Source: Thermoanaerobacterium xylanolyticum LX-11
Lineage (GTDB): Bacteria > Bacillota > Thermoanaerobacteria > Thermoanaerobacterales > Thermoanaerobacteraceae
DNA length: 64,000 nucleotides
Reading direction: 5' to 3'
Assembly (NCBI RefSeq): GCF_000189775.2
Contig: NC_015555.1
Location: 82,501 to 146,500 of the forward strand
In this document: one piece after another, positions 1 to 64,000 of the stretch
How positions within the stretch are numbered: position 1 is the first letter of the stretch
Layout of the letters: every line of letters starts with the position of its first letter
Position numbers and translations under genes: made by a program
The notes under the pieces: model-generated
Databases searched by the model: none
What the model saw: only the letters and a program-made list of their open reading frames with translations
What the model was told of the DNA's origin: nothing

Positions 1-62
1 AAGTGGAAAAGGAAGTAGGATTTCCAAGACAACCAGGATGTTGGCTTAGAAGCAGCCATACA

Positions 63-94
<32 letters not shown>

Positions 95-801
95 AAATCC
101 CGCGCCGAAAATAAACGGGGCTAAAACATGCCACCGAAGCTACGGATTCTAAAGAAAGAATGGTAGGGGAGCGTACTGTACAGGACGAAGGACAAGCGAA
201 AGCGAATCTGGACAGTACAGTAGAGAGAATGCCGGTATAAGTAACGAGAGTAAGGCGAGAAACCTTACCGTCGAAAGCCTAAGGATTCCTGGGGAAGGAT
301 AATCCGCCCAGGGTAAGTCGGGACCTAAGCCGAGGCGAAAGCGTAGGCGATGGAGAACCGGTAATAAATCCGGTACCACCGAAATCCGTCAAAAGAGAAG
401 CAAGGACGCAGCGAGATAAGAAAAGCGTGCGGTTGGTAGAGCACGTCCAAGCAGCGACGAAAAGAGCTTTGAGTGAAGTACCAAAGCTCATAAGAGCTGT
501 GAAGGGGAGCCGAAAGGCGAAGTTTCGAAGGGGCTGCCAAGAAAAGTTGCTATCGAGGATAAGGTGCCCGTACCATAAACCGACACAGGTAGGCGAGGAG
601 AGAATCCAAAGACGAGCGGGAGAACCCTCATTAAGGAACTCGGCAAAAAGACTCCGTAACTTCGGGAGAAGGAGTGCCGAAAGGCCGCAGAGAAGAGGCC
701 CAAGCGACTGTTTACCAAAAACACAGGTTTCTGCTAAGTCGAAAGACGAAGTATAGGAGCTGACGCCTGCCCGGTGCTGGAAGGTTAAGGGGAAGGGTCA
801 T

Positions 802-1108
802 CCGGCACTCAACTATACCTATTAGGAGTGAAAGAAATGTATTATGTCTATATAATAAAGAATGAAGATGGAGGCATATATACAGGCTATTCAGAGAATA
901 TAAAGAAAAGAGTAGAAGCTCATAATAAAGGACTAAACAAATACACAAAAGGGCATAAATGGGAACTAATCTACTATGAAGCATATAAAGCAAAAGAAGA
1001 TGCCCAAAAGAGAGAAAAGCAATTAAAAAAATCTCATAATGCAAGAAGATGGTTAAAAGAAAGAATAGCCAAAAGCATAAACTCTTAGTAGATAGAGTTG
1101 AGTGCCGG
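802..1108 (+). mobile_element. 23S rRNA intervening sequence 1 (helix 68 tip) carrying a GIY-YIG gene
   Basis: This is a 307-nt insertion in 23S rRNA. Its ends are perfectly complementary over 12 bp (802-813 CCGGCACTCAAC with 1097-1108 GTTGAGTGCCGG). Pairing continues inward with mismatches through CTATACCTA / TAGATAG. The insertion sits where other 23S genes have the small loop of helix 68 (E. coli about 1860-1880). Terminal hairpins of this kind are typical of bacterial rRNA intervening sequences cut out by RNase III without religation. That it is excised is inferred. No group I or II intron core was recognised. The ends match those of the second insertion at 2029-2120. Confidence 0.9.
837..1088 (+). 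CDS. GIY-YIG endonuclease-like protein encoded inside 23S rRNA
   Basis: An 83-residue protein of the small GIY-YIG family (UPF0213, YazA/YhbQ-like). Residues 2-7 (YYVYII) and 14-18 (IYTGY) form the GIY and YIG strands. Arg25, His29, Asn30 and Glu48 sit where the family places its catalytic residues, and the C-terminal third is strongly basic. The ATG at 837 is preferred because AGGAG at 824-828 lies 8 nt upstream; a GTG at 828 overlaps that site. The gene occupies nearly all of the insertion between its terminal stems, and its TAG falls just before the 3' stem. By analogy with homing endonucleases it could promote spread of the insertion, but small GIY-YIG proteins also occur as free-standing genes of unknown role. 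Translation from an rRNA precursor is unproven. Confidence 0.85.
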   Translation: MYYVYIIKNEDGGIYTGYSENIKKRVEAHNKGLNKYTKGHKWELIYYEAYKAKEDAQKREKQLKKSHNARRWLKERIAKSINS

Positions 1109-1121
1109 AGAAGCTCTGAAC

Positions 1122-1216
<95 letters not shown>

Positions 1217-1467
1217 CTTGGGCGCTGTCTTGAAGGGGGACCCGGTGAAATTGTAGTACTCGTGAAGATGCGAGTTACCCGCGACAGGACAGAAAGACCC
1301 CATGGAGCTTTACTGCAGCTTGTCACTGAATTTTAGTAATATCTGTACAGGATAGGTGGGAGGCAGAGAAATATGGGCGCCAGCCTATATGGAGCCAACG
1401 TTGGGATACCACCCTGATATTACCGAAATTCTAACATAGGAGCCGTAAACCGGCATATGGACACTGA

Positions 1468-1505
<38 letters not shown>

Positions 1506-1711
1506 AGTAACGGAGGCGTCCAAAGGTTACCTCAGCGCGGAAGGAAATCGCGCGAAAGAGTGCAAAGGCAGAAGGTAGCCTAACTGCGAGAAAGACAATT
1601 CGAGCAGGGACGAAAGTCGGGCTTAGTGATCCGGCGGTAGAGAATGGGATTGCCGTCGCTCAACGGATAAAAGCTACCCTGGGGATAACAGGCTGATCTC
1701 CCCCAAGAGTC

Positions 1712-1855
<144 letters not shown>

Positions 1856-2028
1856 TCGCGGGCGCAGGAAATTTGAGAGGATCTGCCCTTAGTACGAGAG
1901 GACCGGGGTGGACAAACCGATGGTGTACCAGTTGCAAAGCCATTTGCACAGCTGGGTAGCCAAGTTTGGAAGGGATAAACGCTGAAAGCATCTAAGCGTG
2001 AAACCCACCTCAAGATAAGATTTCCCAT

Positions 2029-2120
2029 CTGGCACTCAACTATACTTACTGAAGGGAAAAAGCACTATGTACAAATGTTAGGGAATAAAATAGATTACAG
2101 TAGGTAGAGTTGAGTGCCAG
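2029..2120 (+). mobile_element. 23S rRNA intervening sequence 2 (helix 98 tip), gene-less
   Basis: A 92-nt insertion near the 3' end of 23S, at the tip of helix 98 (after GATTTCCCAT, before AGTAAGACACCTTGAAGA). Its ends pair perfectly over 12 bp (CTGGCACTCAAC with GTTGAGTGCCAG). Pairing continues to 21 bp with one mismatch and one G-U pair (2031-2051 with 2098-2118). Ten of the outer bases and the inner TATAC(C/T)TA block are shared with insertion 1. The interior has a tiny ATGTACAAATGTTAG stretch (five codons) and no gene. It looks like a deleted or non-autonomous relative of insertion 1. Confidence 0.85.
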
Positions 2121-2267
2121 AGTAAGACACCTTGAAGAAGACGAGGTAGATAGGCCGGAGGTGTAAGAGTAGAAATACTTTCAGCTGACCGGTACTAATA
2201 AGTCGAGGACTTGACCTTTAGCATTGTGCAGTATTCAAAGTTCATTTAAGAAAAATGAACGAAAGAT

Positions 2268-2377
2268 TTCCGGTGGCAATAGCGGAGGTTAAAAACCCGT
2301 TCCCATACCGAACACGGAAGTGAAGCCCTCCAGCGCCGATGGTACTGATTACTCGGGAGAGTAGGTCGCTGCCGGTA
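2268..2377 (+). rRNA. rrf: 5S ribosomal RNA
   Basis: It has the conserved 5S core CCCGTTCCCATACCGAACACGG and complementary termini (CCGGTGGC near the 5' end, GCTGCCGG near the 3' end). It lies about 50 nt after 23S, as expected in a rrn operon. At about 110 nt it is slightly short because the helix IV/V arm is reduced. No tRNA gene follows it. End positions are accurate to a few bases. Confidence 0.93.
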
Positions 2378-2404
2378 AAAATTTCATATATTAGCCCCCT
2401 AAGC

Positions 2405-2432
2405 AAAACTCCTATTTAAGGAGTTTTTAATT
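2405..2432 (+). terminator. Rho-independent terminator of the rrn operon
   Basis: AAAACTCC (2405-2412) pairs with GGAGTTTT (2420-2427) around a 7-nt loop and is followed by a T-rich tract. It lies directly after 5S and before the glcK promoter. Confidence 0.8.
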
Positions 2433-2438
2433 TTTATA

Positions 2439-2467
2439 TTGACAAATTAGAAAACCTATATGAATAT
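2439..2467 (+). promoter_or_regulatory. Sigma-A-type promoter for the glcK-tag unit
   Basis: TTGACA at 2439-2444 matches the -35 consensus. GAATAT at 2462-2467 is the -10 candidate at a 17-bp spacing. It lies between the rrn terminator and the ribosome binding site of glcK. Confidence 0.6.
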
Positions 2468-2506
2468 AGAAGTATGATAAATTTAGTTTGCTTAGGAGGA
2501 GTGTTT

Positions 2507-3454
2507 GTGAAAAAGTTTGTATGCGGTGTAGATCTTGGTGGTACAAAGATAAATACAGGCATTATGGATGTGGACGGAAATATTTTGTGCAATGTGAAAA
2601 TACCTACAGAGGCAGATAAAGGACCGCAACATGTTATAAACAACATAAAGATAAGCATAATAGAATCTCTTAATAAATTGAATATAGATGTCAGTCAGAT
2701 TGAAGGTATTGGGATAGGTGCTCCAGGACCTTTGAATGCAGATAGAGGCGTGGTGGAATGTCCTCCTAATCTACCAGGATGGATTGACATCCCATTGGTG
2801 GACATATTAAAGAGAGATTTTGATACGGAGATAAAACTTAACAACGATGCTAATGCTGCTGCACTTGCTGAATATTTATTTGGTGCTGGACAAGGAATAA
2901 ATAATATTGTTTATATGACTGTAAGCACAGGTATCGGTGGTGGTGCGATAATTGATGGGAAATTGTACAATGGTGCAAATTCAAATGCTGCTGAGATTGG
3001 ACATCACACTATAAATTTTGACGGGCCTAGATGGTGCAACTGTGGCAATCCTGGGTGTTTAGAGTCGTATGCTTCTGGCACATCATTAGTTAAATTTGCA
3101 AAAAAGCATATAGAATCTGGAAGAGATACTATTCTCAAAGACAAACCTTCAGGTGAATTAAAAGCAGAAGATATTTTTGATGCTGCAAAATCTGGTGATA
3201 AATTGGCTTTAGAGCTTATTGAGAATGAAGCATTTTATTTGGGAATAGGTATTGTAAACATAATGGCATTTTATAACCCGGAAATTATAATAATAGGTGG
3301 CGGATTGTCAAGTCAATGGGATGTCTTGTATGACAAAATGATGAAGACAGTTGATGAAAGAGCATTAAAGCCAAATAGGCAGATTTGCAAAGTTGTTAAG
3401 GCAAAACTTGGTGGTAATGTGGGACTTATAGGTGCAGCATCGCTGGTACTATAA
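2507..3454 (+). CDS. glcK: ROK-family glucokinase
   Basis: A 315-residue sugar kinase that phosphorylates glucose with ATP in the cytoplasm. Evidence is the N-terminal phosphate-binding motif DLGGTK (residues 9-14), the catalytic Asp in NNDANAAALAE (about 114), and the ROK zinc motif CNCGNPGC (177-184). Length is normal for ROK kinases. GTG 2507 is chosen because AGGAGGA at 2494-2500 lies 6 nt upstream; the longer frame from 2474 has no ribosome binding site. It starts a unit with tag, about 10 nt apart. Glucokinase rather than another ROK hexokinase is the usual assignment for this clade, but substrate specificity cannot be read from sequence. Confidence 0.9.
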   Translation: MKKFVCGVDLGGTKINTGIMDVDGNILCNVKIPTEADKGPQHVINNIKISIIESLNKLNIDVSQIEGIGIGAPGPLNADRGVVECPPNLPGWIDIPLVDILKRDFDTEIKLNNDANAAALAEYLFGAGQGINNIVYMTVSTGIGGGAIIDGKLYNGANSNAAEIGHHTINFDGPRWCNCGNPGCLESYASGTSLVKFAKKHIESGRDTILKDKPSGELKAEDIFDAAKSGDKLALELIENEAFYLGIGIVNIMAFYNPEIIIIGGGLSSQWDVLYDKMMKTVDERALKPNRQICKVVKAKLGGNVGLIGAASLVL

Positions 3455-3464
3455 GGAGGAAAAA

Positions 3465-4037
3465 ATGGATAGATGTCCTTGGTGTCTTAAAGATGAAATA
3501 TACATAAAATATCATGATACAGAGTGGGGCGTACCAGTACATGACGACAGGATTCACTTTGAATTTTTAGTATTGGAATCGGCTCAAGCGGGACTAAACT
3601 GGCTTACAATACTTAAGAAAAGGAATAATTATAGAAAGGCATATAGCGAATTTGATCCACAAAAAGTTTCGCTCTTTGATGAGAAAAAAGTGCAGGAGCT
3701 TTTAAATGACGTTGGCATTATTCGAAATAAAAGAAAAATAGAATCATCTATAGCAAACGCTAAGGCCTTTTTAGAAATTCAAAGAGAATTTGGTAGTTTT
3801 GATACGTATATTTGGAGTTTCACTGATGGAAGGCCTATCATAAATTATTGGGAAAGCATTGACGAAGTACCTGCTAAAACATCATTATCTGATAAGATAA
3901 GTAATGATCTTAAAAAAAGAGGGTTTAAATTTGTGGGATCCACAATAATATATTCACACATGCAAGCGATTGGAATTGTAAATGACCATATAACATCGTG
4001 TTTCAGACATAAGGAGCTATTGCAATTTAACTCATAA
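3465..4037 (+). CDS. tag: DNA-3-methyladenine glycosylase I
   Basis: A 190-residue base-excision repair enzyme that removes 3-methyladenine from alkylated DNA. The N-terminal RCPWC and EWGVP segments and a QAGLNWLTIL stretch are typical of Tag. The zinc ligands known from E. coli Tag (Cys4, His17, His175, Cys179) occur here at exactly the same positions. The start ATG follows AAGGAGG. It lies 10 nt downstream of glcK and is probably co-transcribed; a terminator follows. Confidence 0.95.
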   Translation: MDRCPWCLKDEIYIKYHDTEWGVPVHDDRIHFEFLVLESAQAGLNWLTILKKRNNYRKAYSEFDPQKVSLFDEKKVQELLNDVGIIRNKRKIESSIANAKAFLEIQREFGSFDTYIWSFTDGRPIINYWESIDEVPAKTSLSDKISNDLKKRGFKFVGSTIIYSHMQAIGIVNDHITSCFRHKELLQFNS

Positions 4038-4045
4038 AAAAATAC

Positions 4046-4090
4046 ATGCAGGGCTTGGTGCAAAATGCACTTAGACCTGCCTTTTTTTAT
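4046..4090 (+). terminator. Rho-independent terminator after tag
   Basis: GCAGG and CCTGC arms, with an inner TGCA...TGCA pairing, are followed by seven T residues directly after the tag stop codon. Confidence 0.75.
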
Positions 4091-4121
4091 TCTTAAAATA
4101 ATATAATGTTAATAAGAAAGC

Positions 4122-4150
4122 GTATAGATACTGGTTACTATGGAAATAAT
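4122..4150 (+). promoter_or_regulatory. Sigma-F/sigma-G type promoter of csfB
   Basis: GTATA (4122-4126), a 15-bp spacer and GGAAATAAT (4142-4150) fit the forespore consensus GYATA - 15 bp - GGNNANANT at every fixed position. The csfB start codon is about 27 nt beyond the expected transcription start. In B. subtilis csfB is a sigma-F-dependent gene, so the site agrees with the neighbour. Confidence 0.7.
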
Positions 4151-4183
4151 TATATTAGAATATTATGAAAGATGGTGTAGCAT

Positions 4184-4393
4184 ATGGAAAGCATGTTAAA
4201 AACTAAAAAATGCTTTATATGCAATCATGAAAAGACAGACGGTATCGATGTATTGGGAGAATTTTTATGCAATGACTGCCAGAAAATAATCGCTCACATA
4301 TCTCCAGATGATGCAAAGTACGAATATTACAGAAAAAAGATGATAGATATCTGGCGCAACTACAAAAAAGATTTTGAATATGAGGACTGTTGA
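4184..4393 (+). CDS. csfB: Anti-sigma-G factor Gin (CsfB)
   Basis: A 69-residue zinc protein that in B. subtilis binds and holds sigma-G inactive (and later acts on sigma-E) during sporulation. Four cysteines (C10, C13, C29, C32) form the family's paired CxxC zinc site, with the usual FICxxE and FLCNDCQ surroundings. The Shine-Dalgarno site is weak, and a second in-frame ATG lies three codons in. Gene order supports the call: in B. subtilis csfB also follows an rRNA operon and precedes yaaO-tmk. A sigma-F-like promoter lies just upstream. Confidence 0.88.
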   Translation: MESMLKTKKCFICNHEKTDGIDVLGEFLCNDCQKIIAHISPDDAKYEYYRKKMIDIWRNYKKDFEYEDC

Positions 4394-4474
4394 AATATGT
4401 CCTCATATTTTTTATAGGCAATAATTAGTGTTATATGGTATTATATATGTATAATACGTGAAAAGGTGATAAAA

Positions 4475-5896
4475 TTGACAGCACCGCTTTATGAAGCATT
4501 GATTAAATATGTTGAAGACGGTACAATGCCATATCATATGCCGGGCCACAAAGAAGGGAAAATTATTTCCCGGAAATACATAGAAAACATTGCTAAAATA
4601 GATGTGACAGAAGTTCCTGGGACAGACAATCTTCACGATCCACATGGACCGATTTTAGAAGCAGAAAGACTTGCTGCCAAAGCATTTGGAGCTAAATCAT
4701 CTTTCTTTCTTGTCAATGGAACTACGTGTGGAATATATGCAGCAATGTCATCAGTCTTGAATGATGGTGATATGGTAGTTGTTCAAAGGAATTCTCATAG
4801 ATCTGTCTATAATGGATTGATACTTACTGGTGCTATACCAATTTATATAGAACCGCTTATGGACGATGAAGATGCCATAGCTATGGGTATATCCATAGAT
4901 GAACTTGAAAAGCTCCTTATAAAACATAAGAACGTAAAGGCAGTGGTCATTACATATCCAAATTATTATGGTTTTTGTGTCGATATAAATAAAGTGGTGG
5001 ATTTGGTTCATAAATACGACAAGGTATTGATAGTAGACGAGGCACATGGGGCCCATTTTGCATTTTCTGATAGATTGCCATTATCGGCATCTAAAGCTGG
5101 TGCAGATATTGTGATTGAAAGTGTTCACAAAACTTTGCCTGCATTTACGCAAAGCTCAATTTTGCATGTGAATACAGATAGGATAGATATTGATAGATTA
5201 AGGTTTTACTTAAGCCTTTATCAATCAACATCTCCTTCTTATATTTTGATGACATCAATTGATTTAGCCAGAGATTTTATGGAGAGGGAAGGCAAAGCAT
5301 TGCTTGATAAATGTTTAGATCTATCGATTCAAGCAAGAAGGCTTATCAATGAGATAGACGGTGTAAGGTGTATTGGCGATGATGTCATAGGCAAGTACGG
5401 AATTTACGATTACGATGCTACAAAGCTTACTATCAATGTAAGTGGACTTGGCATATCCGGCAGTGTGGCGGAAAGTATACTGCGAGAAAAATTCAACATT
5501 CAGATGGAAATGTCTGACTACAGAAATATACTTGCCATAATGACTGTAGCTGATGATGAAGCATCGTTTGACAAGCTAATAGAGTCTGTCAAAGGTCTTT
5601 CAGAGTACAAAAGGAACGAAAAATTAAGCTATTTTGATGGCAACGGTTGCCCAGAAATTCCTGAAATGGCTATGAAGCCAAAAGATGCGGTAAATAAAGA
5701 GTATAGATATGTAAGCATGGATGATGCTGTAGGCATGGTTTCACTTGATTATGTAATTCCATATCCACCGGGTGTTCCGCTTTTATGTCCGGGTGAACTC
5801 ATAAAAAAAGATATGGTACAATATATAAAATTACTATATAATATAGGTATAAAGGTTATTGGCATTGATAATTTAAAAATACGGGTGTGTAAATAA
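4475..5896 (+). CDS. Orn/Lys/Arg decarboxylase family PLP enzyme (YaaO-like)
   Basis: A 473-residue fold-type-I PLP enzyme related to arginine, lysine and ornithine decarboxylases. DEAHGAHF holds the PLP-binding Asp, and SVHKTLPAFTQSS holds the Schiff-base Lys. The N-terminal PYHMPGHK is the family signature. TTG 4475 is preferred to GTG 4466 because AGGTGA at 4464-4469 overlaps the latter and is well spaced for the former. It matches B. subtilis yaaO by position, just before tmk, with which it overlaps by one base. The substrate is not determined by sequence; arginine decarboxylation for polyamine synthesis is one possibility. Confidence 0.88.
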   Translation: MTAPLYEALIKYVEDGTMPYHMPGHKEGKIISRKYIENIAKIDVTEVPGTDNLHDPHGPILEAERLAAKAFGAKSSFFLVNGTTCGIYAAMSSVLNDGDMVVVQRNSHRSVYNGLILTGAIPIYIEPLMDDEDAIAMGISIDELEKLLIKHKNVKAVVITYPNYYGFCVDINKVVDLVHKYDKVLIVDEAHGAHFAFSDRLPLSASKAGADIVIESVHKTLPAFTQSSILHVNTDRIDIDRLRFYLSLYQSTSPSYILMTSIDLARDFMEREGKALLDKCLDLSIQARRLINEIDGVRCIGDDVIGKYGIYDYDATKLTINVSGLGISGSVAESILREKFNIQMEMSDYRNILAIMTVADDEASFDKLIESVKGLSEYKRNEKLSYFDGNGCPEIPEMAMKPKDAVNKEYRYVSMDDAVGMVSLDYVIPYPPGVPLLCPGELIKKDMVQYIKLLYNIGIKVIGIDNLKIRVCK

Positions 5897-6513
5897 TGTA
5901 CAAAGGAAAACTCATAACGTTTGAAGGAATAGATGGCAGTGGGAAAACTACGCAAATAAATCTGCTTAAAAAATACCTTTTGGAGATTGGACGAGATATT
6001 GTTGTTTTAAGAGAGCCTGGAGGTACAGCAATAGGCGAGAAAATCAGAGAAATACTTCTTGACAAAAAAAACAATATAGTCCCATCTGCGGAAGCACTTC
6101 TTTATGCAGCATCTCGGGCAGAGCTTGTAAAGGAAGTCATAATACCGTCATTAAATGATGGGAAAATAGTGATTTTGGACAGATTTGTTGACAGCTCAAT
6201 TGTATACCAAGGATATGCGAGAGGACTTGGTGTAGAGGTTGTAGAGGAGATTAACAGTATTGCCATAGATGGACTTGTACCTGATTTAACTGTGTACTTA
6301 GATATAAAGCCTAAAGATACCTTAATGAGAATCGACAGAAGAAAAGACAAGGATCGCTTGGAGATAGAAGATGCAGAATTTCATGAAAAAGTCTATGAGG
6401 GATATATGAAGCTTATTAAGTCAAAACCAGGCAGGTATTTTATTGTAGATGCTACGCATGATATTTACTATATACAAAAGGTTATAATTGATGAAGTAAG
6501 CAAAATTATTTAA
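5896..6513 (+). CDS. tmk: Thymidylate kinase
   Basis: A 205-residue kinase converting dTMP to dTDP. The P-loop FEGIDGSGKTTQ is at residues 9-20. DRFVDSSIVYQGYARG contains the DR(Y/F) substrate-binding motif. A basic lid stretch (RIDRRKDKDRLE) follows. Its ATG overlaps the stop of the preceding decarboxylase gene by one base, and darA follows after 13 nt, so these genes are probably translated from one message. Confidence 0.97.
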   Translation: MYKGKLITFEGIDGSGKTTQINLLKKYLLEIGRDIVVLREPGGTAIGEKIREILLDKKNNIVPSAEALLYAASRAELVKEVIIPSLNDGKIVILDRFVDSSIVYQGYARGLGVEVVEEINSIAIDGLVPDLTVYLDIKPKDTLMRIDRRKDKDRLEIEDAEFHEKVYEGYMKLIKSKPGRYFIVDATHDIYYIQKVIIDEVSKII

Positions 6514-6526
6514 GGAGGGGAAAAAA

Positions 6527-6856
6527 GTGAAACTGATTTTTGCCATAGTACAAGACGAAGACGTAAGAAGACTTATGGATGGACTTACAGAAAAAGGGTT
6601 CAGCTTTACAAGAGTTGCTTCTACGGGTGGATTTTTAAGATCTGGCAATACGACACTTATGATAGGTGTAGAGGATGATAAGCTGGATGATGCTATTGAA
6701 GTGATTGAAAAGAAGTGTAAAACGAGGGACAGAATAATCACATCTCCGACTCCTATGGGAGGAGCCACTGATATATTTATACCGCAGCCTGTTGAAGTCT
6801 CTATCGGTGGAGCTACAGTTTTTGTCATCGATGTAGAAAAATTTTTCAGGATATAG
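6527..6856 (+). CDS. darA: Cyclic-di-AMP receptor, PII-like (DarA/PstA, YaaQ)
   Basis: A 109-residue PII-like protein that binds cyclic di-AMP in B. subtilis and Staphylococcus. The family features are the KLIFAIVQDED start, a FSFTRVASTGGFLRSGNTTL block that contributes to nucleotide binding, and GGATDIFIPQPVEVSIGGATVFV near the C-terminus. The start is GTG 6527 behind AAGGAGGGG. It lies between tmk and yaaR as in B. subtilis. Its partner protein is not known from sequence. Confidence 0.93.
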   Translation: MKLIFAIVQDEDVRRLMDGLTEKGFSFTRVASTGGFLRSGNTTLMIGVEDDKLDDAIEVIEKKCKTRDRIITSPTPMGGATDIFIPQPVEVSIGGATVFVIDVEKFFRI

Positions 6857-6865
6857 GTGTTTTTT

Positions 6866-7309
6866 ATGAAGATACAAGAGATAAATTCCAATAAAATAAT
6901 GACAGGCTATGAAAAAGATGATAGAAGTGAAAGGACTTCTGCCTTAAAATTTGAAGACATCTTTGACAGCGAAATAAGCAAAGTAGAAGAAAGCATGTTA
7001 AATAAGATGCTTAATGATATTGATGATGCTGCTGAAAAATTGAAAGAGGAAATGAACTTGGATAACCTTATGGTTTACAAGAGAAAAGTTAAAGAGTTCT
7101 TGCAGAAGTCTTTAAATGGCATGTTTCAAAAAAGCAAGAAGGAATCAATAAATCTAAACGGACGAAAAAAAATCTACACTATTGTTGAAAAAGTAAATGA
7201 TAAACTTGAGATTATGACGAAGGAGTTTTTAGAGGGAAACAAGAAGAATCTTGATATTTTAAGCGCTATTGAGGAGATCAGGGGATTGTTGATAGATATA
7301 TATTCGTAG
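6866..7309 (+). CDS. yaaR: YaaR family protein (DUF327)
   Basis: A 147-residue, highly charged and helical cytoplasmic protein. LEEMNLDNLMVYKRKVKEFLQKSLNGMF-like spacing, in the middle of the protein, is characteristic of DUF327. ATG 6866 is chosen since AGGTG at 6855-6859 is 6 nt upstream; the GTG at 6857 is inside that site. Its position between darA and holB is conserved with B. subtilis. Function is unknown. Confidence 0.85.
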   Translation: MKIQEINSNKIMTGYEKDDRSERTSALKFEDIFDSEISKVEESMLNKMLNDIDDAAEKLKEEMNLDNLMVYKRKVKEFLQKSLNGMFQKSKKESINLNGRKKIYTIVEKVNDKLEIMTKEFLEGNKKNLDILSAIEEIRGLLIDIYS

Positions 7310-7319
7310 GTGAAGCTTC

Positions 7320-8279
7320 ATGCACAAAATTTACGGTCACAAAAACATTTTAGAATTGTTTAATAAAATTATAAATTCAGGGAAAATAGCAAATGCATAC
7401 CTTTTTGTTGGAGAAAGTGGGTTGGGCAAAGAATACATGGCAAAGTATTTTGCCATGATGGTAAATTGTGTTAAAAGTCCCAAGCCATGCTTCAGTTGCC
7501 ATTCATGCGTTCAATTTGTATCAGGCAATCACCCTGATATTTTCTTTATAGAGCCTGATGGAAGCTCAATAAAAGTGGATACATTGAGAAATACTGTCAT
7601 AAGCAATGCCTATATTAAACCGTATAATTCATACAAAAAGATTTTCATAATAAAAGAAGCAGAGAAAATGACAGAGCAATCTCAAAATAGCATTCTCAAG
7701 ACTTTAGAGGAACCTCCTTTGCACGTTTTATTCATATTGACAGCGTCTAAAATGGATGGCCTTTTACCTACAATTGTATCAAGATGTGAGACAATAAGGT
7801 TTAATAGAGAGTCGGATGATGTTATAGAGGATTATCTTGTAAATGAGAAAAACGTCAATGCAAGTGAAGCTAAAAAAATTTCATCTGTTGCTTGCGGCAA
7901 CTATGGCAAGGCGGATTTGTTGACTGATGAGAAGTATTCAATTATAAGGAATGAAGTCTGGGATGTATTGGAAAGCTTATTAAAAAGCGACAGGGCTTTA
8001 AGGCTCGATAGATTTAGATTTTTCGATGAAAACAGAGAAATGATTGATGATGTAATTGATATAATGCTTTCTTACGTAAGGGATATTATGGTTTTAAACT
8101 TTAGTGATGAAAGAAGCGTTATAAACAAAGATATGATAGATAAACTTAAAGCAATTTCAAATGATTTGACAGGGCCTAAGCTTAATAATATAATAAATGA
8201 GATAGAAGATCTTATATTTAATCTTAAGTCAAACGTCAATTATCAAATGGCCATTGAAAAATTTCTCTTAAGCATTTAG
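7320..8279 (+). CDS. holB: DNA polymerase III delta' subunit
   Basis: A 319-residue clamp-loader subunit of the AAA+ class. It has the degenerate P-loop VGESGLGKEYMA (about 31-42), a zinc module CFSCHSC (about 61-67), and sensor-type SRCETIRF. A TLEEPP motif (SILKTLEEPPLHVLFIL) is diagnostic for DnaX/HolB proteins. The ATG follows TAGGTG. It is adjacent to yaaR and ricT as in B. subtilis. Confidence 0.95.
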   Translation: MHKIYGHKNILELFNKIINSGKIANAYLFVGESGLGKEYMAKYFAMMVNCVKSPKPCFSCHSCVQFVSGNHPDIFFIEPDGSSIKVDTLRNTVISNAYIKPYNSYKKIFIIKEAEKMTEQSQNSILKTLEEPPLHVLFILTASKMDGLLPTIVSRCETIRFNRESDDVIEDYLVNEKNVNASEAKKISSVACGNYGKADLLTDEKYSIIRNEVWDVLESLLKSDRALRLDRFRFFDENREMIDDVIDIMLSYVRDIMVLNFSDERSVINKDMIDKLKAISNDLTGPKLNNIINEIEDLIFNLKSNVNYQMAIEKFLLSI

Positions 8280-8290
8280 GAGGTTTTATT

Positions 8291-9175
8291 TTGTATACAG
8301 TTGTAGGAGTTCGGTTTAAAAAAGCCGGTAAGATATATTACTTCGATCCAGGTGATTTGCCTATAAATGTAGGTGATAATGTCATAGTGGAGACAGCCAG
8401 GGGAGTAGAGTTTGGTGAAGTCGTGGTAGGCAAACGGGAGGTTGACGACGATGAGATTATAGCTCCCCTTAAGATGGTTCTTAGGATTGCGACAGATGAG
8501 GACTATGAGCATTACAAGGAGAATAGAGCCTGTGAAGCGGAAGCATTCGGAGTTTGCTTGGACATGATAAAAGAGCATAACCTTGACATGAAGTTAATAG
8601 ATGTTGAGTACACTTTTGACAACAACAAGATAATCTTCTACTTTACTGCTGATGGCAGGATAGATTTCAGAGATCTTGTAAAAGACCTTGCTGCAGTTTT
8701 TAAAACGAGAATAGAGCTTAGGCAAATAGGTGTAAGGGATGAGTCAAAGATTGTAGGCGGTTTAGGTCCTTGTGGCAGACCTCTTTGTTGCGTGACATTT
8801 TTAGGGGATTTCGAGCCTGTATCGATTAAGATGGCAAAGGATCAGAATCTTTCACTTAACCCTACTAAGATTTCAGGATTATGTGGCAGATTAATGTGTT
8901 GCCTAAAATATGAGCAGGATACTTACGAAGAAGTTAGATCAGAGCTGCCTTCTGTAGGAAGCCTTATAAAAGTCGATGACAAAGAGATGAGGATAGCGGA
9001 GGTTGATGTTGTAAGAAAGAAACTTAAAGTAAAGATGAAAAATGCTGAAGGAATAGAGATAACGAAAGAGTACGACCCAGAAGATGTCGTAGTCATAGAA
9101 GAAAGCCAAGACGATAAAAAAGATGAGATTTCTGAAATTTATGAAGAAATATTGGGAAGTGATTTTGTAGAATAA
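8291..9175 (+). CDS. ricT: PSP1-domain protein RicT (YaaT)
   Basis: A 294-residue protein of the RicT/YaaT family, part of the Y-complex (RicA-RicF-RicT) that assists RNA processing and sporulation in B. subtilis. The PSP1 core is recognised by VGLGPCGRPLCCVTFL and SGLCGRLMCCLKYE-type blocks (about residues 155-215). Their clustered cysteines are thought to bind iron-sulfur clusters. The start is TTG 8291, preceded by AGGAGG; no ATG is available nearby. It ends the csfB-tmk-holB run; yabA, which follows in B. subtilis, is absent. Confidence 0.92.
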   Translation: MYTVVGVRFKKAGKIYYFDPGDLPINVGDNVIVETARGVEFGEVVVGKREVDDDEIIAPLKMVLRIATDEDYEHYKENRACEAEAFGVCLDMIKEHNLDMKLIDVEYTFDNNKIIFYFTADGRIDFRDLVKDLAAVFKTRIELRQIGVRDESKIVGGLGPCGRPLCCVTFLGDFEPVSIKMAKDQNLSLNPTKISGLCGRLMCCLKYEQDTYEEVRSELPSVGSLIKVDDKEMRIAEVDVVRKKLKVKMKNAEGIEITKEYDPEDVVVIEESQDDKKDEISEIYEEILGSDFVE

Positions 9176-9206
9176 AAAAATAGAGGTTTTACCTCTATTT
9201 TTTTAT
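9172..9206. terminator. Bidirectional terminator between ricT and the DUF1634 gene
   Basis: A perfect hairpin, AAAAATAGAGG - TTTTA - CCTCTATTTTT, is flanked by A-runs and T-runs on both sides. It can therefore end transcription of the convergent genes from either strand. Confidence 0.85.
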
Positions 9207-9577
9207 TCTACTTTGCCCAGTACAAAGCTTAATATCAGAATAATAAACACTGCCGATGTTATGTATACGTACATATAGTCTTTTTCATGAAGAAATGTGA
9301 TGATAGATACTCCCACGCGAAATACGGGAGTTAGAATCAGCACTAAAAGTCCTGTCATGATTATGGCGTAAGGCTTTAGAGACATTAGCCCTTTAATTAT
9401 TGCTATTATAGAAGTAGGATATACGCCTGCAGGGTAACCGCTGTTTTTTGTCACAAAAAATAGAATTAAACCGATGAGAATTATTAAAGCACTTAATAAA
9501 ACTCCTGCTCTCAATGTTTTGCTTATTATTATCTCCATATTTTCTATTTTTTCATTTTGATTTTTTCTGTCTTCCAC
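9203..9577 (-). CDS. DUF1634 membrane protein
   Basis: A 124-residue protein with three predicted membrane helices (about residues 25-45, 65-90, 100-120) and a short charged N-terminus. It fits DUF1634, a family usually found beside TauE/SafE-type transporters, as here. The GTG start lies 2 nt after the stop of the TauE gene, so the two are translationally linked. It is probably an accessory subunit of that transporter; the substrate is unknown. Confidence 0.8.
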   Translation of the reverse strand: MEDRKNQNEKIENMEIIISKTLRAGVLLSALIILIGLILFFVTKNSGYPAGVYPTSIIAIIKGLMSLKPYAIIMTGLLVLILTPVFRVGVSIITFLHEKDYMYVYITSAVFIILILSFVLGKVE

Positions 9578-9579
9578 GG

Positions 9580-10413
9580 CTATACCCCCAATCCTTTAAG
9601 AAGCATTTCGATGGAAACATAAGCTAAGACAGGTATAAATATTTTTCTTATGGTTGTGCTTTTCATATTTGTCATGATTTTTGTACCCATTGTTGCACCT
9701 ATAAGTACTCCAAGTGCCACAGGACCAGCTATCTTTGGGTCTATATCGCCTCTTACAAGATACACTCCAGCACTGGCGGCTGCAGTAACACCAATCATAA
9801 AATTGCTGGTGGCAGTTGAGACTTTCATTGGAAGTCTCATAAATAGATCCATTGCCATAACCTTGAAGATACCGCTTCCTATACCCAATAGTCCAGATAT
9901 TACACCTGCTATGTACATCATGCCAAATCCTTTGTTTACTCCGGTGACATTGTACTTTATCTCTTTTTTAAGGACTTTATCGTAGTAAGATCCTTCTAGT
10001 TTCAGTTTTTTTGCTATAGGCTGTGATACTACACCTACAGGAAGTTCTTCATTTCGCTTTTTTAACATAGTGAATGCCGAATATAGAAGAAGAAGCCCAA
10101 AGATAATATAGAGGTATTTTGAACTTATAAGCCCTGCGATAAAAGCACCTGTCAAAGCACCTGTGGTTGTAGCTATCTCTAAAAACATTCCTATCCTTAT
10201 ATTAGTAATCTTGTCTCTTACATACGTTACAGCAGCACCGCTGGATGTAGCAATGACTGATACGATGCTGGCGCCAATGGCGTATTTTATGTTTACTCCT
10301 AAGAGAAGTGTAAGCATTGGTATTACTATTATACCGCCTCCTAACCCTAAGAGAGCTCCAAATACTCCAGCCACAATTGATATGAGAAGTATAATTGATG
10401 ATGTCAATATCAC
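9580..10413 (-). CDS. TauE/SafE family sulfite/sulfonate exporter-like permease
   Basis: A 277-residue membrane protein with about eight hydrophobic helices and two repeats of the glycine-rich TauE signature (GALLGLGGGIIVIPML near the N-terminus, SGLLGIGSGIFKV near the middle). Family members move sulfite, sulfonates or other small organic anions. It is paired with the DUF1634 gene, and both follow the membrane phosphatase-like gene on the same strand. The substrate cannot be read from sequence; a link to the decayed sulfite reductase operon at 52.5-53.9 kb is only speculative. Confidence 0.85.
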   Translation of the reverse strand: MILTSSIILLISIVAGVFGALLGLGGGIIVIPMLTLLLGVNIKYAIGASIVSVIATSSGAAVTYVRDKITNIRIGMFLEIATTTGALTGAFIAGLISSKYLYIIFGLLLLYSAFTMLKKRNEELPVGVVSQPIAKKLKLEGSYYDKVLKKEIKYNVTGVNKGFGMMYIAGVISGLLGIGSGIFKVMAMDLFMRLPMKVSTATSNFMIGVTAAASAGVYLVRGDIDPKIAGPVALGVLIGATMGTKIMTNMKSTTIRKIFIPVLAYVSIEMLLKGLGV

Positions 10414-10424
10414 TTTATCATCTC

Positions 10425-12608
10425 CTAAATTTCATTATGTTTTATTTCTCTTTCCAACATTATCAGTATTGGAGGAAATGCGTATATGCACATTGTGGAA
10501 GCCGCCACGATTCCAGCATCGTTAAATGCCAACGCAAAAAGCATTCCTACAATGCTGCCAAAAAAGCCATAGTAGATATATTTATTTTTCTTAAATATGT
10601 TTTTTAGTATTCCTGTAGGCTTATATGACAAGATAAATAAACTAATTATAGTTATGATTAGAACCCATGACCATATTGTGTATCTTATTAATGTCAATTC
10701 CATGTCTAATTTGCGGGCAAATATCTTGTATAAAGCTATTATTCCTTCGTTTTTAACAATCAAAGCAGTTTGCGCCATGTGTGTTACAGTGCCCATAAAC
10801 ATTGACGCTATAAACATAAGCGTTAGAAGGACAGCCATGCTTATGAACAAAATCAATAAACTTTTGTAGTTGATTTTGATTTCTGACATAAGCAAAAGCG
10901 TTACGCCAAATGCCATAAACCCTGTTATAAATCCGCCAATTTTTGCACCGTATTGGGGCAGCACCATTAACATGAATACTACGGCGAAGAATAATACGCC
11001 TAATAATTTATTTATTCTTGTATCGTACTTTTGAATGTATGTCATGATTCCCATTATTGTGGACCCTATCAGCACACCCATGTATTCATTGCCTATTCCG
11101 TAAAATCTGGCACCTGCTATGACATCATATCCTAAAATAGAGCCTTTCATCAGATGTGCTCCTGTAAAAATGTCAACCGTGATTGTCAAAGCAGTTAAAA
11201 GGCTTATCACTATTAGCATATTAAGTTCATCTTTAGCAAAAAGTTTTATTATAAGCAGTAAAGCTATTGTTATCAGTATCAAAGCGATCATGCTTGAATA
11301 CACTGTCAAAGGTCCAAAAAGGGATAAAATCAAAAGCGACAGAGGAACGATCATCACACCTAAAACTATAGGTTTCAAGTATTTTAAGTAGTTTATTTTT
11401 AGAAATAGTGTAACAAGGTAAAGTATTAAAATTATGATAAGAAAAATTACGTAACTTTTTAAGACAATAGGTCGTGCAGTGTAGATAGATACAACTTTGC
11501 TGTTTAGATTTTCCAAGTAGTTGACTTTGTCTTGGGCTTTTATGTTTGTTATGGGATGTCCTAACATTTCTACAGGTGCCTTTATGCCGAAATAATTAAG
11601 TATTGTAGGCGCCAAATCTAAATTTGTAATAATTCCATCTCTTTTTGTTGTGATAGATGTTGTAAGTCCGTTGTATCCGGGACCATAGATTATTATTGGC
11701 GATAGTAGATTGTTAGTAGACATATCGCTTTTTGAAGGGTAAGGCGTCGCCACTATAAGCAAATCCCTCGATGGATCCAAGTTTTTTAGAAGCTTTCCTA
11801 TGAATGCATCAGCGTTTTTTATGGCGTATTCTTCATATTTTGATGCTAATTGGTCTGATACGTTGGAAGAATAGCTATCTACTCTCGATGTATCACCAGT
11901 GTCAATTACAAAGAATCCACCATTTTTATCGTATTTTTGAAAATAGTCAAAGATTTTGTTGTAATCAGTGCTAATAAAATAGGGGCTATTTCTATCGTAC
12001 TTCAATACATTTTCACTGACATCGCCAAATGCTGTACCTTTCTCATCCATGGCGATTAGTGCCCCATACCTTCTATATGAAATTGTGTTGTCAGTTATTA
12101 TATCAGAATTTCCAAAGACGTATGTAGGAATGTTGTTATTCTTTAGCAGTTGTCCTAAAAGGCCAGGTGTAATCTTGTAGTCGGCGTTTTTGCTGCTTTG
12201 TATAAGGTTTGATATACCTATATTTACTATGTTTGCATTTCCATAGTCATATCCTGTGTTAAATTTGTAAATTTCCCCTGCAGTACCGAAAGAATATTTT
12301 TCGTTCACATTAAGATTTATTTGACCGATGTCATGAGCACTTGCCCTTGTGCCGGTTCCAAATGTCAAATACCCAGATGCATCGACGTAACCATCAGCAT
12401 TTCTGACATTCATGAGACCGACTGAACCGTTGTCGATTAGCTTTTGAATATTTTTTGCGTCGTACTTAATATAGTCGCTTAGGCTAACCCTGTCGATTAT
12501 TACAAGCACTACTTTTTTATTGTTGCTTGTATCAGCGTAACTTTTTTGTGGCAGCATAAAAGTCAAAGTCATCAATAAAAGCATAAAAGCAGTGATAAAT
12601 TTCTTCAA
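10425..12608 (-). CDS. Membrane protein with extracellular alkaline-phosphatase-like domain, function unknown
   Basis: A 727-residue protein. It has an N-terminal signal peptide (hydrophobic run about 7-20, cleavage after SYA). About 360 residues of the alkaline-phosphatase/phosphoglycerate-mutase superfamily follow: VVLVIIDR near the start with the metal Asp, FGTGTRAS, IDTGDTSRVD, and a late GPGYNGL block. The second half has about nine to ten membrane helices. TTG 12608 is chosen because GAGGGT (12618-12623) is 9 nt upstream and the product then begins with a standard signal peptide; the GTG at 12617 directly abuts the ribosome site. A role in modifying surface polymers is possible but unproven. 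It is followed 11 nt later by the TauE gene. Confidence 0.75.
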   Translation of the reverse strand: MKKFITAFMLLLMTLTFMLPQKSYADTSNNKKVVLVIIDRVSLSDYIKYDAKNIQKLIDNGSVGLMNVRNADGYVDASGYLTFGTGTRASAHDIGQINLNVNEKYSFGTAGEIYKFNTGYDYGNANIVNIGISNLIQSSKNADYKITPGLLGQLLKNNNIPTYVFGNSDIITDNTISYRRYGALIAMDEKGTAFGDVSENVLKYDRNSPYFISTDYNKIFDYFQKYDKNGGFFVIDTGDTSRVDSYSSNVSDQLASKYEEYAIKNADAFIGKLLKNLDPSRDLLIVATPYPSKSDMSTNNLLSPIIIYGPGYNGLTTSITTKRDGIITNLDLAPTILNYFGIKAPVEMLGHPITNIKAQDKVNYLENLNSKVVSIYTARPIVLKSYVIFLIIILILYLVTLFLKINYLKYLKPIVLGVMIVPLSLLILSLFGPLTVYSSMIALILITIALLLIIKLFAKDELNMLIVISLLTALTITVDIFTGAHLMKGSILGYDVIAGARFYGIGNEYMGVLIGSTIMGIMTYIQKYDTRINKLLGVLFFAVVFMLMVLPQYGAKIGGFITGFMAFGVTLLLMSEIKINYKSLLILFISMAVLLTLMFIASMFMGTVTHMAQTALIVKNEGIIALYKIFARKLDMELTLIRYTIWSWVLIITIISLFILSYKPTGILKNIFKKNKYIYYGFFGSIVGMLFALAFNDAGIVAASTMCIYAFPPILIMLEREIKHNEI

Positions 12609-12670
12609 GTGAAACACACCCTCTATAGTTTTTTATTTATTATACAACATAAATGTTAAGAAATTATTAA

Positions 12671-12690
12671 AAAGAGGGTAAAACCCTCTA
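12671..12690 (-). terminator. Terminator overlapping the arcA stop codon
   Basis: On the minus strand AGAGGGT - TTT - ACCCTCT is followed by TTTTTAATAATTT. The hairpin starts within the arcA stop codon. Confidence 0.75.
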
Positions 12691-13914
12691 ATATCTCAAA
12701 AGTGGCATGCTCATACATCTTGGACCGCCTCTGCCTCTTGATAGTTCAGAACCTTCGATCTCGATTACCTCGATGCCTTCTTTTCTCATGATTTTATTTG
12801 ATGATTCATTTCGGGAGTATGTGATGACTTTGCCTGGCGCTATAGCAAGCGTATTTGTGCTGTCGTTCCACTGCTCCCGTGCTGACGTTATGGCATTAAA
12901 ACCACCTGTAGGTATTATTTCAATATTTCTGAGATTTAATGCAAATTTCAATGCATCTTGGAGATCTTTTTCCTTTTGAATTGAAAAACCTTTGTCATCC
13001 TTTATTATGCTGAAAACTCTCAGATCTTTCTTTATTCCAGGGTAGAAGACGAACCTTTCCTTATCTACCATGGTGAATACAGTATCAAGGTGCATGTATG
13101 ATCTGTTTATGGGAATCTGGACGACAAGGATGTGTTCTACTGTTGAATTGCCTTCAAAAAGATTGCGGGCAAGTCTTTCTATTGCTTGTGGCGTAGTCCT
13201 TTCGCCGCATCCTACTGCTATTACCTTGTCGCTTAATATAAGCACATCTCCGCCTTCTAAAGAGTGAAAGTAAGTGTTGTCGTACCAACATGGAACGTTA
13301 TTTTTCTTGAAAATATCGTGGTTTTTGTATATGTATTTCATTATGAGCGTTTCAGGCTTTCTCGCCGCAGACTTCATGGAGCTTATCATAAATCCTCCAT
13401 CTATCATTGCACCGGGATCTCTGGTAAAATACATATTTGGGACAGGCTTAATGTAAAAATAGTGTTCTTCGTAGATGAATTCAGCCAGGCCTTTTGGGAT
13501 GATATTGTCAATATCGCCTTTTTCAAGTCCGCTTATGGCAATTTCAGCAATATCATTGCAGCGTAAATCCATAAGGTAATCTTTAAGGTAGCTTTCTGTT
13601 TCGGTATTTGTTATGCCATTTATCTTCAGAAGATCTATTATAAATTGTTCTTTTATAGCTTCATCTTTTAATACATCCTGAAGAAGGTCTTTTACGTACA
13701 AAACAGTTATACCGTTATCTTTTAATACTTTGGCAAATTCATCATGTTCCTCTTGAATCTTTCTAACCCATGGAATATCATCAAAAAGCAGTTCTGCTAA
13801 ATTTTGAGGCGTAAGTCTTTCTAATTCCTTTCCAGGTCTGTGCAATACGACTGCTTTTAAAGTTCCTATTTCTGATGATACATGTGGTACTAATAATGGA
13901 TGCGTCACCAACAC
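12688..13914 (-). CDS. arcA: Arginine deiminase
   Basis: A 408-residue enzyme that hydrolyses arginine to citrulline and ammonia. Family motifs are the N-terminal SEIGTLKAVVLHRPGKEL, FTRDPGAMIDGG, EGGDVL, the catalytic His in MHLDTVFTMVD, and the C-terminal nucleophile Cys in RCMSMPLLRY. Length is normal. Several starts are possible: GTG 13914, TTG 13911, GTG 13908. The last two are better spaced from GGGAGGA. No arcB (ornithine transcarbamylase) or arcC (carbamate kinase) lies nearby, which is unusual for a fermentative arginine pathway. A promoter is visible at 13944-13972. Confidence 0.93.
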   Translation of the reverse strand: MLVTHPLLVPHVSSEIGTLKAVVLHRPGKELERLTPQNLAELLFDDIPWVRKIQEEHDEFAKVLKDNGITVLYVKDLLQDVLKDEAIKEQFIIDLLKINGITNTETESYLKDYLMDLRCNDIAEIAISGLEKGDIDNIIPKGLAEFIYEEHYFYIKPVPNMYFTRDPGAMIDGGFMISSMKSAARKPETLIMKYIYKNHDIFKKNNVPCWYDNTYFHSLEGGDVLILSDKVIAVGCGERTTPQAIERLARNLFEGNSTVEHILVVQIPINRSYMHLDTVFTMVDKERFVFYPGIKKDLRVFSIIKDDKGFSIQKEKDLQDALKFALNLRNIEIIPTGGFNAITSAREQWNDSTNTLAIAPGKVITYSRNESSNKIMRKEGIEVIEIEGSELSRGRGGPRCMSMPLLRY

Positions 13915-13943
13915 ATTCCTCCCTATGCATAAACTCTTTATAT

Positions 13944-13972
13944 AGTATACTTTGCTTATATCTATTTTTCAA
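13944..13972 (-). promoter_or_regulatory. Sigma-A-type promoter of arcA
   Basis: On the minus strand TTGAAA (13972-13967), a 17-bp spacer and TATACT (13949-13944) lie about 30 nt upstream of the arcA start codons. Confidence 0.7.
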
Positions 13973-14027
13973 TACGATTTATATTAATTTATTGATATGG
14001 TAAAATTATTTGTAACGAGGTGGTAAT

Positions 14028-14774
14028 ATGCTAAAAAATGGTGAGAGAATTGACGATTTGAATTTGAATGGGCTTAAGCTCATACAGAGGGAAGACATGT
14101 TTAAATTTGGAATGGATGCTGTGCTGCTTTCCAATTTTGTATACACAAAAAGAGGAGATAAGATTGTAGATTTAGGGTGCGGAACAGGAATCATACCGAT
14201 TTTGATAGCAGGAAAATCGAGAGATACACGTATTGTAGGTGTTGAAATACAAAGTGAAGTTGCCAATATTGCTATAAGAAATGTATATCTCAATAATTTT
14301 GAAGGTAGAATAGACATAATAAACGATGATATTCGAAATGTTGTGGATAAATTGGGGATTGAAAAATATGATATTGTTACATCCAATCCTCCGTACATGC
14401 GGCACAAGACAGGATTTGACAAAAATAGCGAAAGTGAAAACATATCGCGATACGAGTTAAATGGCGGGCTTGACGATTTTATAAAGGTTGCGTCAAGGCT
14501 TTTGAAGTTTGGAGGCAAGTTTTTTTTAGTGCATAGAGTGGATAGGATTGTGGATATTGTTTATAATTTGCGGATTTGCAACTTAGAACCTAAAAAAATA
14601 AGGTTCATCCATCCACATATTGGGGAAAAGCCGAATTTAGTCTTGGTGGAGGCAAAGAAAGGCGCAAAAAGTGGTGTTGTAATAATGCCGCCTCTCTATG
14701 TCTACGAAGAAAATGGAGGATATACAAAAGAACTTTTAAGTATATACGGGAAAACTTCGATAGAGGAGGAATAA
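14028..14774 (+). CDS. trmN6: tRNA1(Val) (adenine(37)-N6)-methyltransferase family (TrmN6/YabB)
   Basis: A 248-residue SAM-dependent methyltransferase. DLGCGTGIIPI at about 47-57 binds SAM. SNPPYMR at about 122-128 is the NPPY motif of N6-adenine methyltransferases. It is equivalent to B. subtilis yabB, which lies between the tmk-holB cluster and rsmI. The ATG follows GAGGTGG. It precedes rsmI by one nucleotide, and the yazA gene found between the two in B. subtilis is missing. Confidence 0.88.
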   Translation: MLKNGERIDDLNLNGLKLIQREDMFKFGMDAVLLSNFVYTKRGDKIVDLGCGTGIIPILIAGKSRDTRIVGVEIQSEVANIAIRNVYLNNFEGRIDIINDDIRNVVDKLGIEKYDIVTSNPPYMRHKTGFDKNSESENISRYELNGGLDDFIKVASRLLKFGGKFFLVHRVDRIVDIVYNLRICNLEPKKIRFIHPHIGEKPNLVLVEAKKGAKSGVVIMPPLYVYEENGGYTKELLSIYGKTSIEEE

Positions 14775-14775
14775 C

Positions 14776-15591
14776 ATGTCTGGAAGATTGTATTTGTGCC
14801 CAACACCAATTGGAAACTTGGAAGACATAACCTTAAGAGTTTTAAAGGTGCTTAAAGAAGTGGACATAATTGCTGCTGAAGACACGAGGCAGACTTTAAA
14901 ACTTTTGAATCATTACGACATAAAAAAAACCGTAGTAAGCTACCATGAGCATAACAAAGCTTCAAGAGGCGAAAAACTTTTAATAGATTTAAAGGCTGGG
15001 AAGAATGTAGCGCTGGTTACTGATGCTGGTACACCGGGCATATCTGACCCTGGGGAAGACCTTGTAAAACTTTGCTTAGAAGATAAGATAAATGTAGTAT
15101 CGCTTCCCGGCGCTACAGCAATAACAACGGCATTAGTAGGCTCTGGGCTTGACACAAAGAAGTTTGTTTTCTTAGGATTTTTGCCAACAAAGAAAAGCGA
15201 GAGAGAAAGCGCTTTGGATGAGATAGGGAGAGAAAAGAGAACGGTTATCATTTATGAGGCGCCTCATAGAATTGTCAGGACGTTGGAAGAATTAAAGCCA
15301 TACATAGAAGGCAGAAAGGTTGTAATAGCAAGAGAGCTTACAAAAGTGCACGAAGAGTATATAAGGGGAACGGTAGATGAGGTTCTATTAAAATTAGGAG
15401 ATGATGTAAAAGGAGAAATTGTGGTCCTTATAGAAGGTGGGAAAAATCAAGTTGCGATGGAACCAAAGGAGCTTCTCAGAAAATACATTGAATGCGGCAT
15501 GGATAAGAAAGAAGCGATTAAATTGACGGCTAAACAATTAAAAATACCAAAAAGCGAAATTTACAAGCTCGCATTGAAGGATGAATCGTAA
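14776..15591 (+). CDS. rsmI: 16S rRNA (cytidine(1402)-2'-O)-methyltransferase
   Basis: A 271-residue enzyme of the tetrapyrrole-methylase fold that methylates C1402 in 16S rRNA. It begins with LYLCPTPIGNLEDIT and carries AAEDTRQT, YHEHN, TDAGTPGISDPG (SAM binding) and the late GEIVVLIEG segment, all diagnostic of RsmI. The C-terminal DKKEAIKLTAKQL region is the small helical domain. It probably shares a message with trmN6, one base away. Confidence 0.96.
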   Translation: MSGRLYLCPTPIGNLEDITLRVLKVLKEVDIIAAEDTRQTLKLLNHYDIKKTVVSYHEHNKASRGEKLLIDLKAGKNVALVTDAGTPGISDPGEDLVKLCLEDKINVVSLPGATAITTALVGSGLDTKKFVFLGFLPTKKSERESALDEIGREKRTVIIYEAPHRIVRTLEELKPYIEGRKVVIARELTKVHEEYIRGTVDEVLLKLGDDVKGEIVVLIEGGKNQVAMEPKELLRKYIECGMDKKEAIKLTAKQLKIPKSEIYKLALKDES

Positions 15592-15609
15592 TTCGATTTC
15601 GCCTATCAG

Positions 15610-15721
15610 TATCAATTGATAATGATAATCAATAATTTCGGCTATAAAAATATCTTAATATATTGCATAATTTTTAGTTTAAGCATATAATATGTATTAT
15701 ATTAAAAATTATCAATTGATA
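15610..15721 (+). promoter_or_regulatory. Metal-regulated promoter region of the CDF exporter
   Basis: TTGCAT (15663-15668), a 17-bp spacer and TATAAT (15686-15691) form a strong promoter. Two identical 12-bp palindromes TATCAATTGATA sit exactly 100 bp apart at 15610-15621 and 15710-15721, one on each side of the promoter. The first runs into GATAATGATAATCAATAAT (15618-15636), which matches the classical Fur box at 16 of 19 positions. The second lies just before the Shine-Dalgarno site. A Fur-family or similar metal-sensing repressor is inferred. Confidence 0.6.
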
Positions 15722-15736
15722 CAAAGGGGTTTTACG

Positions 15737-16615
15737 ATGAATTCATTTAAAAAGATAAAGAATGTTTTGATACTTATACTTTTTATAAATATAGCTGTGG
15801 CGTTAGCTAAACTTTTGTACGGCTTGCATATAAAAAGCGCCAGTATGGTGGCTGATGGGTTTCATTCATTATCAGACAGTTCAGGTAATATAGTAGGCCT
15901 TGTAGGCATATATTTGGCGTCAAAACCGCAGGATGAAGAACATCCTTATGGGCATAAAAAATTTGAGACGTTTTCGTCAATTTTTATATCTGTGATGCTA
16001 TTTGTAGTAAGTTATACTATACTAAAAGAAGCTTATGGCAGGCTTTTAAATCCTGTAGAACCAAAAATCACGTTAGACAGCTTCATAATAATGATTACTA
16101 CATTATTGCTTAACATATTTGTATTTGCTTACGAGTACAGGCAAGGAGTAAATTTAAAAAGCGACATACTTGTATCTGATTCACTTCACACAAAAAGCGA
16201 CATCTACGTGTCTGTCTCTGTTCTTATAACACTTATTGCATTAAAACTTGGAATACCGCCATACATCGATCCGCTGATGTCTATAGCAATATCGATATTC
16301 ATCGTAAAAGCAGGTATTGAAATAATAAAGCACAGCTCCGACATTTTGTGCGATAGGATTGTCATAGATTCAGAAAAAATCCGCGACATCGCTTTATCCG
16401 TAAAAGGTGTGCTTTCATGCCATCAAATAAGAAGCAGAGGTAGAGAAGACGACATAAATATAGACATGCATATAATGGTTGACCCGAGTGAAAATATAAA
16501 AGATGCTCATTATATAGCTGATCAGTTGGAAGAAAAATTAAAAAAGGAAATACCTGGTGTTACAGAAGTCATTGTTCATATAGAGCCTTACGATAAAAAT
16601 GAAGTAACAGAGTAA
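15737..16615 (+). CDS. Cation diffusion facilitator metal exporter
   Basis: A 292-residue member of the CDF family, which exports divalent metals in exchange for protons. There are about six membrane helices in the first 200 residues and a cytoplasmic C-terminal domain (about 205-285). The transport-site pairs are His43/Asp47 (HSLSD) and His151/Asp155 (HTKSD), the H-D/H-D pattern typical of zinc-type carriers. HPYGHKKFETF is the conserved loop. ATG 15737 follows AAAGGGG. The Fur-like operator upstream suggests metal-dependent control, perhaps by iron, which does not fully agree with the zinc-type site. Confidence 0.9.
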   Translation: MNSFKKIKNVLILILFINIAVALAKLLYGLHIKSASMVADGFHSLSDSSGNIVGLVGIYLASKPQDEEHPYGHKKFETFSSIFISVMLFVVSYTILKEAYGRLLNPVEPKITLDSFIIMITTLLLNIFVFAYEYRQGVNLKSDILVSDSLHTKSDIYVSVSVLITLIALKLGIPPYIDPLMSIAISIFIVKAGIEIIKHSSDILCDRIVIDSEKIRDIALSVKGVLSCHQIRSRGREDDINIDMHIMVDPSENIKDAHYIADQLEEKLKKEIPGVTEVIVHIEPYDKNEVTE

Positions 16616-16650
16616 AAAAATAATAGAAGTAAAACTTCTATTATTTTTTA
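16612..16650. terminator. Bidirectional terminator between the CDF gene and abrB
   Basis: The perfect hairpin AATAATAGAAGT - AAA - ACTTCTATTATT is flanked by A- and T-runs between two convergent genes. Confidence 0.85.
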
Positions 16651-16653
16651 ATA

Positions 16654-16902
16654 TTATTCGCTTTTTTTAATGTCATCGAGGCATGTCTTGCAGATATTTT
16701 TGCCTTTGTAATTGACGACATTTTCTGCATTGCCGCAGAAAATACATGCAGGCTCGTACTTTTTAAGTACAATCTGCTCGCCATCCACGTAGATTTCTAA
16801 AGCGTCTCTTTCTGCAATATTCAGAGTCCTTCTAAGTTCGATAGGAATGACGACTCTTCCTAACTCATCCACTTTTCTTACAATTCCTGTGGATTTCAAC
16901 AT
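16654..16902 (-). CDS. abrB: AbrB-type transition-state regulator with C-terminal zinc knuckle
   Basis: An 82-residue DNA-binding protein. Residues 1-50 (STGIVRKVDELGRVVIPIEL and onward) are nearly the AbrB N-terminal swapped-hairpin domain, which represses stationary-phase and sporulation genes. The C-terminal part differs from B. subtilis AbrB: four cysteines (C53, C56, C71, C74) form a likely zinc knuckle. The position between rsmI and metG is the B. subtilis one, although here the gene is on the opposite strand. A promoter and a Spo0A box lie upstream. Confidence 0.92.
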   Translation of the reverse strand: MLKSTGIVRKVDELGRVVIPIELRRTLNIAERDALEIYVDGEQIVLKKYEPACIFCGNAENVVNYKGKNICKTCLDDIKKSE

Positions 16903-16928
16903 ATCTCTCCCCTCCTAAAACTACAAAA

Positions 16929-16980
16929 TTCGACAAATTCTTTGCATTCTAATAATACCAAGTTTTGAAAAATAAGTCAA
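16929..16980 (-). promoter_or_regulatory. abrB promoter with Spo0A box
   Basis: On the minus strand TTGACT (16980-16975), 17 bp and TATTAT (16957-16952) form a promoter. About 16 nt downstream of the -10 lies TTTGTCGAA, with the core TGTCGAA at 16935-16929, which is the Spo0A-binding consensus. In B. subtilis phosphorylated Spo0A represses abrB from boxes just downstream of its promoter, so the arrangement agrees. The same intergenic region is upstream of spmA on the other strand. Confidence 0.75.
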
Positions 16981-17041
16981 TAGTTTAATGGCATTTTTTT
17001 TTAAAAATAACATAAATTTTTATGGGATGGGGGAGATAAAA

Positions 17042-17626
17042 TTGATAAATTATATATGGATCTTCATGATTGGTACAGGTGTAATTGTCGGCATGATAAA
17101 TGGTAGGATGGGGGAGGTATCAAAAGCTATAATAGATTCATCTGAGTCGGCTGTTACAATATCAATAGGACTCGTAGGCATCATGTCTTTATGGTTAGGT
17201 ATAATGCAGATAGCTGAAAAATCTGGACTTATGGATGCATTGGCAAAAGTTTTAAAGCCAGTCATAGTAAAACTATTCCCTGAGATACCAAAAGATCATC
17301 CTGCTATTGGTGCTATGATAATGAATATATCAGCAAATATGTTGGGATTAGGAAATGCGGCTACGCCTTTTGGAATAAAAGCGATGGAATACCTTCAAGA
17401 ATTAAATAAAAAGGATGTTGCATCTAATTCCATGTGCACATTTCTCGTTATAAATACTGCATCAGTGCAGCTTCTTCCTGCTGTTATGATAGGATTAAGG
17501 GCTTCTTTAGGTGCGAAAAATCCAGCGGATTTTGTGTTGGCTGGACTTTTATCCAGCATTACAGCTTTAACCGTAGGCCTTGTGGTCGTGAAATCACTTG
17601 AAAAATCATCACTTTTTAAGGAGTGA
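17042..17626 (+). CDS. spmA: Spore maturation protein A
   Basis: A 194-residue membrane protein with nucleoside-recognition (Gate) domains, needed for spore core dehydration in B. subtilis. SpmA traits are the segments GTGVIVGMINGRMGEVSKAIIDS and MNISANMLGLGNAATPFGIKAM. TTG 17042 is chosen because GGGGGAGAT lies 5-6 nt upstream; the longer frame from 16988 lacks a ribosome site. Its stop overlaps the spmB region. Confidence 0.92.
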   Translation: MINYIWIFMIGTGVIVGMINGRMGEVSKAIIDSSESAVTISIGLVGIMSLWLGIMQIAEKSGLMDALAKVLKPVIVKLFPEIPKDHPAIGAMIMNISANMLGLGNAATPFGIKAMEYLQELNKKDVASNSMCTFLVINTASVQLLPAVMIGLRASLGAKNPADFVLAGLLSSITALTVGLVVVKSLEKSSLFKE

Positions 17627-17631
17627 TATTT

Positions 17632-18153
17632 TTGCTTAAATCAATTTCCGAGTTTATAATTCCAGCTATCATGTTTTTGATTCCTGTATATGGTTTAATT
17701 AATCATGTAAAAATTTATGAAGTCTTTTTAGATGGTGCAAAAGAAGGCATTAATACGATAATAAAAATATTTCCTGCTTTGCTGGCAATGTTGGTGGCAG
17801 TGGGAGTCCTGAGAGCATCCGGAACTTTAGATATCTTTGCAAAGTGGATTTCACCGCTTACTGCAACAATTGGAATGCCGTCAGATGTAGTGCCATTGGC
17901 TCTCATAAGGCCTCTATCTGGAAGCGGTGCATTAGGCATAGTGACAGAACTTATTAAATCTCATGGGCCTGATTCGTTTACAGCCAGACTTGCTTCTGTT
18001 ATGTATGGCTCTACAGAGACTACGTTTTACGTTTTATCGGTTTATTTTGGATCTGTTGGAGTTAAAAAGATGAGACATTCCATAATAGCAGGCATTGCTG
18101 CTGATATCGCTGCAATACTGTCATCTGTTTTTTACAGCAGATTGTTTTTTTGA
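17632..18153 (+). CDS. spmB: Spore maturation protein B
   Basis: A 173-residue membrane partner of SpmA. IRPLSGSGALGI and ASVMYGSTETTFYVLSVYFGSVG are the conserved Gate-domain motifs. TTG 17632 is preferred because AAGGAG at 17618-17623 is 8 nt upstream; the GTG at 17623 is part of that site. The pair probably acts together in the forespore envelope. In B. subtilis spmAB lies elsewhere, so this is a lineage-specific position. Confidence 0.92.
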   Translation: MLKSISEFIIPAIMFLIPVYGLINHVKIYEVFLDGAKEGINTIIKIFPALLAMLVAVGVLRASGTLDIFAKWISPLTATIGMPSDVVPLALIRPLSGSGALGIVTELIKSHGPDSFTARLASVMYGSTETTFYVLSVYFGSVGVKKMRHSIIAGIAADIAAILSSVFYSRLFF

Positions 18154-18209
18154 AACTTCAAATCTGATATACTAAAGACAGTAATATAAAAACGAGGAGT
18201 TTACATGAT

Positions 18210-19613
18210 ATGGGGATATTGATAAACAGGTTAAAGCGCATACTATCTGATGAGGCCGAAAAAGTCTATATTGTAGGAGGAACCATAAGAGACAGAATAC
18301 TAAATGTAAATATAAGCGATTATGATTTTGCTGTATTGGGTGATGCTGCTTCGGTTTCAAAGCTTGTATGTGATAAGCTAAAAGGTTCTTATGTGCCTTA
18401 TGCAGAGGACAGAGGTACATATAGAGTCGTATATGAAAATGTAGTGCTGGATTTCACGCAAATTAGAGGGGAAAATATAGATGAAGATTTGATTCATAGG
18501 GACTTTACGATAAATGCGATGGCAATAAGGCTAAATGATTTTTTTGATGTAGACTTGATAGTAGATCCTTTAGGAGGGTTAAAGGATTTAAGAGAAAAGA
18601 AGATAAAATGCGTAGGGAAAAGTTCCTTCGATGATGACCCTTTAAGGATGCTTAGAGCTATTAGATTTGCAGCCAAATACAATTTTTCTATAGATGAGGA
18701 TTCCAAAAATCTTATAAGAGAAAAAGCCGATTTGATTAAGAACGTTTCTTCAGAAAGGATCATGAGTGAAATATATTCTATACTTAAGTCAAAGGAGTCA
18801 TTTAAATACTTACAAATGATGGACGAGCTGGGGTTAATCGATGCGCTTTTTCCTGAGATAGCTGAGATGAAAGAGATAGGCAAGTGTTATTATCAGGTTT
18901 TGGACTCATGGCATCATTCCATAAAGACGATAGAAGAATATGAAACAATTGTAAATGAGCTCAGATTTCCTTCAGATATAGAAAATTTGGTCAAAAAGTA
19001 CCTTGATAAAGATCTTTCCTCAGGAAACAAGCTAAAAGATGTATTGAAACTTGCTGCAATGTTTCATGAAATCGGCAAAAAAGATGCTATTTACATAGAT
19101 TCTGATAATAGGCTTCAGTTTTACAATCATGATGTAAAAGGAGAAAAAATTGTTGCAGATATAGCTAAGAGATTAAAACTGGCGAAAAAAGAAGCATCTC
19201 TGATAAAGAAGATGGTTTTGTACCACGTAAATCCATTTTTACTTTACATAGATGGGACTGGAAACAAAGCATTGTTTAAGTTTTTTTCTGACCTTGAAGA
19301 AAATGCTATAGGGTGTTTGCTTTTGTCGTTAGCTGATATTACTTCGTCTATGAAAGGACAAGGCAGGTTGAATGAAGCTTCATGCTATAGGAATTTTATA
19401 ACAAAGCTATTAAGAAGGTACATGGACTTTGAAAAGACGAAGACACCACTTCTTACGCCGCTTGATATAATAGTCAATTTCGATCTTAAAGATTATAAGC
19501 TTTTAAATCAAATACTATACGAATTGAGAAAGAATCAATTTTACGGTGAAATAGAAAGCAGAGAAGACGCAGTAAAATTTGTAGAGGAAAGAATGAAGAT
19601 GGAGAAAATATAG
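18210..19613 (+). CDS. cca: CCA tRNA nucleotidyltransferase with HD domain
   Basis: A 467-residue class II nucleotidyltransferase that adds or repairs the 3' CCA of tRNA. The head domain has GGTIRD (about 23-28) and the catalytic DYDFAV (about 37-42). RDFTINAMA and RMLRAIRFAAKY follow in the neck. A C-terminal HD hydrolase domain has FHEIGK and a late His in the YHVNPF region. In some bacteria CC- and A-addition are split between two proteins, so full CCA activity is likely but not certain. Two overlapping ATGs (18205, 18210) follow GAGGAG; only 18210 is in frame. Confidence 0.85.
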   Translation: MGILINRLKRILSDEAEKVYIVGGTIRDRILNVNISDYDFAVLGDAASVSKLVCDKLKGSYVPYAEDRGTYRVVYENVVLDFTQIRGENIDEDLIHRDFTINAMAIRLNDFFDVDLIVDPLGGLKDLREKKIKCVGKSSFDDDPLRMLRAIRFAAKYNFSIDEDSKNLIREKADLIKNVSSERIMSEIYSILKSKESFKYLQMMDELGLIDALFPEIAEMKEIGKCYYQVLDSWHHSIKTIEEYETIVNELRFPSDIENLVKKYLDKDLSSGNKLKDVLKLAAMFHEIGKKDAIYIDSDNRLQFYNHDVKGEKIVADIAKRLKLAKKEASLIKKMVLYHVNPFLLYIDGTGNKALFKFFSDLEENAIGCLLLSLADITSSMKGQGRLNEASCYRNFITKLLRRYMDFEKTKTPLLTPLDIIVNFDLKDYKLLNQILYELRKNQFYGEIESREDAVKFVEERMKMEKI

Positions 19614-19642
19614 TTGACAATACATTTGCGGTAAAGTATATT
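19614..19642 (+). promoter_or_regulatory. Promoter of the metG T-box leader
   Basis: TTGACA (19614-19619), a 17-bp spacer and TATATT (19637-19642) lie just after the cca stop codon. Confidence 0.75.
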
Positions 19643-19671
19643 ATTATGTAATGATGTAAATAATATATAAA

Positions 19672-19920
19672 AAGGCAATGAAGGGAAGAGTAGAAAGGAA
19701 TTTCTCTTAAAGAGAGCTGGGTTAAGGTGAAAGCCAGTAGGGAATGAACTTTTGAACATGGACCTTGAGCTTCAAAGCTGAAATTAAGTAGGCTTTGGCG
19801 GGATTTCCCGTTACAGAGTAGGAGTGTGACAGCACTTTATGAGGCATACGGCCGTGAGGCGTATGTGAAAAGGGTGGTAGCGCGATCAAACTCGCCCCTT
19901 AATGGGAGGCGGGTTTTTTT
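19672..19920 (+). ncRNA. T-box riboswitch (methionine) upstream of metG
   Basis: A leader of the T-box class that reads tRNA charging. It has the GGGAAGAGTAG start of stem I, the AGAGAG and GGTGAAAGCC elements, a specifier loop with AUG at 19758-19760 (preceded by GAAC), and the T-box sequence AGGGTGGTAGCGCG at 19871-19884. An intrinsic terminator follows (AACTCGCC paired with GGCGGGTT, then seven T, 19889-19920). The UGGU in the T-box would pair with the ACCA end of tRNA-Met, in agreement with the specifier. Low charged tRNA-Met should favour read-through into metG. Confidence 0.92.
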
Positions 19921-19955
19921 ACGCCTTAAAATAAATTTAGATGAGGAGGATTTTT

Positions 19956-21863
19956 ATGGCGAAGACTTTTTACATTACAACACCTATATATTATCCAAGC
20001 GATAAGCTACATATAGGTCATTCTTATACGACTGTTGCTGCAGATGCGATGGCTCGCTTCAAAAGGCTTACAGGCTATGATGTGATGTTTTTGACAGGAA
20101 CAGACGAACACGGTCAAAAGATACAGAGAAAGGCAAAGGAAAAAGGCGTTACACCTAAACAGTATGTGGATGAAATTGTGGCATGGATAAAAGATTTGTG
20201 GAATACTATGGACATAAGCAATGACAAGTTTATAAGGACAACGGACAAGCAGCATGAAGAGATTGTACAAAAGATATTTACAAAGCTTTATGAAAAAGGG
20301 GACATATACAAAAGCGAATACGAGGGTTGGTACTGCACACCTTGTGAGACGTTTTGGACTGAGAAACAGCTTGTCGATGGAAACTGCCCTGACTGTGGCA
20401 GACCTGTAGAGCTTGTGAAAGAGGAAAGTTATTTCTTTAAGCTTTCAAATTACGCAGACAAACTTCTTAAATATTACGAGGAGCACCCAGACTTTATACA
20501 GCCTGAATCAAGGTTAAATGAGATGGTAAGCTTTATAAAGTCAGGTCTTGAGGACTTGTGCGTATCCAGAACGTCATTTGACTGGGGCGTAAAAGTTCCG
20601 TTTGACCCAAAACACGTTGTGTATGTTTGGATTGATGCCCTTTCCAACTATATAACTGCGTTGGGTTATTCTACAGACCATGACGAAGATTTTAAAAAGT
20701 ACTGGCCGGCAGATGTGCACCTTGTTGGAAAGGAAATCGTAAGATTCCACACCATTATATGGCCTGCAATGCTTATGGCGCTGGATTTGCCTCTCCCTAA
20801 GAAAGTGTTTGGCCATGGTTGGCTTATATTAGAAGGCGGCAAGATGTCAAAGTCAAAGGGCAATGTGGTTGACCCGAAAGAACTTGTGTCAAAATACGGC
20901 GTAGATGCCATAAGGTATTTTCTTTTAAGAGAAGTTCCGTTTGGAGCAGATGGCGTATTCTCAAATGAAGCCTTGATTTCCAGGATAAACTCTGACCTTG
21001 CCAATGATTTTGGCAATCTTTTAAGCAGGACTGTAACGATGGTAGAAAAATACTTTGACGGTGTAGTGCCAGAAGTATCGGATAAAGATGACGTTGATGA
21101 TGAGTTAATATCTATCGCAAATAACTTACCAAAAGTTGTTGAAAGCTATATGGATAAGCTGCAGTTTTCAAATGCTCTTGCGGAAATCTGGAAGCTTGTG
21201 GGTCGCGCCAATAAGTACATTGACGAGACGATGCCATGGGTATTGGCAAAAGATGAAAGTAAAAAAGGAAGGCTTAAAACTGTTCTTTATAACCTTGTAG
21301 AATCACTGAGGTTTGTCGCGATTTTAATAACGCCATTTATGCCAAATACGCCTATCAAGATATATGAACAGCTTGGGATTGACGATGATTTAAGGACATG
21401 GGATAGCCTTAAATTCGGCTTACTGAAATCAGGCACAAAAGTTAAAAGAGGTGAGAATATTTTCCCAAGGATCGATGTAGAAAAGGAGCTTAAAGAAGCT
21501 GAAAAGACTTCTAATAAAGTAGAAGCTAAGGAAGAGACAAATTACATCAAAATAGACGATTTTGCAAAAATTGATTTGAGAGTTGCAGAAGTATTAGAAG
21601 CGGAAAAAGTAGAAGGCGCCGACAAATTATTAAAGCTTAAGCTTAAAGTAGGCGATGAGGTAAGGCAAGTTGTATCAGGACTTGCGCTGCATTACAAGAT
21701 AGAAGAGCTTGTAGGCAAAAAACTCGTCCTCGTTGCAAATCTGGAGCCTAAAAAATTAAGAGGCATAGAATCATACGGAATGATTTTGGCGGCATCAAAC
21801 GAAGGCAAATTGACTGTTGTAACTTTAGATAAAGACATAGAAAGCGGTGCGAAGGTAAAATAG
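19956..21863 (+). CDS. metG: Methionyl-tRNA synthetase
   Basis: A 635-residue class I aminoacyl-tRNA synthetase. The HIGH-like motif is HIGH (KLHIGHSY, residues about 19-26). The zinc knuckle is CTPC...CPDC (about 126-146) and KMSKS is at about 298-302. The C-terminal 110 residues form a tRNA-binding EMAP/Trbp111-type domain (IDDFAKIDLRVAEV onward). ATG 19956 follows AGGAGG. A T-box leader controls it. Its last 20 bases are repeated 2 kb downstream after the ABC cassette. Confidence 0.97.
   Translation: MAKTFYITTPIYYPSDKLHIGHSYTTVAADAMARFKRLTGYDVMFLTGTDEHGQKIQRKAKEKGVTPKQYVDEIVAWIKDLWNTMDISNDKFIRTTDKQHEEIVQKIFTKLYEKGDIYKSEYEGWYCTPCETFWTEKQLVDGNCPDCGRPVELVKEESYFFKLSNYADKLLKYYEEHPDFIQPESRLNEMVSFIKSGLEDLCVSRTSFDWGVKVPFDPKHVVYVWIDALSNYITALGYSTDHDEDFKKYWPADVHLVGKEIVRFHTIIWPAMLMALDLPLPKKVFGHGWLILEGGKMSKSKGNVVDPKELVSKYGVDAIRYFLLREVPFGADGVFSNEALISRINSDLANDFGNLLSRTVTMVEKYFDGVVPEVSDKDDVDDELISIANNLPKVVESYMDKLQFSNALAEIWKLVGRANKYIDETMPWVLAKDESKKGRLKTVLYNLVESLRFVAILITPFMPNTPIKIYEQLGIDDDLRTWDSLKFGLLKSGTKVKRGENIFPRIDVEKELKEAEKTSNKVEAKEETNYIKIDDFAKIDLRVAEVLEAEKVEGADKLLKLKLKVGDEVRQVVSGLALHYKIEELVGKKLVLVANLEPKKLRGIESYGMILAASNEGKLTVVTLDKDIESGAKVK
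21843..21862 (+). repeat. Direct repeat copy 1 (3' end of metG)
   Basis: The 20 bases AGCGGTGCGAAGGTAAAATA end metG here and recur identically at 23838-23857. The GntR-ABC transporter cassette lies between the copies. Confidence 0.95.
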
Positions 21864-21893
21864 GAGGGCATAGGCCCCTCTTATTTTTTTATG
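21864..21893 (+). terminator. Terminator after metG
   Basis: GAGGG and CCCTC arms around GCATAGGC are followed by TTATTTTTTT. The stem is short. Confidence 0.6.
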
Positions 21894-21926
21894 TGCTTTT
21901 TACCTTACAATAAATTTTTAAAAAAA

Positions 21927-21970
21927 TTGACATTTTTGCTATCATAGTGTACTATGTAATTAGTGCACTA
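21927..21970 (+). promoter_or_regulatory. Promoter and YtrA-like operator of the GntR-ABC operon
   Basis: TTGACA (21927-21932), 17 bp and TACTAT (21950-21955) form the promoter. The palindromes CATAGTGTACTATG (21943-21956) and TAGTGCACTA (21961-21970) overlap the -10 and start site, 16 bp apart. They are well placed for autorepression by the GntR protein encoded next. Confidence 0.65.
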
Positions 21971-21993
21971 TGATAATATGATGGAGGTGAAAC

Positions 21994-22365
21994 ATGAAAG
22001 TCGAATTCAATGAAAAAATGCCTATTTATATCCAGATTATGGATATGATAAAGAGGGACATAGTCACAAAAAAATTAAATGGAGGAGATAAATTGCCTTC
22101 TGTAAGAGAGATGGCCGAAAGCCTTAAAGTGAATCCAAATACTGTTCAAAGAGCTTATCAAGAACTTGAAAGGGAAAACGTCACATATACACAAAGAGGC
22201 ATGGGAACATTTATAACCGAAAATACCGAAAAGCTTGCATCATTAAAAAGAGAAATGGCGAAAGAGATAGTTGAGTCATTTGTAACAGGGATGAGAAGCT
22301 TAGGATTCAATTCAAATGAAATACTCGAAATTATTAAGGAATATCTTAAAGAGGAGGTCAACTGA
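21994..22365 (+). CDS. GntR-family transcriptional regulator, YtrA type
   Basis: A 123-residue repressor. The N-terminal winged helix (PIYIQIMDMIKRDIVTKKLNGGDKLPSVREMAESLKV region, with NPNTVQRAYQELE as recognition helix) is followed by a short helical tail, as in the YtrA subfamily that controls adjacent ABC transporters. ATG 21994 follows GGAGGTG. Its stop overlaps the ATG of the ABC ATPase gene by one base. The likely effector is a cell-wall or membrane stress signal, inferred from YtrA. Confidence 0.88.
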   Translation: MKVEFNEKMPIYIQIMDMIKRDIVTKKLNGGDKLPSVREMAESLKVNPNTVQRAYQELERENVTYTQRGMGTFITENTEKLASLKREMAKEIVESFVTGMRSLGFNSNEILEIIKEYLKEEVN

Positions 22366-23060
22366 TGGGGTTAATTTTAAAAACGGCAAACCTTACTAAA
22401 AATTATTACAGCAAAAAGGCATTAAAAGGAATTAATATTGAGTTGGAAGAAGGTAAAATATTAGGCCTTTTAGGTCCTAACGGCAGTGGAAAAACGACAT
22501 TTATAAAGATTGCAGCAGGCATATTAAGGCCCACATCTGGTGAAATATTAATTGACGGTCAGGAACCAGGTATCTATACAAAATCAATTGTATCGTATCT
22601 ACCTGATATAAATTATCTTTATAGATGGATGAAGATTAGAGATGCGATAAATTTCTTCAAAGATTTTTACGCAGATTTTGACATTGAAAAGTCAAAAAGA
22701 TTGCTGGATTTTATGATGCTGAATGAAAATGATAAAGTAACGTCACTTTCAAAAGGAATGCTTGAAAAATTGCATCTCACACTTGTGCTTTCAAGAAATG
22801 CGAAACTATATATTTTTGATGAACCACTTGGGGGAATAGATCCTAATACAAGGGAAAAGATAATTGACGCAATAATTGATAATATCCGCGAAGATAGTTC
22901 AATGATTATATCTACACACCTTGTAAGAGATATTGAAAGGCTTTTTGACGATGTGGCATTTATCTCAGATGGTGAAATTATTTTAAAAGGAAATGCCGAA
23001 GAATTAAGGATGGAAAGAAATAAATCTATTGATGAAATCTTCAGGGAGGTGTATGAATAA
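22365..23060 (+). CDS. ABC transporter ATP-binding protein
   Basis: A 231-residue ABC ATPase. Walker A is GPNGSGKTT (about 37-45). The signature region SLSKGMLEKL replaces the usual LSGGQ, as is common in BcrA/YtrB-type exporters. Walker B is LYIFDEPLGGIDP, with the H-loop His in STHLVRD. It forms an exporter with the permease gene that overlaps its end by one base. The transported compound is unknown; bacitracin-type or lipid-linked substrates are typical of relatives. Confidence 0.9.
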   Translation: MGLILKTANLTKNYYSKKALKGINIELEEGKILGLLGPNGSGKTTFIKIAAGILRPTSGEILIDGQEPGIYTKSIVSYLPDINYLYRWMKIRDAINFFKDFYADFDIEKSKRLLDFMMLNENDKVTSLSKGMLEKLHLTLVLSRNAKLYIFDEPLGGIDPNTREKIIDAIIDNIREDSSMIISTHLVRDIERLFDDVAFISDGEIILKGNAEELRMERNKSIDEIFREVYE

Positions 23061-23818
23061 TGATTAAACTAATAAAGTATGAGTTTTTAGGAAGGTATAA
23101 ATATTATCTTGGATTTTTGGCTGCCTTGATTTTATTGAATATATACTTTATAGCAAAAAATAATACATGGTCACATGGCTTGCCACTCGTTGTATCTTTT
23201 ATGGCTGGATTTGCCTGCTTTGTAGCCGTGCTTATATCAGGAGTGATGTTGTATCAGAGAGATATGTACGGCAATACAGGATATCTTTTGTTTACACTGC
23301 CACAAAGAGGTTTTGACATAGCTTTTTCAAAGCTAATTATATCGATCATTGAATTCACATTGTTTATAACAGTATCTGGAGTGATGGCATTTATAAATCT
23401 ATTATATGTGAATGAAGCTAAAGTGTTTATAGATGCAGTACTTCAACATAAAATTTTTATACTTTATATATTTATATCTACTTTATTGAGTTTTATTGCT
23501 TTATTGATTTTGTCGTATTTTTCTATCACAATCAGCAAGATAGCGTTTTATAACAAAAAATCTGGTAAAGTTTTGTCAATAGTTCTATTTCTGATTATTT
23601 TCTATGTAATCGGTAAAATTAATGGTCTTCTCATTAATTTATTTCCATACAATTTAAATATAAATCTATTTTCAGGAATTGCACAAAGAAGCGATAATTT
23701 TGCTTTGTCTTTTGCGGTTTTCCCGATAAATGTAGCAAGCTTTGTTTTCCAAACACTTGTATATATAGGTTTATTCACTCTGACATCGTATCTTATTGAC
23801 AAAAAAATAGATCTATAA
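23060..23818 (+). CDS. ABC transporter permease
   Basis: A 252-residue protein with six predicted membrane helices, spaced as an ABC-2 type permease (helices near 17-35, 45-68, 90-115, 130-160, 170-190, 225-245). No catalytic motif is expected. It is coupled to the ATPase gene by a one-base overlap. It completes the GntR-ATPase-permease operon bounded by the 20-bp repeats. Confidence 0.85.
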   Translation: MIKLIKYEFLGRYKYYLGFLAALILLNIYFIAKNNTWSHGLPLVVSFMAGFACFVAVLISGVMLYQRDMYGNTGYLLFTLPQRGFDIAFSKLIISIIEFTLFITVSGVMAFINLLYVNEAKVFIDAVLQHKIFILYIFISTLLSFIALLILSYFSITISKIAFYNKKSGKVLSIVLFLIIFYVIGKINGLLINLFPYNLNINLFSGIAQRSDNFALSFAVFPINVASFVFQTLVYIGLFTLTSYLIDKKIDL

Positions 23819-23837
23819 AAAGGATGTCTATTCGGGT

Positions 23838-23857
23838 AGCGGTGCGAAGGTAAAATA
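23838..23857 (+). repeat. Direct repeat copy 2 (duplicate of metG 3' end)
   Basis: Identical to 21843-21862 over 20 bases but without the rest of metG. It marks the downstream border of the GntR-ABC cassette. Confidence 0.95.
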
Positions 23858-24163
23858 AAAAGAAGGCGGGGTGATTCCGAGGGCACTGAAAAAGTCCCAT
23901 CAAATTGTAGATAAGATCGTAGGTTTTGAAGAAAGCCTACGATTTTGTTGTAACGTAAAAAAACGAAGTAAATAGTCAGAGATTTCGCATTTAAAAATTT
24001 ATAGAGTGATAAACACGTTGATTTATATAATTTAACTAAGAGCAGCTAGAAATATGTGATTTTCCGTTTTTTACTGGGAATTGAAAGAAAAAAATTTGCA
24101 AAATAAAAGCATCCTTTCTATAATATGTTTTGCGAAAACCTAAATAGAAAGGATGCTGATAAA
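23858..24163 (+). other. Gene-free stretch with IS-end-like sequence and hairpins
   Basis: This 306-nt stretch has no convincing gene. GAGGGCACTGAAAAAGTCCC (23879-23898) resembles termini of some transposons of Firmicutes, from memory and not verified. TCGTAGG (23917-23923) pairs with CCTACGA (23936-23942) and is followed by TTTTGTTG, a possible terminator. AGCATCCTTTCTAT at 24108-24121 is inverted as ATAGAAAGGATGCT at 24144-24157, just before the transposase start. Confidence 0.5.
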
Positions 24164-25176
24164 ATGAACAAAAGTTATTTAAAACAAATGCTTATTTACT
24201 TCTCTAAGATATACCATCTTGGAGAAAAAATCAATACCCTAAAAGATAAAAGAGCAAAATCTTCAGTAAAAATTTCAACAGTTACCTTTGTAGTATTATT
24301 TGGATTTATGCTTCAAATAAGGAGTTTTAATAGGTTGGAACATTGGCTTAAAAAAGGTAAATTTAAAAAAGTATTACCTAAAAAGACTAAAATTCCTCGT
24401 ATTGACACTATTAGGCGTGTTTTAAGTAATTTTGATTTAGATGGCTTAAATGAACTTAATAATAGTATAATCAAGACAAGTACAAAAAATAAGGTTTTTA
24501 GAAAAGGAACTATAGATGGACTAAAAGTTGTTGCAATAGATGGTGTAGAGTTATTTGAAAGCACTAATAAGTGCTGTGATAATTGTCTTACACGAGTCCA
24601 AAAGGACGGGATTACTCATTACTTTCATAGGTCAGTAATATGTGCAACTGTAGGTTCTGATCCACATCTTATCATAGGTCAGGAAATGCTTGAACCAAAA
24701 AGAGATGCTTCAGATAAAGACGAAGGAGAAATCACAGCAGGCAAGCGTCTAATTAGAAAATTGCATAAAGAATTTCATCATTTTGCAGACATTATAGTAG
24801 CTGATGCATTATATTGCAAATCTACTTGGATTAAAGAAGTATTATCAATAGGGATGGATGCAGTAGTAAGGGTTAAAGATGAAAGACTTAATATAGTTAA
24901 GGATGTACTTGGTTTATTCAAGTGTCGAGAAGCAGATAAAGAATGGACTTTTAAGAAAAAAAGTAACAATTATATTAAAATAAAGGCCTGGGACGAAGAC
25001 AATTTTCAAATGCCTAATTCCGACATAGAAGTAAGGTTTATAAAATTTATAGAGGAGATACATAGCTCAATTTTAGGGAAAAGCATATGCTTCAAATAGA
25101 TATTATTGAAGATATAAAAGATGAGATATTTATAATAGAAACTGGATGGAGTAACCCACTGTTTGTGAAGATGTAA
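24164..25176 (+). pseudogene. Decayed DDE transposase (IS4-superfamily-like)
   Basis: The frame from ATG 24164 encodes 311 residues with two catalytic-type aspartates (VVAIDGVELF, IIVADALYCKS) and ends at TAG 25097-25099. Just before that stop, a one-frame shift near 25070-25085 would continue as LQIDIIEDIKDEIF...NPLFVKM to TAA 25174-25176. The Y-R-E-K segment with the catalytic Glu is missing, so the protein is probably inactive. No matching right end was found. The family is uncertain. Confidence 0.75.
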
Positions 25177-25436
25177 CTTAAAAATAAAACTGCAAATTCA
25201 TTATTAAAATTCATGGGGTAATGGGAAGGTGTAACTATTTTGGGCATCCAAGGAATTTGTTATTACCATATATTCAACTGGATGTAAAATATAAAAATTC
25301 TTGTAAAAACAAATTTTTTACTGGAATTTTGATGTGAAATCTCTTTTTTATAAGATTATTATTATTTTTCCGTTGATAAAATGTGTTAAAATAAAAAGGA
25401 CGTTGCAGATTATATCGTTGATTAGGAGTTGATTTT
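25177..25436 (+). other. Gene-free stretch upstream of tatD
   Basis: These 260 nt are AT-rich, with no ORF that looks coded. The first half may still be transposon remnant. TTGATAAAATGTGTTAAAATAA near 25373-25394 could hold a promoter, but no confident -35/-10 pair was found. Confidence 0.5.
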
Positions 25437-26210
25437 ATGATTATAGATTCACATGCACACCTGGAAGATGAAAAGTATGATGAAGATAGGGAAAATGTTA
25501 TAAAAAGATGTAAAGATGAGCTTACATTATTGATAAATGTAGGATCCAGCATTGAGGCATCAAAAAAATCGATTGAGCTTGCTAAAAGTAACGATTTTAT
25601 ATATGCCGCCATTGGAATTCACCCTGAGTATTCGCAAAAAGAAATAAACGACATTGGTGTTATTGAGGAATTGTTATCACAAGAAAAAGTTGTTGCTATA
25701 GGAGAGATAGGACTTGACTATTATTACGGCGATCCGCCAGTTGAATACCAAAAGCAGTGCTTCATAGAACAGATAAGGCTTGCAAAGAAATATAATTTGC
25801 CTATTGTAATCCACGACAGGGATGCACATGGCGATGTGCTTGATATTGTTAAAAAAGAATGGACAAGCAGTTTAAGAGGGGCTTTTCACAGCTATTCTGG
25901 TAGCAGCGAGATGGCATTTCAGTTGATTGAGATGAACTTCTACATTTCATTAGGAGGACCAGTTACATTTAAAAATGCAAAAAGGGCTGTTGATGTGGCT
26001 ATGAAAATACCAATAGAAAAATTGCTTATTGAGACAGATAGCCCATATTTGACACCTATGCCTTATAGAGGTAAAAGAAATGAGCCTACTAATGTAAAAT
26101 ACGTGGCACAAAAGATTGCTGAAATAAAGAATATGACATTTGATGAGGTTTGTGATATAACAGCATCTAACGCCTTAGAGCTATTTAAAATAAGTCCAAG
26201 TAATTTATAG
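25437..26210 (+). CDS. tatD: TatD-family metal-dependent DNase
   Basis: A 257-residue TIM-barrel hydrolase. The metal ligands are in IDSHAHLED (residues 3-11), GEIGLDYYY (about 87-95, Glu), VIHDRDAH (His), AFHSYSGS (His) and ETDSPYLTP (Asp). It is equivalent to B. subtilis yabD by position between metG and yabE. It is proposed to act in 3'-5' exonucleolytic DNA turnover. The ATG follows TTAGGAG. Confidence 0.95.
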   Translation: MIIDSHAHLEDEKYDEDRENVIKRCKDELTLLINVGSSIEASKKSIELAKSNDFIYAAIGIHPEYSQKEINDIGVIEELLSQEKVVAIGEIGLDYYYGDPPVEYQKQCFIEQIRLAKKYNLPIVIHDRDAHGDVLDIVKKEWTSSLRGAFHSYSGSSEMAFQLIEMNFYISLGGPVTFKNAKRAVDVAMKIPIEKLLIETDSPYLTPMPYRGKRNEPTNVKYVAQKIAEIKNMTFDEVCDITASNALELFKISPSNL

Positions 26211-26276
26211 CAATTTAAAAGGTGGAACATATACTGTATTGAAATGGATATTTCAAAAAAGGAGGAAAATTGAAAG

Positions 26277-26558
26277 ATGGATAGAGAAAATGTAAATGAA
26301 AATCCCATGAATGTTCCACCTGTAAATCCAGAACCGTATTTGGGTCCTATGCAACCGCCAATGGGCGGTATGCCTACGATGCCGTGCCCTTCCGAGTCAC
26401 CAATGGGACCAATGCCTTATCCAATGCCAGGAATGCCGGGAATGATGCCACCAATGCAGTGCCCTCCTGAGCATATGAGAATGTTTATGGATGCTTACAA
26501 TCATGTTTCAATGGCATACATGATAATGACACAAATGATGCAGATGATGCGCCCGTAA
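26277..26558 (+). CDS. Met/Pro-rich small protein of unknown function
   Basis: A 93-residue protein not recognised. About the first 70 residues are built from MGPMPYPMPGMPGMM-like Pro/Met/Gly repeats with two CP motifs (MPCPSES, MQCPPEH). The last 25 (MRMFMDAYNHVSMAYMIMTQMMQMM) are a methionine-rich amphipathic helix. The ATG follows AAGGAGG. The composition resembles small spore-coat or metal-binding proteins, but that is only an analogy. It sits between tatD and yabE, where B. subtilis has nothing. Confidence 0.8.
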   Translation: MDRENVNENPMNVPPVNPEPYLGPMQPPMGGMPTMPCPSESPMGPMPYPMPGMPGMMPPMQCPPEHMRMFMDAYNHVSMAYMIMTQMMQMMRP

Positions 26559-26576
26559 GGGCGTATTTCTTTTAAA
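26550..26576 (+). terminator. Terminator after the Met/Pro-rich gene
   Basis: CGCCC - GTAA - GGGCG overlaps the stop codon and is followed by TATTTCTTTT. Confidence 0.65.
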
Positions 26577-26673
26577 AGAAACATAATATTTTCATGTATA
26601 TAATATAATAATGTAGTAGATAATATAAGTGATAACTTATTATGGAAGTGGAGATAAATATTATGAAATGAAT

Positions 26674-26702
26674 TTGACAAAAATAATATGTTATATTAAA
26701 AT
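26674..26702 (+). promoter_or_regulatory. Promoter of the yabE-like gene
   Basis: TTGACA (26674-26679), a 17-bp spacer and TAAAAT (26697-26702) lie 40 nt upstream of the start codon. Confidence 0.65.
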
Positions 26703-26741
26703 TATAAAAAGTCTTCCCAATAAAAATGAGGAGGTTATGTA

Positions 26742-27749
26742 ATGGATGCAAGCAACCGAAGAATTTGGCCGGGTGCATTTACTGAGCTTATCAAAAAACC
26801 GGTTGGAATTCTGATATTGGCTGCATTGGTCATTTTGTTAGTAGGTACAACTGTATACGTTAACTTGAAAAAACAGGTGACAATCACAGATAACGGAAAA
26901 ACAGTTGCTGTGACCACTTTTAAAAGCAGTGTAAAAGACTTATTGGCGGAGAAAAATATAAAGCTTAGAAAAGAAGACGAAGTTACACCATCGATAGATT
27001 CGAAGCTGAAAAATGGAATGAAAGTTAGCATTAAAAGAGCCTACCCCATGGTAATTCACGTTGATGGAAAAGATATTACAATATACACAGTAAAACCAAC
27101 ATTAAAAGATGTATTAGCTCAAGGAAAAATCATACTAAGTCCCATCGATAAAATTAGCACTCCTTTAGATAGCAAAACATATAGTGGAATGAATGTCACA
27201 ATTACCAGAGTAAATGAAAAAGTAATAACTCAAGATGAAGATATAGCTTTTAACGTTCAAACAATCCAAAATGACAATATGATAAGAGGTCAGACTTTAG
27301 TTGTGCAAGAAGGTCAAAACGGAAAGCGAGAAAAGACGATAAAAATTACATATGAAGATGGGAAAGAAGTATCAAGGCAAGTTATAAAAGATGTCGTAGT
27401 ACAAAATCCCATAACAAAGATAGTGCAGGTAGGCACATTGGGGCTTTTGACTACGTCAAGGGGAGAAACCTACAGATATAGAGAGATGAAAATAATGGAT
27501 GCGACAGGGTATGATGCACCGCCTGGATCCCTAACGTATTCTGGTGCTACAGTCGGGCGTGGTATCATTGCGGTTGACCCGAGAGTAATACCTTTAGGTA
27601 CAAGACTTTATGTTGAGGGGTATGGTCCTGGGGTTGCAGCAGATATTGGGGAAGCGATAAAAGGCAATATCATCGATTTGTTCTTTACATCGTATAGAGA
27701 AGCGTGTAATTGGGGAAGACGAACTGTTAGAGTTTATATACTTAAGTAG
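26742..27749 (+). CDS. yabE: YabE-like cell wall protein with DUF348, G5 and 3D domains
   Basis: A 335-residue secreted or anchored protein. One membrane helix (about 20-42) follows a short cytoplasmic N-terminus. Two DUF348 repeats (about 46-150), a G5 domain (about 155-230) and a C-terminal 3D domain (about 245-335) follow. The 3D motif has Asp residues in MDATGYD, AVDPRVIPLGTRLYVEGYG and AADIGEAIKGNIIDLFF, the lytic transglycosylase-like site seen in resuscitation factors and MltA. It probably remodels peptidoglycan. The position before ksgA matches B. subtilis, but rnmV is missing between them. Confidence 0.93.
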   Translation: MDASNRRIWPGAFTELIKKPVGILILAALVILLVGTTVYVNLKKQVTITDNGKTVAVTTFKSSVKDLLAEKNIKLRKEDEVTPSIDSKLKNGMKVSIKRAYPMVIHVDGKDITIYTVKPTLKDVLAQGKIILSPIDKISTPLDSKTYSGMNVTITRVNEKVITQDEDIAFNVQTIQNDNMIRGQTLVVQEGQNGKREKTIKITYEDGKEVSRQVIKDVVVQNPITKIVQVGTLGLLTTSRGETYRYREMKIMDATGYDAPPGSLTYSGATVGRGIIAVDPRVIPLGTRLYVEGYGPGVAADIGEAIKGNIIDLFFTSYREACNWGRRTVRVYILK

Positions 27750-27792
27750 ACAGGTTTAACCTGTCTTGTTTTTTGAAAAAAAGCGAGGTTGG

Positions 27793-28617
27793 ATGATGAT
27801 GAAAGTAAAAGGATTCAATACAAAGAAAAGACTTGGACAAAACTTTATTTTTGATGAAGGCATACTATCAAAAATAGTTGATTTATCAGGCATAACAAAA
27901 AATGATAATGTGATAGAAATAGGCGCAGGTTTAGGTACTTTGACCAGAAAAATATTAGAGAAGGCTAATATGGTAGTGTCTTATGAGATAGACAAAGAAG
28001 CTTATGAAATACTTAAGGCAGATTTTAAAGGACGTGATAATCTAATCGTATTAAATGACGATATAATGAAAGTTGATTTAAGAGAAACCGTAGATGCGTA
28101 TTTTGGAGGGGAAAAGTGTAAAGTCGTTGCAAACCTGCCTTATTACATAACATCACCTATAATAATGAAACTTTTAGAGTCCCGCTTGATGAAAGACATA
28201 ACTATAATGGTGCAGAAAGAGGTGGCGGAGAGGATATGTGCAAAGCCAGGTGGCAAAGATTATGGCGTATTGACAGTAGCAGTAAACTATTACTCAAAGC
28301 CGGAGATACTGTTAAATCTTCCTCCGGAAGTATTTTCACCTAAGCCAAAAGTAAGTTCATCGCTTATAAAATTACATGTCCTTGATAAGCCATCTGTATT
28401 TGTGAAAGACGAAAAACTTTTTTTTAGAATAGTAAAATCATCATTTGGACAGAGAAGAAAAGTAATAACAAATTCTTTAAAATCCCTTAGCATTGATCAA
28501 TCAATAATTGCAGATGCCTTGACAAAATGTGGCATAGACTTAAAACAAAGAGGAGAGACTCTTTCAATAGAAAAGTTTGCTGAGCTTGCAAACACCATTT
28601 ATGATATGAAGATGTAA
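27793..28617 (+). CDS. rsmA: 16S rRNA (adenine(1518)/(1519)-N6)-dimethyltransferase
   Basis: A 274-residue KsgA enzyme that dimethylates two adjacent adenines near the 3' end of 16S rRNA. KKRLGQNFIFDEGIL is the N-terminal signature, EIGAGLGTLT binds SAM, and NLPYYITSPI is motif IV. FGQRRK in the C-terminal domain is also typical. Three ATG codons in a row (27793, 27796, 27799) follow GAGG; the first or second fits best. Confidence 0.96.
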   Translation: MMMKVKGFNTKKRLGQNFIFDEGILSKIVDLSGITKNDNVIEIGAGLGTLTRKILEKANMVVSYEIDKEAYEILKADFKGRDNLIVLNDDIMKVDLRETVDAYFGGEKCKVVANLPYYITSPIIMKLLESRLMKDITIMVQKEVAERICAKPGGKDYGVLTVAVNYYSKPEILLNLPPEVFSPKPKVSSSLIKLHVLDKPSVFVKDEKLFFRIVKSSFGQRRKVITNSLKSLSIDQSIIADALTKCGIDLKQRGETLSIEKFAELANTIYDMKM

Positions 28618-28623
28618 TATTAA

Positions 28624-28676
28624 ATCCCCCTGTTTCATAATATATATTGCTAAAATATATTTGAAATAAGGGGGAT
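28624..28676 (+). promoter_or_regulatory. Hairpin that would hide the ribosome binding site of the next gene
   Basis: ATCCCCCT-G-TTTCA (from 28624) pairs with TGAAA-T-AAGGGGGAT (to 28675), with an additional ATATAT/ATATAT pairing inside. The 3' arm contains the Shine-Dalgarno sequence AAGGGGGA of the gene starting at 28682. No T-run follows, so it does not look like a terminator. Confidence 0.6.
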
Positions 28677-28681
28677 ATAAA

Positions 28682-29788
28682 ATGCCTTTAAGGAAGGATA
28701 TTTATAAGCGCATGTATATAATGCTGGAACCTGACGAGAGGGGAGCGTCGCTTTTAAAGGACAAGGAAATATCAGGGTACCTTAAAATAGAAACTATGAA
28801 CGGAAGGGGCCGAATTACAGCATCACTTCAAAATCTCGATCCTAATTATTCTTACACGGTAAAATTTTTAAAAATCGGAGAGAGCCCTAAATTAGTTGAG
28901 TTTGGGGCAATAAGGGTAGACGACAAAGGCAGAGGCGGTGCAGAATGGTCTTTTAATACAGACGATGTGCTTGATAAGGGTGTGAAGTTTGATGATCTTG
29001 CTGTAGCATTAGTAGAAGCAGATAATGGACAACAGAGGCTGATTCCATTGTCTGGCGTCATAGACAAGTCCAGATTTAACTGGAAAGCCACTTATAAGAA
29101 GCTTATGAAAAACATAGAGAATATTGAAAAAGATAAAAGCGAGATTCATTTTATTGAGGATTTAGGTGAAAGTCAAAAAGAAAGTGTAGATAGCTACACA
29201 ACATTGCAACAGTACAATGACGAGGAATACCACGAAGAAGAAGTGGAAATTCAAGTTGAGCCTGAAAAAGATGTGGAAAATGGACAAATTGACAATATAG
29301 AGGAGACGGGTGATGTTAATTCAGATGATGAAGGGAATACAAGCGTTCAACCGGAGCATCAAAGCGATGATACAATAACTAAAAGCGATGTTTATGAACA
29401 GGAAAACAGCGGTTATGTAAAATATTTAAAAGAGTATGTAAATAATATTGTGAATTACCTTGATGAAGTTCATCCATTTGAAAATAATCTGGAAGGTTAC
29501 AGATGGTGGAGGATAAATACGGGATATAGGAATGGCTTCTACGATCATTATTTAGTAGGATTTGTAAATGACGAAAATGGAAAGCTTAAATACATCGTCT
29601 ACGGTATGCCAGGGTTATTTACACTTTCTGATCAACCTTTTGGAGGCATGACAGGATTTGTGTATTGGTGTCCGTTAAAGGAAAATATGAGAAGTGCTGG
29701 TGATATGGGGTACTGGTTGATGCACATTGATGCAATGACGGGACAAATAGCGATACCAAAAGGCTCTACACCGCCGCCAATAATATAA
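28682..29788 (+). CDS. Hypothetical acidic protein, function unknown
   Basis: A 368-residue protein not assigned to a family. Residues 1-125 look like a compact beta-rich domain (repeated strands around GYLKIETMNGRGRITASLQNL). A very acidic, probably disordered linker follows (about 150-240, rich in Glu/Asp). The C-terminal domain (about 245-368) has aromatic clusters (YRWWRINTGYRNGFYDHYLVGF, FVYWCPLKE). No signal peptide or membrane helix is seen. It stands alone behind a hairpin that overlaps its ribosome binding site. A spore-related role is conceivable from the gene neighbourhood but nothing in the sequence proves it. Confidence 0.8.
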   Translation: MPLRKDIYKRMYIMLEPDERGASLLKDKEISGYLKIETMNGRGRITASLQNLDPNYSYTVKFLKIGESPKLVEFGAIRVDDKGRGGAEWSFNTDDVLDKGVKFDDLAVALVEADNGQQRLIPLSGVIDKSRFNWKATYKKLMKNIENIEKDKSEIHFIEDLGESQKESVDSYTTLQQYNDEEYHEEEVEIQVEPEKDVENGQIDNIEETGDVNSDDEGNTSVQPEHQSDDTITKSDVYEQENSGYVKYLKEYVNNIVNYLDEVHPFENNLEGYRWWRINTGYRNGFYDHYLVGFVNDENGKLKYIVYGMPGLFTLSDQPFGGMTGFVYWCPLKENMRSAGDMGYWLMHIDAMTGQIAIPKGSTPPPII

Positions 29789-29793
29789 AAGTG

Positions 29794-29826
29794 AAAGCGT
29801 AGATAGTCTACGCTTTTAAATTTATT
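29794..29826. terminator. Bidirectional terminator
   Basis: AAAGCGTAG - ATAGT - CTACGCTTT lies between the convergent hypothetical gene and the HPr-like gene, with A/T-rich flanks on both strands. Confidence 0.75.
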
Positions 29827-29827
29827 T

Positions 29828-30064
29828 TTACTTCATGTATTCTTTTATGTCATCGGAAAACTTAGATAGTGCTTCTTCATCGTCTGTGTGTGGTATAACC
29901 GTAAGCAAGTTTTCGAGGTTTAGACTGAAAATCCCCATTATGGACTTTGCGTCTATGACATAGCGACCTGATACAATGTCAATATCAAAAGGGTATTTTG
30001 ACATCTTCTCTACAAAATTTTTGACCTTATCAATTGAATTTAAAGAAATTTGAAACTCCTTCAT
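29828..30064 (-). CDS. HPr-like protein lacking the phosphorylatable histidine
   Basis: A 78-residue protein with HPr topology. The segment VIDAKSIMGIFSLNL matches the region around the regulatory Ser46 of HPr (Ser followed by IMG). The active-site His15 region is replaced: residues 12-20 (DKVKNFVEK) have no His. It therefore cannot carry phosphate in the PTS by the usual route. Such divergent HPr-like proteins are common in clostridia. A regulatory role like Crh is possible but not shown. Confidence 0.75.
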   Translation of the reverse strand: MKEFQISLNSIDKVKNFVEKMSKYPFDIDIVSGRYVIDAKSIMGIFSLNLENLLTVIPHTDDEEALSKFSDDIKEYMK

Positions 30065-30299
30065 ACACTTATCCCCCCTTACTTGTATTTATTTTAATAA
30101 TATATTAAGAGCTAATTTTATTCAATCAACCGATTTAACAAAAATTTCATCGTTAATTTGGTAATTGTTTTCACCACATTAAGATGAATTTTAAATATGA
30201 CATATGATAAAAATTTTGTTTCATAGGTATTCTATTTATTGGGATTGTATATTATAATATTAAGTGTTAAAAAATAAAATACCATTAGGGGGTATACAG
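30065..30299 (+). other. AT-rich intergenic region with probable divergent promoters
   Basis: 235 nt without a gene. A -10-like TATAAT lies at about 30253-30258, upstream of the mrp gene. AGGGGG at about 30287-30292 serves as its ribosome site. No operator was recognised. Confidence 0.5.
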
Positions 30300-31358
30300 T
30301 TGATTACAAAAGAACAAATTTTAAATGTACTAAAAGATGTTTTTGATCCTGAAATAGGAAGAAGCATCGTCGACCTTAATATGGTTGATAATATCAATAT
30401 AGATGGCAGCACAGTCACAGTTGACATAAAATTGACGATCAAAGGCTGCCCGCTTCAAAACACCATAAAGGAAGATGTCATAAATAAGCTTAAAAGCTTA
30501 GATGGTGTTGATGATGTGGTCGTCAACATGGGAGCCATGACAGAAGAAGAAAGGCAAAAGCTTGCAAATAGCATGAATCAAGGGAAAGTGCCTGTATTCG
30601 AAAAGACCCGTGTTATCGCGATTGGAAGCGGCAAAGGCGGCGTTGGCAAGTCTACGGTTTCTGCAAATCTTGCTGTTGCTTTAGGAAAGTTAGGCTACAA
30701 AGTTGGCTTAATTGATGCTGATGTTTTAGGTTTCAGCATACCTCGCTTATTAGGCATAGTTGGCGAAAGGCCCTATGCATTAGATGAAAACACGATACTG
30801 CCGATAGAGAAGTACGGCATTAAGGTCATTTCAATGGGCAATTTCGCTGATGAAGATACGCCGCTTATATGGAGAGGGCCGCTTTTAGGAGGCGTCCTTG
30901 AGCAGTTTATGAATGATGTTTACTGGGGAGAACTTGACTATATGATAATTGACTTGCCACCAGGCACTGGGGATGTACCTCTTACAATAATGCAGAAAGT
31001 ACCTGAGCAGAAATTTTTGCTTGTTACGACCCCACAAGCATCTGCTTCACATGTGGCAGGAAGGATTGCATATATGGCTCAGAAGGTAAATATAGAGCTT
31101 ATAGGAATAGCTGAAAATATGTCGTACTTTGAGTGCCCTGATTGCCATAAAAAGTACAATATATTTGGAGAAGGCGAAACAGACAGACTTGCAAAAGAGC
31201 TTAATACAGAAGTTCTTGTGAAGATTCCTATTGACATAAAGATACGCGAAAAAAGCGATATTGGCTTACCTATATCTTTTATAAACGAGCCACAAGCAAA
31301 ATACTATTTAGAACTGGCTAAAAAAGTGTCAGAAAAAGTAAAGCCTATTAGCTTATAA
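30300..31358 (+). CDS. mrp: Mrp/NBP35-type P-loop ATPase with MIP18 domain
   Basis: A 352-residue iron-sulfur cluster carrier. An N-terminal MIP18/DUF59 domain (about 1-85, with GCPLQNTI) is followed by the ATPase with the deviant Walker A GSGKGGVGKST (about 108-118). The cluster-binding motif is CPDC (YFECPDCHKKYN) near 270. The start is TTG 30300 behind AGGGGG; the longer frame from 30264 has no ribosome site. It probably delivers Fe-S clusters to apoproteins. A NifX-like gene lies just beyond it, convergent. Confidence 0.93.
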   Translation: MITKEQILNVLKDVFDPEIGRSIVDLNMVDNINIDGSTVTVDIKLTIKGCPLQNTIKEDVINKLKSLDGVDDVVVNMGAMTEEERQKLANSMNQGKVPVFEKTRVIAIGSGKGGVGKSTVSANLAVALGKLGYKVGLIDADVLGFSIPRLLGIVGERPYALDENTILPIEKYGIKVISMGNFADEDTPLIWRGPLLGGVLEQFMNDVYWGELDYMIIDLPPGTGDVPLTIMQKVPEQKFLLVTTPQASASHVAGRIAYMAQKVNIELIGIAENMSYFECPDCHKKYNIFGEGETDRLAKELNTEVLVKIPIDIKIREKSDIGLPISFINEPQAKYYLELAKKVSEKVKPISL

Positions 31359-31368
31359 TTTATTTAAA

Positions 31369-31412
31369 AAGGAGGCATCGAAATTACCAATGCCTCCTAT
31401 AAATTTTTTATT
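31369..31412. terminator. Terminator between mrp and the NifX-like gene
   Basis: AGGAGGCAT pairs with ATGCCTCCT around an 11-nt loop, followed on the plus strand by TATAAATTTTTTATTTTTTC. Confidence 0.8.
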
Positions 31413-31770
31413 TTTTCTTAAATAGTTCTTGTTCTGGTATATCATACGCTGCGCTATTTAAATAAGTTTCAAGATTTTCGATGACTTTTTCAAATGGCAA
31501 ACTTTCATCAAGTCTTATGAATTTGATGCCGATATTTTTAGCTTTACCATACGATATGTCGCAGAATGATTCGGGTATTGTGATGACATGATCGACGTTT
31601 TTTTCTATGAGAAAATTAACTGTAGCGATTCGCCTTCCGTCTTTTAGAGGAAAACCTGGATTTTCGTATTTCTCTGCATCTTTTTTCTCTTTATCATATA
31701 TGACTATATAAGGACCATCTGGCAATTTGGAAATTAACCCTTCTTTTGTCACTGTAGCTGCTATCCTCAC
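31408..31770 (-). CDS. NifX/NifB-type (dinitrogenase iron-molybdenum cofactor) domain protein
   Basis: A 120-residue single-domain protein of the family that binds iron-sulfur-metal cofactors in nitrogenase assembly. MRIAATVTKEGLIS opens the first strand, a ribonuclease-H-like alternation follows, and GRRIATVNFLIEKNVDHVITI is characteristic. Many anaerobes without nitrogenase have such proteins of unknown role. It lies beside mrp, which fits an Fe-S context, though on the other strand. Confidence 0.75.
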   Translation of the reverse strand: MRIAATVTKEGLISKLPDGPYIVIYDKEKKDAEKYENPGFPLKDGRRIATVNFLIEKNVDHVITIPESFCDISYGKAKNIGIKFIRLDESLPFEKVIENLETYLNSAAYDIPEQELFKKK

Positions 31771-31959
31771 GATCGTTCACTCCTGTATCTGTAAATTTTA
31801 AACATTAAGTTTTGAATAGAAGTTGTAATATAATTATATATTATTAAGTTAATTATAGTTTTATGAATTGTGGAAGTCAAATGAGATACTATGGTGTTGT
31901 CTGAGTATATATTTTATGATATAATATGATATATCATGTCGCCGGAGAGGGGGTATATT

Positions 31960-32484
31960 ATGTTTTCAAAATTAAAATGGCAGGTAGTCATAATAACGGT
32001 GACGTTGGCGTTGGGTGTGCTTTTAGGAGGATTTAATTTATATCAGAACCGCATATTGCCGGAGAAGATAGCCAATGACATAAAGTCTTCCAATAATGTT
32101 CAATCTGCAGATGTAAGCATTGGAAACAGCGGCTATACGGCAAGTATCAAGCTTAAAAAGGTAGACAACCTTATGACAGCGTATAAGGATATTGAAAAAA
32201 TAGTTGAGAAATATCCGGTTAAAATTGATATAAAGATAGGTGACAATTCTAATGACAAATTAGACAATCTATTTTACGAGGATCAGTTTGCCATATATCA
32301 GGCCATTCAAAATGGCGATTATATAGATATGAGCAAGATTATTGACAAAAATGGCATTGAAAAAGGTGCGAAGACCAATGTTTATATTGATGAAAGCAAT
32401 ATATATTTAAGTATATATGATGGTCAAAATTATTTGTACAAGATTATACCGCGCAATACAAAGGGGGATGTAACAGATGGTTAA
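31960..32484 (+). CDS. Membrane-anchored hypothetical protein paired with an FtsH-like protease
   Basis: A 174-residue protein with one N-terminal membrane helix (about 6-27) and an otherwise soluble, mixed alpha/beta region. ATG 31960 follows GAGAGGGGG. Its last 8 bases overlap the start of the FtsH-like gene, so the two proteins are probably made together. It could act as an extracytoplasmic partner or substitute for the FtsH periplasmic domain, which is missing from the downstream protease. That is an inference; no known domain was recognised. Confidence 0.78.
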   Translation: MFSKLKWQVVIITVTLALGVLLGGFNLYQNRILPEKIANDIKSSNNVQSADVSIGNSGYTASIKLKKVDNLMTAYKDIEKIVEKYPVKIDIKIGDNSNDKLDNLFYEDQFAIYQAIQNGDYIDMSKIIDKNGIEKGAKTNVYIDESNIYLSIYDGQNYLYKIIPRNTKGDVTDG

Positions 32485-33961
32485 AGAAATACTCATCGGT
32501 ATTTCAATTGCTTTAGTGATTTTTGCTGCTATATTGGGCATCGATATAACTCCTATTGTGATAGTAGGAATGATGATTTTTGCTTTAAGCTTCTTGTTAG
32601 AAAGCAGAGGGCTTATAAGCTCGTCAGGAAAAGTAGTAAACCCTGACACAAGCGTGTCTTTTGATGACATAGGCGGTCAAAACACAGCTATATCAGAGTT
32701 AAAGGAAGCATTGGATTTTGTAATAAATAGGGATAAAATTAGAAAAATGGGCATAAGGCCACTTAAAGGAATACTTTTAAGTGGACCTCCAGGAACAGGC
32801 AAAACACTCCTTGCCAAAGCTGCTGCTAAGTATACTGACTCTAGCTATGTAGCTACATCTGGCAGTGAATTTATAGAGATGTACGCAGGTGTCGGTGCAC
32901 AGAGGGTCAGAAAGCTTTTTGAATCAGCAAAAGCATTGGCGAAAAAGGAACAAAAAAATAGCGCGATAATTTTTATAGATGAAATAGACATACTTGGGGC
33001 AAAAAGAGGTACAAACGAAAGTCACCATGAGTACGATCAGACACTAAACCAGCTTCTTGTTGAGATGGATGGCATAAAAAGCGATAATGATATAAATATT
33101 CTTGTAGTGGCGGCTACAAATAGGCCTGATATGTTAGATCCCGCACTATTAAGGCCGGGAAGGTTTGACAGACAGGTGACAGTAGACCTTCCTGACAAAA
33201 GCGGTAGACTGCAGATATTGAAGATTCATACAAGAAACAAGCTTTTAGATGAAAATGTGAATTTAGAGGCAATTGCAGAAGATACCTTTGGCTTTTCGGG
33301 AGCTCATCTGGAAAGCTTGTGCAACGAAGCGGCTATATTGGCCATGAGGGATGGTTCATCTAAGATAATGCAAAAGCATTTGCAGGAAGCGGTTGACAAA
33401 GTCATACTTGGCGAAAAGACAGACAAAAAGCCTACAGAAGATGAGATACTAAGAGTATCGATACATGAGGCAGGACATGCAATAATCGGAGAACTGGTCA
33501 ATCCTAATTCTGTGGCTACTGTAACGATAGTGCCAAGAGGTAAGGCTTTAGGCTTTGTAAGGCAGACTGAGAAAGACGATACGTTTATATACACGAAAGA
33601 ACAGTTGGAGCACGAAATAATGGTGGCACTTGGTGGAACGGCTGCGGAGCTTCTCGTTCTAAACAGCAGAAGTACAGGTTCTGCCAACGATTTTGAGCAG
33701 GCAGTGGACATCGCAAAGAAAATAGTTTATACAGGGCTTTCAAGCTTGGGCATCATCAGTAAAGACGACATATCAGGAGATAAGGTAAATGAGGAAGTAA
33801 ATAAAATAATAAAGGAGCAGGAAGAAAAGGTGAAAGAGCTTTTGAAGGACAAAATAGATGTGTTAAACGAAATATCAAGTATATTAGTTAAAGAAGAAAC
33901 GATATCTGGTGAGTATTTAAGAAGGATATTGAATGGAGAAACTGCACAAAAAGCATGCTGA
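32477..33961 (+). CDS. Short FtsH-like AAA+ zinc metalloprotease
   Basis: A 494-residue membrane protease. Two closely spaced N-terminal helices (about 5-40) leave almost no extracytoplasmic loop. The AAA+ module has GPPGTGKT (Walker A, about 109-116), IIFIDEID (Walker B), the ATNRPD second region and the arginine-finger GRFDR. The protease zinc site is HEAGHA, at about 331-336. True FtsH is about 600-650 residues, so this is a shorter paralogue of the kind common in clostridia. Its substrate is unknown. Confidence 0.88.
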   Translation: MVKEILIGISIALVIFAAILGIDITPIVIVGMMIFALSFLLESRGLISSSGKVVNPDTSVSFDDIGGQNTAISELKEALDFVINRDKIRKMGIRPLKGILLSGPPGTGKTLLAKAAAKYTDSSYVATSGSEFIEMYAGVGAQRVRKLFESAKALAKKEQKNSAIIFIDEIDILGAKRGTNESHHEYDQTLNQLLVEMDGIKSDNDINILVVAATNRPDMLDPALLRPGRFDRQVTVDLPDKSGRLQILKIHTRNKLLDENVNLEAIAEDTFGFSGAHLESLCNEAAILAMRDGSSKIMQKHLQEAVDKVILGEKTDKKPTEDEILRVSIHEAGHAIIGELVNPNSVATVTIVPRGKALGFVRQTEKDDTFIYTKEQLEHEIMVALGGTAAELLVLNSRSTGSANDFEQAVDIAKKIVYTGLSSLGIISKDDISGDKVNEEVNKIIKEQEEKVKELLKDKIDVLNEISSILVKEETISGEYLRRILNGETAQKAC

Positions 33962-33962
33962 T

Positions 33963-33996
33963 ATAGCAGAGGAGATTATTCCTCTGCTATTTTTGT
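33963..33996 (+). terminator. Terminator after the FtsH-like gene
   Basis: AGCAGAGGA - GATTAT - TCCTCTGCT is followed by ATTTTTG. Confidence 0.85.
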
Positions 33997-34065
33997 GGGA
34001 TAAATTGCAAAAAAACATTGAAATATTGTTAAATAATAAACAAAATTAATTAATATTAAATACAA

Positions 34066-34094
34066 TTGACTTATTATGCAATTAGATTTATAAT
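34066..34094 (+). promoter_or_regulatory. Promoter of the ech-hyp operon
   Basis: TTGACT (34066-34071), a 17-bp spacer and a perfect TATAAT (34089-34094) lie 70 nt upstream of echA. This is the only clear promoter before 12 tightly packed genes ending at 44771. Confidence 0.8.
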
Positions 34095-34163
34095 CAAAAT
34101 GGGTATTTAAAAATGTATACAATATATAATATTCATTAAATGAAATAAAGAAGGAGTGAAAAA

Positions 34164-36047
34164 ATGGCAAGTGATCTGGTTTTAATAAGCATTATTGTTC
34201 CAATTGTAATGAGCTTGATAACAATTACAATTGGTAAGGCTTCAGCGAGAAAGGTATTTGTTTTGGCTACACTGCTTATAGTATTTTTAAGTTCATTGGC
34301 AATTTTTAAAACTGTCAATTTACCGGCGGTGATTGGAACATCGTATTATGGAATCATCGATAAATTGATAAAAGTTGGTGATTATGTACTTTTGCTTTAT
34401 ACCCTTTATGTATCATTTAAGGTTAAAGAGCCTAAGATAGCGATTTTTTCAATATTGCAGATATTGCCTCTTGCGTATTTTGAACTGTTTGTACTAAAAG
34501 AGCAAGAAGTAAGTGCATTTTACATCGACAATCTTTCAATAATAATGAATTTGGTTGTTTCGATAGTAGGACCTATAATAGCTTTGTACGCTTTTGGCTA
34601 CATGGATCATCATGAAAAAGAAGAGAAATTAGTTAAATCAAGGCAATCGAGATTTTTTGCAGTCATACTCTTGTTCTTTGGAGCAATGAATGGCATAATA
34701 TTCTCCAATAATCTGATGTGGCTGTATTTCTTCTGGGAGATAACTTCTCTGTCATCTTTCCTGCTTATTTCCCACGATAAGACAGAAGTGGCAATCAAAA
34801 ATGCATCAAGAGCCTTGTGGATTAACATGTTTGGTGGATTTTCACTATTGGTTGGAATCATAATTCTATACAAATATACTGGCATGATAACATTAGATGC
34901 TGTTTTGAAATCTGATACATCGTATATTTTATTGATACCTGTGGCTTTTATGGTATTGGGTGCATTTACAAAGTCTGCTCAGATGCCGTTCCAAAGTTGG
35001 CTTTTAGGTGCTATGGTGGCACCGACACCGGTATCGGCACTTTTGCACTCAAGCACGATGGTGAAAGCTGCTATATACCTTATCTTGAGATTAGCTCCTA
35101 CATTTAGGGGGACGACGTTAAGTGGATTTATAGCACTGTATGGTGCTTTCACATTTATTGCTACGTCTATATTAGCTTTAAGTCAAAGCAATGGAAAGAA
35201 AATACTTGCGTATTCCACAATTGCCAATTTAGGATTGATGATATCCAGCATAGGTATCAATACTTCCAGCGCTATAACAGCGGCAATTTTGCTTTTAATA
35301 TTCCATGCAGTGTCAAAGGCTCTTTTGTTCCTGTGCGTTGGCACAATTGAACAAAATATCGGCAGCCGCGACATCGAGGACATGAAAGGGCTTATTACAA
35401 AAATGCCTGTTACAACAATCATAACTTTTATAGGCATTTTGTCGTTGATGATTGCACCGTTTGGCATGCTTTTAAGCAAATGGATGGCAATAGAAGCGGC
35501 ATCGAGAAATCTACTTGTCGCACTGCTTTTGATATTAGGTAGCGCTATAACAGTCATGTACTACACCAGGTGGATAGGCAATATCTTGTCAGAAGGGCAT
35601 AACAGCAAATTTTTCGTAGAAAAGCAGCCGTCAACAATAAAGTTTGCTTTATACAGTTTAGTTACGATAGCGATTGTATTGAGCTTGGCTGTGACGCAGC
35701 TTTTTAATGCAATTGTAAAGCCTGAAATAAACATGCTTAAGATGTCTATTTCCGTAAAAGCTGCATCAGGATACCTTGAAAGCAATCTTGGCGGTTTTTC
35801 CATATATCCAGTGTTTTTCGCTATAGGCTTAGCTGTCATCTTGGCATTCTTGACAATAAGGAATTCACGTGACATAGTAGAGACAAAGCCGTACGAAGCT
35901 GGACTTAATTATGATGATTCAAACAACGGCTATGATGTAAAAAATTATTATCTTCCAAGCATAATAAATGAAGAGAAGTTGACGAAGTACATGAACTACA
36001 TCTCATTTATTTTGATACTGGCGGTTTTCGGAGGGATATTGCTATGA
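34164..36047 (+). CDS. echA: Ech-type hydrogenase subunit A (proton-pumping antiporter-like)
   Basis: A 627-residue integral membrane protein, related to NuoL and Mrp antiporter subunits, that couples electron transfer to ion movement. About 15-16 helices are visible. FWEITSLSSFLLI holds the conserved Glu of helix 5. AFTKSAQMPFQSWLLGAMVAPTPVSALLHSSTMVKAA is the diagnostic proton-conducting segment with Lys and His residues. The ATG follows AAGGAG. Its stop overlaps the start of echB (ATGA). Confidence 0.93.
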   Translation: MASDLVLISIIVPIVMSLITITIGKASARKVFVLATLLIVFLSSLAIFKTVNLPAVIGTSYYGIIDKLIKVGDYVLLLYTLYVSFKVKEPKIAIFSILQILPLAYFELFVLKEQEVSAFYIDNLSIIMNLVVSIVGPIIALYAFGYMDHHEKEEKLVKSRQSRFFAVILLFFGAMNGIIFSNNLMWLYFFWEITSLSSFLLISHDKTEVAIKNASRALWINMFGGFSLLVGIIILYKYTGMITLDAVLKSDTSYILLIPVAFMVLGAFTKSAQMPFQSWLLGAMVAPTPVSALLHSSTMVKAAIYLILRLAPTFRGTTLSGFIALYGAFTFIATSILALSQSNGKKILAYSTIANLGLMISSIGINTSSAITAAILLLIFHAVSKALLFLCVGTIEQNIGSRDIEDMKGLITKMPVTTIITFIGILSLMIAPFGMLLSKWMAIEAASRNLLVALLLILGSAITVMYYTRWIGNILSEGHNSKFFVEKQPSTIKFALYSLVTIAIVLSLAVTQLFNAIVKPEINMLKMSISVKAASGYLESNLGGFSIYPVFFAIGLAVILAFLTIRNSRDIVETKPYEAGLNYDDSNNGYDVKNYYLPSIINEEKLTKYMNYISFILILAVFGGILL

Positions 36048-36907
36048 CGTGGGTAGATTATTTGGTTTTTGCGGCGGCGGTCATTTTGACTCCGCTTATA
36101 GGCGGATTTATAACCGGATTAGACAGAAAAGTCACAGCCCTTATTCAAGGTAGATATGGTCCGCCTGTGTTGCAACCTTTTTACGATGTCGTAAAATTGC
36201 TTTCTAAAGAGAAGATGATAGTAAATGACTTTCAGATATTCGCAGCGTATATATACTTGCTATCAGCTATACTAAGTGTCGGCTTCTTTGCAATAAAAGC
36301 TGACCTTCTTATGATAATTTTTATAATGTCTATAGGGCTTGTCTTCTATGTAATAGGGGCATTGGCTACAAGGTCTCCGTACAGCCAAGTAGGAGCTCAG
36401 AGAGAACTTATGCAGATGTTGGCATATGAACCTCTACTTATATTTGTGCTTATTGGTATGTACTATGTAGCTGGAAGCTTTAATTTACACGATATAATGT
36501 CACATGGAAGGCTTCTTCTTGATTTGCCGCTTATTTTTGTGGTTTTAAGCCTTGTACTGGACATAAAAATAAAGAAATCTCCATTTGATTTTTCCACATC
36601 TGAACATGCTCATCAGGAGCTTGTAAGAGGGATTCTCACAGATTACGCAGGGCCGTATCTGGCTTTAATAGAAATAGCTGATTGGTATGAGTTAGTGCTG
36701 CTTTTAGCAATGTTGGCAATTTTCTGGTCACAAAATCTTGTAATAGGTGCTTTGATATCGCTTTTTGTATTCTTTTTAGATATAATTATAGATAATATAT
36801 CTGCAAGGATGACGCTTAAGTGGATGCTTAGCTTTAGCTGGATTGTGGGTATAAGTTTTACAGTCTTAAATATTGCTTACCTGTACTTTAGCAATGTATC
36901 GAGGTGA
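36044..36907 (+). CDS. echB: Ech-type hydrogenase subunit B (NuoH-like)
   Basis: A 287-residue membrane subunit with about eight helices. GLDRKVTALIQGRYGPPVLQPFYDVVKLLSKE is the hallmark of the NuoH/HyfC/EchB family, and the cytoplasmic loop with ATRSPYSQVGAQRELMQMLAYEP supports it. DFSTSEHAHQELVRG also belongs to this family. It anchors the hydrophilic hydrogenase module to the membrane. It overlaps echA by 4 bases and precedes echC by 7. Confidence 0.95.
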   Translation: MTWVDYLVFAAAVILTPLIGGFITGLDRKVTALIQGRYGPPVLQPFYDVVKLLSKEKMIVNDFQIFAAYIYLLSAILSVGFFAIKADLLMIIFIMSIGLVFYVIGALATRSPYSQVGAQRELMQMLAYEPLLIFVLIGMYYVAGSFNLHDIMSHGRLLLDLPLIFVVLSLVLDIKIKKSPFDFSTSEHAHQELVRGILTDYAGPYLALIEIADWYELVLLLAMLAIFWSQNLVIGALISLFVFFLDIIIDNISARMTLKWMLSFSWIVGISFTVLNIAYLYFSNVSR

Positions 36908-36914
36908 TAAATTT

Positions 36915-37388
36915 ATGGGTTTAAAAGAATTTGTAAAAAAGTCCTTCTCAAAATCACCATGGGTAGTCCATTACGATTGTGGAAGTTGCAATGGATGTGA
37001 TATAGAGGTTTTGGCATGTATGACCCCTATATATGACATGGAAAGATTTGGAATGGTAAATGTGGGAAACCCAAAACATGCTGACATTTTAATAGTAACG
37101 GGCACTGTAAATGAAAAAAATAAAGATGTACTGAAAAATGTCTATGATATGATGCCTGATCCAAAAGTAGTTGTGGCAGCCGGAATTTGTGCATGTAGCG
37201 GAGGCATATTTAGAGACTGCTACAATGTGTTAGGCGGTATAGACAAGGTGATTCCTGTTGATGTATATGTTCCTGGATGTCCGGCTAAGCCTGAGGCCAT
37301 GATAGATGGCCTTTACAAGGCGGCGCAAATATTAAAGGAGAAGTATTCCCGCAAGGAAGTAATAGTTTCGGCTAAAAGCTTAGGTTAG
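36915..37388 (+). CDS. echC: Ech-type [NiFe] hydrogenase small subunit
   Basis: A 157-residue subunit homologous to NuoB that holds the proximal [4Fe-4S] cluster. Its ligands are in YDCGSCNGCDIE (C25 and C28, with C22 nearby), AAGICACSGG and VPGCPAKPE. ATG 36915 follows GAGGTG. It has no twin-arginine signal, as expected for a cytoplasm-facing group 4 enzyme. Confidence 0.95.
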   Translation: MGLKEFVKKSFSKSPWVVHYDCGSCNGCDIEVLACMTPIYDMERFGMVNVGNPKHADILIVTGTVNEKNKDVLKNVYDMMPDPKVVVAAGICACSGGIFRDCYNVLGGIDKVIPVDVYVPGCPAKPEAMIDGLYKAAQILKEKYSRKEVIVSAKSLG

Positions 37389-37398
37389 GAGTGATTTT

Positions 37399-37776
37399 AT
37401 GATCGTAAATAGCAGAGAAGTAGAGATTGGCAATCTAAAAAGTGAAGTGAAGAAATATCACGATGGTGGATATAGATTTGTCACAGAAACGTGCCTTAAT
37501 TTAGAAGACAAGTTTAAAATCATATACACATTTGCCATAGGTTATGATTTAGAAAACATCCACATCATAACTGATGGGAAAAATGTGCCCAGCGTTTCAG
37601 ATATTTATTCATGTGCGTTGGCAGTAGAGAATGAGATAAAAGAGCTTTTTGGAGTTGAGTTTGACGGTCTTGCGGTTGACTTTGGAGGAAACTTTATGTT
37701 GGGCGAAAGCTCACCTATAAGTCCACAAGCAGACATAGAGATTATAAGAAGAGAAAAGGGTGGTAAGAATGAGTGA
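37399..37776 (+). CDS. echD: Ech-type hydrogenase subunit D (NuoC-like)
   Basis: A 125-residue hydrophilic subunit of the NuoC/30-kDa class. ENEIKELFGVEFDGLAVDFGG near residues 75-100 corresponds to the NuoC motif that contacts the large subunit, although the whole protein is shorter than NuoC. It lies between the small and large subunit genes, and its end overlaps the start of echE by 8 bases. Confidence 0.88.
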   Translation: MIVNSREVEIGNLKSEVKKYHDGGYRFVTETCLNLEDKFKIIYTFAIGYDLENIHIITDGKNVPSVSDIYSCALAVENEIKELFGVEFDGLAVDFGGNFMLGESSPISPQADIEIIRREKGGKNE

Positions 37777-38851
37777 TAAAAGTACGATTCCGTTTGGGCC
37801 ACAGCACCCTGTTTTACCTGAGCCGATTCACTTAAAACTTGTTGTAGAGGATGAAAAGGTAGTAGAAGCATATCCTGCTTTTGGCTTTGTACACAGGGGA
37901 TTAGAGACTTTAGCGCAGAAGAAAGACTTTAATCAGATGGTTTACGTCGTAGAGAGGGTATGTGGTATATGCAGTTGTATGCATGGGGAGGATTATTGTG
38001 AAGCGATAGAGGAACTGATGGGTGTTCAGGTTCCTGTAAGAGCTGAATATTTAAGGACTATTTGGGCAGAACTTCACAGGATACACAGCCATCTTTTATG
38101 GCTTGGACTTTTTGCTGATGCATTTGGCTTTGAAAATCTCTTTATGCAGACGTGGAAGATTCGCGAGAAGATAATGGACATACTGGAAGCTACATCAGGC
38201 AACAGAGTTATAATTTCAGTCAATATCGTAGGCGGAGTTAGAAAAGACATAAATAGCGAACAAGCTAAGTGGATTTTAAAGGAATTAGATGAAGTTGAGA
38301 GGCAGCTTAAGGACATTAACGATGTTGTCATGAATAACTATACTGTAAAGCAAAGGACTGTTGGCATAGGAGTCTTGACGAAAGAAGAAGCGTATGAGCT
38401 TGGTGCAACTGGACCTATGGCTAAGGGAAGCGGTGTAGATTTGGACCTTAGGACTACTGGCTATGCTGCTTATAAATACCTTGACTTTGAGCCGATCGTG
38501 GAAAAAGACGGTGACAGCTATGCCAGAAATTTGGTAAGGATGAGGGAGATATTCCAGTCAATTGACCTTGTAAGACAGGCGTTAGGAAAGATGCCTGAAG
38601 GGGAAATAAGTGTTCCTGTAAAAGGCAATCCACCTGCTGGTGAAGTCATATCAAGGCTTGAGCAGTCAAGAGGAGAAGTAGTGTACTACATTAAGTCAAA
38701 TGGCACGAAATTTTTGGATAGGCTTCGCATAAGAACACCTACCTTTGCCAATATACCGGCTCTTTTGAAAATACTGCCTGGATCTCATCTGCAAGATGTC
38801 CCTGTACTCATACTGACGATCGATCCTTGCATTAGTTGTACGGAAAGATAA
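37769..38851 (+). CDS. echE: Ech-type [NiFe] hydrogenase large subunit
   Basis: A 360-residue catalytic subunit with the [NiFe] site. The N-terminal CGIC motif is RVCGICSC (C65, C68) and the C-terminal one is DPCISC (C354, C357). The protein ends three residues after the last Cys (TER), where most hydrogenases have an extension removed by an endopeptidase. ATG 37769 is chosen over GTG 37760 because AAGGGTGG lies just ahead. It reduces protons with electrons from EchF and ferredoxin. Confidence 0.96.
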   Translation: MSDKSTIPFGPQHPVLPEPIHLKLVVEDEKVVEAYPAFGFVHRGLETLAQKKDFNQMVYVVERVCGICSCMHGEDYCEAIEELMGVQVPVRAEYLRTIWAELHRIHSHLLWLGLFADAFGFENLFMQTWKIREKIMDILEATSGNRVIISVNIVGGVRKDINSEQAKWILKELDEVERQLKDINDVVMNNYTVKQRTVGIGVLTKEEAYELGATGPMAKGSGVDLDLRTTGYAAYKYLDFEPIVEKDGDSYARNLVRMREIFQSIDLVRQALGKMPEGEISVPVKGNPPAGEVISRLEQSRGEVVYYIKSNGTKFLDRLRIRTPTFANIPALLKILPGSHLQDVPVLILTIDPCISCTER

Positions 38852-38877
38852 TCTGTCAGGGAAGAGGTGTTATTGAG

Positions 38878-39234
38878 ATGTTAGATATGCTTAAAAACGT
38901 TTTTTCTAATCTGTCAAAGAAGCCAGTGACTCGAATGTATCCCTTTGAAGAGAGAAAACCCTTTGATATAAACAGGGGCCATTTGGAAAACAACATTGAT
39001 GAATGCATTTTTTGCGGCATGTGCCAGAGAGTGTGCCCATCAAACTGCATAAGTGTTGATAGAAAAACAAGTGTTTGGGAGTACAATCCGTTTGAATGTG
39101 TCTTGTGTGGCGTATGCGTAGAAAAGTGTCCTAAAAAATGTTTAAAGCTTGATGTGCATTACAGAAGCTGCACAGACAAAAAGTACAACATTCACTTGGA
39201 AAAACACGATGATTCTGAGAAAGCCGGTGCTTAA
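38878..39234 (+). CDS. echF: Ech-type hydrogenase ferredoxin-like subunit
   Basis: A 118-residue subunit with two [4Fe-4S] motifs, CIFCGMCQRVCP (about 43-54) and CVLCGVCVEKCP (about 76-87), homologous to NuoI/EchF. It passes electrons from ferredoxin to the small subunit. ATG 38878 follows GAGGTG. Its stop codon is directly adjacent to the hypA start, linking structural and maturation genes. Confidence 0.94.
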   Translation: MLDMLKNVFSNLSKKPVTRMYPFEERKPFDINRGHLENNIDECIFCGMCQRVCPSNCISVDRKTSVWEYNPFECVLCGVCVEKCPKKCLKLDVHYRSCTDKKYNIHLEKHDDSEKAGA

Positions 39235-39576
39235 ATGCATGAATTGTCAATAACTGAAAGCATTGTAAACATGGTTTCTGATGAAGTTAAAAAAAGAAAT
39301 GTCAATAAGGTCACCAAAATAAACATTGTGCTTGGCGAATTAACCGGGTTTGAAGAAGAAAGCATAAAGTTTTATTTTGATGTTTTAAGCGAAGGAACGC
39401 CATTATACGGTGCTAAACTTGATTTTAAAAAAGTAAAAGCAGAGTTTAAATGCCGCAGTTGCGGCATGATTTATAATAGAGGCAATTTCACTTTTAAGTG
39501 CCCATATTGCGGTAGCAGCGGTGTTTTGATTGAGAAAGGCAAAGAACTTTATATAGATAGCATAGATGTTGAATAA
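39235..39576 (+). CDS. hypA: Hydrogenase nickel incorporation protein HypA
   Basis: A 113-residue nickel chaperone. The N-terminal MHELS (His2 binds nickel) must be the true start. The zinc site is CRSCG...CPYCG (about 73-95). It starts right after the echF stop codon with no strong ribosome site, suggesting translational coupling. It works with HypB to deliver nickel to the large subunit. Confidence 0.95.
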   Translation: MHELSITESIVNMVSDEVKKRNVNKVTKINIVLGELTGFEEESIKFYFDVLSEGTPLYGAKLDFKKVKAEFKCRSCGMIYNRGNFTFKCPYCGSSGVLIEKGKELYIDSIDVE

Positions 39577-39591
39577 GGAGTGTTATTATAA

Positions 39592-40245
39592 ATGGAAATT
39601 AAGATTATTAAAGATGTGCTTGAAGCCAACAACAACATTGCAGAAGAAAACAAAAGCATAAAAGATGGAAGAAAAATCATGATGGTAAACATAATCGGTT
39701 CACCTGGTACAGGCAAAACAAGTTTCATATTGAAGCTTATAGAAAACATGGATATTCCTTGTGGTGTCATAGAAGGCGATGTGGCATCAGATATAGATGC
39801 TCGCAAGATGGCCGAAAGGAATATACCGGTGGTGCAGATAAATACAGGAGGTGCTTGCCATCTAAATGCAAATTCAATAAACAAAGCATTGTCTACGCTT
39901 GATTTTGAAGGCGGCATATTGTTCATAGAGAATATAGGAAATCTAATATGCCCTTCAGATTTTGAACTTGGTGAAGACTTCAAATTGGCTATGGCAAATG
40001 TTGCAGAAGGCGATGATAAGCCATACAAATATCCTCTTTTGTTCTCAAAGGCGAAAGCGGTCGTCATAAATAAGATAGATTTACTGCCGTATTTTGACTT
40101 CAATAAGCAGTATTTTTACGATGGTGTAAAGACGCTTAATGATGAAGCTGAGATTTTTGAAGTATCAGCAAGGACGGGAGAAGGCTTTGAGGTGCTGGCA
40201 AAATGGCTGAAAGAGAAATACGACGAATACGTGCAAGGCAAATAA
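39592..40245 (+). CDS. hypB: Hydrogenase nickel incorporation GTPase HypB
   Basis: A 217-residue SIMIBI GTPase. The P-loop is IGSPGTGKTSF (about 35-45). EGDVASDIDARKM and NTGGACHLNA (Cys and His of the metal site) are typical, as is NKIDLLPYFDF for guanine recognition. The N-terminal CxxCGC or histidine-rich nickel-storage stretch of some HypB proteins is absent. Its 3' end overlaps hypF by 43 bases. Confidence 0.95.
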   Translation: MEIKIIKDVLEANNNIAEENKSIKDGRKIMMVNIIGSPGTGKTSFILKLIENMDIPCGVIEGDVASDIDARKMAERNIPVVQINTGGACHLNANSINKALSTLDFEGGILFIENIGNLICPSDFELGEDFKLAMANVAEGDDKPYKYPLLFSKAKAVVINKIDLLPYFDFNKQYFYDGVKTLNDEAEIFEVSARTGEGFEVLAKWLKEKYDEYVQGK

Positions 40246-42449
40246 ATATTAAAGGGATTGTCCAAGGTGTAGGATTTAGACCGTTTGTGTACAATTTGGC
40301 GTTGAGATACAGTTTGTCAGGCATTGTTTACAACACATCGTCTGGTGTTTCTATTAATGTGGAGGGCTATGAGGATGACATAGATGCGTTTTTATCAGAA
40401 TTAAAAGAAAATCCTCCAAAGCTTTCGAAGATAGACGAGATATCCATAGAAGATTGTGATGTCGTAGGATATAAAGGTTTTAGCATAAAATCAAGCAAAG
40501 CGGATGAGGGATTTGTGCCGATTTCTCCTGATATGGGTGTATGCGACGAATGCGTAAGTGAGATGATGGACGAAAAAAACAGGAGATATAACTACCCGTT
40601 CATAAATTGCACAAACTGTGGTCCAAGATTTTCCATCATTGAGGATATACCATACGACAGGCCAAAGACGTCCATGAAAAAATTCCCCATGTGCAAATTA
40701 TGTAATGATGAGTATGAAAATCCGTTGGATAGAAGGTTTCATGCACAGCCTGTGGCATGTTATGATTGCGGACCGTCCCTTAAATATGTTGGCGAAAGCA
40801 CGAATATTGATCCCATTATGGCGGTTGCTGAAGATTTAAGAAAAGGGAAAATCGTTGCTATAAAGGGGATAGGCGGCTTTCATCTGGCTGTAAATGCATT
40901 ATCCCATGAGGCTGTATTAAGGCTTAGAGATAGGAAAAACAGGTATGGGAAGCCACTGGCGCTTATGATGAAAGATGTAGAAGATGTAAAAAGGCATTGT
41001 CATGTAAGCCCTGAAGAAATAGAGCTATTAAATAGTCAAAGAAGGCCTATAGTTCTTCTTAAAAAGAAATACGAGTTTGAAGGTGTAAGCGATGGCCTTG
41101 ACAGCGTGGGTGTGATGCTTCCTTACGCCCCAATACATTATCTTTTGTTTAAATATATAGATTTTCCAGTTGTCATGACCAGCGGCAATATCAGTGAAGA
41201 GCCTCTGTGCAAAGACAACGACGAAGCATTAAAGAGGCTTAAAGACATAGCAGACAGTTTCCTTCTAAATGATAGAGACATTGTAAATAGGATCGATGAT
41301 ACGGTTACATCTTGGAAAGGTAAAAGTGAAAGAGTCATAAGGCGATCAAGAGGATATGCACCAGAGCCTATGGTGTTTAAAATGGACTTTAAACCGATAC
41401 TTGCTGTCGGAGGGTATTACAAAAACACGTTTTGCTTGACTAAAGGCAATTACGCATTTCTAAGCCATCACATAGGAGATCTGGATAGCAGCAAGACGTA
41501 CATGTACTATGTAGAAGAAATAAAGAAGTACATGAGACTTTTTAAAGTCCAGCCGCAATTTGTGGCATGTGACATGCATCAAGGCTACTTGTCGACGCAG
41601 TTTGCAAAAACACTGGGCTTGCCTGTAATATACACGCAGCACCATCATGCACACGTAGTAAGCTGTATGGCGGAGTACGGCATAGAAGACAAAGTAATAG
41701 GCTTTTCATACGACGGTACTGGATACGGATTGGATGGAAATGTTTGGGGAGCTGAATTTTTGATAGCTGATTTAAAAGACTTCGTAAGGGCAGGCCATGT
41801 AAAGTACAATCCGCTTCCGGGCGGGGAACTTGCTATAAAAAGGATATACAGAACTGCAATAGGTTTTATAAATGAAGATATGAATTTTTATAAAGACTAT
41901 CTTAAAAGGTTTGATGCAAAGGAATTGGAGATCATAAAAGCGCAGATAGACAAAAAAATAAACGCACCATTGGTGTCCAGCATGGGCAGATTGTTTGATG
42001 CAGTTGCATCACTGATTGGTGTTAAAGACACTGTCATATATGAAGGACAAGCGGCTATGGAGCTTGAAAGCATCATAGAAAAGGATCAATCGTATTATGA
42101 CTTCACAGTATCAAGTGATGACCAGTATGTGGTGGATACATCGGATATTTTAAGGCAAGTTTATTCTGACTATAAAAAAGGAGTAAGCAAGGGAATAATA
42201 TCCGCCAGATTTCACAATACCATCGTAGAGTTTACTGCTTATGTAGCATTGAAACTTGGCGAAAAGTACAATATAGATAAAGTGGTTTTAAGCGGTGGAA
42301 GCTTTCAGAACAAATATTTATTGGAAAATATCATTGATAGATTATCAAAAGAAGGATTTCTTGTTTATTCCAATAGCAAGATACCTTGCAATGACGGTGG
42401 TATTTCCTTAGGTCAAGCAGTCATAGCAAACTATAGGATGGAGGTGTGA
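40203..42449 (+). CDS. hypF: Carbamoyltransferase HypF
   Basis: A 748-residue enzyme that makes the cyanide precursor from carbamoyl phosphate for the NiFe(CN)2CO site. Domains in order: acylphosphatase (about 12-95, GIVQGVGFRPFVYNLA); two zinc fingers (CDECV...CTNCG and CKLCN...CYDCG, about 110-190); a YrdC-like domain (about 200-380); and a Kae1-like domain with HHHAHVVSCMAEYG and a GTGYG motif (about 390-740). The ATG at 40203 lies inside hypB, which suggests coupled translation. Confidence 0.96.
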   Translation: MAEREIRRIRARQINIKGIVQGVGFRPFVYNLALRYSLSGIVYNTSSGVSINVEGYEDDIDAFLSELKENPPKLSKIDEISIEDCDVVGYKGFSIKSSKADEGFVPISPDMGVCDECVSEMMDEKNRRYNYPFINCTNCGPRFSIIEDIPYDRPKTSMKKFPMCKLCNDEYENPLDRRFHAQPVACYDCGPSLKYVGESTNIDPIMAVAEDLRKGKIVAIKGIGGFHLAVNALSHEAVLRLRDRKNRYGKPLALMMKDVEDVKRHCHVSPEEIELLNSQRRPIVLLKKKYEFEGVSDGLDSVGVMLPYAPIHYLLFKYIDFPVVMTSGNISEEPLCKDNDEALKRLKDIADSFLLNDRDIVNRIDDTVTSWKGKSERVIRRSRGYAPEPMVFKMDFKPILAVGGYYKNTFCLTKGNYAFLSHHIGDLDSSKTYMYYVEEIKKYMRLFKVQPQFVACDMHQGYLSTQFAKTLGLPVIYTQHHHAHVVSCMAEYGIEDKVIGFSYDGTGYGLDGNVWGAEFLIADLKDFVRAGHVKYNPLPGGELAIKRIYRTAIGFINEDMNFYKDYLKRFDAKELEIIKAQIDKKINAPLVSSMGRLFDAVASLIGVKDTVIYEGQAAMELESIIEKDQSYYDFTVSSDDQYVVDTSDILRQVYSDYKKGVSKGIISARFHNTIVEFTAYVALKLGEKYNIDKVVLSGGSFQNKYLLENIIDRLSKEGFLVYSNSKIPCNDGGISLGQAVIANYRMEV

Positions 42450-42451
42450 TT

Positions 42452-42691
42452 ATGTGTATTGCTGTCGCACAAAAGGTGGTAAAAATCGAGGGAGATGTGG
42501 CAGAGACTGAATTAAACGGACTAAAAAGAAGGGTATCTATATCCATGGTACCTGATGTGAAGATTGGAGATTACGTGATGGTTCATGCAGGTGTAGCAAT
42601 AAGCATTGTAGATAAAGAAACGGCTGAAGAAGATCTAAGGCTTTGGGAAGAAATGGAGGAAGCTTTGAGAGAAAGCTTCAAACAAAATTAA
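42452..42691 (+). CDS. hypC: Hydrogenase assembly chaperone HypC
   Basis: A 79-residue chaperone that binds iron with HypD and escorts it to the large subunit. The essential N-terminal Met-Cys (MCIAVAQKV) fixes the start at ATG 42452, behind GGAGGTG; an in-frame GTG 6 bases earlier would bury the Cys. The strands VKIGDYVMVHAGVAI are the OB-fold core. Confidence 0.96.
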   Translation: MCIAVAQKVVKIEGDVAETELNGLKRRVSISMVPDVKIGDYVMVHAGVAISIVDKETAEEDLRLWEEMEEALRESFKQN

Positions 42692-42709
42692 GAAAGGAAA
42701 GGTATTTCT

Positions 42710-43762
42710 ATGCAAGGCATTATAAATACAGCCAAAGAGCTTATAGATAGGTATAATATTGGAGAATCTATTAAAATAATGGAAGTCTGCGGTTCTCACA
42801 CTATGGCTATATCGAAATACGGCTTAAGGCAGATATTGCCGCCAAATATAAAGCTAATATCGGGGCCAGGATGTCCTGTCTGTGTGACGGCACAAAATGA
42901 GATTGATGCTTCAATATCTTTGGCAAGTCAAGGAGTGACTATTGCCACATTTGGAGATTTGGTAAGAGTGCCTGGTAACAATTCTTCGCTGCAAGAGGAA
43001 AGGGCAAAAGGCAGAAATGTCAGGGTGTTTTACTCACCACTTGATGCGCTGGATTATGCTATAGCAAATCCAAGTAAAGAGGTAGTTTTTATTGGGATAG
43101 GATTTGAGACGACAATCCCGTCTGTTGCACTTACCATAAAAGAAGCATACACAAAAAAAATCAAGAATTACAGTGTGTATTGTCTTCATAAGACAATGCC
43201 AAAGGCATTGGAGGCACTTGTTGTAAATGGATCAGACATTCAGGGATTTCTACTTCCGGGTCATGTAGCTGCTATAACAGGAAGTACTATATATAATTTT
43301 TTAGTTGACAAATACAAGATTGGCGGTGTTGTGTCTGGATTTGAAGCATCAGACATATTGATGAGCGTCGTAATGATTTTAAAAAACCTAAGAGATCCTA
43401 AGATAGAAATTCAGTATAAAAGGGTTGTAAAAGAGGAAGGTAATACTGATGCACAAAGTTTAATCGAAGAAGTCTTTGAAGAAAGCGATGCTGAGTGGAG
43501 AGGTCTTGGTATGATAGAAGGGTCTGGGCTTAAGATACGTGAAAAGTACAGTGAATATGATGCAGAAAAAAAATTTAACATTAAAAAGCCTAATAGCAGC
43601 ACAGAGATAAAGGGTTGTCGGTGCGGTGATGTGCTGAAAGGGATTATAACGCCAAAACAATGCCCCTTGTTTGGCAAAGCTTGCACACCTTTGAATCCTG
43701 TTGGGCCATGCATGGTTTCATCAGAAGGATCGTGTGCGGCGTACTACAAGTATGGTGAGTAA
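42710..43762 (+). CDS. hypD: Hydrogenase assembly protein HypD
   Basis: A 350-residue iron-sulfur protein where the Fe(CN)2CO unit is assembled. Signatures are EVCGSHT (about 25-31), GPGCPVCV (about 54-61), FETTIPSVA and LPGHVAAITG. The C-terminal cysteines (CRCGDVLKG, CPLFGKACTP, GPCMVSSEGSCAAYY) bind the [4Fe-4S] cluster. It follows hypC by 18 nt. Confidence 0.96.
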   Translation: MQGIINTAKELIDRYNIGESIKIMEVCGSHTMAISKYGLRQILPPNIKLISGPGCPVCVTAQNEIDASISLASQGVTIATFGDLVRVPGNNSSLQEERAKGRNVRVFYSPLDALDYAIANPSKEVVFIGIGFETTIPSVALTIKEAYTKKIKNYSVYCLHKTMPKALEALVVNGSDIQGFLLPGHVAAITGSTIYNFLVDKYKIGGVVSGFEASDILMSVVMILKNLRDPKIEIQYKRVVKEEGNTDAQSLIEEVFEESDAEWRGLGMIEGSGLKIREKYSEYDAEKKFNIKKPNSSTEIKGCRCGDVLKGIITPKQCPLFGKACTPLNPVGPCMVSSEGSCAAYYKYGE

Positions 43763-43781
43763 AATCGAGGAGGAACGGTAT

Positions 43782-44771
43782 ATGGACAAGGTACTTATGT
43801 CACACGGTGGCGGCGGTTCGATGATGCAAAGCTTCATAAGCGAAATATTCATAGAAAAGTTCAATAACGAATATCTAAATCAGATGGAAGATGCAGCATT
43901 GCTGCCGGGTAAGACTGTTTTTACAACAGACAGCTTTGTAGTAAAACCTGTTTTCTTTCCAGGTGGTGACATTGGAAGGTTGGCAATATGCGGTACTGTA
44001 AATGACATCTCCATGCGTGGTGCAAAGCCGCTTTTCTTGAGTGCATCATTTATAATTGAAGAGGGATTTCCGGTTGATGACATTAAAAAGATAGTCGACT
44101 CTATGGTAGATGCTGCTAATGAAGCTGGTGTACAAATTGTGACAGGTGATACAAAAGTTGTAGAGAAAAATAGCGCAGATGGCATCTTCATAAACACTGC
44201 AGGAATAGGCATTTTGCCTGATGGAGCTTATGTGTCTATTAAAAACGGGGAACCTGGAGATGTGGTGATAGTCTCTGGGACAATTGGAGATCATGGAATG
44301 GCGGTAATGGGTGCCAGAGAAGGGCTTGACTTTGATCCTCCTCTTTTTTCTGATGTGTCGCCTTTAAATAAGATGGTACAGAAGCTTATGACTCTTAAAG
44401 ATGCTGTGAAAATCTTAAGAGATCCTACAAGGGGTGGTGTCGCAGAAGTTCTGTACGAGATTGCCAGCATGAGTAATGTGGGAATTAAAATACATGAAGA
44501 TAAGCTGCCTGTGAAAGAAAGTGTGAAATCGGCTTGCAGTATGTTAGGTATTGACTTTTTACATCTTGCAAATGAAGGAAAGCTTATATGTGTAGTTGAT
44601 AAAGATTTTGCTTATAAGGCATTGGAAATAATGAAAGGTGATAAATACGGCAAAGATGCGGCTATTATAGGTGAAATCGATGATTCTGGTCTTGTAACGA
44701 TAGAAACAGTCTATGGCACAAATAGAATCATTGATAGACCAATTGGCGAGCTTCTCCCGAGAATATGCTGA
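43782..44771 (+). CDS. hypE: Hydrogenase maturation protein HypE
   Basis: A 329-residue AIR-synthase-like enzyme that dehydrates the thiocarboxamide on its own C-terminal Cys to thiocyanate. It starts MDKVLMSHGGGGSMM and ends PRIC with that Cys. TDSFVVKPVFFPGGDIG and RDPTRGGVAEVLYEI are family motifs. ATG 43782 follows GAGGAGG; the longer frame from 43701 only overlaps hypD. It closes the operon. Confidence 0.96.
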   Translation: MDKVLMSHGGGGSMMQSFISEIFIEKFNNEYLNQMEDAALLPGKTVFTTDSFVVKPVFFPGGDIGRLAICGTVNDISMRGAKPLFLSASFIIEEGFPVDDIKKIVDSMVDAANEAGVQIVTGDTKVVEKNSADGIFINTAGIGILPDGAYVSIKNGEPGDVVIVSGTIGDHGMAVMGAREGLDFDPPLFSDVSPLNKMVQKLMTLKDAVKILRDPTRGGVAEVLYEIASMSNVGIKIHEDKLPVKESVKSACSMLGIDFLHLANEGKLICVVDKDFAYKALEIMKGDKYGKDAAIIGEIDDSGLVTIETVYGTNRIIDRPIGELLPRIC

Positions 44772-44775
44772 AAAT

Positions 44776-44804
44776 AAAAGCAGGGCATTGCCCTGCTTTC
44801 TTAA
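44776..44804 (+). terminator. Terminator of the ech-hyp operon
   Basis: AAAGCAGGGC - ATT - GCCCTGCTTT, a GC-rich perfect stem, lies 5 nt after the hypE stop and is followed by CTTAAT. Confidence 0.8.
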
Positions 44805-44915
44805 TAAGAATTTTTAAAAATTATTTTGATTATATATATGCAATTTCAATATTATGTGATAAAGTATTTATATCGAATTCTTTTAAAGCCAATTTAATTG
44901 AAAGGAACGGTCTTT

Positions 44916-45401
44916 ATGATCATTCGAAAAGCTAATATAGATGATATTAAAAGAATAAATGATATATACAATCAAGCTGTATTAAACACTACGGCAACAA
45001 TTGATACTGAACCAAGGCCATTAGAGTATCATAAAAAGTGGTTTGAGGCACACAATGACAGATATGCTGTTTTTGTGGCAATAGAAGACGACATTGTTGT
45101 AGGTTGGGCATCTTTATCCATTTGGTCTGAAAAATGCGGATATAGGGCTGTAGCGGAAGACTCGATTTACATTGATAAGTCGTACAAGGGACGTGGCATT
45201 GGGGATAAATTAATCAAGAAGATTATAGAGCACGCAAAGGAAAATGAATTTCACACTATAGTAGCCAGAATATCTGAAGGTAACGATGTAAGCATTCATT
45301 TACACGAAAAGTACGGCTTTAAAATTGTTGGCACATTAAAGGAATTAGGTTACAAGTTTAATAGATACCTGGATATTCACATATTGCAGTTGATTTTGTA
45401 A
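44916..45401 (+). CDS. GNAT N-acetyltransferase (phosphinothricin acetyltransferase-like)
   Basis: A 161-residue acetyltransferase. The acetyl-CoA pyrophosphate loop is SYKGRGIGDKL (about 88-98). The early IYNQAVLNTTATIDTEPR is typical of the PAT/YwnH group that acetylates phosphinothricin or methionine sulfoximine-type amino acids. ATG 44916 follows AAGGAA. It has no operon partner. The true substrate in this organism is unknown. Confidence 0.85.
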   Translation: MIIRKANIDDIKRINDIYNQAVLNTTATIDTEPRPLEYHKKWFEAHNDRYAVFVAIEDDIVVGWASLSIWSEKCGYRAVAEDSIYIDKSYKGRGIGDKLIKKIIEHAKENEFHTIVARISEGNDVSIHLHEKYGFKIVGTLKELGYKFNRYLDIHILQLIL

Positions 45402-45447
45402 AAAATAATACCAGGTAAATAAAAAATATTAAGGAGACAAAAGATTA

Positions 45448-46989
45448 ATGGATTTTAAGGAACTACATTTAAATGAAAAAATTTTAAAAGCTATCGACGA
45501 TATGGGATTCGAGGAGCCATCCAAAATACAGTCGGAAGTAATACCTGTTTTGTTAGAAGGTTTAGATGTAATAGGACAGGCAGAGACAGGTACCGGCAAG
45601 ACGCTGGCGTACGGTGCACCTATCATAAACAATTTTAGTTCAAATGATGGGAAAGTGTTTTGCCTTGTTTTGACTCCTACTAGGGAGCTCGCAATACAAG
45701 TAAATGATGAATTGGCCCGCATTGGGAAGTATTCTAAAGTGAGATTGCTTCCTGTCTATGGTGGCGTGCAAATAGATAGGCAGATTAAAGCAATAAAAAG
45801 AGGTGTAGACATCGTTGTAGGTACGCCTGGGAGAGTTTTGGACCTTATAAAGAGGAATGTGCTTGACTTAAAGAGTGTAAGGTACCTTGTCATAGATGAA
45901 GCAGATGAAATGATGGATATGGGGTTTATAGACGATATTAAAGAAATTATAAACCATACAAATAAAGAAAGACAGACAATGATGTTTTCTGCTACGATGC
46001 CAGATGAAATAAAAAATCTTGCAAAGAAATACATGAAAAGCGATGCGAAATTTATTTCTATCGTAAAAAAGACTATGACTGTTTCAACAGTCCAGCATTT
46101 TTATTACGAGGTAAAAAACCAAGAAAGGTTTGAATCTCTTTGCAGAATATTAGATGTTGAGGAGCCGTCAAGCACGATAATTTTCTGCAAGACAAAAAAA
46201 GAAGTTGATGAGCTTACAGAAAATATGCAGTCAAGAGGATACAATGTTGAGGGAATGCACGGCGATATGAGCCAAAATCAAAGGATAAATACGCTTAGGA
46301 AATTCAAAGAAGGTATTTTGGATTTCTTGGTAGCGACTGATGTAGCAGCAAGAGGCATAGATATTGAGAATGTGACACATGTCATAAATTACAATCTGCC
46401 ACAAGATGTAGAATCGTACGTTCACAGGATTGGCAGGACGGGAAGAGCAAATAGAAGCGGTGTTGCTTATACATTAGTAACATCAAGGGAATATCCAGCA
46501 TTGAAGAGGATAGAAAAAGCTACACGATGCAAAATAAAGCGAAAAGAACTGCCAACTGTAGATGACATATTGGAAGTCAAGTACAATAAAATGATAGCTG
46601 AAATCAAAAAGACATTGGAGAAAAATGATTATAAACGGTTTGTGCCATTGGCAATGGAGCTTGACGAAGAATACAATCTTGTAGATGTTGCGGCAGCTTT
46701 GATGGATATGTATTATGGGGAAGATGTATATAGAAATGATATTGAACGGGATTATTTAAGGCTGTTTATCAATTTAGGAAGAAAAGACAAATTCAATAAG
46801 AGGACGGCAATTAAGCTTTTTTCAGATTGCCGCATCTCAAAAAATGATATACAGGATATAGACATATTTGAAAAATTTTCGTTTGTAAATGTGGCTAAAA
46901 GCGTTGCAAAGAATATAATTGACCAATTATCTGGTAAGATAATCGATGGTAAAAGAATAAACGTAGAGATTTCAAAGCCCAGAAACTAA
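45448..46989 (+). CDS. DEAD-box RNA helicase with DbpA-like RNA-binding domain
   Basis: A 513-residue ATP-dependent RNA helicase. Motifs in order: Q motif (EPSKIQSEVIP), AETGTGKT, PTRELAIQ, DEAD, SAT, IIFCKTK, ARGIDI and HRIGRTGR. The C-terminal 75 residues resemble the DbpA/YxiN RNA-binding domain, which recognises a 23S rRNA hairpin. It probably acts in 50S assembly or cold-type RNA remodelling. The ATG follows AAGGAG. Confidence 0.92.
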   Translation: MDFKELHLNEKILKAIDDMGFEEPSKIQSEVIPVLLEGLDVIGQAETGTGKTLAYGAPIINNFSSNDGKVFCLVLTPTRELAIQVNDELARIGKYSKVRLLPVYGGVQIDRQIKAIKRGVDIVVGTPGRVLDLIKRNVLDLKSVRYLVIDEADEMMDMGFIDDIKEIINHTNKERQTMMFSATMPDEIKNLAKKYMKSDAKFISIVKKTMTVSTVQHFYYEVKNQERFESLCRILDVEEPSSTIIFCKTKKEVDELTENMQSRGYNVEGMHGDMSQNQRINTLRKFKEGILDFLVATDVAARGIDIENVTHVINYNLPQDVESYVHRIGRTGRANRSGVAYTLVTSREYPALKRIEKATRCKIKRKELPTVDDILEVKYNKMIAEIKKTLEKNDYKRFVPLAMELDEEYNLVDVAAALMDMYYGEDVYRNDIERDYLRLFINLGRKDKFNKRTAIKLFSDCRISKNDIQDIDIFEKFSFVNVAKSVAKNIIDQLSGKIIDGKRINVEISKPRN

Positions 46990-47025
46990 TTTAAAAGACT
47001 GCCAATATGGCAGTCTTTTAAATTA
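46988..47025. terminator. Bidirectional terminator after the helicase gene
   Basis: TAATTTAAAAGACTGCC and GGCAGTCTTTTAAATTA form a perfect 17-bp stem around AATAT. The stem lies between convergent genes. Confidence 0.85.
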
Positions 47026-47026
47026 G

Positions 47027-48121
47027 TTATATGCTTAAATAAAGTGATTTATTATACTCATCCATGAGAGTACTAATTAATTCTTTGACGGGTATTATCT
47101 TATCCGCTCTATAGGCATTGGCTCCAGCAAATGCAAATCCATTTTCCATTAGCCCCTTTTGAGCGTTTATGAGTGCTTGTGATATACAGTAAGGGCTTTT
47201 TTTATAGTCACACGTCTTAATGCAGTGATACAAACATTTATATGGTTTTCTTTCACCTGATTTTACATCATTAAGGAACTTATTAATGATTGCTCTACCT
47301 GGCATACCGACAGGACTCTCTATTATAGCTATATCTTCTTTTTTGCAGTTGAGATATGACTTTTTAAATTCATCTGACGCATCGCATTCATCGGTTGTGA
47401 CAAAACGCGTGGCCATTTGTACACCAGCAGCACCCATTTTTAGATATTTGTATATGTCTTCACCTGTATATATTCCACCAGCGGCAATAACAGGTATTTG
47501 CCTTCCTGAGATTTTCTCATATTGTCTTGTTTCTTCTAATACGTTTTTTAGTATTTTATCAAGAGAATAGTCAGGACTTGATATTTGCTCACTTGAATAT
47601 CCTAAATGACCACCAGCCATTGGACCTTCAACAACAACAGCATCTGGCAAATAATCGTATTTTTGCAGCCATCTTTTTGCTATAAGATTGAATGCCCTTT
47701 CAGATGAAACAATAGGTACTAATTTAGTCTTAGATGTTTTATTCAAAAATTTAGGGAGATTTAATGGGAGTCCTGCGCCGGAAAAGATTATATCAATGCC
47801 TTCATCTATTGATGCTTTAACCATGTCAGCAAAATTTGACAGTGCCACCATTATATTAACGCCAATTATACCTTTAGTTTTCTCTCTGGCTTTTTTAATT
47901 TCCTTTCTAAGTGCCCTTATATTTGCTTCAATGTAATTTGTAGCAAAATCTTTTTCCAGCATGCCGATACCTGCTGCAGATATTACACCGATGCCACCTT
48001 CATTGGCGACGGCAGAAGCGAGATTGCTTAGTGACACTCCTACGCCCATGCCACCTTGAATTATTGGCAATTTTGCTACTAAATCGCCAATTTTTAAACT
48101 TTTAATATTGATATCTATCGT
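47027..48121 (-). CDS. NAD(P)H-dependent flavin oxidoreductase (FabK/nitronate monooxygenase family)
   Basis: A protein of about 365 residues with an FMN-binding TIM barrel: PIIQGGMGVGVS near the N-terminus, VEGPMAGGHLGY (FMN/substrate loop), and PVIAAGGIYTGEDIYKYLKMGAAGVQMATRF (phosphate site). The C-terminal CLYHCIKTCDYKKSPYC holds a Cys cluster. The start is a problem. AGGAGGA at 48127-48133 is followed by ACG (48121-48119) and ATA, not by ATG/GTG/TTG. The only standard upstream start lies inside the IS inserted at 48143. The gene may have lost its start codon, or may use a non-standard one. Confidence 0.82.
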   Translation of the reverse strand, partial: TIDINIKSLKIGDLVAKLPIIQGGMGVGVSLSNLASAVANEGGIGVISAAGIGMLEKDFATNYIEANIRALRKEIKKAREKTKGIIGVNIMVALSNFADMVKASIDEGIDIIFSGAGLPLNLPKFLNKTSKTKLVPIVSSERAFNLIAKRWLQKYDYLPDAVVVEGPMAGGHLGYSSEQISSPDYSLDKILKNVLEETRQYEKISGRQIPVIAAGGIYTGEDIYKYLKMGAAGVQMATRFVTTDECDASDEFKKSYLNCKKEDIAIIESPVGMPGRAIINKFLNDVKSGERKPYKCLYHCIKTCDYKKSPYCISQALINAQKGLMENGFAFAGANAYRADKIIPVKELISTLMDEYNKSLYLSI

Positions 48122-48137
48122 AAATTCCTCCTCATAT

Positions 48138-48142
48138 GATTT
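48138..48142 (+). repeat. Target-site duplication GATTT, left
   Basis: GATTT flanks the IS on this side and recurs at 50117-50121 on the other side. Confidence 0.85.
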
Positions 48143-50116
48143 GAATATTCTCGGCAACTTCTGTTGCCTGATATATCTGAATTTCAGGAGACATATTTTA
48201 AATTTATCCCCCAAAATTTCATTCTGAAATCATTTTTCGATTTCCAATTCATTTACATCTTTATTTACATTGTAAGATTTTTTCTTTATATTTTCCTTTA
48301 TTTAACATATATGGTTACATTCTATCTTGACTTTTTTAAATCGCCCCAATAATCGAAATGGATGGTGTTTTTACCATACTACTTGTTATTGAGGTGATTT
48401 TATGTTGGGCGCATGGCGTTCGCATTCTGATTATCAGTCTTTCCTTGTCGAAAATATTCAACCCATTTATGCTTCAGATAAAAATCGTGTCATTCAATTT
48501 TCTGAAGCTTTATCTAAACTCTATAATTTAGATCTTGATGTTCTTAAACTTGTACTGGAACCTTATTATTCTAATACTGGTTCTCCAGCCAAAAACCAGC
48601 CTGAAGTTTTTCGGTCTTTTGTACTTATGTCTCTTCTTAAATGTCACAGTATTACTAAATGGGTTTACACGCTTCATCATGATGACCTTTTGTGTTACAT
48701 GATTGGCGTGTCTCCTGATAATATTCCTGGTGTTGGTACTCATTATGACTTGATTAACAGGTTATGGCTTGAGGATCCTGATATTGAAAAAGACCGACAG
48801 GATTCTCTCCATCCTTTTAAACGCAAACCACGTAAAAAACTTGCTAAAAATCAGAAGCTTCCACCACGCCACCCTGGTATTATACAGAAATTTGTTGATT
48901 TGGCTTTACAGGGTAAAATTTTTGAGTCAAGACCTGAGAAGCTTCTTCAACAAATTTTTGCCGATGTTGCTGTTAGGCCTTCCGCCAATGATGGCATCCT
49001 CGGTGATATTGAAAAACTTACTATCTCCGGTGACGGTACTTGCATTAAAACCGGCGGAAGTCCTTTCGGTATTAGAACTTGTGATTGTGCTAATAAGGGT
49101 ATATTTAATTGTGACTGCCATCGCAAGTTCTCTGACCCCGATGCTCGCTATGGTTGGGATAGTTATCATGAGACATGGTTTTATGGTTATTCTGGTTATT
49201 TTTTAGTGACATACAACGAAGAGCTTAAATCTGATATTCCGATTTATCTTCGCTTGGTTGAGGCTCCTCGTTATGATGGTGTTACTGCTATTATTGCTTT
49301 GTCTGAAGCAAGGGCTTTGTATCCTGATTTCGTTTTTGATAAATTTATTGGTGATTGTGCTCATGATAATTACCCTACTTATCATCTTCTTAATAAGTGG
49401 AATATTAAACCTGTAATTCCGCTTAATAAGAAGAATAAAAACAACAGCAAGTACCAAGGTACTATTAAAATCAATGAAAATGGTATTCCTGTCTGTATGG
49501 CAGGATTATCTATGGTTTACAATGGTTTTATGAAAGACCGTAACAGAATTAAATGGCGCTGTCCTTTTGCGACTGGTAAAGTTGATTCATGTAATTGTAA
49601 AGATAAGTGCTCCTCTTCTGATTATGGTAGAACCGTTTATACGAAGCCTTCATCTTATCCTCGCTTGTTTACCGTCATTCCACGTGGTTCTGATGAATGG
49701 AAAGGCGAGATGAAAAAGCGAACTTCTTCTGAGCGTGTTAACAAAAGGCTTCTTAATGACTATGAGTTGGAGCTATCTAAAACCAGAGGCAAAAAGCGTT
49801 GGTCTTTCTGGATTATGATACACTCTATTAATATCCATCTTGATGCTAGATTGAAAAAATCTAAGTTTGATTTTATTTCTATGCTTGATGGATTATTAGG
49901 TAGAGTAGCATAAATATTGAGTTTCCATATACTGTTAATTTTTAAACCTATTTTATTAGGCTTTATTTCTTATACTCTTTTTTTAAATTGATTTTCATTA
50001 TTTTACATTTTCTTTCCTCTTTTCAGTATTTTATCGCAAAGGCTTTGTTATTTTCTGTATCTAATTTTTAATTTATGCCATAGTATGACGCTGGAAATTA
50101 GTTTCCGAAATCACTC
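48143..50116 (+). mobile_element. Insertion sequence, copy 1 (intact, 1974 bp)
   Basis: The borders were found by comparison with the inverted copy at 56798-59369. The ends are imperfect inverted repeats (GAATATTCTCGGCAACTTCTG versus GAGTGATTTCGGAAACTAATT, read inward) and are flanked by GATTT duplications. It contains one transposase gene and about 200 bp of AT-rich non-coding sequence at its right end. It sits between a promoter (50131-50159, minus strand) and the flavin oxidoreductase gene. Confidence 0.9.
48402..49913 (+). CDS. Transposase of the 1974-bp IS
   Basis: A 503-residue DDE-type transposase with no family assigned here. ISGDGTCIKTG (about 207-217) and FIGDCAHDN (about 310-318) provide candidate Asp residues, and RTSSERVNKR near 437-446 a candidate Glu. 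Two Cys-rich segments (CDCANKGIFNCDCHRK, CPFATGKVDSCNCKDKCSSSDYGR) look like zinc-binding modules. The ATG follows GAGGTG. The second copy, at 57001-59110 (minus), is nearly identical but interrupted. Confidence 0.9.
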   Translation: MLGAWRSHSDYQSFLVENIQPIYASDKNRVIQFSEALSKLYNLDLDVLKLVLEPYYSNTGSPAKNQPEVFRSFVLMSLLKCHSITKWVYTLHHDDLLCYMIGVSPDNIPGVGTHYDLINRLWLEDPDIEKDRQDSLHPFKRKPRKKLAKNQKLPPRHPGIIQKFVDLALQGKIFESRPEKLLQQIFADVAVRPSANDGILGDIEKLTISGDGTCIKTGGSPFGIRTCDCANKGIFNCDCHRKFSDPDARYGWDSYHETWFYGYSGYFLVTYNEELKSDIPIYLRLVEAPRYDGVTAIIALSEARALYPDFVFDKFIGDCAHDNYPTYHLLNKWNIKPVIPLNKKNKNNSKYQGTIKINENGIPVCMAGLSMVYNGFMKDRNRIKWRCPFATGKVDSCNCKDKCSSSDYGRTVYTKPSSYPRLFTVIPRGSDEWKGEMKKRTSSERVNKRLLNDYELELSKTRGKKRWSFWIMIHSINIHLDARLKKSKFDFISMLDGLLGRVA

Positions 50117-50404
50117 GATTTTATAAAGTTACTCTAACATTATTTTGATGGAGAGTCAAGAAAAAAATTTTTAAAATATTAAATCCTTTAATCATGTTTT
50201 TTAAGAATCAATCAAATACAGTTGTAACAAGTGAACTGATTACAATGGCATTTCTCATTTATGCTCTTTCATATGCGATTTCAGTAAAAATATACAATTT
50301 ACGCGAATTCTAAGGTTTAATTCGAATTATATGAGGGCTTCACAAGAGATTAAATAATTTATATACTATATGTGTAGCAAATAAAGGGAGAAGGAGTGCT
50401 GAAT
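50117..50404 (+). other. Region between IS and HAD gene, with orphaned minus-strand promoter
   Basis: 288 nt without a gene. It begins with the right GATTT target duplication. On the minus strand TTGACT (50159-50154), 17 bp and TAGAGT (50136-50131) form a promoter pointing at the IS and, before insertion, at the flavin oxidoreductase gene. The rest is AT-rich without recognised elements. Confidence 0.6.
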
Positions 50405-51061
50405 GTGTTTGAGGCAGTTATTTTTGATATGGATGGCGTATTAATCGACAGTGAAACGCTGCACATACAATTGGAAGAAGATATTTTCAAGGAAATAGGA
50501 GCCAATATATCTTTTGAGGAGCATATTTCGTTTGTGGGGACAACGTCTCACTATATGTGGGAATACGTAAAGAATAAGTGCAACGTACCGTTTACAGTAG
50601 AGGAACTCGTTGAGATGGACAGAAAAAGGTATTTTGATTATATATCAAAACACGATGATGCAGTAAAGCCTATAGTAGGTGTAGACGAGCTTGTAAAAGA
50701 ATTGCATAAAAGAAACATGAGACTTGCAGTTGCTTCATCATCACCTATTGATGTAATTGAAATTGTTGTAAAAAGACTCAAGCTTGAAAACTATTTTGAC
50801 GAGCTTGTATCAGGTGATTTTGTAAAGAGAAGTAAGCCATATCCTGATATTTTTCTTTATGCGGCAGAAAAACTTAATGTTGCACCTGAAAGGTGCATAG
50901 TAATAGAGGACTCAAATAAAGGAGTTTTGGCTGCAAAAAGTGCTGGCATGAAAGTAGTGGGATTTATAAATCCTAATTCAGGTAATCAAGACATAAGTAT
51001 GGCGGACATGGAGATACGTTCATTTTCTGAATTGGATTACGAAAAATTGCAAAATATATAA
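50405..51061 (+). CDS. HAD-superfamily hydrolase (beta-phosphoglucomutase-like)
   Basis: A 218-residue phosphatase or phosphomutase of HAD subfamily I. Motif I is FDMDGVLIDSE (catalytic Asp pair), motif II is ASSSP, and motif III/IV is SKPYPDIF...VIEDSNKGVLAAKSAGM. The cap is helical, as in beta-phosphoglucomutase and sugar-phosphate phosphatases. GTG 50405 is preferred because AAGGAG lies 8 nt upstream. The substrate is not determinable. Confidence 0.9.
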   Translation: MFEAVIFDMDGVLIDSETLHIQLEEDIFKEIGANISFEEHISFVGTTSHYMWEYVKNKCNVPFTVEELVEMDRKRYFDYISKHDDAVKPIVGVDELVKELHKRNMRLAVASSSPIDVIEIVVKRLKLENYFDELVSGDFVKRSKPYPDIFLYAAEKLNVAPERCIVIEDSNKGVLAAKSAGMKVVGFINPNSGNQDISMADMEIRSFSELDYEKLQNI

Positions 51062-51151
51062 AATTGTTACATATGCTTGGAGGATTTTTAAGATTTGTGT
51101 AGAAATATATATTTGTTGTGTATTGTTGGAACTTTGAAAGGAATTGATATA

Positions 51152-52495
51152 ATGGAGCAGTACGATGTTTTTCTTATAAATCCTCCATCGTCAAGTATGA
51201 AAGATAAATACGAACATTTAGGACTTGCATATATAGCAGCTTTTTTAAGAAAAGAGCGCATCAGTGTAAAGATAGTGGATATGCCACTTTATGATTTATT
51301 TCCAGACGATGTTGTCTACGATATAAAGCAAAACAAGCCAAAATTGATAGGTGTAAGCATACCATTTCAGGATGGTGCAATTGAAGCTTTAAGGTTCATA
51401 AAAAAAATAAAGGAAACGGGCTATAAGGGGCATTTATCTGTAGGTGGCATATACCCCACTTTTTCATACGATGAGATATTGATGGAGTGCCCTCAGATTG
51501 ACACAGTTGTTTTAGGCGAAGGAGAGCTTACCTTTACAGAACTTGCAAAAAAGATACTAAATGATGAAGAATGGAAAGACTTAGAAGGCATAGTTTATAA
51601 AGACGGCGATACTTTAAAGGCAAATGACAAAAGACCTCTCATAGATGACCTTGATAGTATGCCGTATCCTGAAAGAGATACGCTTCCAATAGTAATCTTA
51701 AAGTCAGGTTTTGCCTCTATACTAACATCAAGAGGATGCTATGGAAGATGCAGCTTTTGCAGTGTTGGACCATTTTTTTCTCAGTTTGGTCAAAAATATA
51801 GGCAAAGAAGCGTAGAGAATGTCATTGATGAGATAAAAATACTATATGAAAAATACAATGTAAGAAATTTATTTTTCAACGATGCTGAGTTTGTAGGCGG
51901 TAAAGGTAAAAGTTATGAAAGGGCATATAGATTGGCTGAGGAGATCATACGAAGTGGCATGAATATCAATTTTAGCATACAGTGCAGAGTAAACGATGTA
52001 GACAAGGAGCTTTTTTCTATTCTAAAAAAGGCAGGGCTTAAAAGGGTATTTTTAGGCGTCGAATCAGGATCGCAAACAGTACTTGACCGTTTTAAAAAAG
52101 ATGTAAGGGTTGAGGACAATATAAATGCTTTAAAGATTTTAAATGATTTAGATCTTTATATATCGATGGGATTTATCATGTTCGATCCGCATATAAATTT
52201 TAAAGAGCTTAGCGAAAACATCTCTTTTATAAACAATGCTGTAAAATTGATAGGAAAGGAAAGGCTTGACTATTATCCTGTAAGTAGACTTTTGCCTTTA
52301 GCAGGTACAGAAGTTGAAAGAGATATGAAAGAAAAAGGCTTGTATAAGGGAAATTCTTTAAACTACAATTATGAATTCGATGACAAGACTATTGGATTTA
52401 TTTACAATTTATCACATAGTGTGTTCAATTTAGTTGGCAATTTAAAATCAAGGTTTAAAGGGAGCGATATCAATACTAAATGGATAAAAAGATAA
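51152..52495 (+). CDS. B12-binding-domain radical SAM protein
   Basis: A 447-residue radical SAM enzyme. The N-terminal 150 residues are a cobalamin-binding-like domain (PPSSSMKDKYEHLGLAYIAAFL opening, VGGIYPTFSYDEIL). The [4Fe-4S]-SAM motif is TSRGCYGRCSFC (CxxxCxxC, about 186-197). A TIM-barrel domain with GLKRVFLGVESGSQTVLDRF follows. Substrates of this broad class (lipids, hopanoids, antibiotics, tRNA) vary and none is indicated here. ATG 51152 follows GAAAGGAAT. Confidence 0.88.
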   Translation: MEQYDVFLINPPSSSMKDKYEHLGLAYIAAFLRKERISVKIVDMPLYDLFPDDVVYDIKQNKPKLIGVSIPFQDGAIEALRFIKKIKETGYKGHLSVGGIYPTFSYDEILMECPQIDTVVLGEGELTFTELAKKILNDEEWKDLEGIVYKDGDTLKANDKRPLIDDLDSMPYPERDTLPIVILKSGFASILTSRGCYGRCSFCSVGPFFSQFGQKYRQRSVENVIDEIKILYEKYNVRNLFFNDAEFVGGKGKSYERAYRLAEEIIRSGMNINFSIQCRVNDVDKELFSILKKAGLKRVFLGVESGSQTVLDRFKKDVRVEDNINALKILNDLDLYISMGFIMFDPHINFKELSENISFINNAVKLIGKERLDYYPVSRLLPLAGTEVERDMKEKGLYKGNSLNYNYEFDDKTIGFIYNLSHSVFNLVGNLKSRFKGSDINTKWIKR

Positions 52496-52515
52496 GCCGA
52501 AAGAGGCTTATCTTA
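52490..52515. terminator. Bidirectional hairpin terminator
   Basis: GATAAGCC - GAAAGA - GGCTTATC lies between convergent genes, followed by TTAATCATATATTG. Confidence 0.7.
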
Positions 52516-53215
52516 ATCATATATTGTATTTCTTTCATATCTATAACCTGTGTGATCTATGGTATTTGCTAATTTAGCTTTTTTAGGCAGTTTGACGTCT
52601 TTTAGGACTTCTTCTTTGAAGTTTTCGAAAGTAAGGGCATCAGTTACTCTTCTTTTGCAATTCTTTACACATGCTTGACACCCGATACATCTTAATGGAT
52701 CGTAAACTGGTTCAACTTGACCTATGATGCCCATGTCTTGCATGTGAGCTTTTATGCAGTCATTGGGGCAACCAGTGACTGCGATTTTTACGTGATAGTC
52801 ATTAGGTATATTAGCTTTTCTATCTTTAATGCAAGTGCTGTTGTATCGTAGTTGGCAAATGGGCATACCCGATTACCGATGCAAGCCGACACGTTTCTTG
52901 TGCCTGCGGCAGGGTATCCTCCTTCTTCACCTTCTATTTGGGCGCCTTCATCTTTAAGTCCTTTTATAATAGGAGATATAAGTTCATTTATCTTATCGAT
53001 TTTTTCCATAGATATTCCTGGTATTTCAAAGCCTTGGCGTGTAGTAATGTGAACAGTTCCATTGCCGTACTTTTCAGCTACTTCTTTTATTATGTCGAGA
53101 TACTTTATATTTAGATCTCCACCGGGAACTCTTATTCTCAGACCGTTATGCCTCTTTGCTTTGTCACTCTATATGCATTTTTCTTTAAAAGTTTTGTATC
53201 GATATCGAGAATCAT
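52513..53215 (-). pseudogene. asrC: Decayed anaerobic sulfite reductase subunit C
   Basis: Joined across breaks, the product matches AsrC: MILDIDTKLLKKNAYRVT, then RIRVPGGDLNIKYLDIIKEV, HITTRQGFEIPG, the siroheme region ACIGNRVCPFANYDT, TGCPNDCIKAHMQD and CIGCQACVKNCKRRVTDAL. One frameshift lies near 53160 and another near 52810 (between EKLIY and NDYHVKIAV). The segment holding the second ferredoxin cluster is absent, with the C-terminus (IDHTGYRYERN) joined directly. It is not functional. Confidence 0.85.
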
Positions 53216-53227
53216 GATTTCACCCCT

Positions 53228-53948
53228 TTAATCGAGAAGTTGTTTAGATTTTGTATAGTTGAATACAGGACCTTCAAGACAAACGTATGTTTCATTTATC
53301 TTGCAATGGCGACATTTTCCTATGCCACATGACATTTTTCTTTCGAATGATACACATATATTTACCTCTGGTATACCTCGCTTTAAAAATTCAAGGCATG
53401 TAAATTTCATCATCATAGGTGGACCTACGACAATTACGATCGTATCGTCGGGGCTTTCGATATTTAAATCTGGTATAAATTTTGTGATTAAATCAATATT
53501 TCCTGTCCACGTTTCATCGCCATTATCAACGGTCAATAAAACATCAAATTTTTCCTTCCATTTTTTTATTTCATCTTCAAAAAGTATGTCTTTTGGAGAC
53601 TTAAAACCTACCAAAATATTGAGTTTTTTTATTTCTTTAGGATTTTTGCAATACCTATTTATTATGCTTTTGACTGGTGCGAGACCTGTACCGCCAGCAT
53701 CGATCACTACATTTTTATTTTTAAAGGATTCTACAGGAAATCCGTAGCCATATGGCCCTCTTATAAACAAGAAATCTCCAGGTTTTAATTCTATGTCTTT
53801 ATATGAAGATATCTCCGTATGTCACAAGATCAGTATCAGAAAATGCACCTTTTCCTTTTAACCTTATAGGAGCGAATATTTTGTAATTTTTGCTTAATAT
53901 TTTCAGGGCATCATCAAAACTTTTTACATCTAATTCAGTACCCATCAT
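53228..53948 (-). pseudogene. asrB: Fusion remnant of anaerobic sulfite reductase subunits A and B
   Basis: The first 50 or so codons (from ATG 53948 or 53945) read TELDVKSFDDALKILSKNYK and onward, like the N-terminus of AsrA. After a frameshift near 53795-53800 the rest reads PGDFLFIRGPYGYGFPVESF onward, the C-terminal NAD-binding half of AsrB, ending with the iron-sulfur loop MSCGIGKCRHCKINETYVC. The bulk of asrA and the FAD-binding half of asrB are gone, so a large internal deletion is inferred. Confidence 0.8.
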
Positions 53949-54037
53949 ATCACTCGTATTGCTGTTTTCATGGCTAATGGTTATTTATTTAACAAAATTT
54001 TATCATAAAATCGAAAATTTTTATGTGATATATCTCA

Positions 54038-54077
54038 CAATTAATGTACTCCCTCAAAAGAGGGAGTACATTAATTG
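54038..54077. terminator. Perfect 18-bp hairpin
   Basis: CAATTAATGTACTCCCTC, loop AAAA, GAGGGAGTACATTAATTG. It lies just after the ymaF-like gene (minus strand) and may act as its terminator. The stem is unusually long and perfect and lacks a clear T-run. Confidence 0.6.
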
Positions 54078-54370
54078 TATATTTGCTTTGAAGTGCAATT
54101 GCTGTAATTATGATAGTGGTCTTTATCGTAAGATGTTCTACCATCCATCTTGTGGACGTGGCCGTCTTTAGTCCTTATGGCAGGTCCTGTGTATCCATTT
54201 ATATAGTGTTTGTGATTTTTGGCTATAGACGTATACCCAGAATAATAGTGTATATGACTTGTGCCATATGGTATGGCATAGCTGGTACATCCTTTGTAAT
54301 CGTGGTTGTGCTCTAACACTGTACTTGTAGTGCCAAAATAATCATGGTAGTGTTTATCTCCATCTGACAT
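54071..54370 (-). CDS. YmaF-family histidine-rich repeat protein
   Basis: A 99-residue protein built from about six repeats of a 16-residue unit with an H-x-H motif (HYHDYFGTTS, HNHDYKGCTS, HIHYYSGYTS, HKHYINGYTG, HVHKMDGRTS, HYHNYSNCTS). This matches the B. subtilis YmaF family, whose function is unknown. The histidines suggest metal binding or a spore-coat role, by inference only. ATG 54370 follows GGAGG by 8 nt; the frame could extend 5 codons upstream. Confidence 0.85.
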   Translation of the reverse strand: MSDGDKHYHDYFGTTSTVLEHNHDYKGCTSYAIPYGTSHIHYYSGYTSIAKNHKHYINGYTGPAIRTKDGHVHKMDGRTSYDKDHYHNYSNCTSKQIYN

Positions 54371-54639
54371 AATATATACCTCCAAAATATATTATTGTAT
54401 TTTACATTATATGTTTGATGTTGATATAGTGATAATATATAAAGTAATAAGACCAAATTAAGGGAGGTGTAAATTGATGAATAAAAAGTTGGTAACTAAA
54501 GAAAGCATTTTTATAAGCTTGGCAGTATTATTGATTGCTGTAATTGCAATCATGTCATTGACAGGCTTACAGGATAAAAATAAAAATGATGAGATAATTA
54601 AAATAAAACAAACATCATGCTTTGACAGCATCACGATAA

Positions 54640-54861
54640 ACGAAAACTATCACGTTAGACAGCAGTAATCGTGATATAATTAGATTATACGGCACAGAGA
54701 CCGAGTTTTATTTGGGATTTTCAAACCCGTAAAATAAACTGATCGGGCTTCCTTTTTGTACCACCATCTGTCCAGAACAAAATGTTCAAAAGGACGCATA
54801 GTAAAATAAGGAAATATAAGGGAGCCACGCCGTAAAATCTTCCTTTATGAGGTGAAAGGTT
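54640..54861 (+). ncRNA. Presumed bridge RNA region of IS110 copy 1
   Basis: In the IS110 group the long left non-coding end encodes a bridge RNA that pairs with target and donor DNA. Here it can fold into TATCACG/CGTGATA (54648-54654 with 54670-54676), an outer CCGA/TCGG stem (54701-54704 with 54743-54746) enclosing a GTTTTATTT/AAATAAAC helix with internal mismatches, and GTCC-GAACA/TGTTC-GGAC (54770-54795). The exact limits and loops are not determined. The second copy has one difference, at 54699. Confidence 0.5.
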
Positions 54862-56079
54862 ATGGATAGATTATACGAGCGTTGTTGTGGGATTGATGTA
54901 CACAAAAAAATGATAGTTGCTTGCTTTAAACGTGGTAATGATCAGGAAATCCGTGAGTACGGAACAACAACAGCAGAATTAAGAGAACTCACTGCATGGC
55001 TACTTAATGAAAAGTGTGAAATGATAGCTATGGAAAGCACTGCTTCTTATTGGAAACCATTATACAACATATTCGAGCTTTCCGGATTAGATGCTATAGT
55101 AGTAAATGCAAGAGACATGAAAGCTGTTCCTGGACGGAAAACAGATGTAAAAGACGCAGAATGGATTGCAGATCTTCTCCAGCATGGTTTGCTCAAGGCT
55201 AGCTATGTTCCTGATAGAGAGCAAAGAGAATTGCGTGAAGCATCTCGCTATCGCAAAAGCCTAATTGAGGAACGAGCACGTGAATTGAATCGACTGCAAA
55301 AAATGTTAGAAGGAGCTAATATCAAATTATCTAGCTTTACTTCCGATATCAATGGCAAAAGCTCCAGGAGAATATTAAATGCTCTTTTAGAAGGCAAGAA
55401 ATTAGATGAAGAACAACTTCAAGAATTGCTTCACGGTTCAATGCATAAAAAAATTCCTGAAATTATGAAAGCAGTGGATGGTGTACTTACTCCCCTTCAG
55501 AAACAATTAATTAAAAATATCATTGACCATATAGATGATATGGGTAGACGTATAGAAGATATGGATAAACTAATTTCGAATTACTTGGACAAATATCAAA
55601 AAGCAATTAAACAGATTGATGAAGTTCCAGGCATAGGAATACAAAGTGCAGAAACGATTCTAGCGGAAATTGGATTAGAAATGAAGCGCTTTCCGAGTGA
55701 TGCGCATATATCAAGTTGGGCAGGGCTTTCCCCAGGCAACAATGAAAGTGCAGGCAAACGACGAAACAGCAAAACGACGAAGGGGAATAAGACATTAAAA
55801 ACCACCCTAATTCAATGTGCAAAATCTGCAGTAAAAAAAGAAGGAACATTCTTTTATGCACAATATCAACGTTTAGTTGTAAGACGCGGAAAGAACCGTG
55901 CAATTGTAGCAGTAGCTCACTCAATGTTGATTGCCATTTACCATATGCTTAAAGAAAATAAACCGTATAAAGAGCTTGGAGAAGATTATTATAATCAGTT
56001 TAACAAGGAGCGAAAGATTAATTCCTACCTAAAAAAACTATATGCATTAGGATGGGAACCTGAAATTGCCACACAATAA
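54862..56079 (+). CDS. IS110-family transposase, copy 1
   Basis: A 405-residue recombinase. The N-terminal RuvC-like DEDD domain has GIDVHKKMIVACF (Asp11), MESTASYWKPLY (Glu about 60) and KTDVKDAEWIADLL (Asp residues about 96-99). A coiled middle is followed by the Tnp20 domain (VPGIGIQSAETILAEIG; SWAGLSPGNNESAGKRR with the catalytic-type Ser). The ATG follows GAGGTG. The protein is identical to copy 2 at 61639. Confidence 0.95.
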   Translation: MDRLYERCCGIDVHKKMIVACFKRGNDQEIREYGTTTAELRELTAWLLNEKCEMIAMESTASYWKPLYNIFELSGLDAIVVNARDMKAVPGRKTDVKDAEWIADLLQHGLLKASYVPDREQRELREASRYRKSLIEERARELNRLQKMLEGANIKLSSFTSDINGKSSRRILNALLEGKKLDEEQLQELLHGSMHKKIPEIMKAVDGVLTPLQKQLIKNIIDHIDDMGRRIEDMDKLISNYLDKYQKAIKQIDEVPGIGIQSAETILAEIGLEMKRFPSDAHISSWAGLSPGNNESAGKRRNSKTTKGNKTLKTTLIQCAKSAVKKEGTFFYAQYQRLVVRRGKNRAIVAVAHSMLIAIYHMLKENKPYKELGEDYYNQFNKERKINSYLKKLYALGWEPEIATQ

Positions 56080-56792
56080 ATATAAATATTACCATTAATT
56101 CCCTTTAAAAGTCTATTTTTAAAGCTGTAGGGGAAGTCTGCGCTTTTTTAGCTACTTATATAATAAGTTTTCATAGTAATTAATTAGTGATGCAGAAAAC
56201 ATGGAAGCGTCTGTATATATTTTGCCAGAAGCGTATACAACTTCACCAGATATAGATGTCCCAAGTGACGTTGCAGATGCCATGTATAAAAGAGTTGTTT
56301 CAGAAGCAGAAAAGTATTATAGTGCAAAGTCTGGAATTCTGGCTGACAGAATTCAGGTTTTACAAATGGCTGTTAAAGCTGAAATAGAAAGTAAAGATTA
56401 TAGAGATAAAAATCATTTTGTTAAAAAAATAAATTTTATCAGTGTTGATGTAAGTGGTGATACAGCAACTGTAATAGCTGATGTAACAAAACAGTCAACA
56501 ACATTAGGATTAGTTCCGGAAGGCATTGATATGAGCAAATACAAAACAAGTGATAAAAAAGAAGAAATGAAGCCGGAAATGAAAGCAAAATTACAAGAAG
56601 ATATAAAGAATGCTCCCAAAAAATTAGTTACATTTACTCCGGGAGGAACGATGAGATTTTACTACAATTTAGCTAAAGAAGATGGAGTTTGGAAAATAAC
56701 TTCAAGAAAAGGTGATTATCTACCTGGACAAGGACCATAAAGATAAAATTTTCTTAATAAGGACAGAAAATAATCTGTCCTTATTTCTTTGT

Positions 56793-56797
56793 ATTAT
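56793..56797 (+). repeat. Target-site duplication ATTAT, left
   Basis: ATTAT precedes IS copy 2 here and follows it at 59370-59374. Confidence 0.8.
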
Positions 56798-57366
56798 GAG
56801 TGATTTCGGAAACTAATTTCCAACGTCATACTATGGCATAAATTAAAAATTAGATACAGAAAATAACAAAGCCTTTGCGATAAAATACTGAAAAGAGGAA
56901 AGAAAATGTAAAATAATGAAAATCAATTTAAAAAAAGAGTATAAGAAATAAAGCCTAATAAAATAGGTTTAAAAATTAACAGTATATGGAATCTCAATAT
57001 TTATGCTGCTCTACCTAATAATCCATCAAGCATAGAAATAAAATCAAACTTAGATTTTTTCAATCTAGCATCAAGATGGATATTAATAGAATGTATCATA
57101 ATCCAGAAAGACCAACGCTTTTTGCCTCTGGTTTTAGATAGCTCCAACTCATAGTCATTAAGAAGCCTTTTGTTAACACGCTCAGAAGAAGTTCGCTTTT
57201 TCATCTCGCATTTCCATTCATCAGAACCACGTGGAATGACGGTAAACAAGCGAGGATCAGATGAAGGCTTCGTATAAACGGTTCTACCATAATCAGAAGA
57301 GGAGCACTTATCTTTACAATTACATGAATCAACTTTACCAGTCGCAAAAGGACAGCGCCATTTAAT

Positions 57367-57964
57367 GTCTGTATAATGGGGTTAAATCCCTCAGCTTAAG
57401 CTGAAACCTTTAGGTCAACGAATAAAAATAAATAATCACTTCTAGTAAAAAATAAACTAGAGGTGATAAATATGCAAAATTATAGAAAGTCGTCACATGC
57501 TACATATGATCTAAAATATCATATAGTATGGATAACAAAATATAGAAAACCGGTATTGGTTGGGAAAATAGCTGAAAGGACAAGAGAACTAATAAGAATG
57601 GTATGCAAAAATAATGAAGTAGAAATATTATCAGGACATGTATCAAAAGATCATATACATATACTAGTGTCGGCACCACCACATTTGTCAGTAAGTAAGC
57701 TAGTGCAATATATAAAAGGATATAGTTCGAGAAAGCTGCTAATGGAGAATAAGGAGCTTAACAAACAATTTTGGGGACAACATTTATGGGCACGAGGATA
57801 TTTTGCAGCAAGTAGTGGCAATGTAACAGATGAAGTGATAATAGAGTATATACAAAATCAAGACATAGAAGAAAATCAAAAGAATGATAATTTTACTTTA
57901 GGCGAGTTTTAAGCTGCTTAAGCGGCATATCCAACCCACCTGCTTTAGCAGGTGGTGGTTGAGT
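57367..57964 (+). mobile_element. IS200-like element (598 bp) nested in IS copy 2
   Basis: It is inserted after ATTTAAT without target duplication, as expected for single-strand HUH transposition. Subterminal hairpins are present at both ends: CAGCTTAAGCTG at about 57392-57403 and CCACCTGCTTTAGCAGGTGG at about 57938-57957. It encodes only TnpA; no TnpB gene is present. Confidence 0.92.
57472..57912 (+). CDS. tnpA: IS200/IS605-family Y1 transposase TnpA
   Basis: A 146-residue HUH nuclease. The HUH motif is DHIHILVS (His-Ile-His, about 63-70) and the catalytic Tyr is in IIEYIQNQ (about 125-132). HATYDLKYHIVWITKYR near the N-terminus and QFWGQHLWARGYF are family signatures. ATG 57472 follows GAGGTG. 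It is full length, so the element may be active. Confidence 0.95.
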   Translation: MQNYRKSSHATYDLKYHIVWITKYRKPVLVGKIAERTRELIRMVCKNNEVEILSGHVSKDHIHILVSAPPHLSVSKLVQYIKGYSSRKLLMENKELNKQFWGQHLWARGYFAASSGNVTDEVIIEYIQNQDIEENQKNDNFTLGEF

Positions 57965-59374
57965 TCTGTTACGGTCTTTCATAAAACCATTGTAAACCAT
58001 AGATAATCCTGCCATACAGACAGGAATACCATTTTCATTGATTTTAATAGTACCTTGGTACTTGCTGTTGTTTTTATTCTTCTTATTAAGCGGAATTACA
58101 GGTTTAATATTCCACTTATTAAGAAGATGATAAGTAGGGTAATTATCATGAGCACAATCACCAATAAATTTATCAAAAACGAAATCAGGATACAAAGCCC
58201 TTGCTTCAGACAAAGCAATAATAGCAGTAACACCATCATAACGAGGAGCCTCAACCAAGCGAAGATAAATCGGAATATCAGATTTAAGCTCTTCGTTGTA
58301 TGTCACTAAAAAATAACCAGAATAACCATAAAACCATGTCTCATGATAACTATCCCAACCATAGCGAGCATCGGGGTCAGAGAACTTGCGATGGCAGTCA
58401 CAATTAAATATACCCTTATTAGCACAATCACAAGTTCTAATACCGAAAGGACTTCCGCCGGTTTTAATGCAAGTACCGTCACCGGAGATAGTAAGTTTTT
58501 CAATATCACCGAGGATGCCATCATTGGCGGAAGGCCTAACAGCAACATCGGCAAAAATTTGTTGAAGAAGCTTCTCAGGTCTTGACTCAAAAATTTTACC
58601 CTGTAAAGCCAAATCAACAAATTTCTGTATAATACCAGGGTGGCGTGGTGGAAGCTTCTGATTTTTAGCAAGTTTTTTACGTGGTTTGCGTTTAAAAGGA
58701 TGGAGAGAATCCTGTCGGTCTTTTTCAATATCAGGATCCTCAAGCCATAACCTGTTAATCAAGTCATAATGAGTACCAACACCAGGAATATTATCAGGAG
58801 ACACGCCAATCATGTAACACAAAAGGTCATCATGATGAAGCGTGTAAACCCATTTAGTAATACTGTGACATTTAAGAAGAGACATAAGTACAAAAGACCG
58901 AAAAACTTCAGGCTGGTTTTTGGCTGGAGAACCAGTATTAGAATAATAAGGTTCCAGTACAAGTTTAAGAACATCAAGATCTAAATTATAGAGTTTAGAT
59001 AAAGCTTCAGAAAATTGAATGACACGATTTTTATCTGAAGCATAAATGGGTTGAATATTTTCGACAAGGAAAGACTGATAATCAGAATGCGAACGCCATG
59101 CGCCCAACATAAAATCACCTCAATAACAAGTAGTATGGTAAAAACACCATCCATTTCGATTATTGGGGCGATTTAAAAAAGTCAAGATAGAATGTAACCA
59201 TATATGTTAAATAAAGGAAAATATAAAGAAAAAATCTTACAATGTAAATAAAGATGTAAATGAATTGGAAATCGAAAAATGATTTCAGAATGAAATTTTG
59301 GGGGATAAATTTAAAATATGTCTCCTGAAATTCAGATATATCAGGCAACAGAAGTTGCCGAGAATATTCATTAT

Positions 59375-59827
59375 AGTTGGGGGGAAATTACGAGCTAAAA
59401 ATGCTTTTTCGTTCCTTAAAATGTTATTTTCGTTCTTAAATTGACAATATTTAAATGAAATCTTATATACTGAAATTGATAAAAAAATTTTTTTAAAAAA
59501 CTGTAACGGAATCCAGTGTAAGTTGTTTTATATTTATGAAGGGAAAAAATTAGTGATGTAGATAAAATAATAATGACAGCCATAAACATAGGCATTATAG
59601 ACACGCGTGGCAATATATTATAGGGTGATGTGCCGAAAAACGGTATCTATTTCATAAAAATGTGCCGAATTTCGGAACTTCTCAAAAGGTGGGTTTGGGG
59701 TTATAATGGGGTGATTAAAATAAATAAAGATAAATTAATCTCGTTAATAGTATTAATAATTTTGTCTTTATCAATTTTAATTGTCATAAGTGCAAAATAT
59801 ATTATTAGTCATAGATATATATAATGA
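59375..59827 (+). other. Remnant-rich stretch between IS copy 2 and the IS701-like element
   Basis: 450 nt without a clear intact gene. At 59576-59624 the frame ATGACAGCCATAAACATAGG reads MTAINIGIIDTRGNIL then stop, similar to a ROK-kinase N-terminus. At 59633-59700 GTGCCGAA...ATGTGCCGAATTTCGGAACTTCTC resembles an IS end and recurs, diverged, at 63018-63075. At 59711-59824 a 37-codon frame encodes a single hydrophobic helix (LISLIVLIILSLSILIVISA), perhaps a gene remnant. Confidence 0.55.
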
Positions 59828-61224
59828 ACTATAGATGAGAAAATTCACTAACATAAATTACCATAATAAACTTACATGAAAAAATTTAATAAAAAATAGA
59901 GACAAATGCTCGCTTCTATGGTATTAATATGTTGTTACCCTATAACAATATTAATCATAGGAGTGGAGCAAATGTCTCATAATAAAAGAATAACAGAAAA
60001 TTCATCAATAATCCAGTACTTAATGAAATTAAATTTTGCATTATATTTTACTAAACCTGTTATTCGTCATATTGTAGAATTTATAATTGCTGCCACTCAA
60101 AAAGGTTATAGTGGTACTGTTACAGATATAGTTAATTTAAGCCTTGCTAATTGCCATAGAACTACATTTGGCAAATTCTTAAGCCAAGGTGTTTGGAATA
60201 TAGAGTATGCATGGAGAGCAATAAGGCGAGAAGTTATTCGCATTATATTTGAATTATCCCAAACTAGCAACAAGCCGATATTTGTGATTTTTGATGATAC
60301 TATTGCTGAAAAGACAAAGCCTTCGTCACAGGCTAAACATACTATCCAGGCAACAGGATTCCATCAATCACATTTAAAAGGGAAGCAAGTTTGGGGACAT
60401 CAACTTCTTACCATGATGCTATCTTGCGGCAATGTGGTATTACCTTACTGTATTGAGCGCTATGAAAAAGGTGGCAAAAGCAAAATCGAAAGAATATGCG
60501 AAATGGTATCTATGCTTCCAATACCTAAAGGACCAGCATATGGACTATGTGATTCATGGTACATAAACAAAAAAGTAATAGAAGCACATTTCGAAAGAGG
60601 ATACCATCTCATAGGAGCACTAAAAACTAACAGAATTATCTATCCACAAGGTATCAGAATTCAGATAAAAGATTTTGCCCAATATATCGAAAAGAACGAA
60701 GTTTGCCTCGTTACAGTAAACGGTTCTAATTACTGGGTATATCGCTATGAAGGAGCCTTAAATGGAATAGATAATGCTGTAGTAGTATTGTGTTGGCCTG
60801 AGAAAGCTTTTAAAAATCAGAATGCTCTACATGCATTTATCTGTACTGATACTGAATTAGATACCGAGACTATTCTAAATTACTACAGTCAAAGATGGCC
60901 TATAGAAATATTCTTTAGGCAGACAAAGAATAATCTTGGACTAAATACATATCAAGTACGCTCAACAAAATCAATAGATAGATTATTATGGCTTATATCA
61001 TTGACATACCTGTATTGTACGACTTCAGGTGACGAATATTGCAAATTTGGGCAAGGAATAAAAATAGTACGCAAAGAAGTACAAAAGCAGCGTGTTCAAT
61101 GGCTGTATGAGCGAGCTAATAATAATGTATCTATTGATAAAATTTTAGCAGAACTACAGTTAGCATAGGTGTAGTGCATCTATTTGATGGTAATATTTTG
61201 TTATCAATTTTTCTCATCTATAGT
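59828..61224 (+). mobile_element. IS701/IS4-superfamily-like insertion sequence
   Basis: Terminal inverted repeats ACTATAGATGAGAAAA (left, from 59828) and TTTTTCTCATCTATAGT (right, to 61224) bracket one transposase gene. No convincing target duplication was seen. The element lies between remnant DNA and IS110 copy 2. Confidence 0.85.
59972..61168 (+). CDS. IS701-like DDE transposase
   Basis: A 398-residue transposase. Catalytic Asp residues are in VIFDDTIAEKTKPS and GLCDSWYIN. YSQRWPIEIFFRQTK holds the Y-2-R-3-E-6-K signature of the IS4 superfamily, with the catalytic Glu. ATG 59972 is preferred since AGGAGTGGAG lies just upstream; the longer frame begins in the repeat end. It appears complete. 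Confidence 0.88.
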   Translation: MSHNKRITENSSIIQYLMKLNFALYFTKPVIRHIVEFIIAATQKGYSGTVTDIVNLSLANCHRTTFGKFLSQGVWNIEYAWRAIRREVIRIIFELSQTSNKPIFVIFDDTIAEKTKPSSQAKHTIQATGFHQSHLKGKQVWGHQLLTMMLSCGNVVLPYCIERYEKGGKSKIERICEMVSMLPIPKGPAYGLCDSWYINKKVIEAHFERGYHLIGALKTNRIIYPQGIRIQIKDFAQYIEKNEVCLVTVNGSNYWVYRYEGALNGIDNAVVVLCWPEKAFKNQNALHAFICTDTELDTETILNYYSQRWPIEIFFRQTKNNLGLNTYQVRSTKSIDRLLWLISLTYLYCTTSGDEYCKFGQGIKIVRKEVQKQRVQWLYERANNNVSIDKILAELQLA

Positions 61225-61386
61225 AAAGTTAATTAATTTTCATATTCATGTATAAGATTGGTTAATCTTGCCTACAATTATAGAAAAAAATAATGGGGCG
61301 GTAAAATTAATTACCACCCCAAGAAAGGTATCACAATGATAATTATAGCCTTTCCAGTCAAAAATATACATGAATATATCGAAAAT
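61225..61386 (+). other. Short spacer with a minus-strand terminator-like hairpin
   Basis: 162 nt without a gene. GGGGCGGTAA - AATTAA - TTACCACCCC (about 61294-61319) forms a strong stem. On the minus strand it is followed by ATTATTTTTTT, so it could be the terminator of a gene lost to the right. Confidence 0.6.
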
Positions 61387-61416
61387 AAACATCATGCTTT
61401 GACAGCATCACGATAA

Positions 61417-61638
61417 ACGAAAACTATCACGTTAGACAGCAGTAATCGTGATATAATTAGATTATACGGCACAGATACCGAGTTTTATTTGGGATTTTCA
61501 AACCCGTAAAATAAACTGATCGGGCTTCCTTTTTGTACCACCATCTGTCCAGAACAAAATGTTCAAAAGGACGCATAGTAAAATAAGGAAATATAAGGGA
61601 GCCACGCCGTAAAATCTTCCTTTATGAGGTGAAAGGTT
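61417..61638 (+). ncRNA. Presumed bridge RNA region of IS110 copy 2
   Basis: It is equivalent to 54640-54861. The single difference (T61476) lies two bases 5' of the CCGA/TCGG stem. In copy 1 the G there could pair with C54748 and lengthen the stem past one mismatch; here it cannot. Confidence 0.5.
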
Positions 61639-62856
61639 ATGGATAGATTATACGAGCGTTGTTGTGGGATTGATGTACACAAAAAAATGATAGTTGCTTG
61701 CTTTAAACGTGGCAATGATCAGGAAATCCGTGAGTACGGAACAACAACAGCAGAATTAAGAGAACTCACTGCATGGCTACTTAATGAAAAGTGTGAAATG
61801 ATAGCTATGGAAAGCACTGCTTCTTATTGGAAACCATTATACAACATATTCGAGCTTTCCGGATTAGATGCTATAGTAGTAAATGCAAGAGACATGAAAG
61901 CTGTTCCTGGACGGAAAACAGATGTAAAAGACGCAGAATGGATTGCAGATCTTCTCCAGCATGGTTTGCTCAAGGCTAGCTATGTTCCTGATAGAGAGCA
62001 AAGAGAATTGCGTGAAGCATCTCGCTATCGCAAAAGCCTAATTGAGGAACGAGCACGTGAATTGAATCGACTGCAAAAAATGTTAGAAGGAGCTAATATC
62101 AAATTATCTAGCTTTACTTCCGATATCAATGGCAAAAGCTCCAGGAGAATATTAAATGCTCTTTTAGAAGGCAAGAAATTAGATGAAGAACAACTTCAAG
62201 AATTGCTTCACGGTTCAATGCATAAAAAAATTCCTGAAATTATGAAAGCAGTGGATGGTGTACTTACTCCCCTTCAGAAACAATTAATTAAAAATATCAT
62301 TGACCATATAGATGATATGGGTAGACGTATAGAAGATATGGATAAACTAATTTCGAATTACTTGGACAAATATCAAAAAGCAATTAAACAGATTGATGAA
62401 GTTCCAGGCATAGGAATACAAAGTGCAGAAACGATTCTAGCGGAAATTGGATTAGAAATGAAGCGCTTTCCGAGTGATGCGCATATATCAAGTTGGGCAG
62501 GGCTTTCCCCAGGCAACAATGAAAGTGCAGGCAAACGACGAAACAGCAAAACGACGAAGGGGAATAAGACATTAAAAACCACCCTAATTCAATGTGCAAA
62601 ATCTGCAGTAAAAAAAGAAGGAACATTCTTTTATGCACAATATCAACGTTTAGTTGTAAGACGCGGAAAGAACCGTGCAATTGTAGCAGTAGCTCACTCA
62701 ATGTTGATTGCCATTTACCATATGCTTAAAGAAAATAAACCGTATAAAGAGCTTGGAGAAGATTATTATAATCAGTTTAACAAGGAGCGAAAGATTAATT
62801 CCTACCTAAAAAAACTATATGCATTAGGATGGGAACCTGAAATTGCCACACAATAA
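61639..62856 (+). CDS. IS110-family transposase, copy 2
   Basis: A 405-residue DEDD recombinase identical in protein sequence to the copy at 54862-56079, with the same ribosome site and catalytic motifs (GIDVHKK, KTDVKDAEW, SWAGLSPGN). Identity at the protein level, together with near-identity in the non-coding ends, points to very recent transposition. Confidence 0.95.
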   Translation: MDRLYERCCGIDVHKKMIVACFKRGNDQEIREYGTTTAELRELTAWLLNEKCEMIAMESTASYWKPLYNIFELSGLDAIVVNARDMKAVPGRKTDVKDAEWIADLLQHGLLKASYVPDREQRELREASRYRKSLIEERARELNRLQKMLEGANIKLSSFTSDINGKSSRRILNALLEGKKLDEEQLQELLHGSMHKKIPEIMKAVDGVLTPLQKQLIKNIIDHIDDMGRRIEDMDKLISNYLDKYQKAIKQIDEVPGIGIQSAETILAEIGLEMKRFPSDAHISSWAGLSPGNNESAGKRRNSKTTKGNKTLKTTLIQCAKSAVKKEGTFFYAQYQRLVVRRGKNRAIVAVAHSMLIAIYHMLKENKPYKELGEDYYNQFNKERKINSYLKKLYALGWEPEIATQ

Positions 62857-62956
62857 ATATAAATATTACCATTAATTCCCTTTAAAAGTCTATTTTTAAA
62901 GCTGTAGGGGAAGTCTGCGCTTTTTTAGCTACTTATATAATAAGTTTTCATAGTAA

Positions 62957-63094
62957 ATCATATTTGTACATAGATACACCATCTGGATGTCAGTTCTGAA
63001 ATTCGGCCCCTATTAAAGAAAATGTGCTGAATTTCGAAATTTCTCTAAAACCGGATTGAGGTTTTTGTTGTCAAATGAGTAGAATCCAAAATAT
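62957..63094 (+). other. IS-end remnant
   Basis: AATGTGCTGAATTTCGAAATTTCTC and the following AAAACCGGATTGAGGTT (about 63018-63066) are a diverged repeat, in the same orientation, of 59658-59702. TTCTGAAATTCGGCCCC (about 62993-63009) carries the inverted motif. It looks like a terminal fragment of a lost IS, perhaps of IS21 type. No gene. Confidence 0.5.
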
Positions 63095-63493
63095 CTATAT
63101 TTGATTTAACCTCTCAAGTATTTTATCTTTTAGCTCTTCTAATTTGTCGATATATATTTCATTTATTCTTTTACATATTTCTATTGCATTACTTTGACTA
63201 TATATGTGCGATGTAGCATTTCTGTCTACAAGCATATCAAGCCATATTTTTTCATCATCAATTAATCCTGATGAATATGCTTCTCTTAATACGGTTTTTG
63301 GTGAATTTAATCCAACTAAGCCTTCATCTTCAAAAACTTCTTTTAAAGTTTTCCAAGCAAGTTCAAAAGTAAATTCATACCTTTGAATTATCCCATCCCT
63401 TTGAAGTTCGTCTTCCTCATCATATTGTAACAAGCCTTCTTTTAATCTATCTAATGCCTTTATAAAATTTTCAAGTTTATTATTGTTTTTCAT
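63095..63493 (-). CDS. HEPN-domain protein (HI0074-type nucleotidyltransferase partner)
   Basis: A 132-residue, all-helical protein. RYEFTFELAWKTLKEVFEDEG and the RNATSHIY motif (R-x4-H, with a following Tyr) place it among HEPN proteins of the HI0074 type. These pair with MNT nucleotidyltransferases, often as toxin-antitoxin systems in which the MNT protein modifies the HEPN RNase. ATG 63493 is inside the 3' end of the MNT gene (14-base overlap), which supports joint expression. Confidence 0.9.
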   Translation of the reverse strand: MKNNNKLENFIKALDRLKEGLLQYDEEDELQRDGIIQRYEFTFELAWKTLKEVFEDEGLVGLNSPKTVLREAYSSGLIDDEKIWLDMLVDRNATSHIYSQSNAIEICKRINEIYIDKLEELKDKILERLNQI

Positions 63494-63779
63494 ATATAAT
63501 AACACCATCCCGGTTAATATTATCTAATAACTTTTTGTCAGTATTATCATCTATAAAAACTATATCAAGTTTTAACAGAGTATTTATATCATCTAAATCG
63601 CAATAAATTGCACCTTTATGTGAATTATCTTTGCAGTATACAGCAATATCTACATCACTGGTCTTTCTATTATCTCCTCTTGCTCTTGAACCATATATTA
63701 CAATTTTATCAATATTATTATATTTTTCACCTATAAATTTAATTGAATCTATTATTCTATCATCTAAAGTTAATTTCAT
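63480..63779 (-). CDS. MNT-domain nucleotidyltransferase
   Basis: A 99-residue minimal nucleotidyltransferase. The motif GSRARGDNRKTSDVDIAV (about 31-48) holds the Gly-Ser and the catalytic Asp pair, and KLDIVFID provides the third acidic residue. It is the upstream partner of the HEPN gene. In studied pairs the MNT enzyme adds AMP to a Tyr near the HEPN active site and silences it; this is inferred here. Confidence 0.92.
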   Translation of the reverse strand: MKLTLDDRIIDSIKFIGEKYNNIDKIVIYGSRARGDNRKTSDVDIAVYCKDNSHKGAIYCDLDDINTLLKLDIVFIDDNTDKKLLDNINRDGVIIYEKQ

Positions 63780-63872
63780 AATATGCCTCCAAGTATCGTT
63801 CTTTAGATTGATTATACAATAATATAAAATACACTACAATCGGTGTTTTGTTTAAAAATTTTATCGAATCTA

Positions 63873-63901
63873 TTTACAACGTAACAGTGTTATGTTACAC
63901 T
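63873..63901 (+). promoter_or_regulatory. Promoter of the yhbD-like gene with internal inverted repeat
   Basis: TTTACA (63873-63878), a 17-bp spacer and TACACT (63896-63901). GTAAC-AGTGTTAT-GTTAC lies in the spacer, a likely operator for a MerR-like or other regulator. Confidence 0.6.
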
Positions 63902-63923
63902 ATTTATGTGGAGGTGAGTGTTA

Positions 63924-64000
63924 GTGGATAACAATGATTTAATATCGAAAAAGGAGTTGCTTGAGATTACTGGTATTTCCTACGGGCAGCTTTACAGGTG
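63924..64000 (+). CDS. YhbD-like (DUF4004) protein, partial
   Basis: Only the first 25 codons are in the window: MDNNDLISKKELLEITGISY and onward, a helix-turn-helix opening like that of YhbD/DUF4004 and MerR-type proteins. GTG 63924 follows GGAGGTGA by 6 nt. In B. subtilis yhbD belongs to a small operon with yhbE and yhbF. The rest of the gene lies beyond the window. Confidence 0.7.
   Translation, partial: MDNNDLISKKELLEITGISYGQLYR

Follow-up and report, generated by a model that had tools for sequence, protein, structure and literature searches.

A palindrome-ended insert at the tip of 23S rRNA helix 68 encodes a minimal GIY-YIG nuclease and may be a mobile element of RNA hairpins

In Thermoanaerobacterium xylanolyticum LX-11, the tip of helix 68 (H68) of the 23S rRNA is replaced in most rRNA operons by a 303-bp insert that carries the gene for a minimal GIY-YIG nuclease. 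With a probability of roughly 0.58, the insert is an autonomous, palindrome-ended mobile element that has this nuclease as its only enzyme and spreads by break-and-copy into hairpin tips. This reading draws on features visible in the sequences themselves, namely the ends, the empty and filled alleles, the occurrence at several unrelated hairpin tips, the gene-less derivatives, the selection on the gene, and the flanking bases that travel with the insert. A wider reading is more tentative and somewhat doubtful. In this reading, the insert would represent a new class of minimal transposable elements (about 300 bp), present in several phyla, in which a single-domain GIY-YIG protein serves as the transposition enzyme and the palindromic ends co-evolve with it. 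Such elements would insert into genes of structural RNAs (16S, 23S, RNase P, riboswitches) and into other palindromes, taking the place of a hairpin loop each time, and their gene-less copies would be moved in trans.

The helix 68 insert and its gene

The window, i.e., the whole stretch of DNA that was analysed, spans 64,000 nucleotides. The following features of the window are relevant to the insert:

1–2218, plus strand: 3' part of the 23S rRNA gene, host of the inserts (cmscan RF02541, 1704 bits; model positions 1061–2925)
801–814, plus strand: left end of the H68 element, TCCGGCACTCAACT (perfect pairing with 1096–1109; fold; end motif found family-wide)
804–1106, plus strand: 303-bp element (GGCACTC...GAGTGCC) at the tip of 23S helix 68 (4/5 operons filled, operon E empty)
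824–828, plus strand: Shine-Dalgarno-like AGGAG, 8 nt 5' of the start codon (sequence; comparable sites in relatives by eye)
837–1088, plus strand: gene for a minimal GIY-YIG nuclease of 83 aa (PF01541, 4e-17; invariant catalytic residues; dN/dS 0.08–0.25; pLDDT 88)
1096–1109, plus strand: right end of the H68 element, AGTTGAGTGCCGGA (sequence; fold; end motif found family-wide)
2031–2118, plus strand: gene-less 88-bp element with the same ends at the tip of 23S helix 98 (all 5 operons filled)
2269–2377, plus strand: 5S rRNA of ordinary length, without insert (cmscan RF00001)

The initial annotation described an insertion at 802–1108 with fully complementary 12-bp ends. This interval corresponds to the element at 804–1106 plus the outer CC/GG, and the insertion at the H68 tip is real. 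Its ends are complementary as described, but they are longer, forming 14 uninterrupted pairs (801–814 with 1096–1109); deeper inside, pairing is imperfect. The RNA spanning 770–1145 folds at −99.8 kcal/mol, whereas 100 shuffles average −66.3 (z −6.8). Four of the five rRNA operons in the genome carry the insert. Operon E is empty and reads ...AAGGGTCA-GGAGGAAATCC-AAAGCTC... at the same place. The element stands in place of a GC-GCAA-GC tip (approximately positions 1866–1873 in the numbering of one E. coli 23S copy, strain PC6, 2900 nt), indicating that the element has taken the place of a tetraloop tip. No intron family reaches its gathering score in positions 1–6000 of the window (cmscan), and the insert features no catalytic RNA of a group I or group II intron in that range. 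It has the attributes of an intervening sequence (IVS), since it sits at the tip of an rRNA helix, has complementary ends and is absent from some alleles.

The family survey covered 44 23S copies from the 13 genomes with a flank match among 20 searched (own genome included; several drafts gave no match). At H68, the gene is present in 11 of 41 readable copies, one of which is frameshifted, and the remaining 30 copies are empty. Filled and empty alleles coexist within one genome both in the window's strain (four filled, one empty) and in a relative, G006 (two filled, three empty). A DNA search found the H68 insert in 5 of 149 genomes, including the window's own, with two additional short partial matches, and an H68-specific pattern matched 3 of 101 genomes, again including the own. 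The small number of genomes matched in both searches indicates that the insert is patchily distributed. The sequence of the H68 tip itself varies between genera.

The 83-codon gene and its own Shine-Dalgarno site, both reported in the initial annotation, were confirmed at 837–1088 and 824–828, respectively. The same applies to the catalytic residues Y5, Y15, R25, H29 and E48 which, together with G17, are invariant across 26 aligned sequences, the window's included. The dN/dS ratio of the gene between species ranges from 0.08 to 0.25, so that the reading frame is not a product of chance; purifying selection acts on the gene. The frame is intact in three of the four copies of the genome, which encode identical proteins. 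In the operon A copy (G000:C1:64073-64381), one A has been lost from a run of A residues, and the frame ends at 72 aa. Within this genome, the gene occurs in rRNA only.

As predicted by AlphaFold (pLDDT 88), the 83-aa product consists of a GIY-YIG catalytic domain followed by C-terminal helices and has no separate DNA-binding domain. The GIY and YIG tyrosines, the catalytic Arg and Glu residues and the fold place it in the GIY-YIG family. Among solved structures, UPF0213 proteins (PDB 1zg2, 1ywl) are the nearest both by sequence (1zg2, E 8e-9) and by fold. SLX1, a structure-specific nuclease, comes next by fold, although above E 0.01. UPF0213 and SLX1 are host proteins or repair subunits and are not known from mobile elements. 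NCBIfam has no model for the 83-aa protein. A phage origin was considered and rejected: five stretches of viral contigs fit a pattern, none was confirmed, and the protein has no PHROG.

GIY-YIG homing endonucleases of the I-TevI type have a separate DNA-binding domain, which gives them specificity for a long site. The H68 system resembles these enzymes in the intact catalytic residues, in the presence of filled and empty alleles and in the co-transfer of flanks. In contrast, the H68 protein has no such domain, no intron is involved, and insertion occurs at several unrelated sites.

The same ends at other hairpin tips

The ends CCGGCACTCAAYT...ARTTGAGTGCCGG are common to the H68 element and to gene-less inserts in the same genome, at sites that we take to be 16S h6 and 23S H18 (about E. 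coli position 282), H25 and H98. Inserts at H18, H25 and h6 were counted on three operons, as parts of two operons read N. All inserts of the genome start with GGCACTCAA, and the opposite end is the complement, with one mismatch at H25. All 33 matches of GGCACTCAAYT in the genome fall inside rRNA operons, and the reversed pattern has none. Both strands of the stem retain the core GCACTCAA at H18, H25, H68 and H98, as well as in the distant relatives L125, L126 and G134 described below; the only exceptions are the mismatch at H25 and one G-T pair in L126. This core is conserved beyond the needs of folding, which suggests that it is a putative recognition site. The 40-row table of ends is biased for loci found by pattern, and is to be read without L268/L259 and L276 (RNase P, elements shorter than 28 nt); a separate list gives the ends for elements identified through insert mapping or through the gene.

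At H98, the empty tip reads CGAAAG in G003 and in one copy of G006 (G006c), and filling swaps the loop, from C-GTAA-G to C-GGCACTC...GAGTGCC-G. Base-by-base comparison at both H98 and H68 revealed replacement of the loop and no target-site duplication. Of the 43 family copies, 5 carry an H98 element with the gene, 11 a gene-less one and 27 none. In the sister genus, gene-bearing elements with the same ends occupy H98 in all four copies of G012 and in one of the four copies of G014 (the other three are empty); the encoded nuclease is 57% identical to the window's protein. Over its first 21 nt, the window's H98 insert matches the gene-bearing insert of the sister genus exactly, and it is thus probably a relic of a gene-bearing H98 element. 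How gene-less copies can arise is suggested by G018, where the H98 element has a 236-bp internal deletion with GAGGA at both break points. Gene-less elements are found in G003, G004, G016 and G018, none of which gave a nuclease match at 0.001.

Copies with the gene and copies without it share their ends at unrelated sites, which is a MITE-like trait. MITEs and REP/RAYT systems comprise short gene-less copies with palindromic ends and rare copies with one gene, and so does the H68 family. Unlike MITEs and REP elements, its members replace a loop without target duplication (at the known empty alleles), and many copies are in structured RNA genes. Unlike in REP/RAYT systems, the gene inside the ends encodes a GIY-YIG protein, and no Y1 gene lies beside the ends in the ten regions checked.

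Across the phylum, the 13-mer CCGGCACTCAAYT has 169 matches in 47 of 398 genomes, compared with 13 for the reversed control. Of these matches, 43 belong to the own family, 49 to G386 alone, 13 to G093 and 6 to G312. Fifty loci were read. A partner end is present in 19 of them (two of which are one site), delimiting elements of 67–134 bp. No partner end at a distance of at least 20 nt was found in 22 of the 30 loci L284–L313 and in 9 of the 20 loci L314–L333; the latter nine consist of three tiny hairpins (L316, L319, L320) and six imperfect hairpins (G093). Such unpaired matches mostly reflect chance or coding sequence. In 19 extra regions (L264–L282), a partner was detected by script in 10 and by eye, as an imperfect or very close end, in 4 (L264, L268, L276, L282), and none was found in the other 5 (L270, L271, L273, L275, L277).

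Twenty loci from the 50 read (18 paired loci plus L319 and L322) were scanned against Rfam, and 11 of them fall inside known RNAs, while 9 do not. Hosts are 23S H68 (one), 23S H98 (one), 16S h6 (two), RNase P RNA (two), cobalamin riboswitches (four) and a group II intron (one, a tiny hairpin). For instance, the cobalamin riboswitch aptamers of four genomes (L286, L287, L307, L333) contain mini palindromes with CCGGCACTCAAYT ends. The RNase P RNAs of G012, G014 and G018 feature a tiny palindrome which, by sequence context, is at the same helix tip that bears a nuclease gene in L143. G134 has four end-bounded copies outside known RNA families, none of which is spanned by a 60-codon frame, and one copy at what we take from its context to be 16S h44. 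Among 15 palindromes read outside known RNAs, 11 are not crossed by a 60-codon stop-to-stop frame and 4 are. At 1e-6, no nuclease was matched in G386 (a draft, 92% complete), G093 or G312, all of which possess copies of the ends; their mini-elements thus appear to have no visible helper nuclease.

Two observations concern individual genomes. The CCGGCACTCAAYT copies of G386 that were read (e.g., L314–L320) are located in 16S h6, in a group II intron and outside known RNAs. G012 and G016 share a multi-copy unit (L264–L267, L269, L272, L274) consisting of a palindrome and a similar GCGAGACTGAGAGGCGAAAGCGGGGC-like flank. None of its seven loci has an Rfam match at the gathering score, and the unit is possibly an unknown structured RNA or an element end.

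Relatives of the nuclease and their end types

A protein search returned 472 loci, of which the best 80 were taken. Fourteen of these 80 loci are inside rRNA genes, as determined from blastn coordinates and flanking sequence, with rRNA matches on both sides in 12 and on one side in 2 (L138, L177). Several of the 80 are rRNA-insert loci of CPR bacteria. Among the same 80, the most similar distant relatives in rRNA are again in H68 and have the same ends; these are L125 (a MAG, 65%), L126 and L128 of Lagierella massiliensis, and L167 (truncated, from a Halanaerobiales MAG). A further H68 relative with the same ends is present in two copies in G134. Lagierella carries a second GIY-YIG insert, located in H25 and inside the same ends, and the nuclease gene is known at three 23S helices, H68, H98 and H25. 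In Lagierella L128:5001-5240, a stretch within the GIY-YIG frame is scrambled relative to L126.

The gene is also found in another structural RNA. In a TA06 MAG (L143:4810-5479), a GIY-YIG gene at 5001–5228 lies within a class A RNase P RNA gene (RF00010, 215 bits), and the GIY-YIG gene of L203 is probably also within an RNase P RNA (79 bits, the gathering score being 100). Relatives of the gene are present at 1e-6 in 125 of 398 genomes of the phylum, and only 2 of 28 inspected phylum loci (L205–L232) are in rRNA, indicating that such relatives are common outside rRNA.

The flanks of 81 GIY-YIG loci (the best 80 of 472 plus L205; 75 nt per side) were searched for stems. In 37 loci the flanking stem is better than in any of 20 shuffles, and in 44 a clear inverted repeat is absent. 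Loci with end type GGCACTCAA have, with one or two exceptions in this set, Bacillota-type hosts. The remaining types resemble CCCAGCACTAA, and CCCCCACACCTTT or CCCCGCACC, respectively (mostly Patescibacteria). CCCCCACACCTTT has 28 matches in 7 of 9 genomes searched, compared with 0 for the control. Three of the nine genomes (G422, G424, G426) have palindromes in which CCCCCACACCTTT-type ends are only about 20 nt apart. In L246, near 1490–1624, two CCCCCACACCTTT-type ends separated by 120 nt enclose a sequence that by eye is tRNA-like, which would fit the capture of a tRNA gene by an element.

There is a tendency for related nucleases to have the same type of end. Four end groups, one of which is a catch-all "other", require 9 changes on a tree of 83 proteins, compared with a mean of 21.8 when shuffled, and 0 of 200 shuffles were as low. 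The tree is based on 86 columns, with 43 of 80 inner branches open and no end assigned for 41 rows, and nearly identical copies cluster of their own accord; L128, L167, L141 and rows shorter than 70 aa were left out. The three named end types alone require 4 changes, the minimum being 2. Type A alone is weakly clustered, as 18 of 500 shuffles were as low.

Spread of the element and alternative explanations

In G006, only 4 aligned positions consistently separate the filled copies d and e from the empty ones, and each of these positions is within 10 nt of the replaced tip (the comparison covers the 23S from about position 976 on), and d and e differ from each other at other positions. This pattern would fit copying of the insert between operons along with a very short flank; alternatively, one old pair of alleles may have been reshuffled by conversion. 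No flanking marker is tied to the insert in the window's genome. The filled copy of G014 shows six scattered differences, one of which is beside the insert.

According to the mechanism that we propose, the nuclease would recognise the end of the element, through the core GCACTCAA, or the extruded hairpin or branched DNA formed by it, and would nick or cut DNA at hairpin-forming tips. Repair off a filled copy would then swap the loop for the element, leaving no target duplication. The element would spread between rRNA operons by homing-like conversion and, now and then, into new hairpins, and mini-elements would be internal-deletion derivatives mobilised in trans. The RNA would still fold because the element extends the stem at the tip of an RNA hairpin, and the long hairpin probably either is cut back by RNase III or persists as a tolerated expansion.

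The initial annotation regarded the insert as a homing-type parasite of H68. The intact gene, the patchy distribution and the empty alleles beside filled ones support this part of the claim, but a special association with H68 does not hold. The annotation further suggested that the insert escapes harm through excision at the RNA level in place of splicing; this may be the case, and the features that fit it are the long hairpin and the absence of an intron match in positions 1–6000. The same ends are found at h6, H18, H25, H98 and h44, in RNase P RNA and in cobalamin riboswitches, and the gene is also in H98 in the sister genus and in H25 in Lagierella. Ends at so many hosts, and the gene at H98 and H25, are not explained by simple allele-specific homing. 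Classical homing, in which the nuclease would cut only the insertion-free H68 allele and the gene would have entered the ends of unrelated palindromic repeats, is unlikely. It would account for the presence of the closest homologues (G134, Lagierella and L125, among the best 80 of 472 plus G134) at the same H68 site, for the local co-transfer tract in G006 and for the partial occupancy of operons. However, the gene at H98 (G012, G014) and H25 always lies inside the same ends, other branches of the nuclease have other palindromic ends, one type of which also has mini copies, and the H68 tip varies in sequence between genera, whereas the usual targets of homing do not. It is quite improbable that a Y1 (IS200/RAYT-type) transposase moves the palindromes, as it does REP elements, and that the GIY-YIG gene is a passenger. 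Palindromic mini-elements resemble REPs, and 14 of 16 element-bearing genomes possess Y1 genes (frames of 263–275 aa in seven), but G134 and G312 have elements and no Y1 match. Moreover, palindromes flank the Y1 gene in none of ten regions, one of them partly N: the GGCACTCAA...TTGAGTGCC pair is missing from all ten, and two have one half-site. The differing end types, in turn, all enclose a GIY-YIG gene.

That the GIY-YIG protein acts on RNA, aiding excision of its own hairpin from precursor rRNA, with the conserved end as an RNA processing signal, seems very improbable. The end does form a stable rRNA hairpin, the core is conserved within RNA stems, and the gene of the window's genome is within rRNA only; yet elements also occur outside known RNA families, some genomes that gave no match to the gene retain gene-less inserts, and the known functions of the matching GIY-YIG folds are on DNA. 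Hardly any credence can be given to the idea that the insert is a normal clade-specific expansion segment of the 23S with an accidental frame. Other expansion segments occur in these genera, 5S rRNA included, according to one report (PMC7812874). Comparison with insertion-free 23S alleles, which the initial annotation had suggested, revealed empty alleles both in the same genome and in sister species. The empty operon E indicates that the H68 insert is not a normal expansion, and the empty alleles of both kinds, together with purifying selection on the frame, refute this explanation; the gene is moreover at three different 23S helices, and no intron family match was found in positions 1–6000.

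For decades, short insertions have been recognised at the tips of rRNA helices, and most of these encode nothing or a protein without known enzymatic function. The occurrence in one genome of gene-less and nuclease-encoding inserts with the same ends names a candidate mobilising enzyme for such inserts, and this candidate is one small, testable protein. The GIY-YIG enzyme may be the mover of a whole family of parasites of RNA genes. If this is true, part of the expansions in rRNA, riboswitches and RNase P RNA were left behind by a single kind of DNA parasite that chooses hairpins, and a GIY-YIG nuclease can work alone as a transposition enzyme.

IVSs at rRNA helix tips are already known, as are GIY-YIG genes in non-intron insertions of CPR rRNA genes, which their describers found to be sparse and judged to be outside homing (PMC11270868). 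The CPR inserts are similar to the H68 insert in that they have the same Pfam domain, lack an intron and are inside 16S or 23S genes, most at the top or base of a stem-loop. Unlike them, the H68 element is from a Bacillota-type lineage and has a conserved end common to several helices; "inverted repeat" and "palindrom" have no occurrences in the searched text of PMC11270868. Heterogeneous rRNA inserts in Thermoanaerobacter and relatives are described in PMC2672173, PMC7812874 and PMC4595116. Among the literature matches listed, none concerns rRNA fragmentation in Thermoanaerobacter, and none, PMC12455944 and PMC10293859 included, describes a GIY-YIG element that has palindromic ends or lies in a bacterial RNase P RNA. 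Judged by these matches, several features appear new: 16S, 23S, RNase P RNA and riboswitches have inserts with common ends, copies with and without the gene are coupled, GIY-YIG inserts occupy H68 and H98 outside CPR, a GIY-YIG gene lies in a bacterial RNase P RNA, and end types tend to go with branches of the nuclease tree.

The H68 insert also resembles the 23S IVSs that are excised by RNase III in Salmonella, Coxiella and others, as these are helix-tip inserts with complementary ends and no intron that vary between operons. It does not encode a four-helix S23 protein and, unlike S23-type IVSs, it encodes a GIY-YIG protein and has one conserved end sequence found at many helices. Inserts of a different kind are present in 23S helix 45 of G009 (L096) and G014 (L110), where 417–418 extra nt have ends, CAGARGTCAGATGTGAGAGGTCAGAGG, unlike those of the H68 element. 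These H45 inserts encode a protein of 118–122 aa that was identified by eye as S23-like and four-helix. In two operons of G009, the H45 insert has an internal deletion and comprises 90 extra nt.

Follow-up and report, generated by a model that had tools for sequence, protein, structure and literature searches.

The closest described systems come from Bacillus, where Fur turns on pfeT, which encodes an iron exporter, and MntR turns on CDF exporters (PMC9993123). In B. subtilis, pfeT is Fur-activated and PerR-repressed and, like the gene considered here, is a Gram-positive metal exporter gene with a Fur box (PMC9993123; PMC7762939). Moreover, Fur can exert its effect by keeping a second repressor from acting (PMC7762939). 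The product of pfeT is a P1B4-ATPase iron exporter, whereas here it is a CDF; the second regulator of pfeT, PerR, has its own box, while the second element here, TATCAATTGATA, matches no PerR box. The B. subtilis genes for MneP and MneS are CDF genes as well; they are directly activated by a metalloregulator (MntR), and their products export Mn and Fe (PMC9993123). Their regulator, however, belongs to the DtxR family; our locus shows no evident MntR-type box, and the MntR gene of this genome lies at mntH. In the same superfamily, iron export has been reported for FieF/YiiP-type CDFs of E. coli, AitP of Pseudomonas, and FeoE of Shewanella, whose regulators were "yet to be identified" according to a 2020 review (PMC7762939). 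The first metal residue is D in YiiP and H in our exporter. Finally, the operator consensus of Clostridioides difficile Fur has been given as TGATAATVAWHWTCA, and the regulon is discussed there in terms of iron uptake and metabolism, the word efflux being absent from the main text of that study (PMC6311696).

The locus described here lies in a 64-kb stretch of the Thermoanaerobacterium xylanolyticum LX-11 chromosome (hereafter, the window). By prediction, its block 15610-15721 is a conserved operator that controls a CDF metal exporter gene through two sites. The features of the region are as follows.

14776 to 15591, plus strand: rsmI-like gene of the tetrapyrrole methylase family (ORF; Pfam PF00590)
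15610 to 15621, no strand: site A, palindrome TATCAATTGATA, 11 of 12 columns invariant in nine genomes
15615 to 15633, no strand: Fur-type box ATTGATAATGATAATCAAT over the right part of site A, with the core TGATAATGATAATCA at 15617-15631
15663 to 15668, plus strand: -35 element TTGCAT, conserved
15686 to 15691, plus strand: -10 element TATAAT after a 17-bp spacer, from the sequence
15710 to 15721, no strand: site B, palindrome TATCAATTGATA, in the inferred 5' UTR, 10 of 12 columns invariant in nine genomes
15723 to 15729, plus strand: Shine-Dalgarno-like AAAGGGG, from the sequence
15737 to 16615, plus strand: CDF metal exporter of 292 aa (Pfam Cation_efflux and ZT_dimer; TIGR01297 CDF)

The sequence-only reading of this region had reported twin 12-bp palindromes 100 bp apart, a TTGCAT-17-TATAAT promoter between them, and fusion of the upstream palindrome to a Fur-box-like sequence matching at 16 of 19 positions. 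All three are borne out: TATCAATTGATA is found at 15610-15621 and 15710-15721, exactly 100 bp from start to start, the promoter elements are at 15663-15668 and 15686-15691, and a hand count for GATAATGATAATCAATAAT, which the upstream palindrome overlaps, gives the same 16 of 19 against the classic 19-bp Fur box. An exact search of the whole 2,534,358-bp Thermoanaerobacterium genome yielded these two copies of TATCAATTGATA and none elsewhere, with 0.9 copies per genome expected from the base composition; the reversed control had no copies in the same 2.53-Mb genome. In the 64-kb window, TATCAATTGATA is the sole perfect 12-nt palindrome with a repeat at most 200 bp away. When two mismatches are allowed, its frequency in the window is at the chance level, and hence the significance rests on the exact twin and its conservation. 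That frequency is what would be seen if the palindromes had arisen by chance in AT-rich DNA and had no function; this explanation is refuted by the conservation in nine genomes and the recurrence at distantly related CDF genes, and its probability is negligible. A search of the promoter against a plasmid collection gave no match, and the titles found in a literature search for ATCAATTGAT show no described operator.

All nine Thermoanaerobacterium genomes searched keep the upstream block TATCARTTGATAATGAWAATCAATAA, the TTGCAT-17-TATAAT promoter, and the downstream palindrome. In these genomes, 24 of 26 columns are invariant at 15610-15635 and 10 of 12 in the downstream palindrome, against 9 of 26 in the variable stretch from site A to -35. 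Three copies have one substitution each, at site A in one case (L039) and at site B in two (L042, L045). In the sister genus (G001), where the protein is 73% identical, the inspected upstream region has the promoter and neither palindrome. A wider TATCAATTGATA regulon was not found in the genus, as the other exact copies inspected were coding or unconserved at promoters. The distance between the sites is 100-102 bp within Thermoanaerobacterium and 78-90 bp elsewhere; thus the spacing of exactly 100 bp is true of the window, but it is not a conserved constant, since it varies from 78 to 102 bp across lineages.

The pair is also found at other CDF genes. A TCAATTGA pair, with one copy above -35 and the other between -10 and the start codon, is present at a 27-29% identical Thermoanaerobacter CDF and its Thermoanaerobacterium counterpart, and around CDF promoters of Clostridium bovifaecis and Clostridium sp. 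BSD9I1. A pair of the same type lies at a third CDF in genome G009, where the second copy reads TCAGTTGA. We scanned 37 genomes of the class with the pattern TCAATTGA-N72-102-TCAATTGA and its reversed version as a control. By hand count, the scan yielded 31 loci, 22 of which were CDF promoters; the reversed pattern yielded none. The inspected non-CDF loci (L177-L180) were within coding DNA, and one twin-site CDF (genome G035) belongs to another family of the order. With a stricter twin pattern applied to 398 genomes of the phylum, all eight loci were CDF promoters. When 106 CDFs were placed in a tree, those with twin sites fell into three well-separated clades. The sequence comparison thus shows the twin pair and its promoter at CDF genes from several genera and no fewer than three CDF clades; the pair has essentially no other occurrences. 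The paired regulatory element proposed earlier around the CDF promoter is real, being conserved in the genus and recurring at distant CDF genes. No regulator gene adjoins the twin-site CDFs in any lineage inspected, and therefore the protein reading the sites is probably a global regulator.

Several observations concern the leader and the promoter themselves. We infer a transcription start near 15698, which places the center of site B at approximately +18, its core being 26 bp below the start of -10. The exporter leader has no Rfam match to a metal riboswitch (NiCo, Mn). In G035, the leader from site B to the CDF start (L200, about 1588-1650) contains a hairpin followed by T's (ATTCGTAGGCCGTATGGCCTGCGAATTTTTT), absent in other lineages and possibly an attenuator. 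On the minus strand of the window, 15715-15687, TTGATA within site B and TATTAT form a promoter-like pair with 17-bp spacing, which is due to the -10 region itself being nearly palindromic; it is possible that site B serves as -35 of an opposite-strand promoter (TTGATA-17-TATTAT).

The right part of site A, 15615-15633, matches the Gram-positive Fur form ATTGATAATNATTATCAAT at 17 of 18 positions and is the second equal best site in the genome. In total, the genome contains 18 matches to ATTGATAATNATTATCAAT with at most three mismatches versus 3 for the control, and the three best are at a 2-oxoacid:ferredoxin oxidoreductase gene (perfect), at site A, and at feoA (one mismatch each). In addition, site A agrees at 15 of 15 positions with TGATAATVAWHWTCA, a consensus from another species, C. 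difficile (as presented in PMC6311696), as does no other site in the 64 kb; site A thus carries the 7-1-7 inverted repeat TGATAATNATTATCA or clostridial consensus by which a Fur operator is recognized. The genome has four Fur-family genes, one of which has Fur as the best NCBIfam match and is the Fur orthologue. In most other lineages, the flanks of site A, on either side, resemble a Fur box above their own shuffles, and the flanks of site B do not. The best Fur-consensus sites near A score 13-15 of 15, including 14 of 15 in Thermoanaerobacter and Clostridium sp. BSD9I1, and are individually significant only in some lineages; several lineages reach only 12-13 of 15, scores that do not individually stand out from Markov shuffles. 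Site B reaches 10-13 of 15 in all lineages, with flanks no better than shuffles. We conclude from these sequence matches that site A is a predicted Fur-type box fused to the palindrome, and site B, a bare palindrome below the inferred start.

Some of the other Fur boxes and Fur-family genes deserve mention. The perfect box lies over -35 of the 2-oxoacid:ferredoxin oxidoreductase gene (G000:C1:2377271-2377289; L144, about 1501-1519), which suggests that expression of this iron-rich fermentative enzyme may be controlled by iron. Close to the feoAB genes and their Fur box is a Zur-like gene, with zinc ABC transporter genes after it (L005/L146, G000:C1 about 2051850-2055700), so that iron and zinc uptake genes are side by side. 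A divergent fourth Fur-family gene is located ∼2 kb from a third CDF gene of this genome (L006/L060, G000:C1 about 947000-950300) and adjoins a pyridine nucleotide-disulphide oxidoreductase-like gene; the nearby CDF has no twin sites. Across the family, the lone site A pattern matches, besides CDFs, almost only coding DNA and one ferritin-like gene in G009 (L242, about 1497-1520), where TATCAATTGATAATAAATATCA is upstream of the promoter and agrees with the Fur consensus at 15 of 15 positions. A ferritin-like gene with this element would fit iron detoxification. This is only a hint, as the element is absent from the orthologues in five other genomes (one of six carries the site).

The Fur box at site A ends 29 bp above -35, and hence is upstream of the promoter and not over it. 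We measured distances from the palindrome core, leaving out L076, whose promoter is uncertain, and treating G009a by hand. The distance from A to -10 is 74-76, 63-64, 54, 57, and 64 bp in different lineages, that is, ∼7.1, 6.0, 5.1, 5.4, and 6.1 turns, with G035 (57 bp, 5.4 turns) off phase. In G009a, it is 63 bp, with 23 bp from -10 to B. For site B, the distance below the start of -10 stays within 22-26 bp in every case. Given a start near 15698, A would be centered near -83 in the window; in other lineages, its center would be near -72 or -63. Class I activators work at such upstream positions, as at CRP-type promoters. This promoter-anchored geometry, with A mostly in helical phase with -10, looks activator-like; as a rough hand Rayleigh test on five independent spacings gives p ∼0.1, the phase argument is suggestive only.

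The same measurements bear on the earlier proposal that a repressor bound at both sites loops the promoter. Two identical operators do flank the promoter, as such a loop would need. However, the A-B distance is 78-102 bp, or ∼7.4-9.7 turns, and most values fall close to half-integers, where the phase is least suited to a short loop; instead of conserved spacing at integral turns, the twin-site loci have B fixed relative to -10 and A mostly a near-integral number of turns above it. Looping is therefore not favored, and we deem it quite improbable.

Our working model, in which we place about even confidence, is that iron-loaded Fur activates or de-represses the CDF exporter gene at high iron. 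It is favored because site A agrees with the Fur consensus in full, the genome has a Fur orthologue, and the other Fur boxes are at iron genes; the lack of a linked regulator gene is as expected for a global regulator. At high ferrous iron, site A, located at about -75 to -83 and facing the same side of the helix as the weak TTGCAT/TATAAT promoter, would be occupied by Fe-Fur, which would raise exporter transcription by touching RNA polymerase. Alternatively, Fe-Fur might displace a repressor that recognizes TATCAATTGATA at both sites. Under this model, the exporter would transport Fe(II), perhaps together with Zn(II) or Mn(II). The same palindrome-reading protein would most likely bind at site B as well and damp basal expression, or else Fur would bind there weakly. 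By analogy, two-input control as at pfeT is likely.

Fur alone does not explain why the palindrome is the most constant part, because site B is a poor Fur box. A dedicated metal-sensing repressor may, instead, bind TATCAATTGATA at A and B and block the promoter until released by metal, the Fur-like flank of A being either a coincidence or a competing site for de-repression by Fe-Fur. The palindrome is indeed the sole element common to A, B, and all lineages, site B at ∼ +18 is in a classic repressor position, and the side of the palindrome overlapped by the Fur-like box differs, being the right in Thermoanaerobacterium and, for the best match, the left in Clostridium, which would fit selection for the overlap itself. 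On the other hand, no regulator gene adjoins any twin-site CDF, no autoregulated repressor was found, the motif is at no other conserved promoter in the genus, and the upstream spacing pattern is activator-like. On balance, a dedicated repressor is a possibility to be taken seriously, short of an even chance. A related suggestion, offered tentatively and itself somewhat doubtful, is that an undescribed regulator dedicated to CDF exporters in thermophilic and clostridial anaerobes uses TATCAATTGATA as its operator, with Fe-Fur as an anti-repressor at the overlapping box. Three known proteins were considered as readers of the palindrome and rejected. For PerR, the box TTATAATNATTATAA matches poorly, the best match at the promoter or site B in the window having four mismatches; for MntR, mntH carries a different palindrome; and a Zur-like protein of C. 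thermocellum binds TGCAAATcATTTGCA (PMC8457756).

Site A can also be read as two tandem Fur-like boxes with TATCAATTGATA as their junction (...ATTATCAAT/ATTGATAAT...), and so Fur alone might bind both sites, A strongly and B weakly, so that moderate iron would activate the gene and very high iron would turn it off. In Thermoanaerobacter, site A comprises two Fur-like 19-mers sharing AT, with 15 of 18 matches on the left and 14 of 18 on the right, and site B has one perfect half-site, ATTATCA or TGATAAT. We consider binding by Fur alone unlikely: the distal half-sites of B are poor everywhere, and it is difficult to see why an exporter should be silenced when metal is at its highest.

The exporter gene is directly downstream of the rsmI-like gene in Thermoanaerobacterium and Thermoanaerobacter, the same neighbor being present at L048, L188, and L046. 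On its 3' side are a gene for an AbrB/MazE-type protein, on the opposite strand, and two Gate-domain genes. All close relatives of the window exporter are Thermoanaerobacterium proteins, its closest PDB relative is Shewanella FieF/YiiP, and it scores below the cut-off of every NCBIfam equivalog or metal-specific model. The metal site is H43-D47/H151-D155. The sequence-only reading had taken these zinc-type H-D/H-D sites as making an iron box puzzling. The sites are present; the paradox, however, weakens, since 100 of 106 CDF homologues, archaeal ones included, have H-D/H-D, and the same operator drives CDFs with a D-D/N-D site. Judging by these sequences, H-D/H-D appears to be the norm within this CDF group and not a sign of zinc, and the predicted Fur box points to iron. 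The D-D/N-D site is found in four twin-site CDFs of one Thermoanaerobacter clade (L053-L056), which have retained the twin operator and thus represent a natural experiment on metal selectivity.

Taken together, the metal of such an exporter cannot be read from the H-D/H-D signature alone. Here the sequence points to Fur for a CDF exporter in transformable bacteria: the box and the geometry are defined, and conservation extends throughout the genus. In addition, distantly related exporters have a second, unexplained element in common. If Fe-Fur does act as an anti-repressor against a TATCAATTGATA-reading regulator, the result would be an iron switch built from two proteins, a type of control not described before for CDF exporters.
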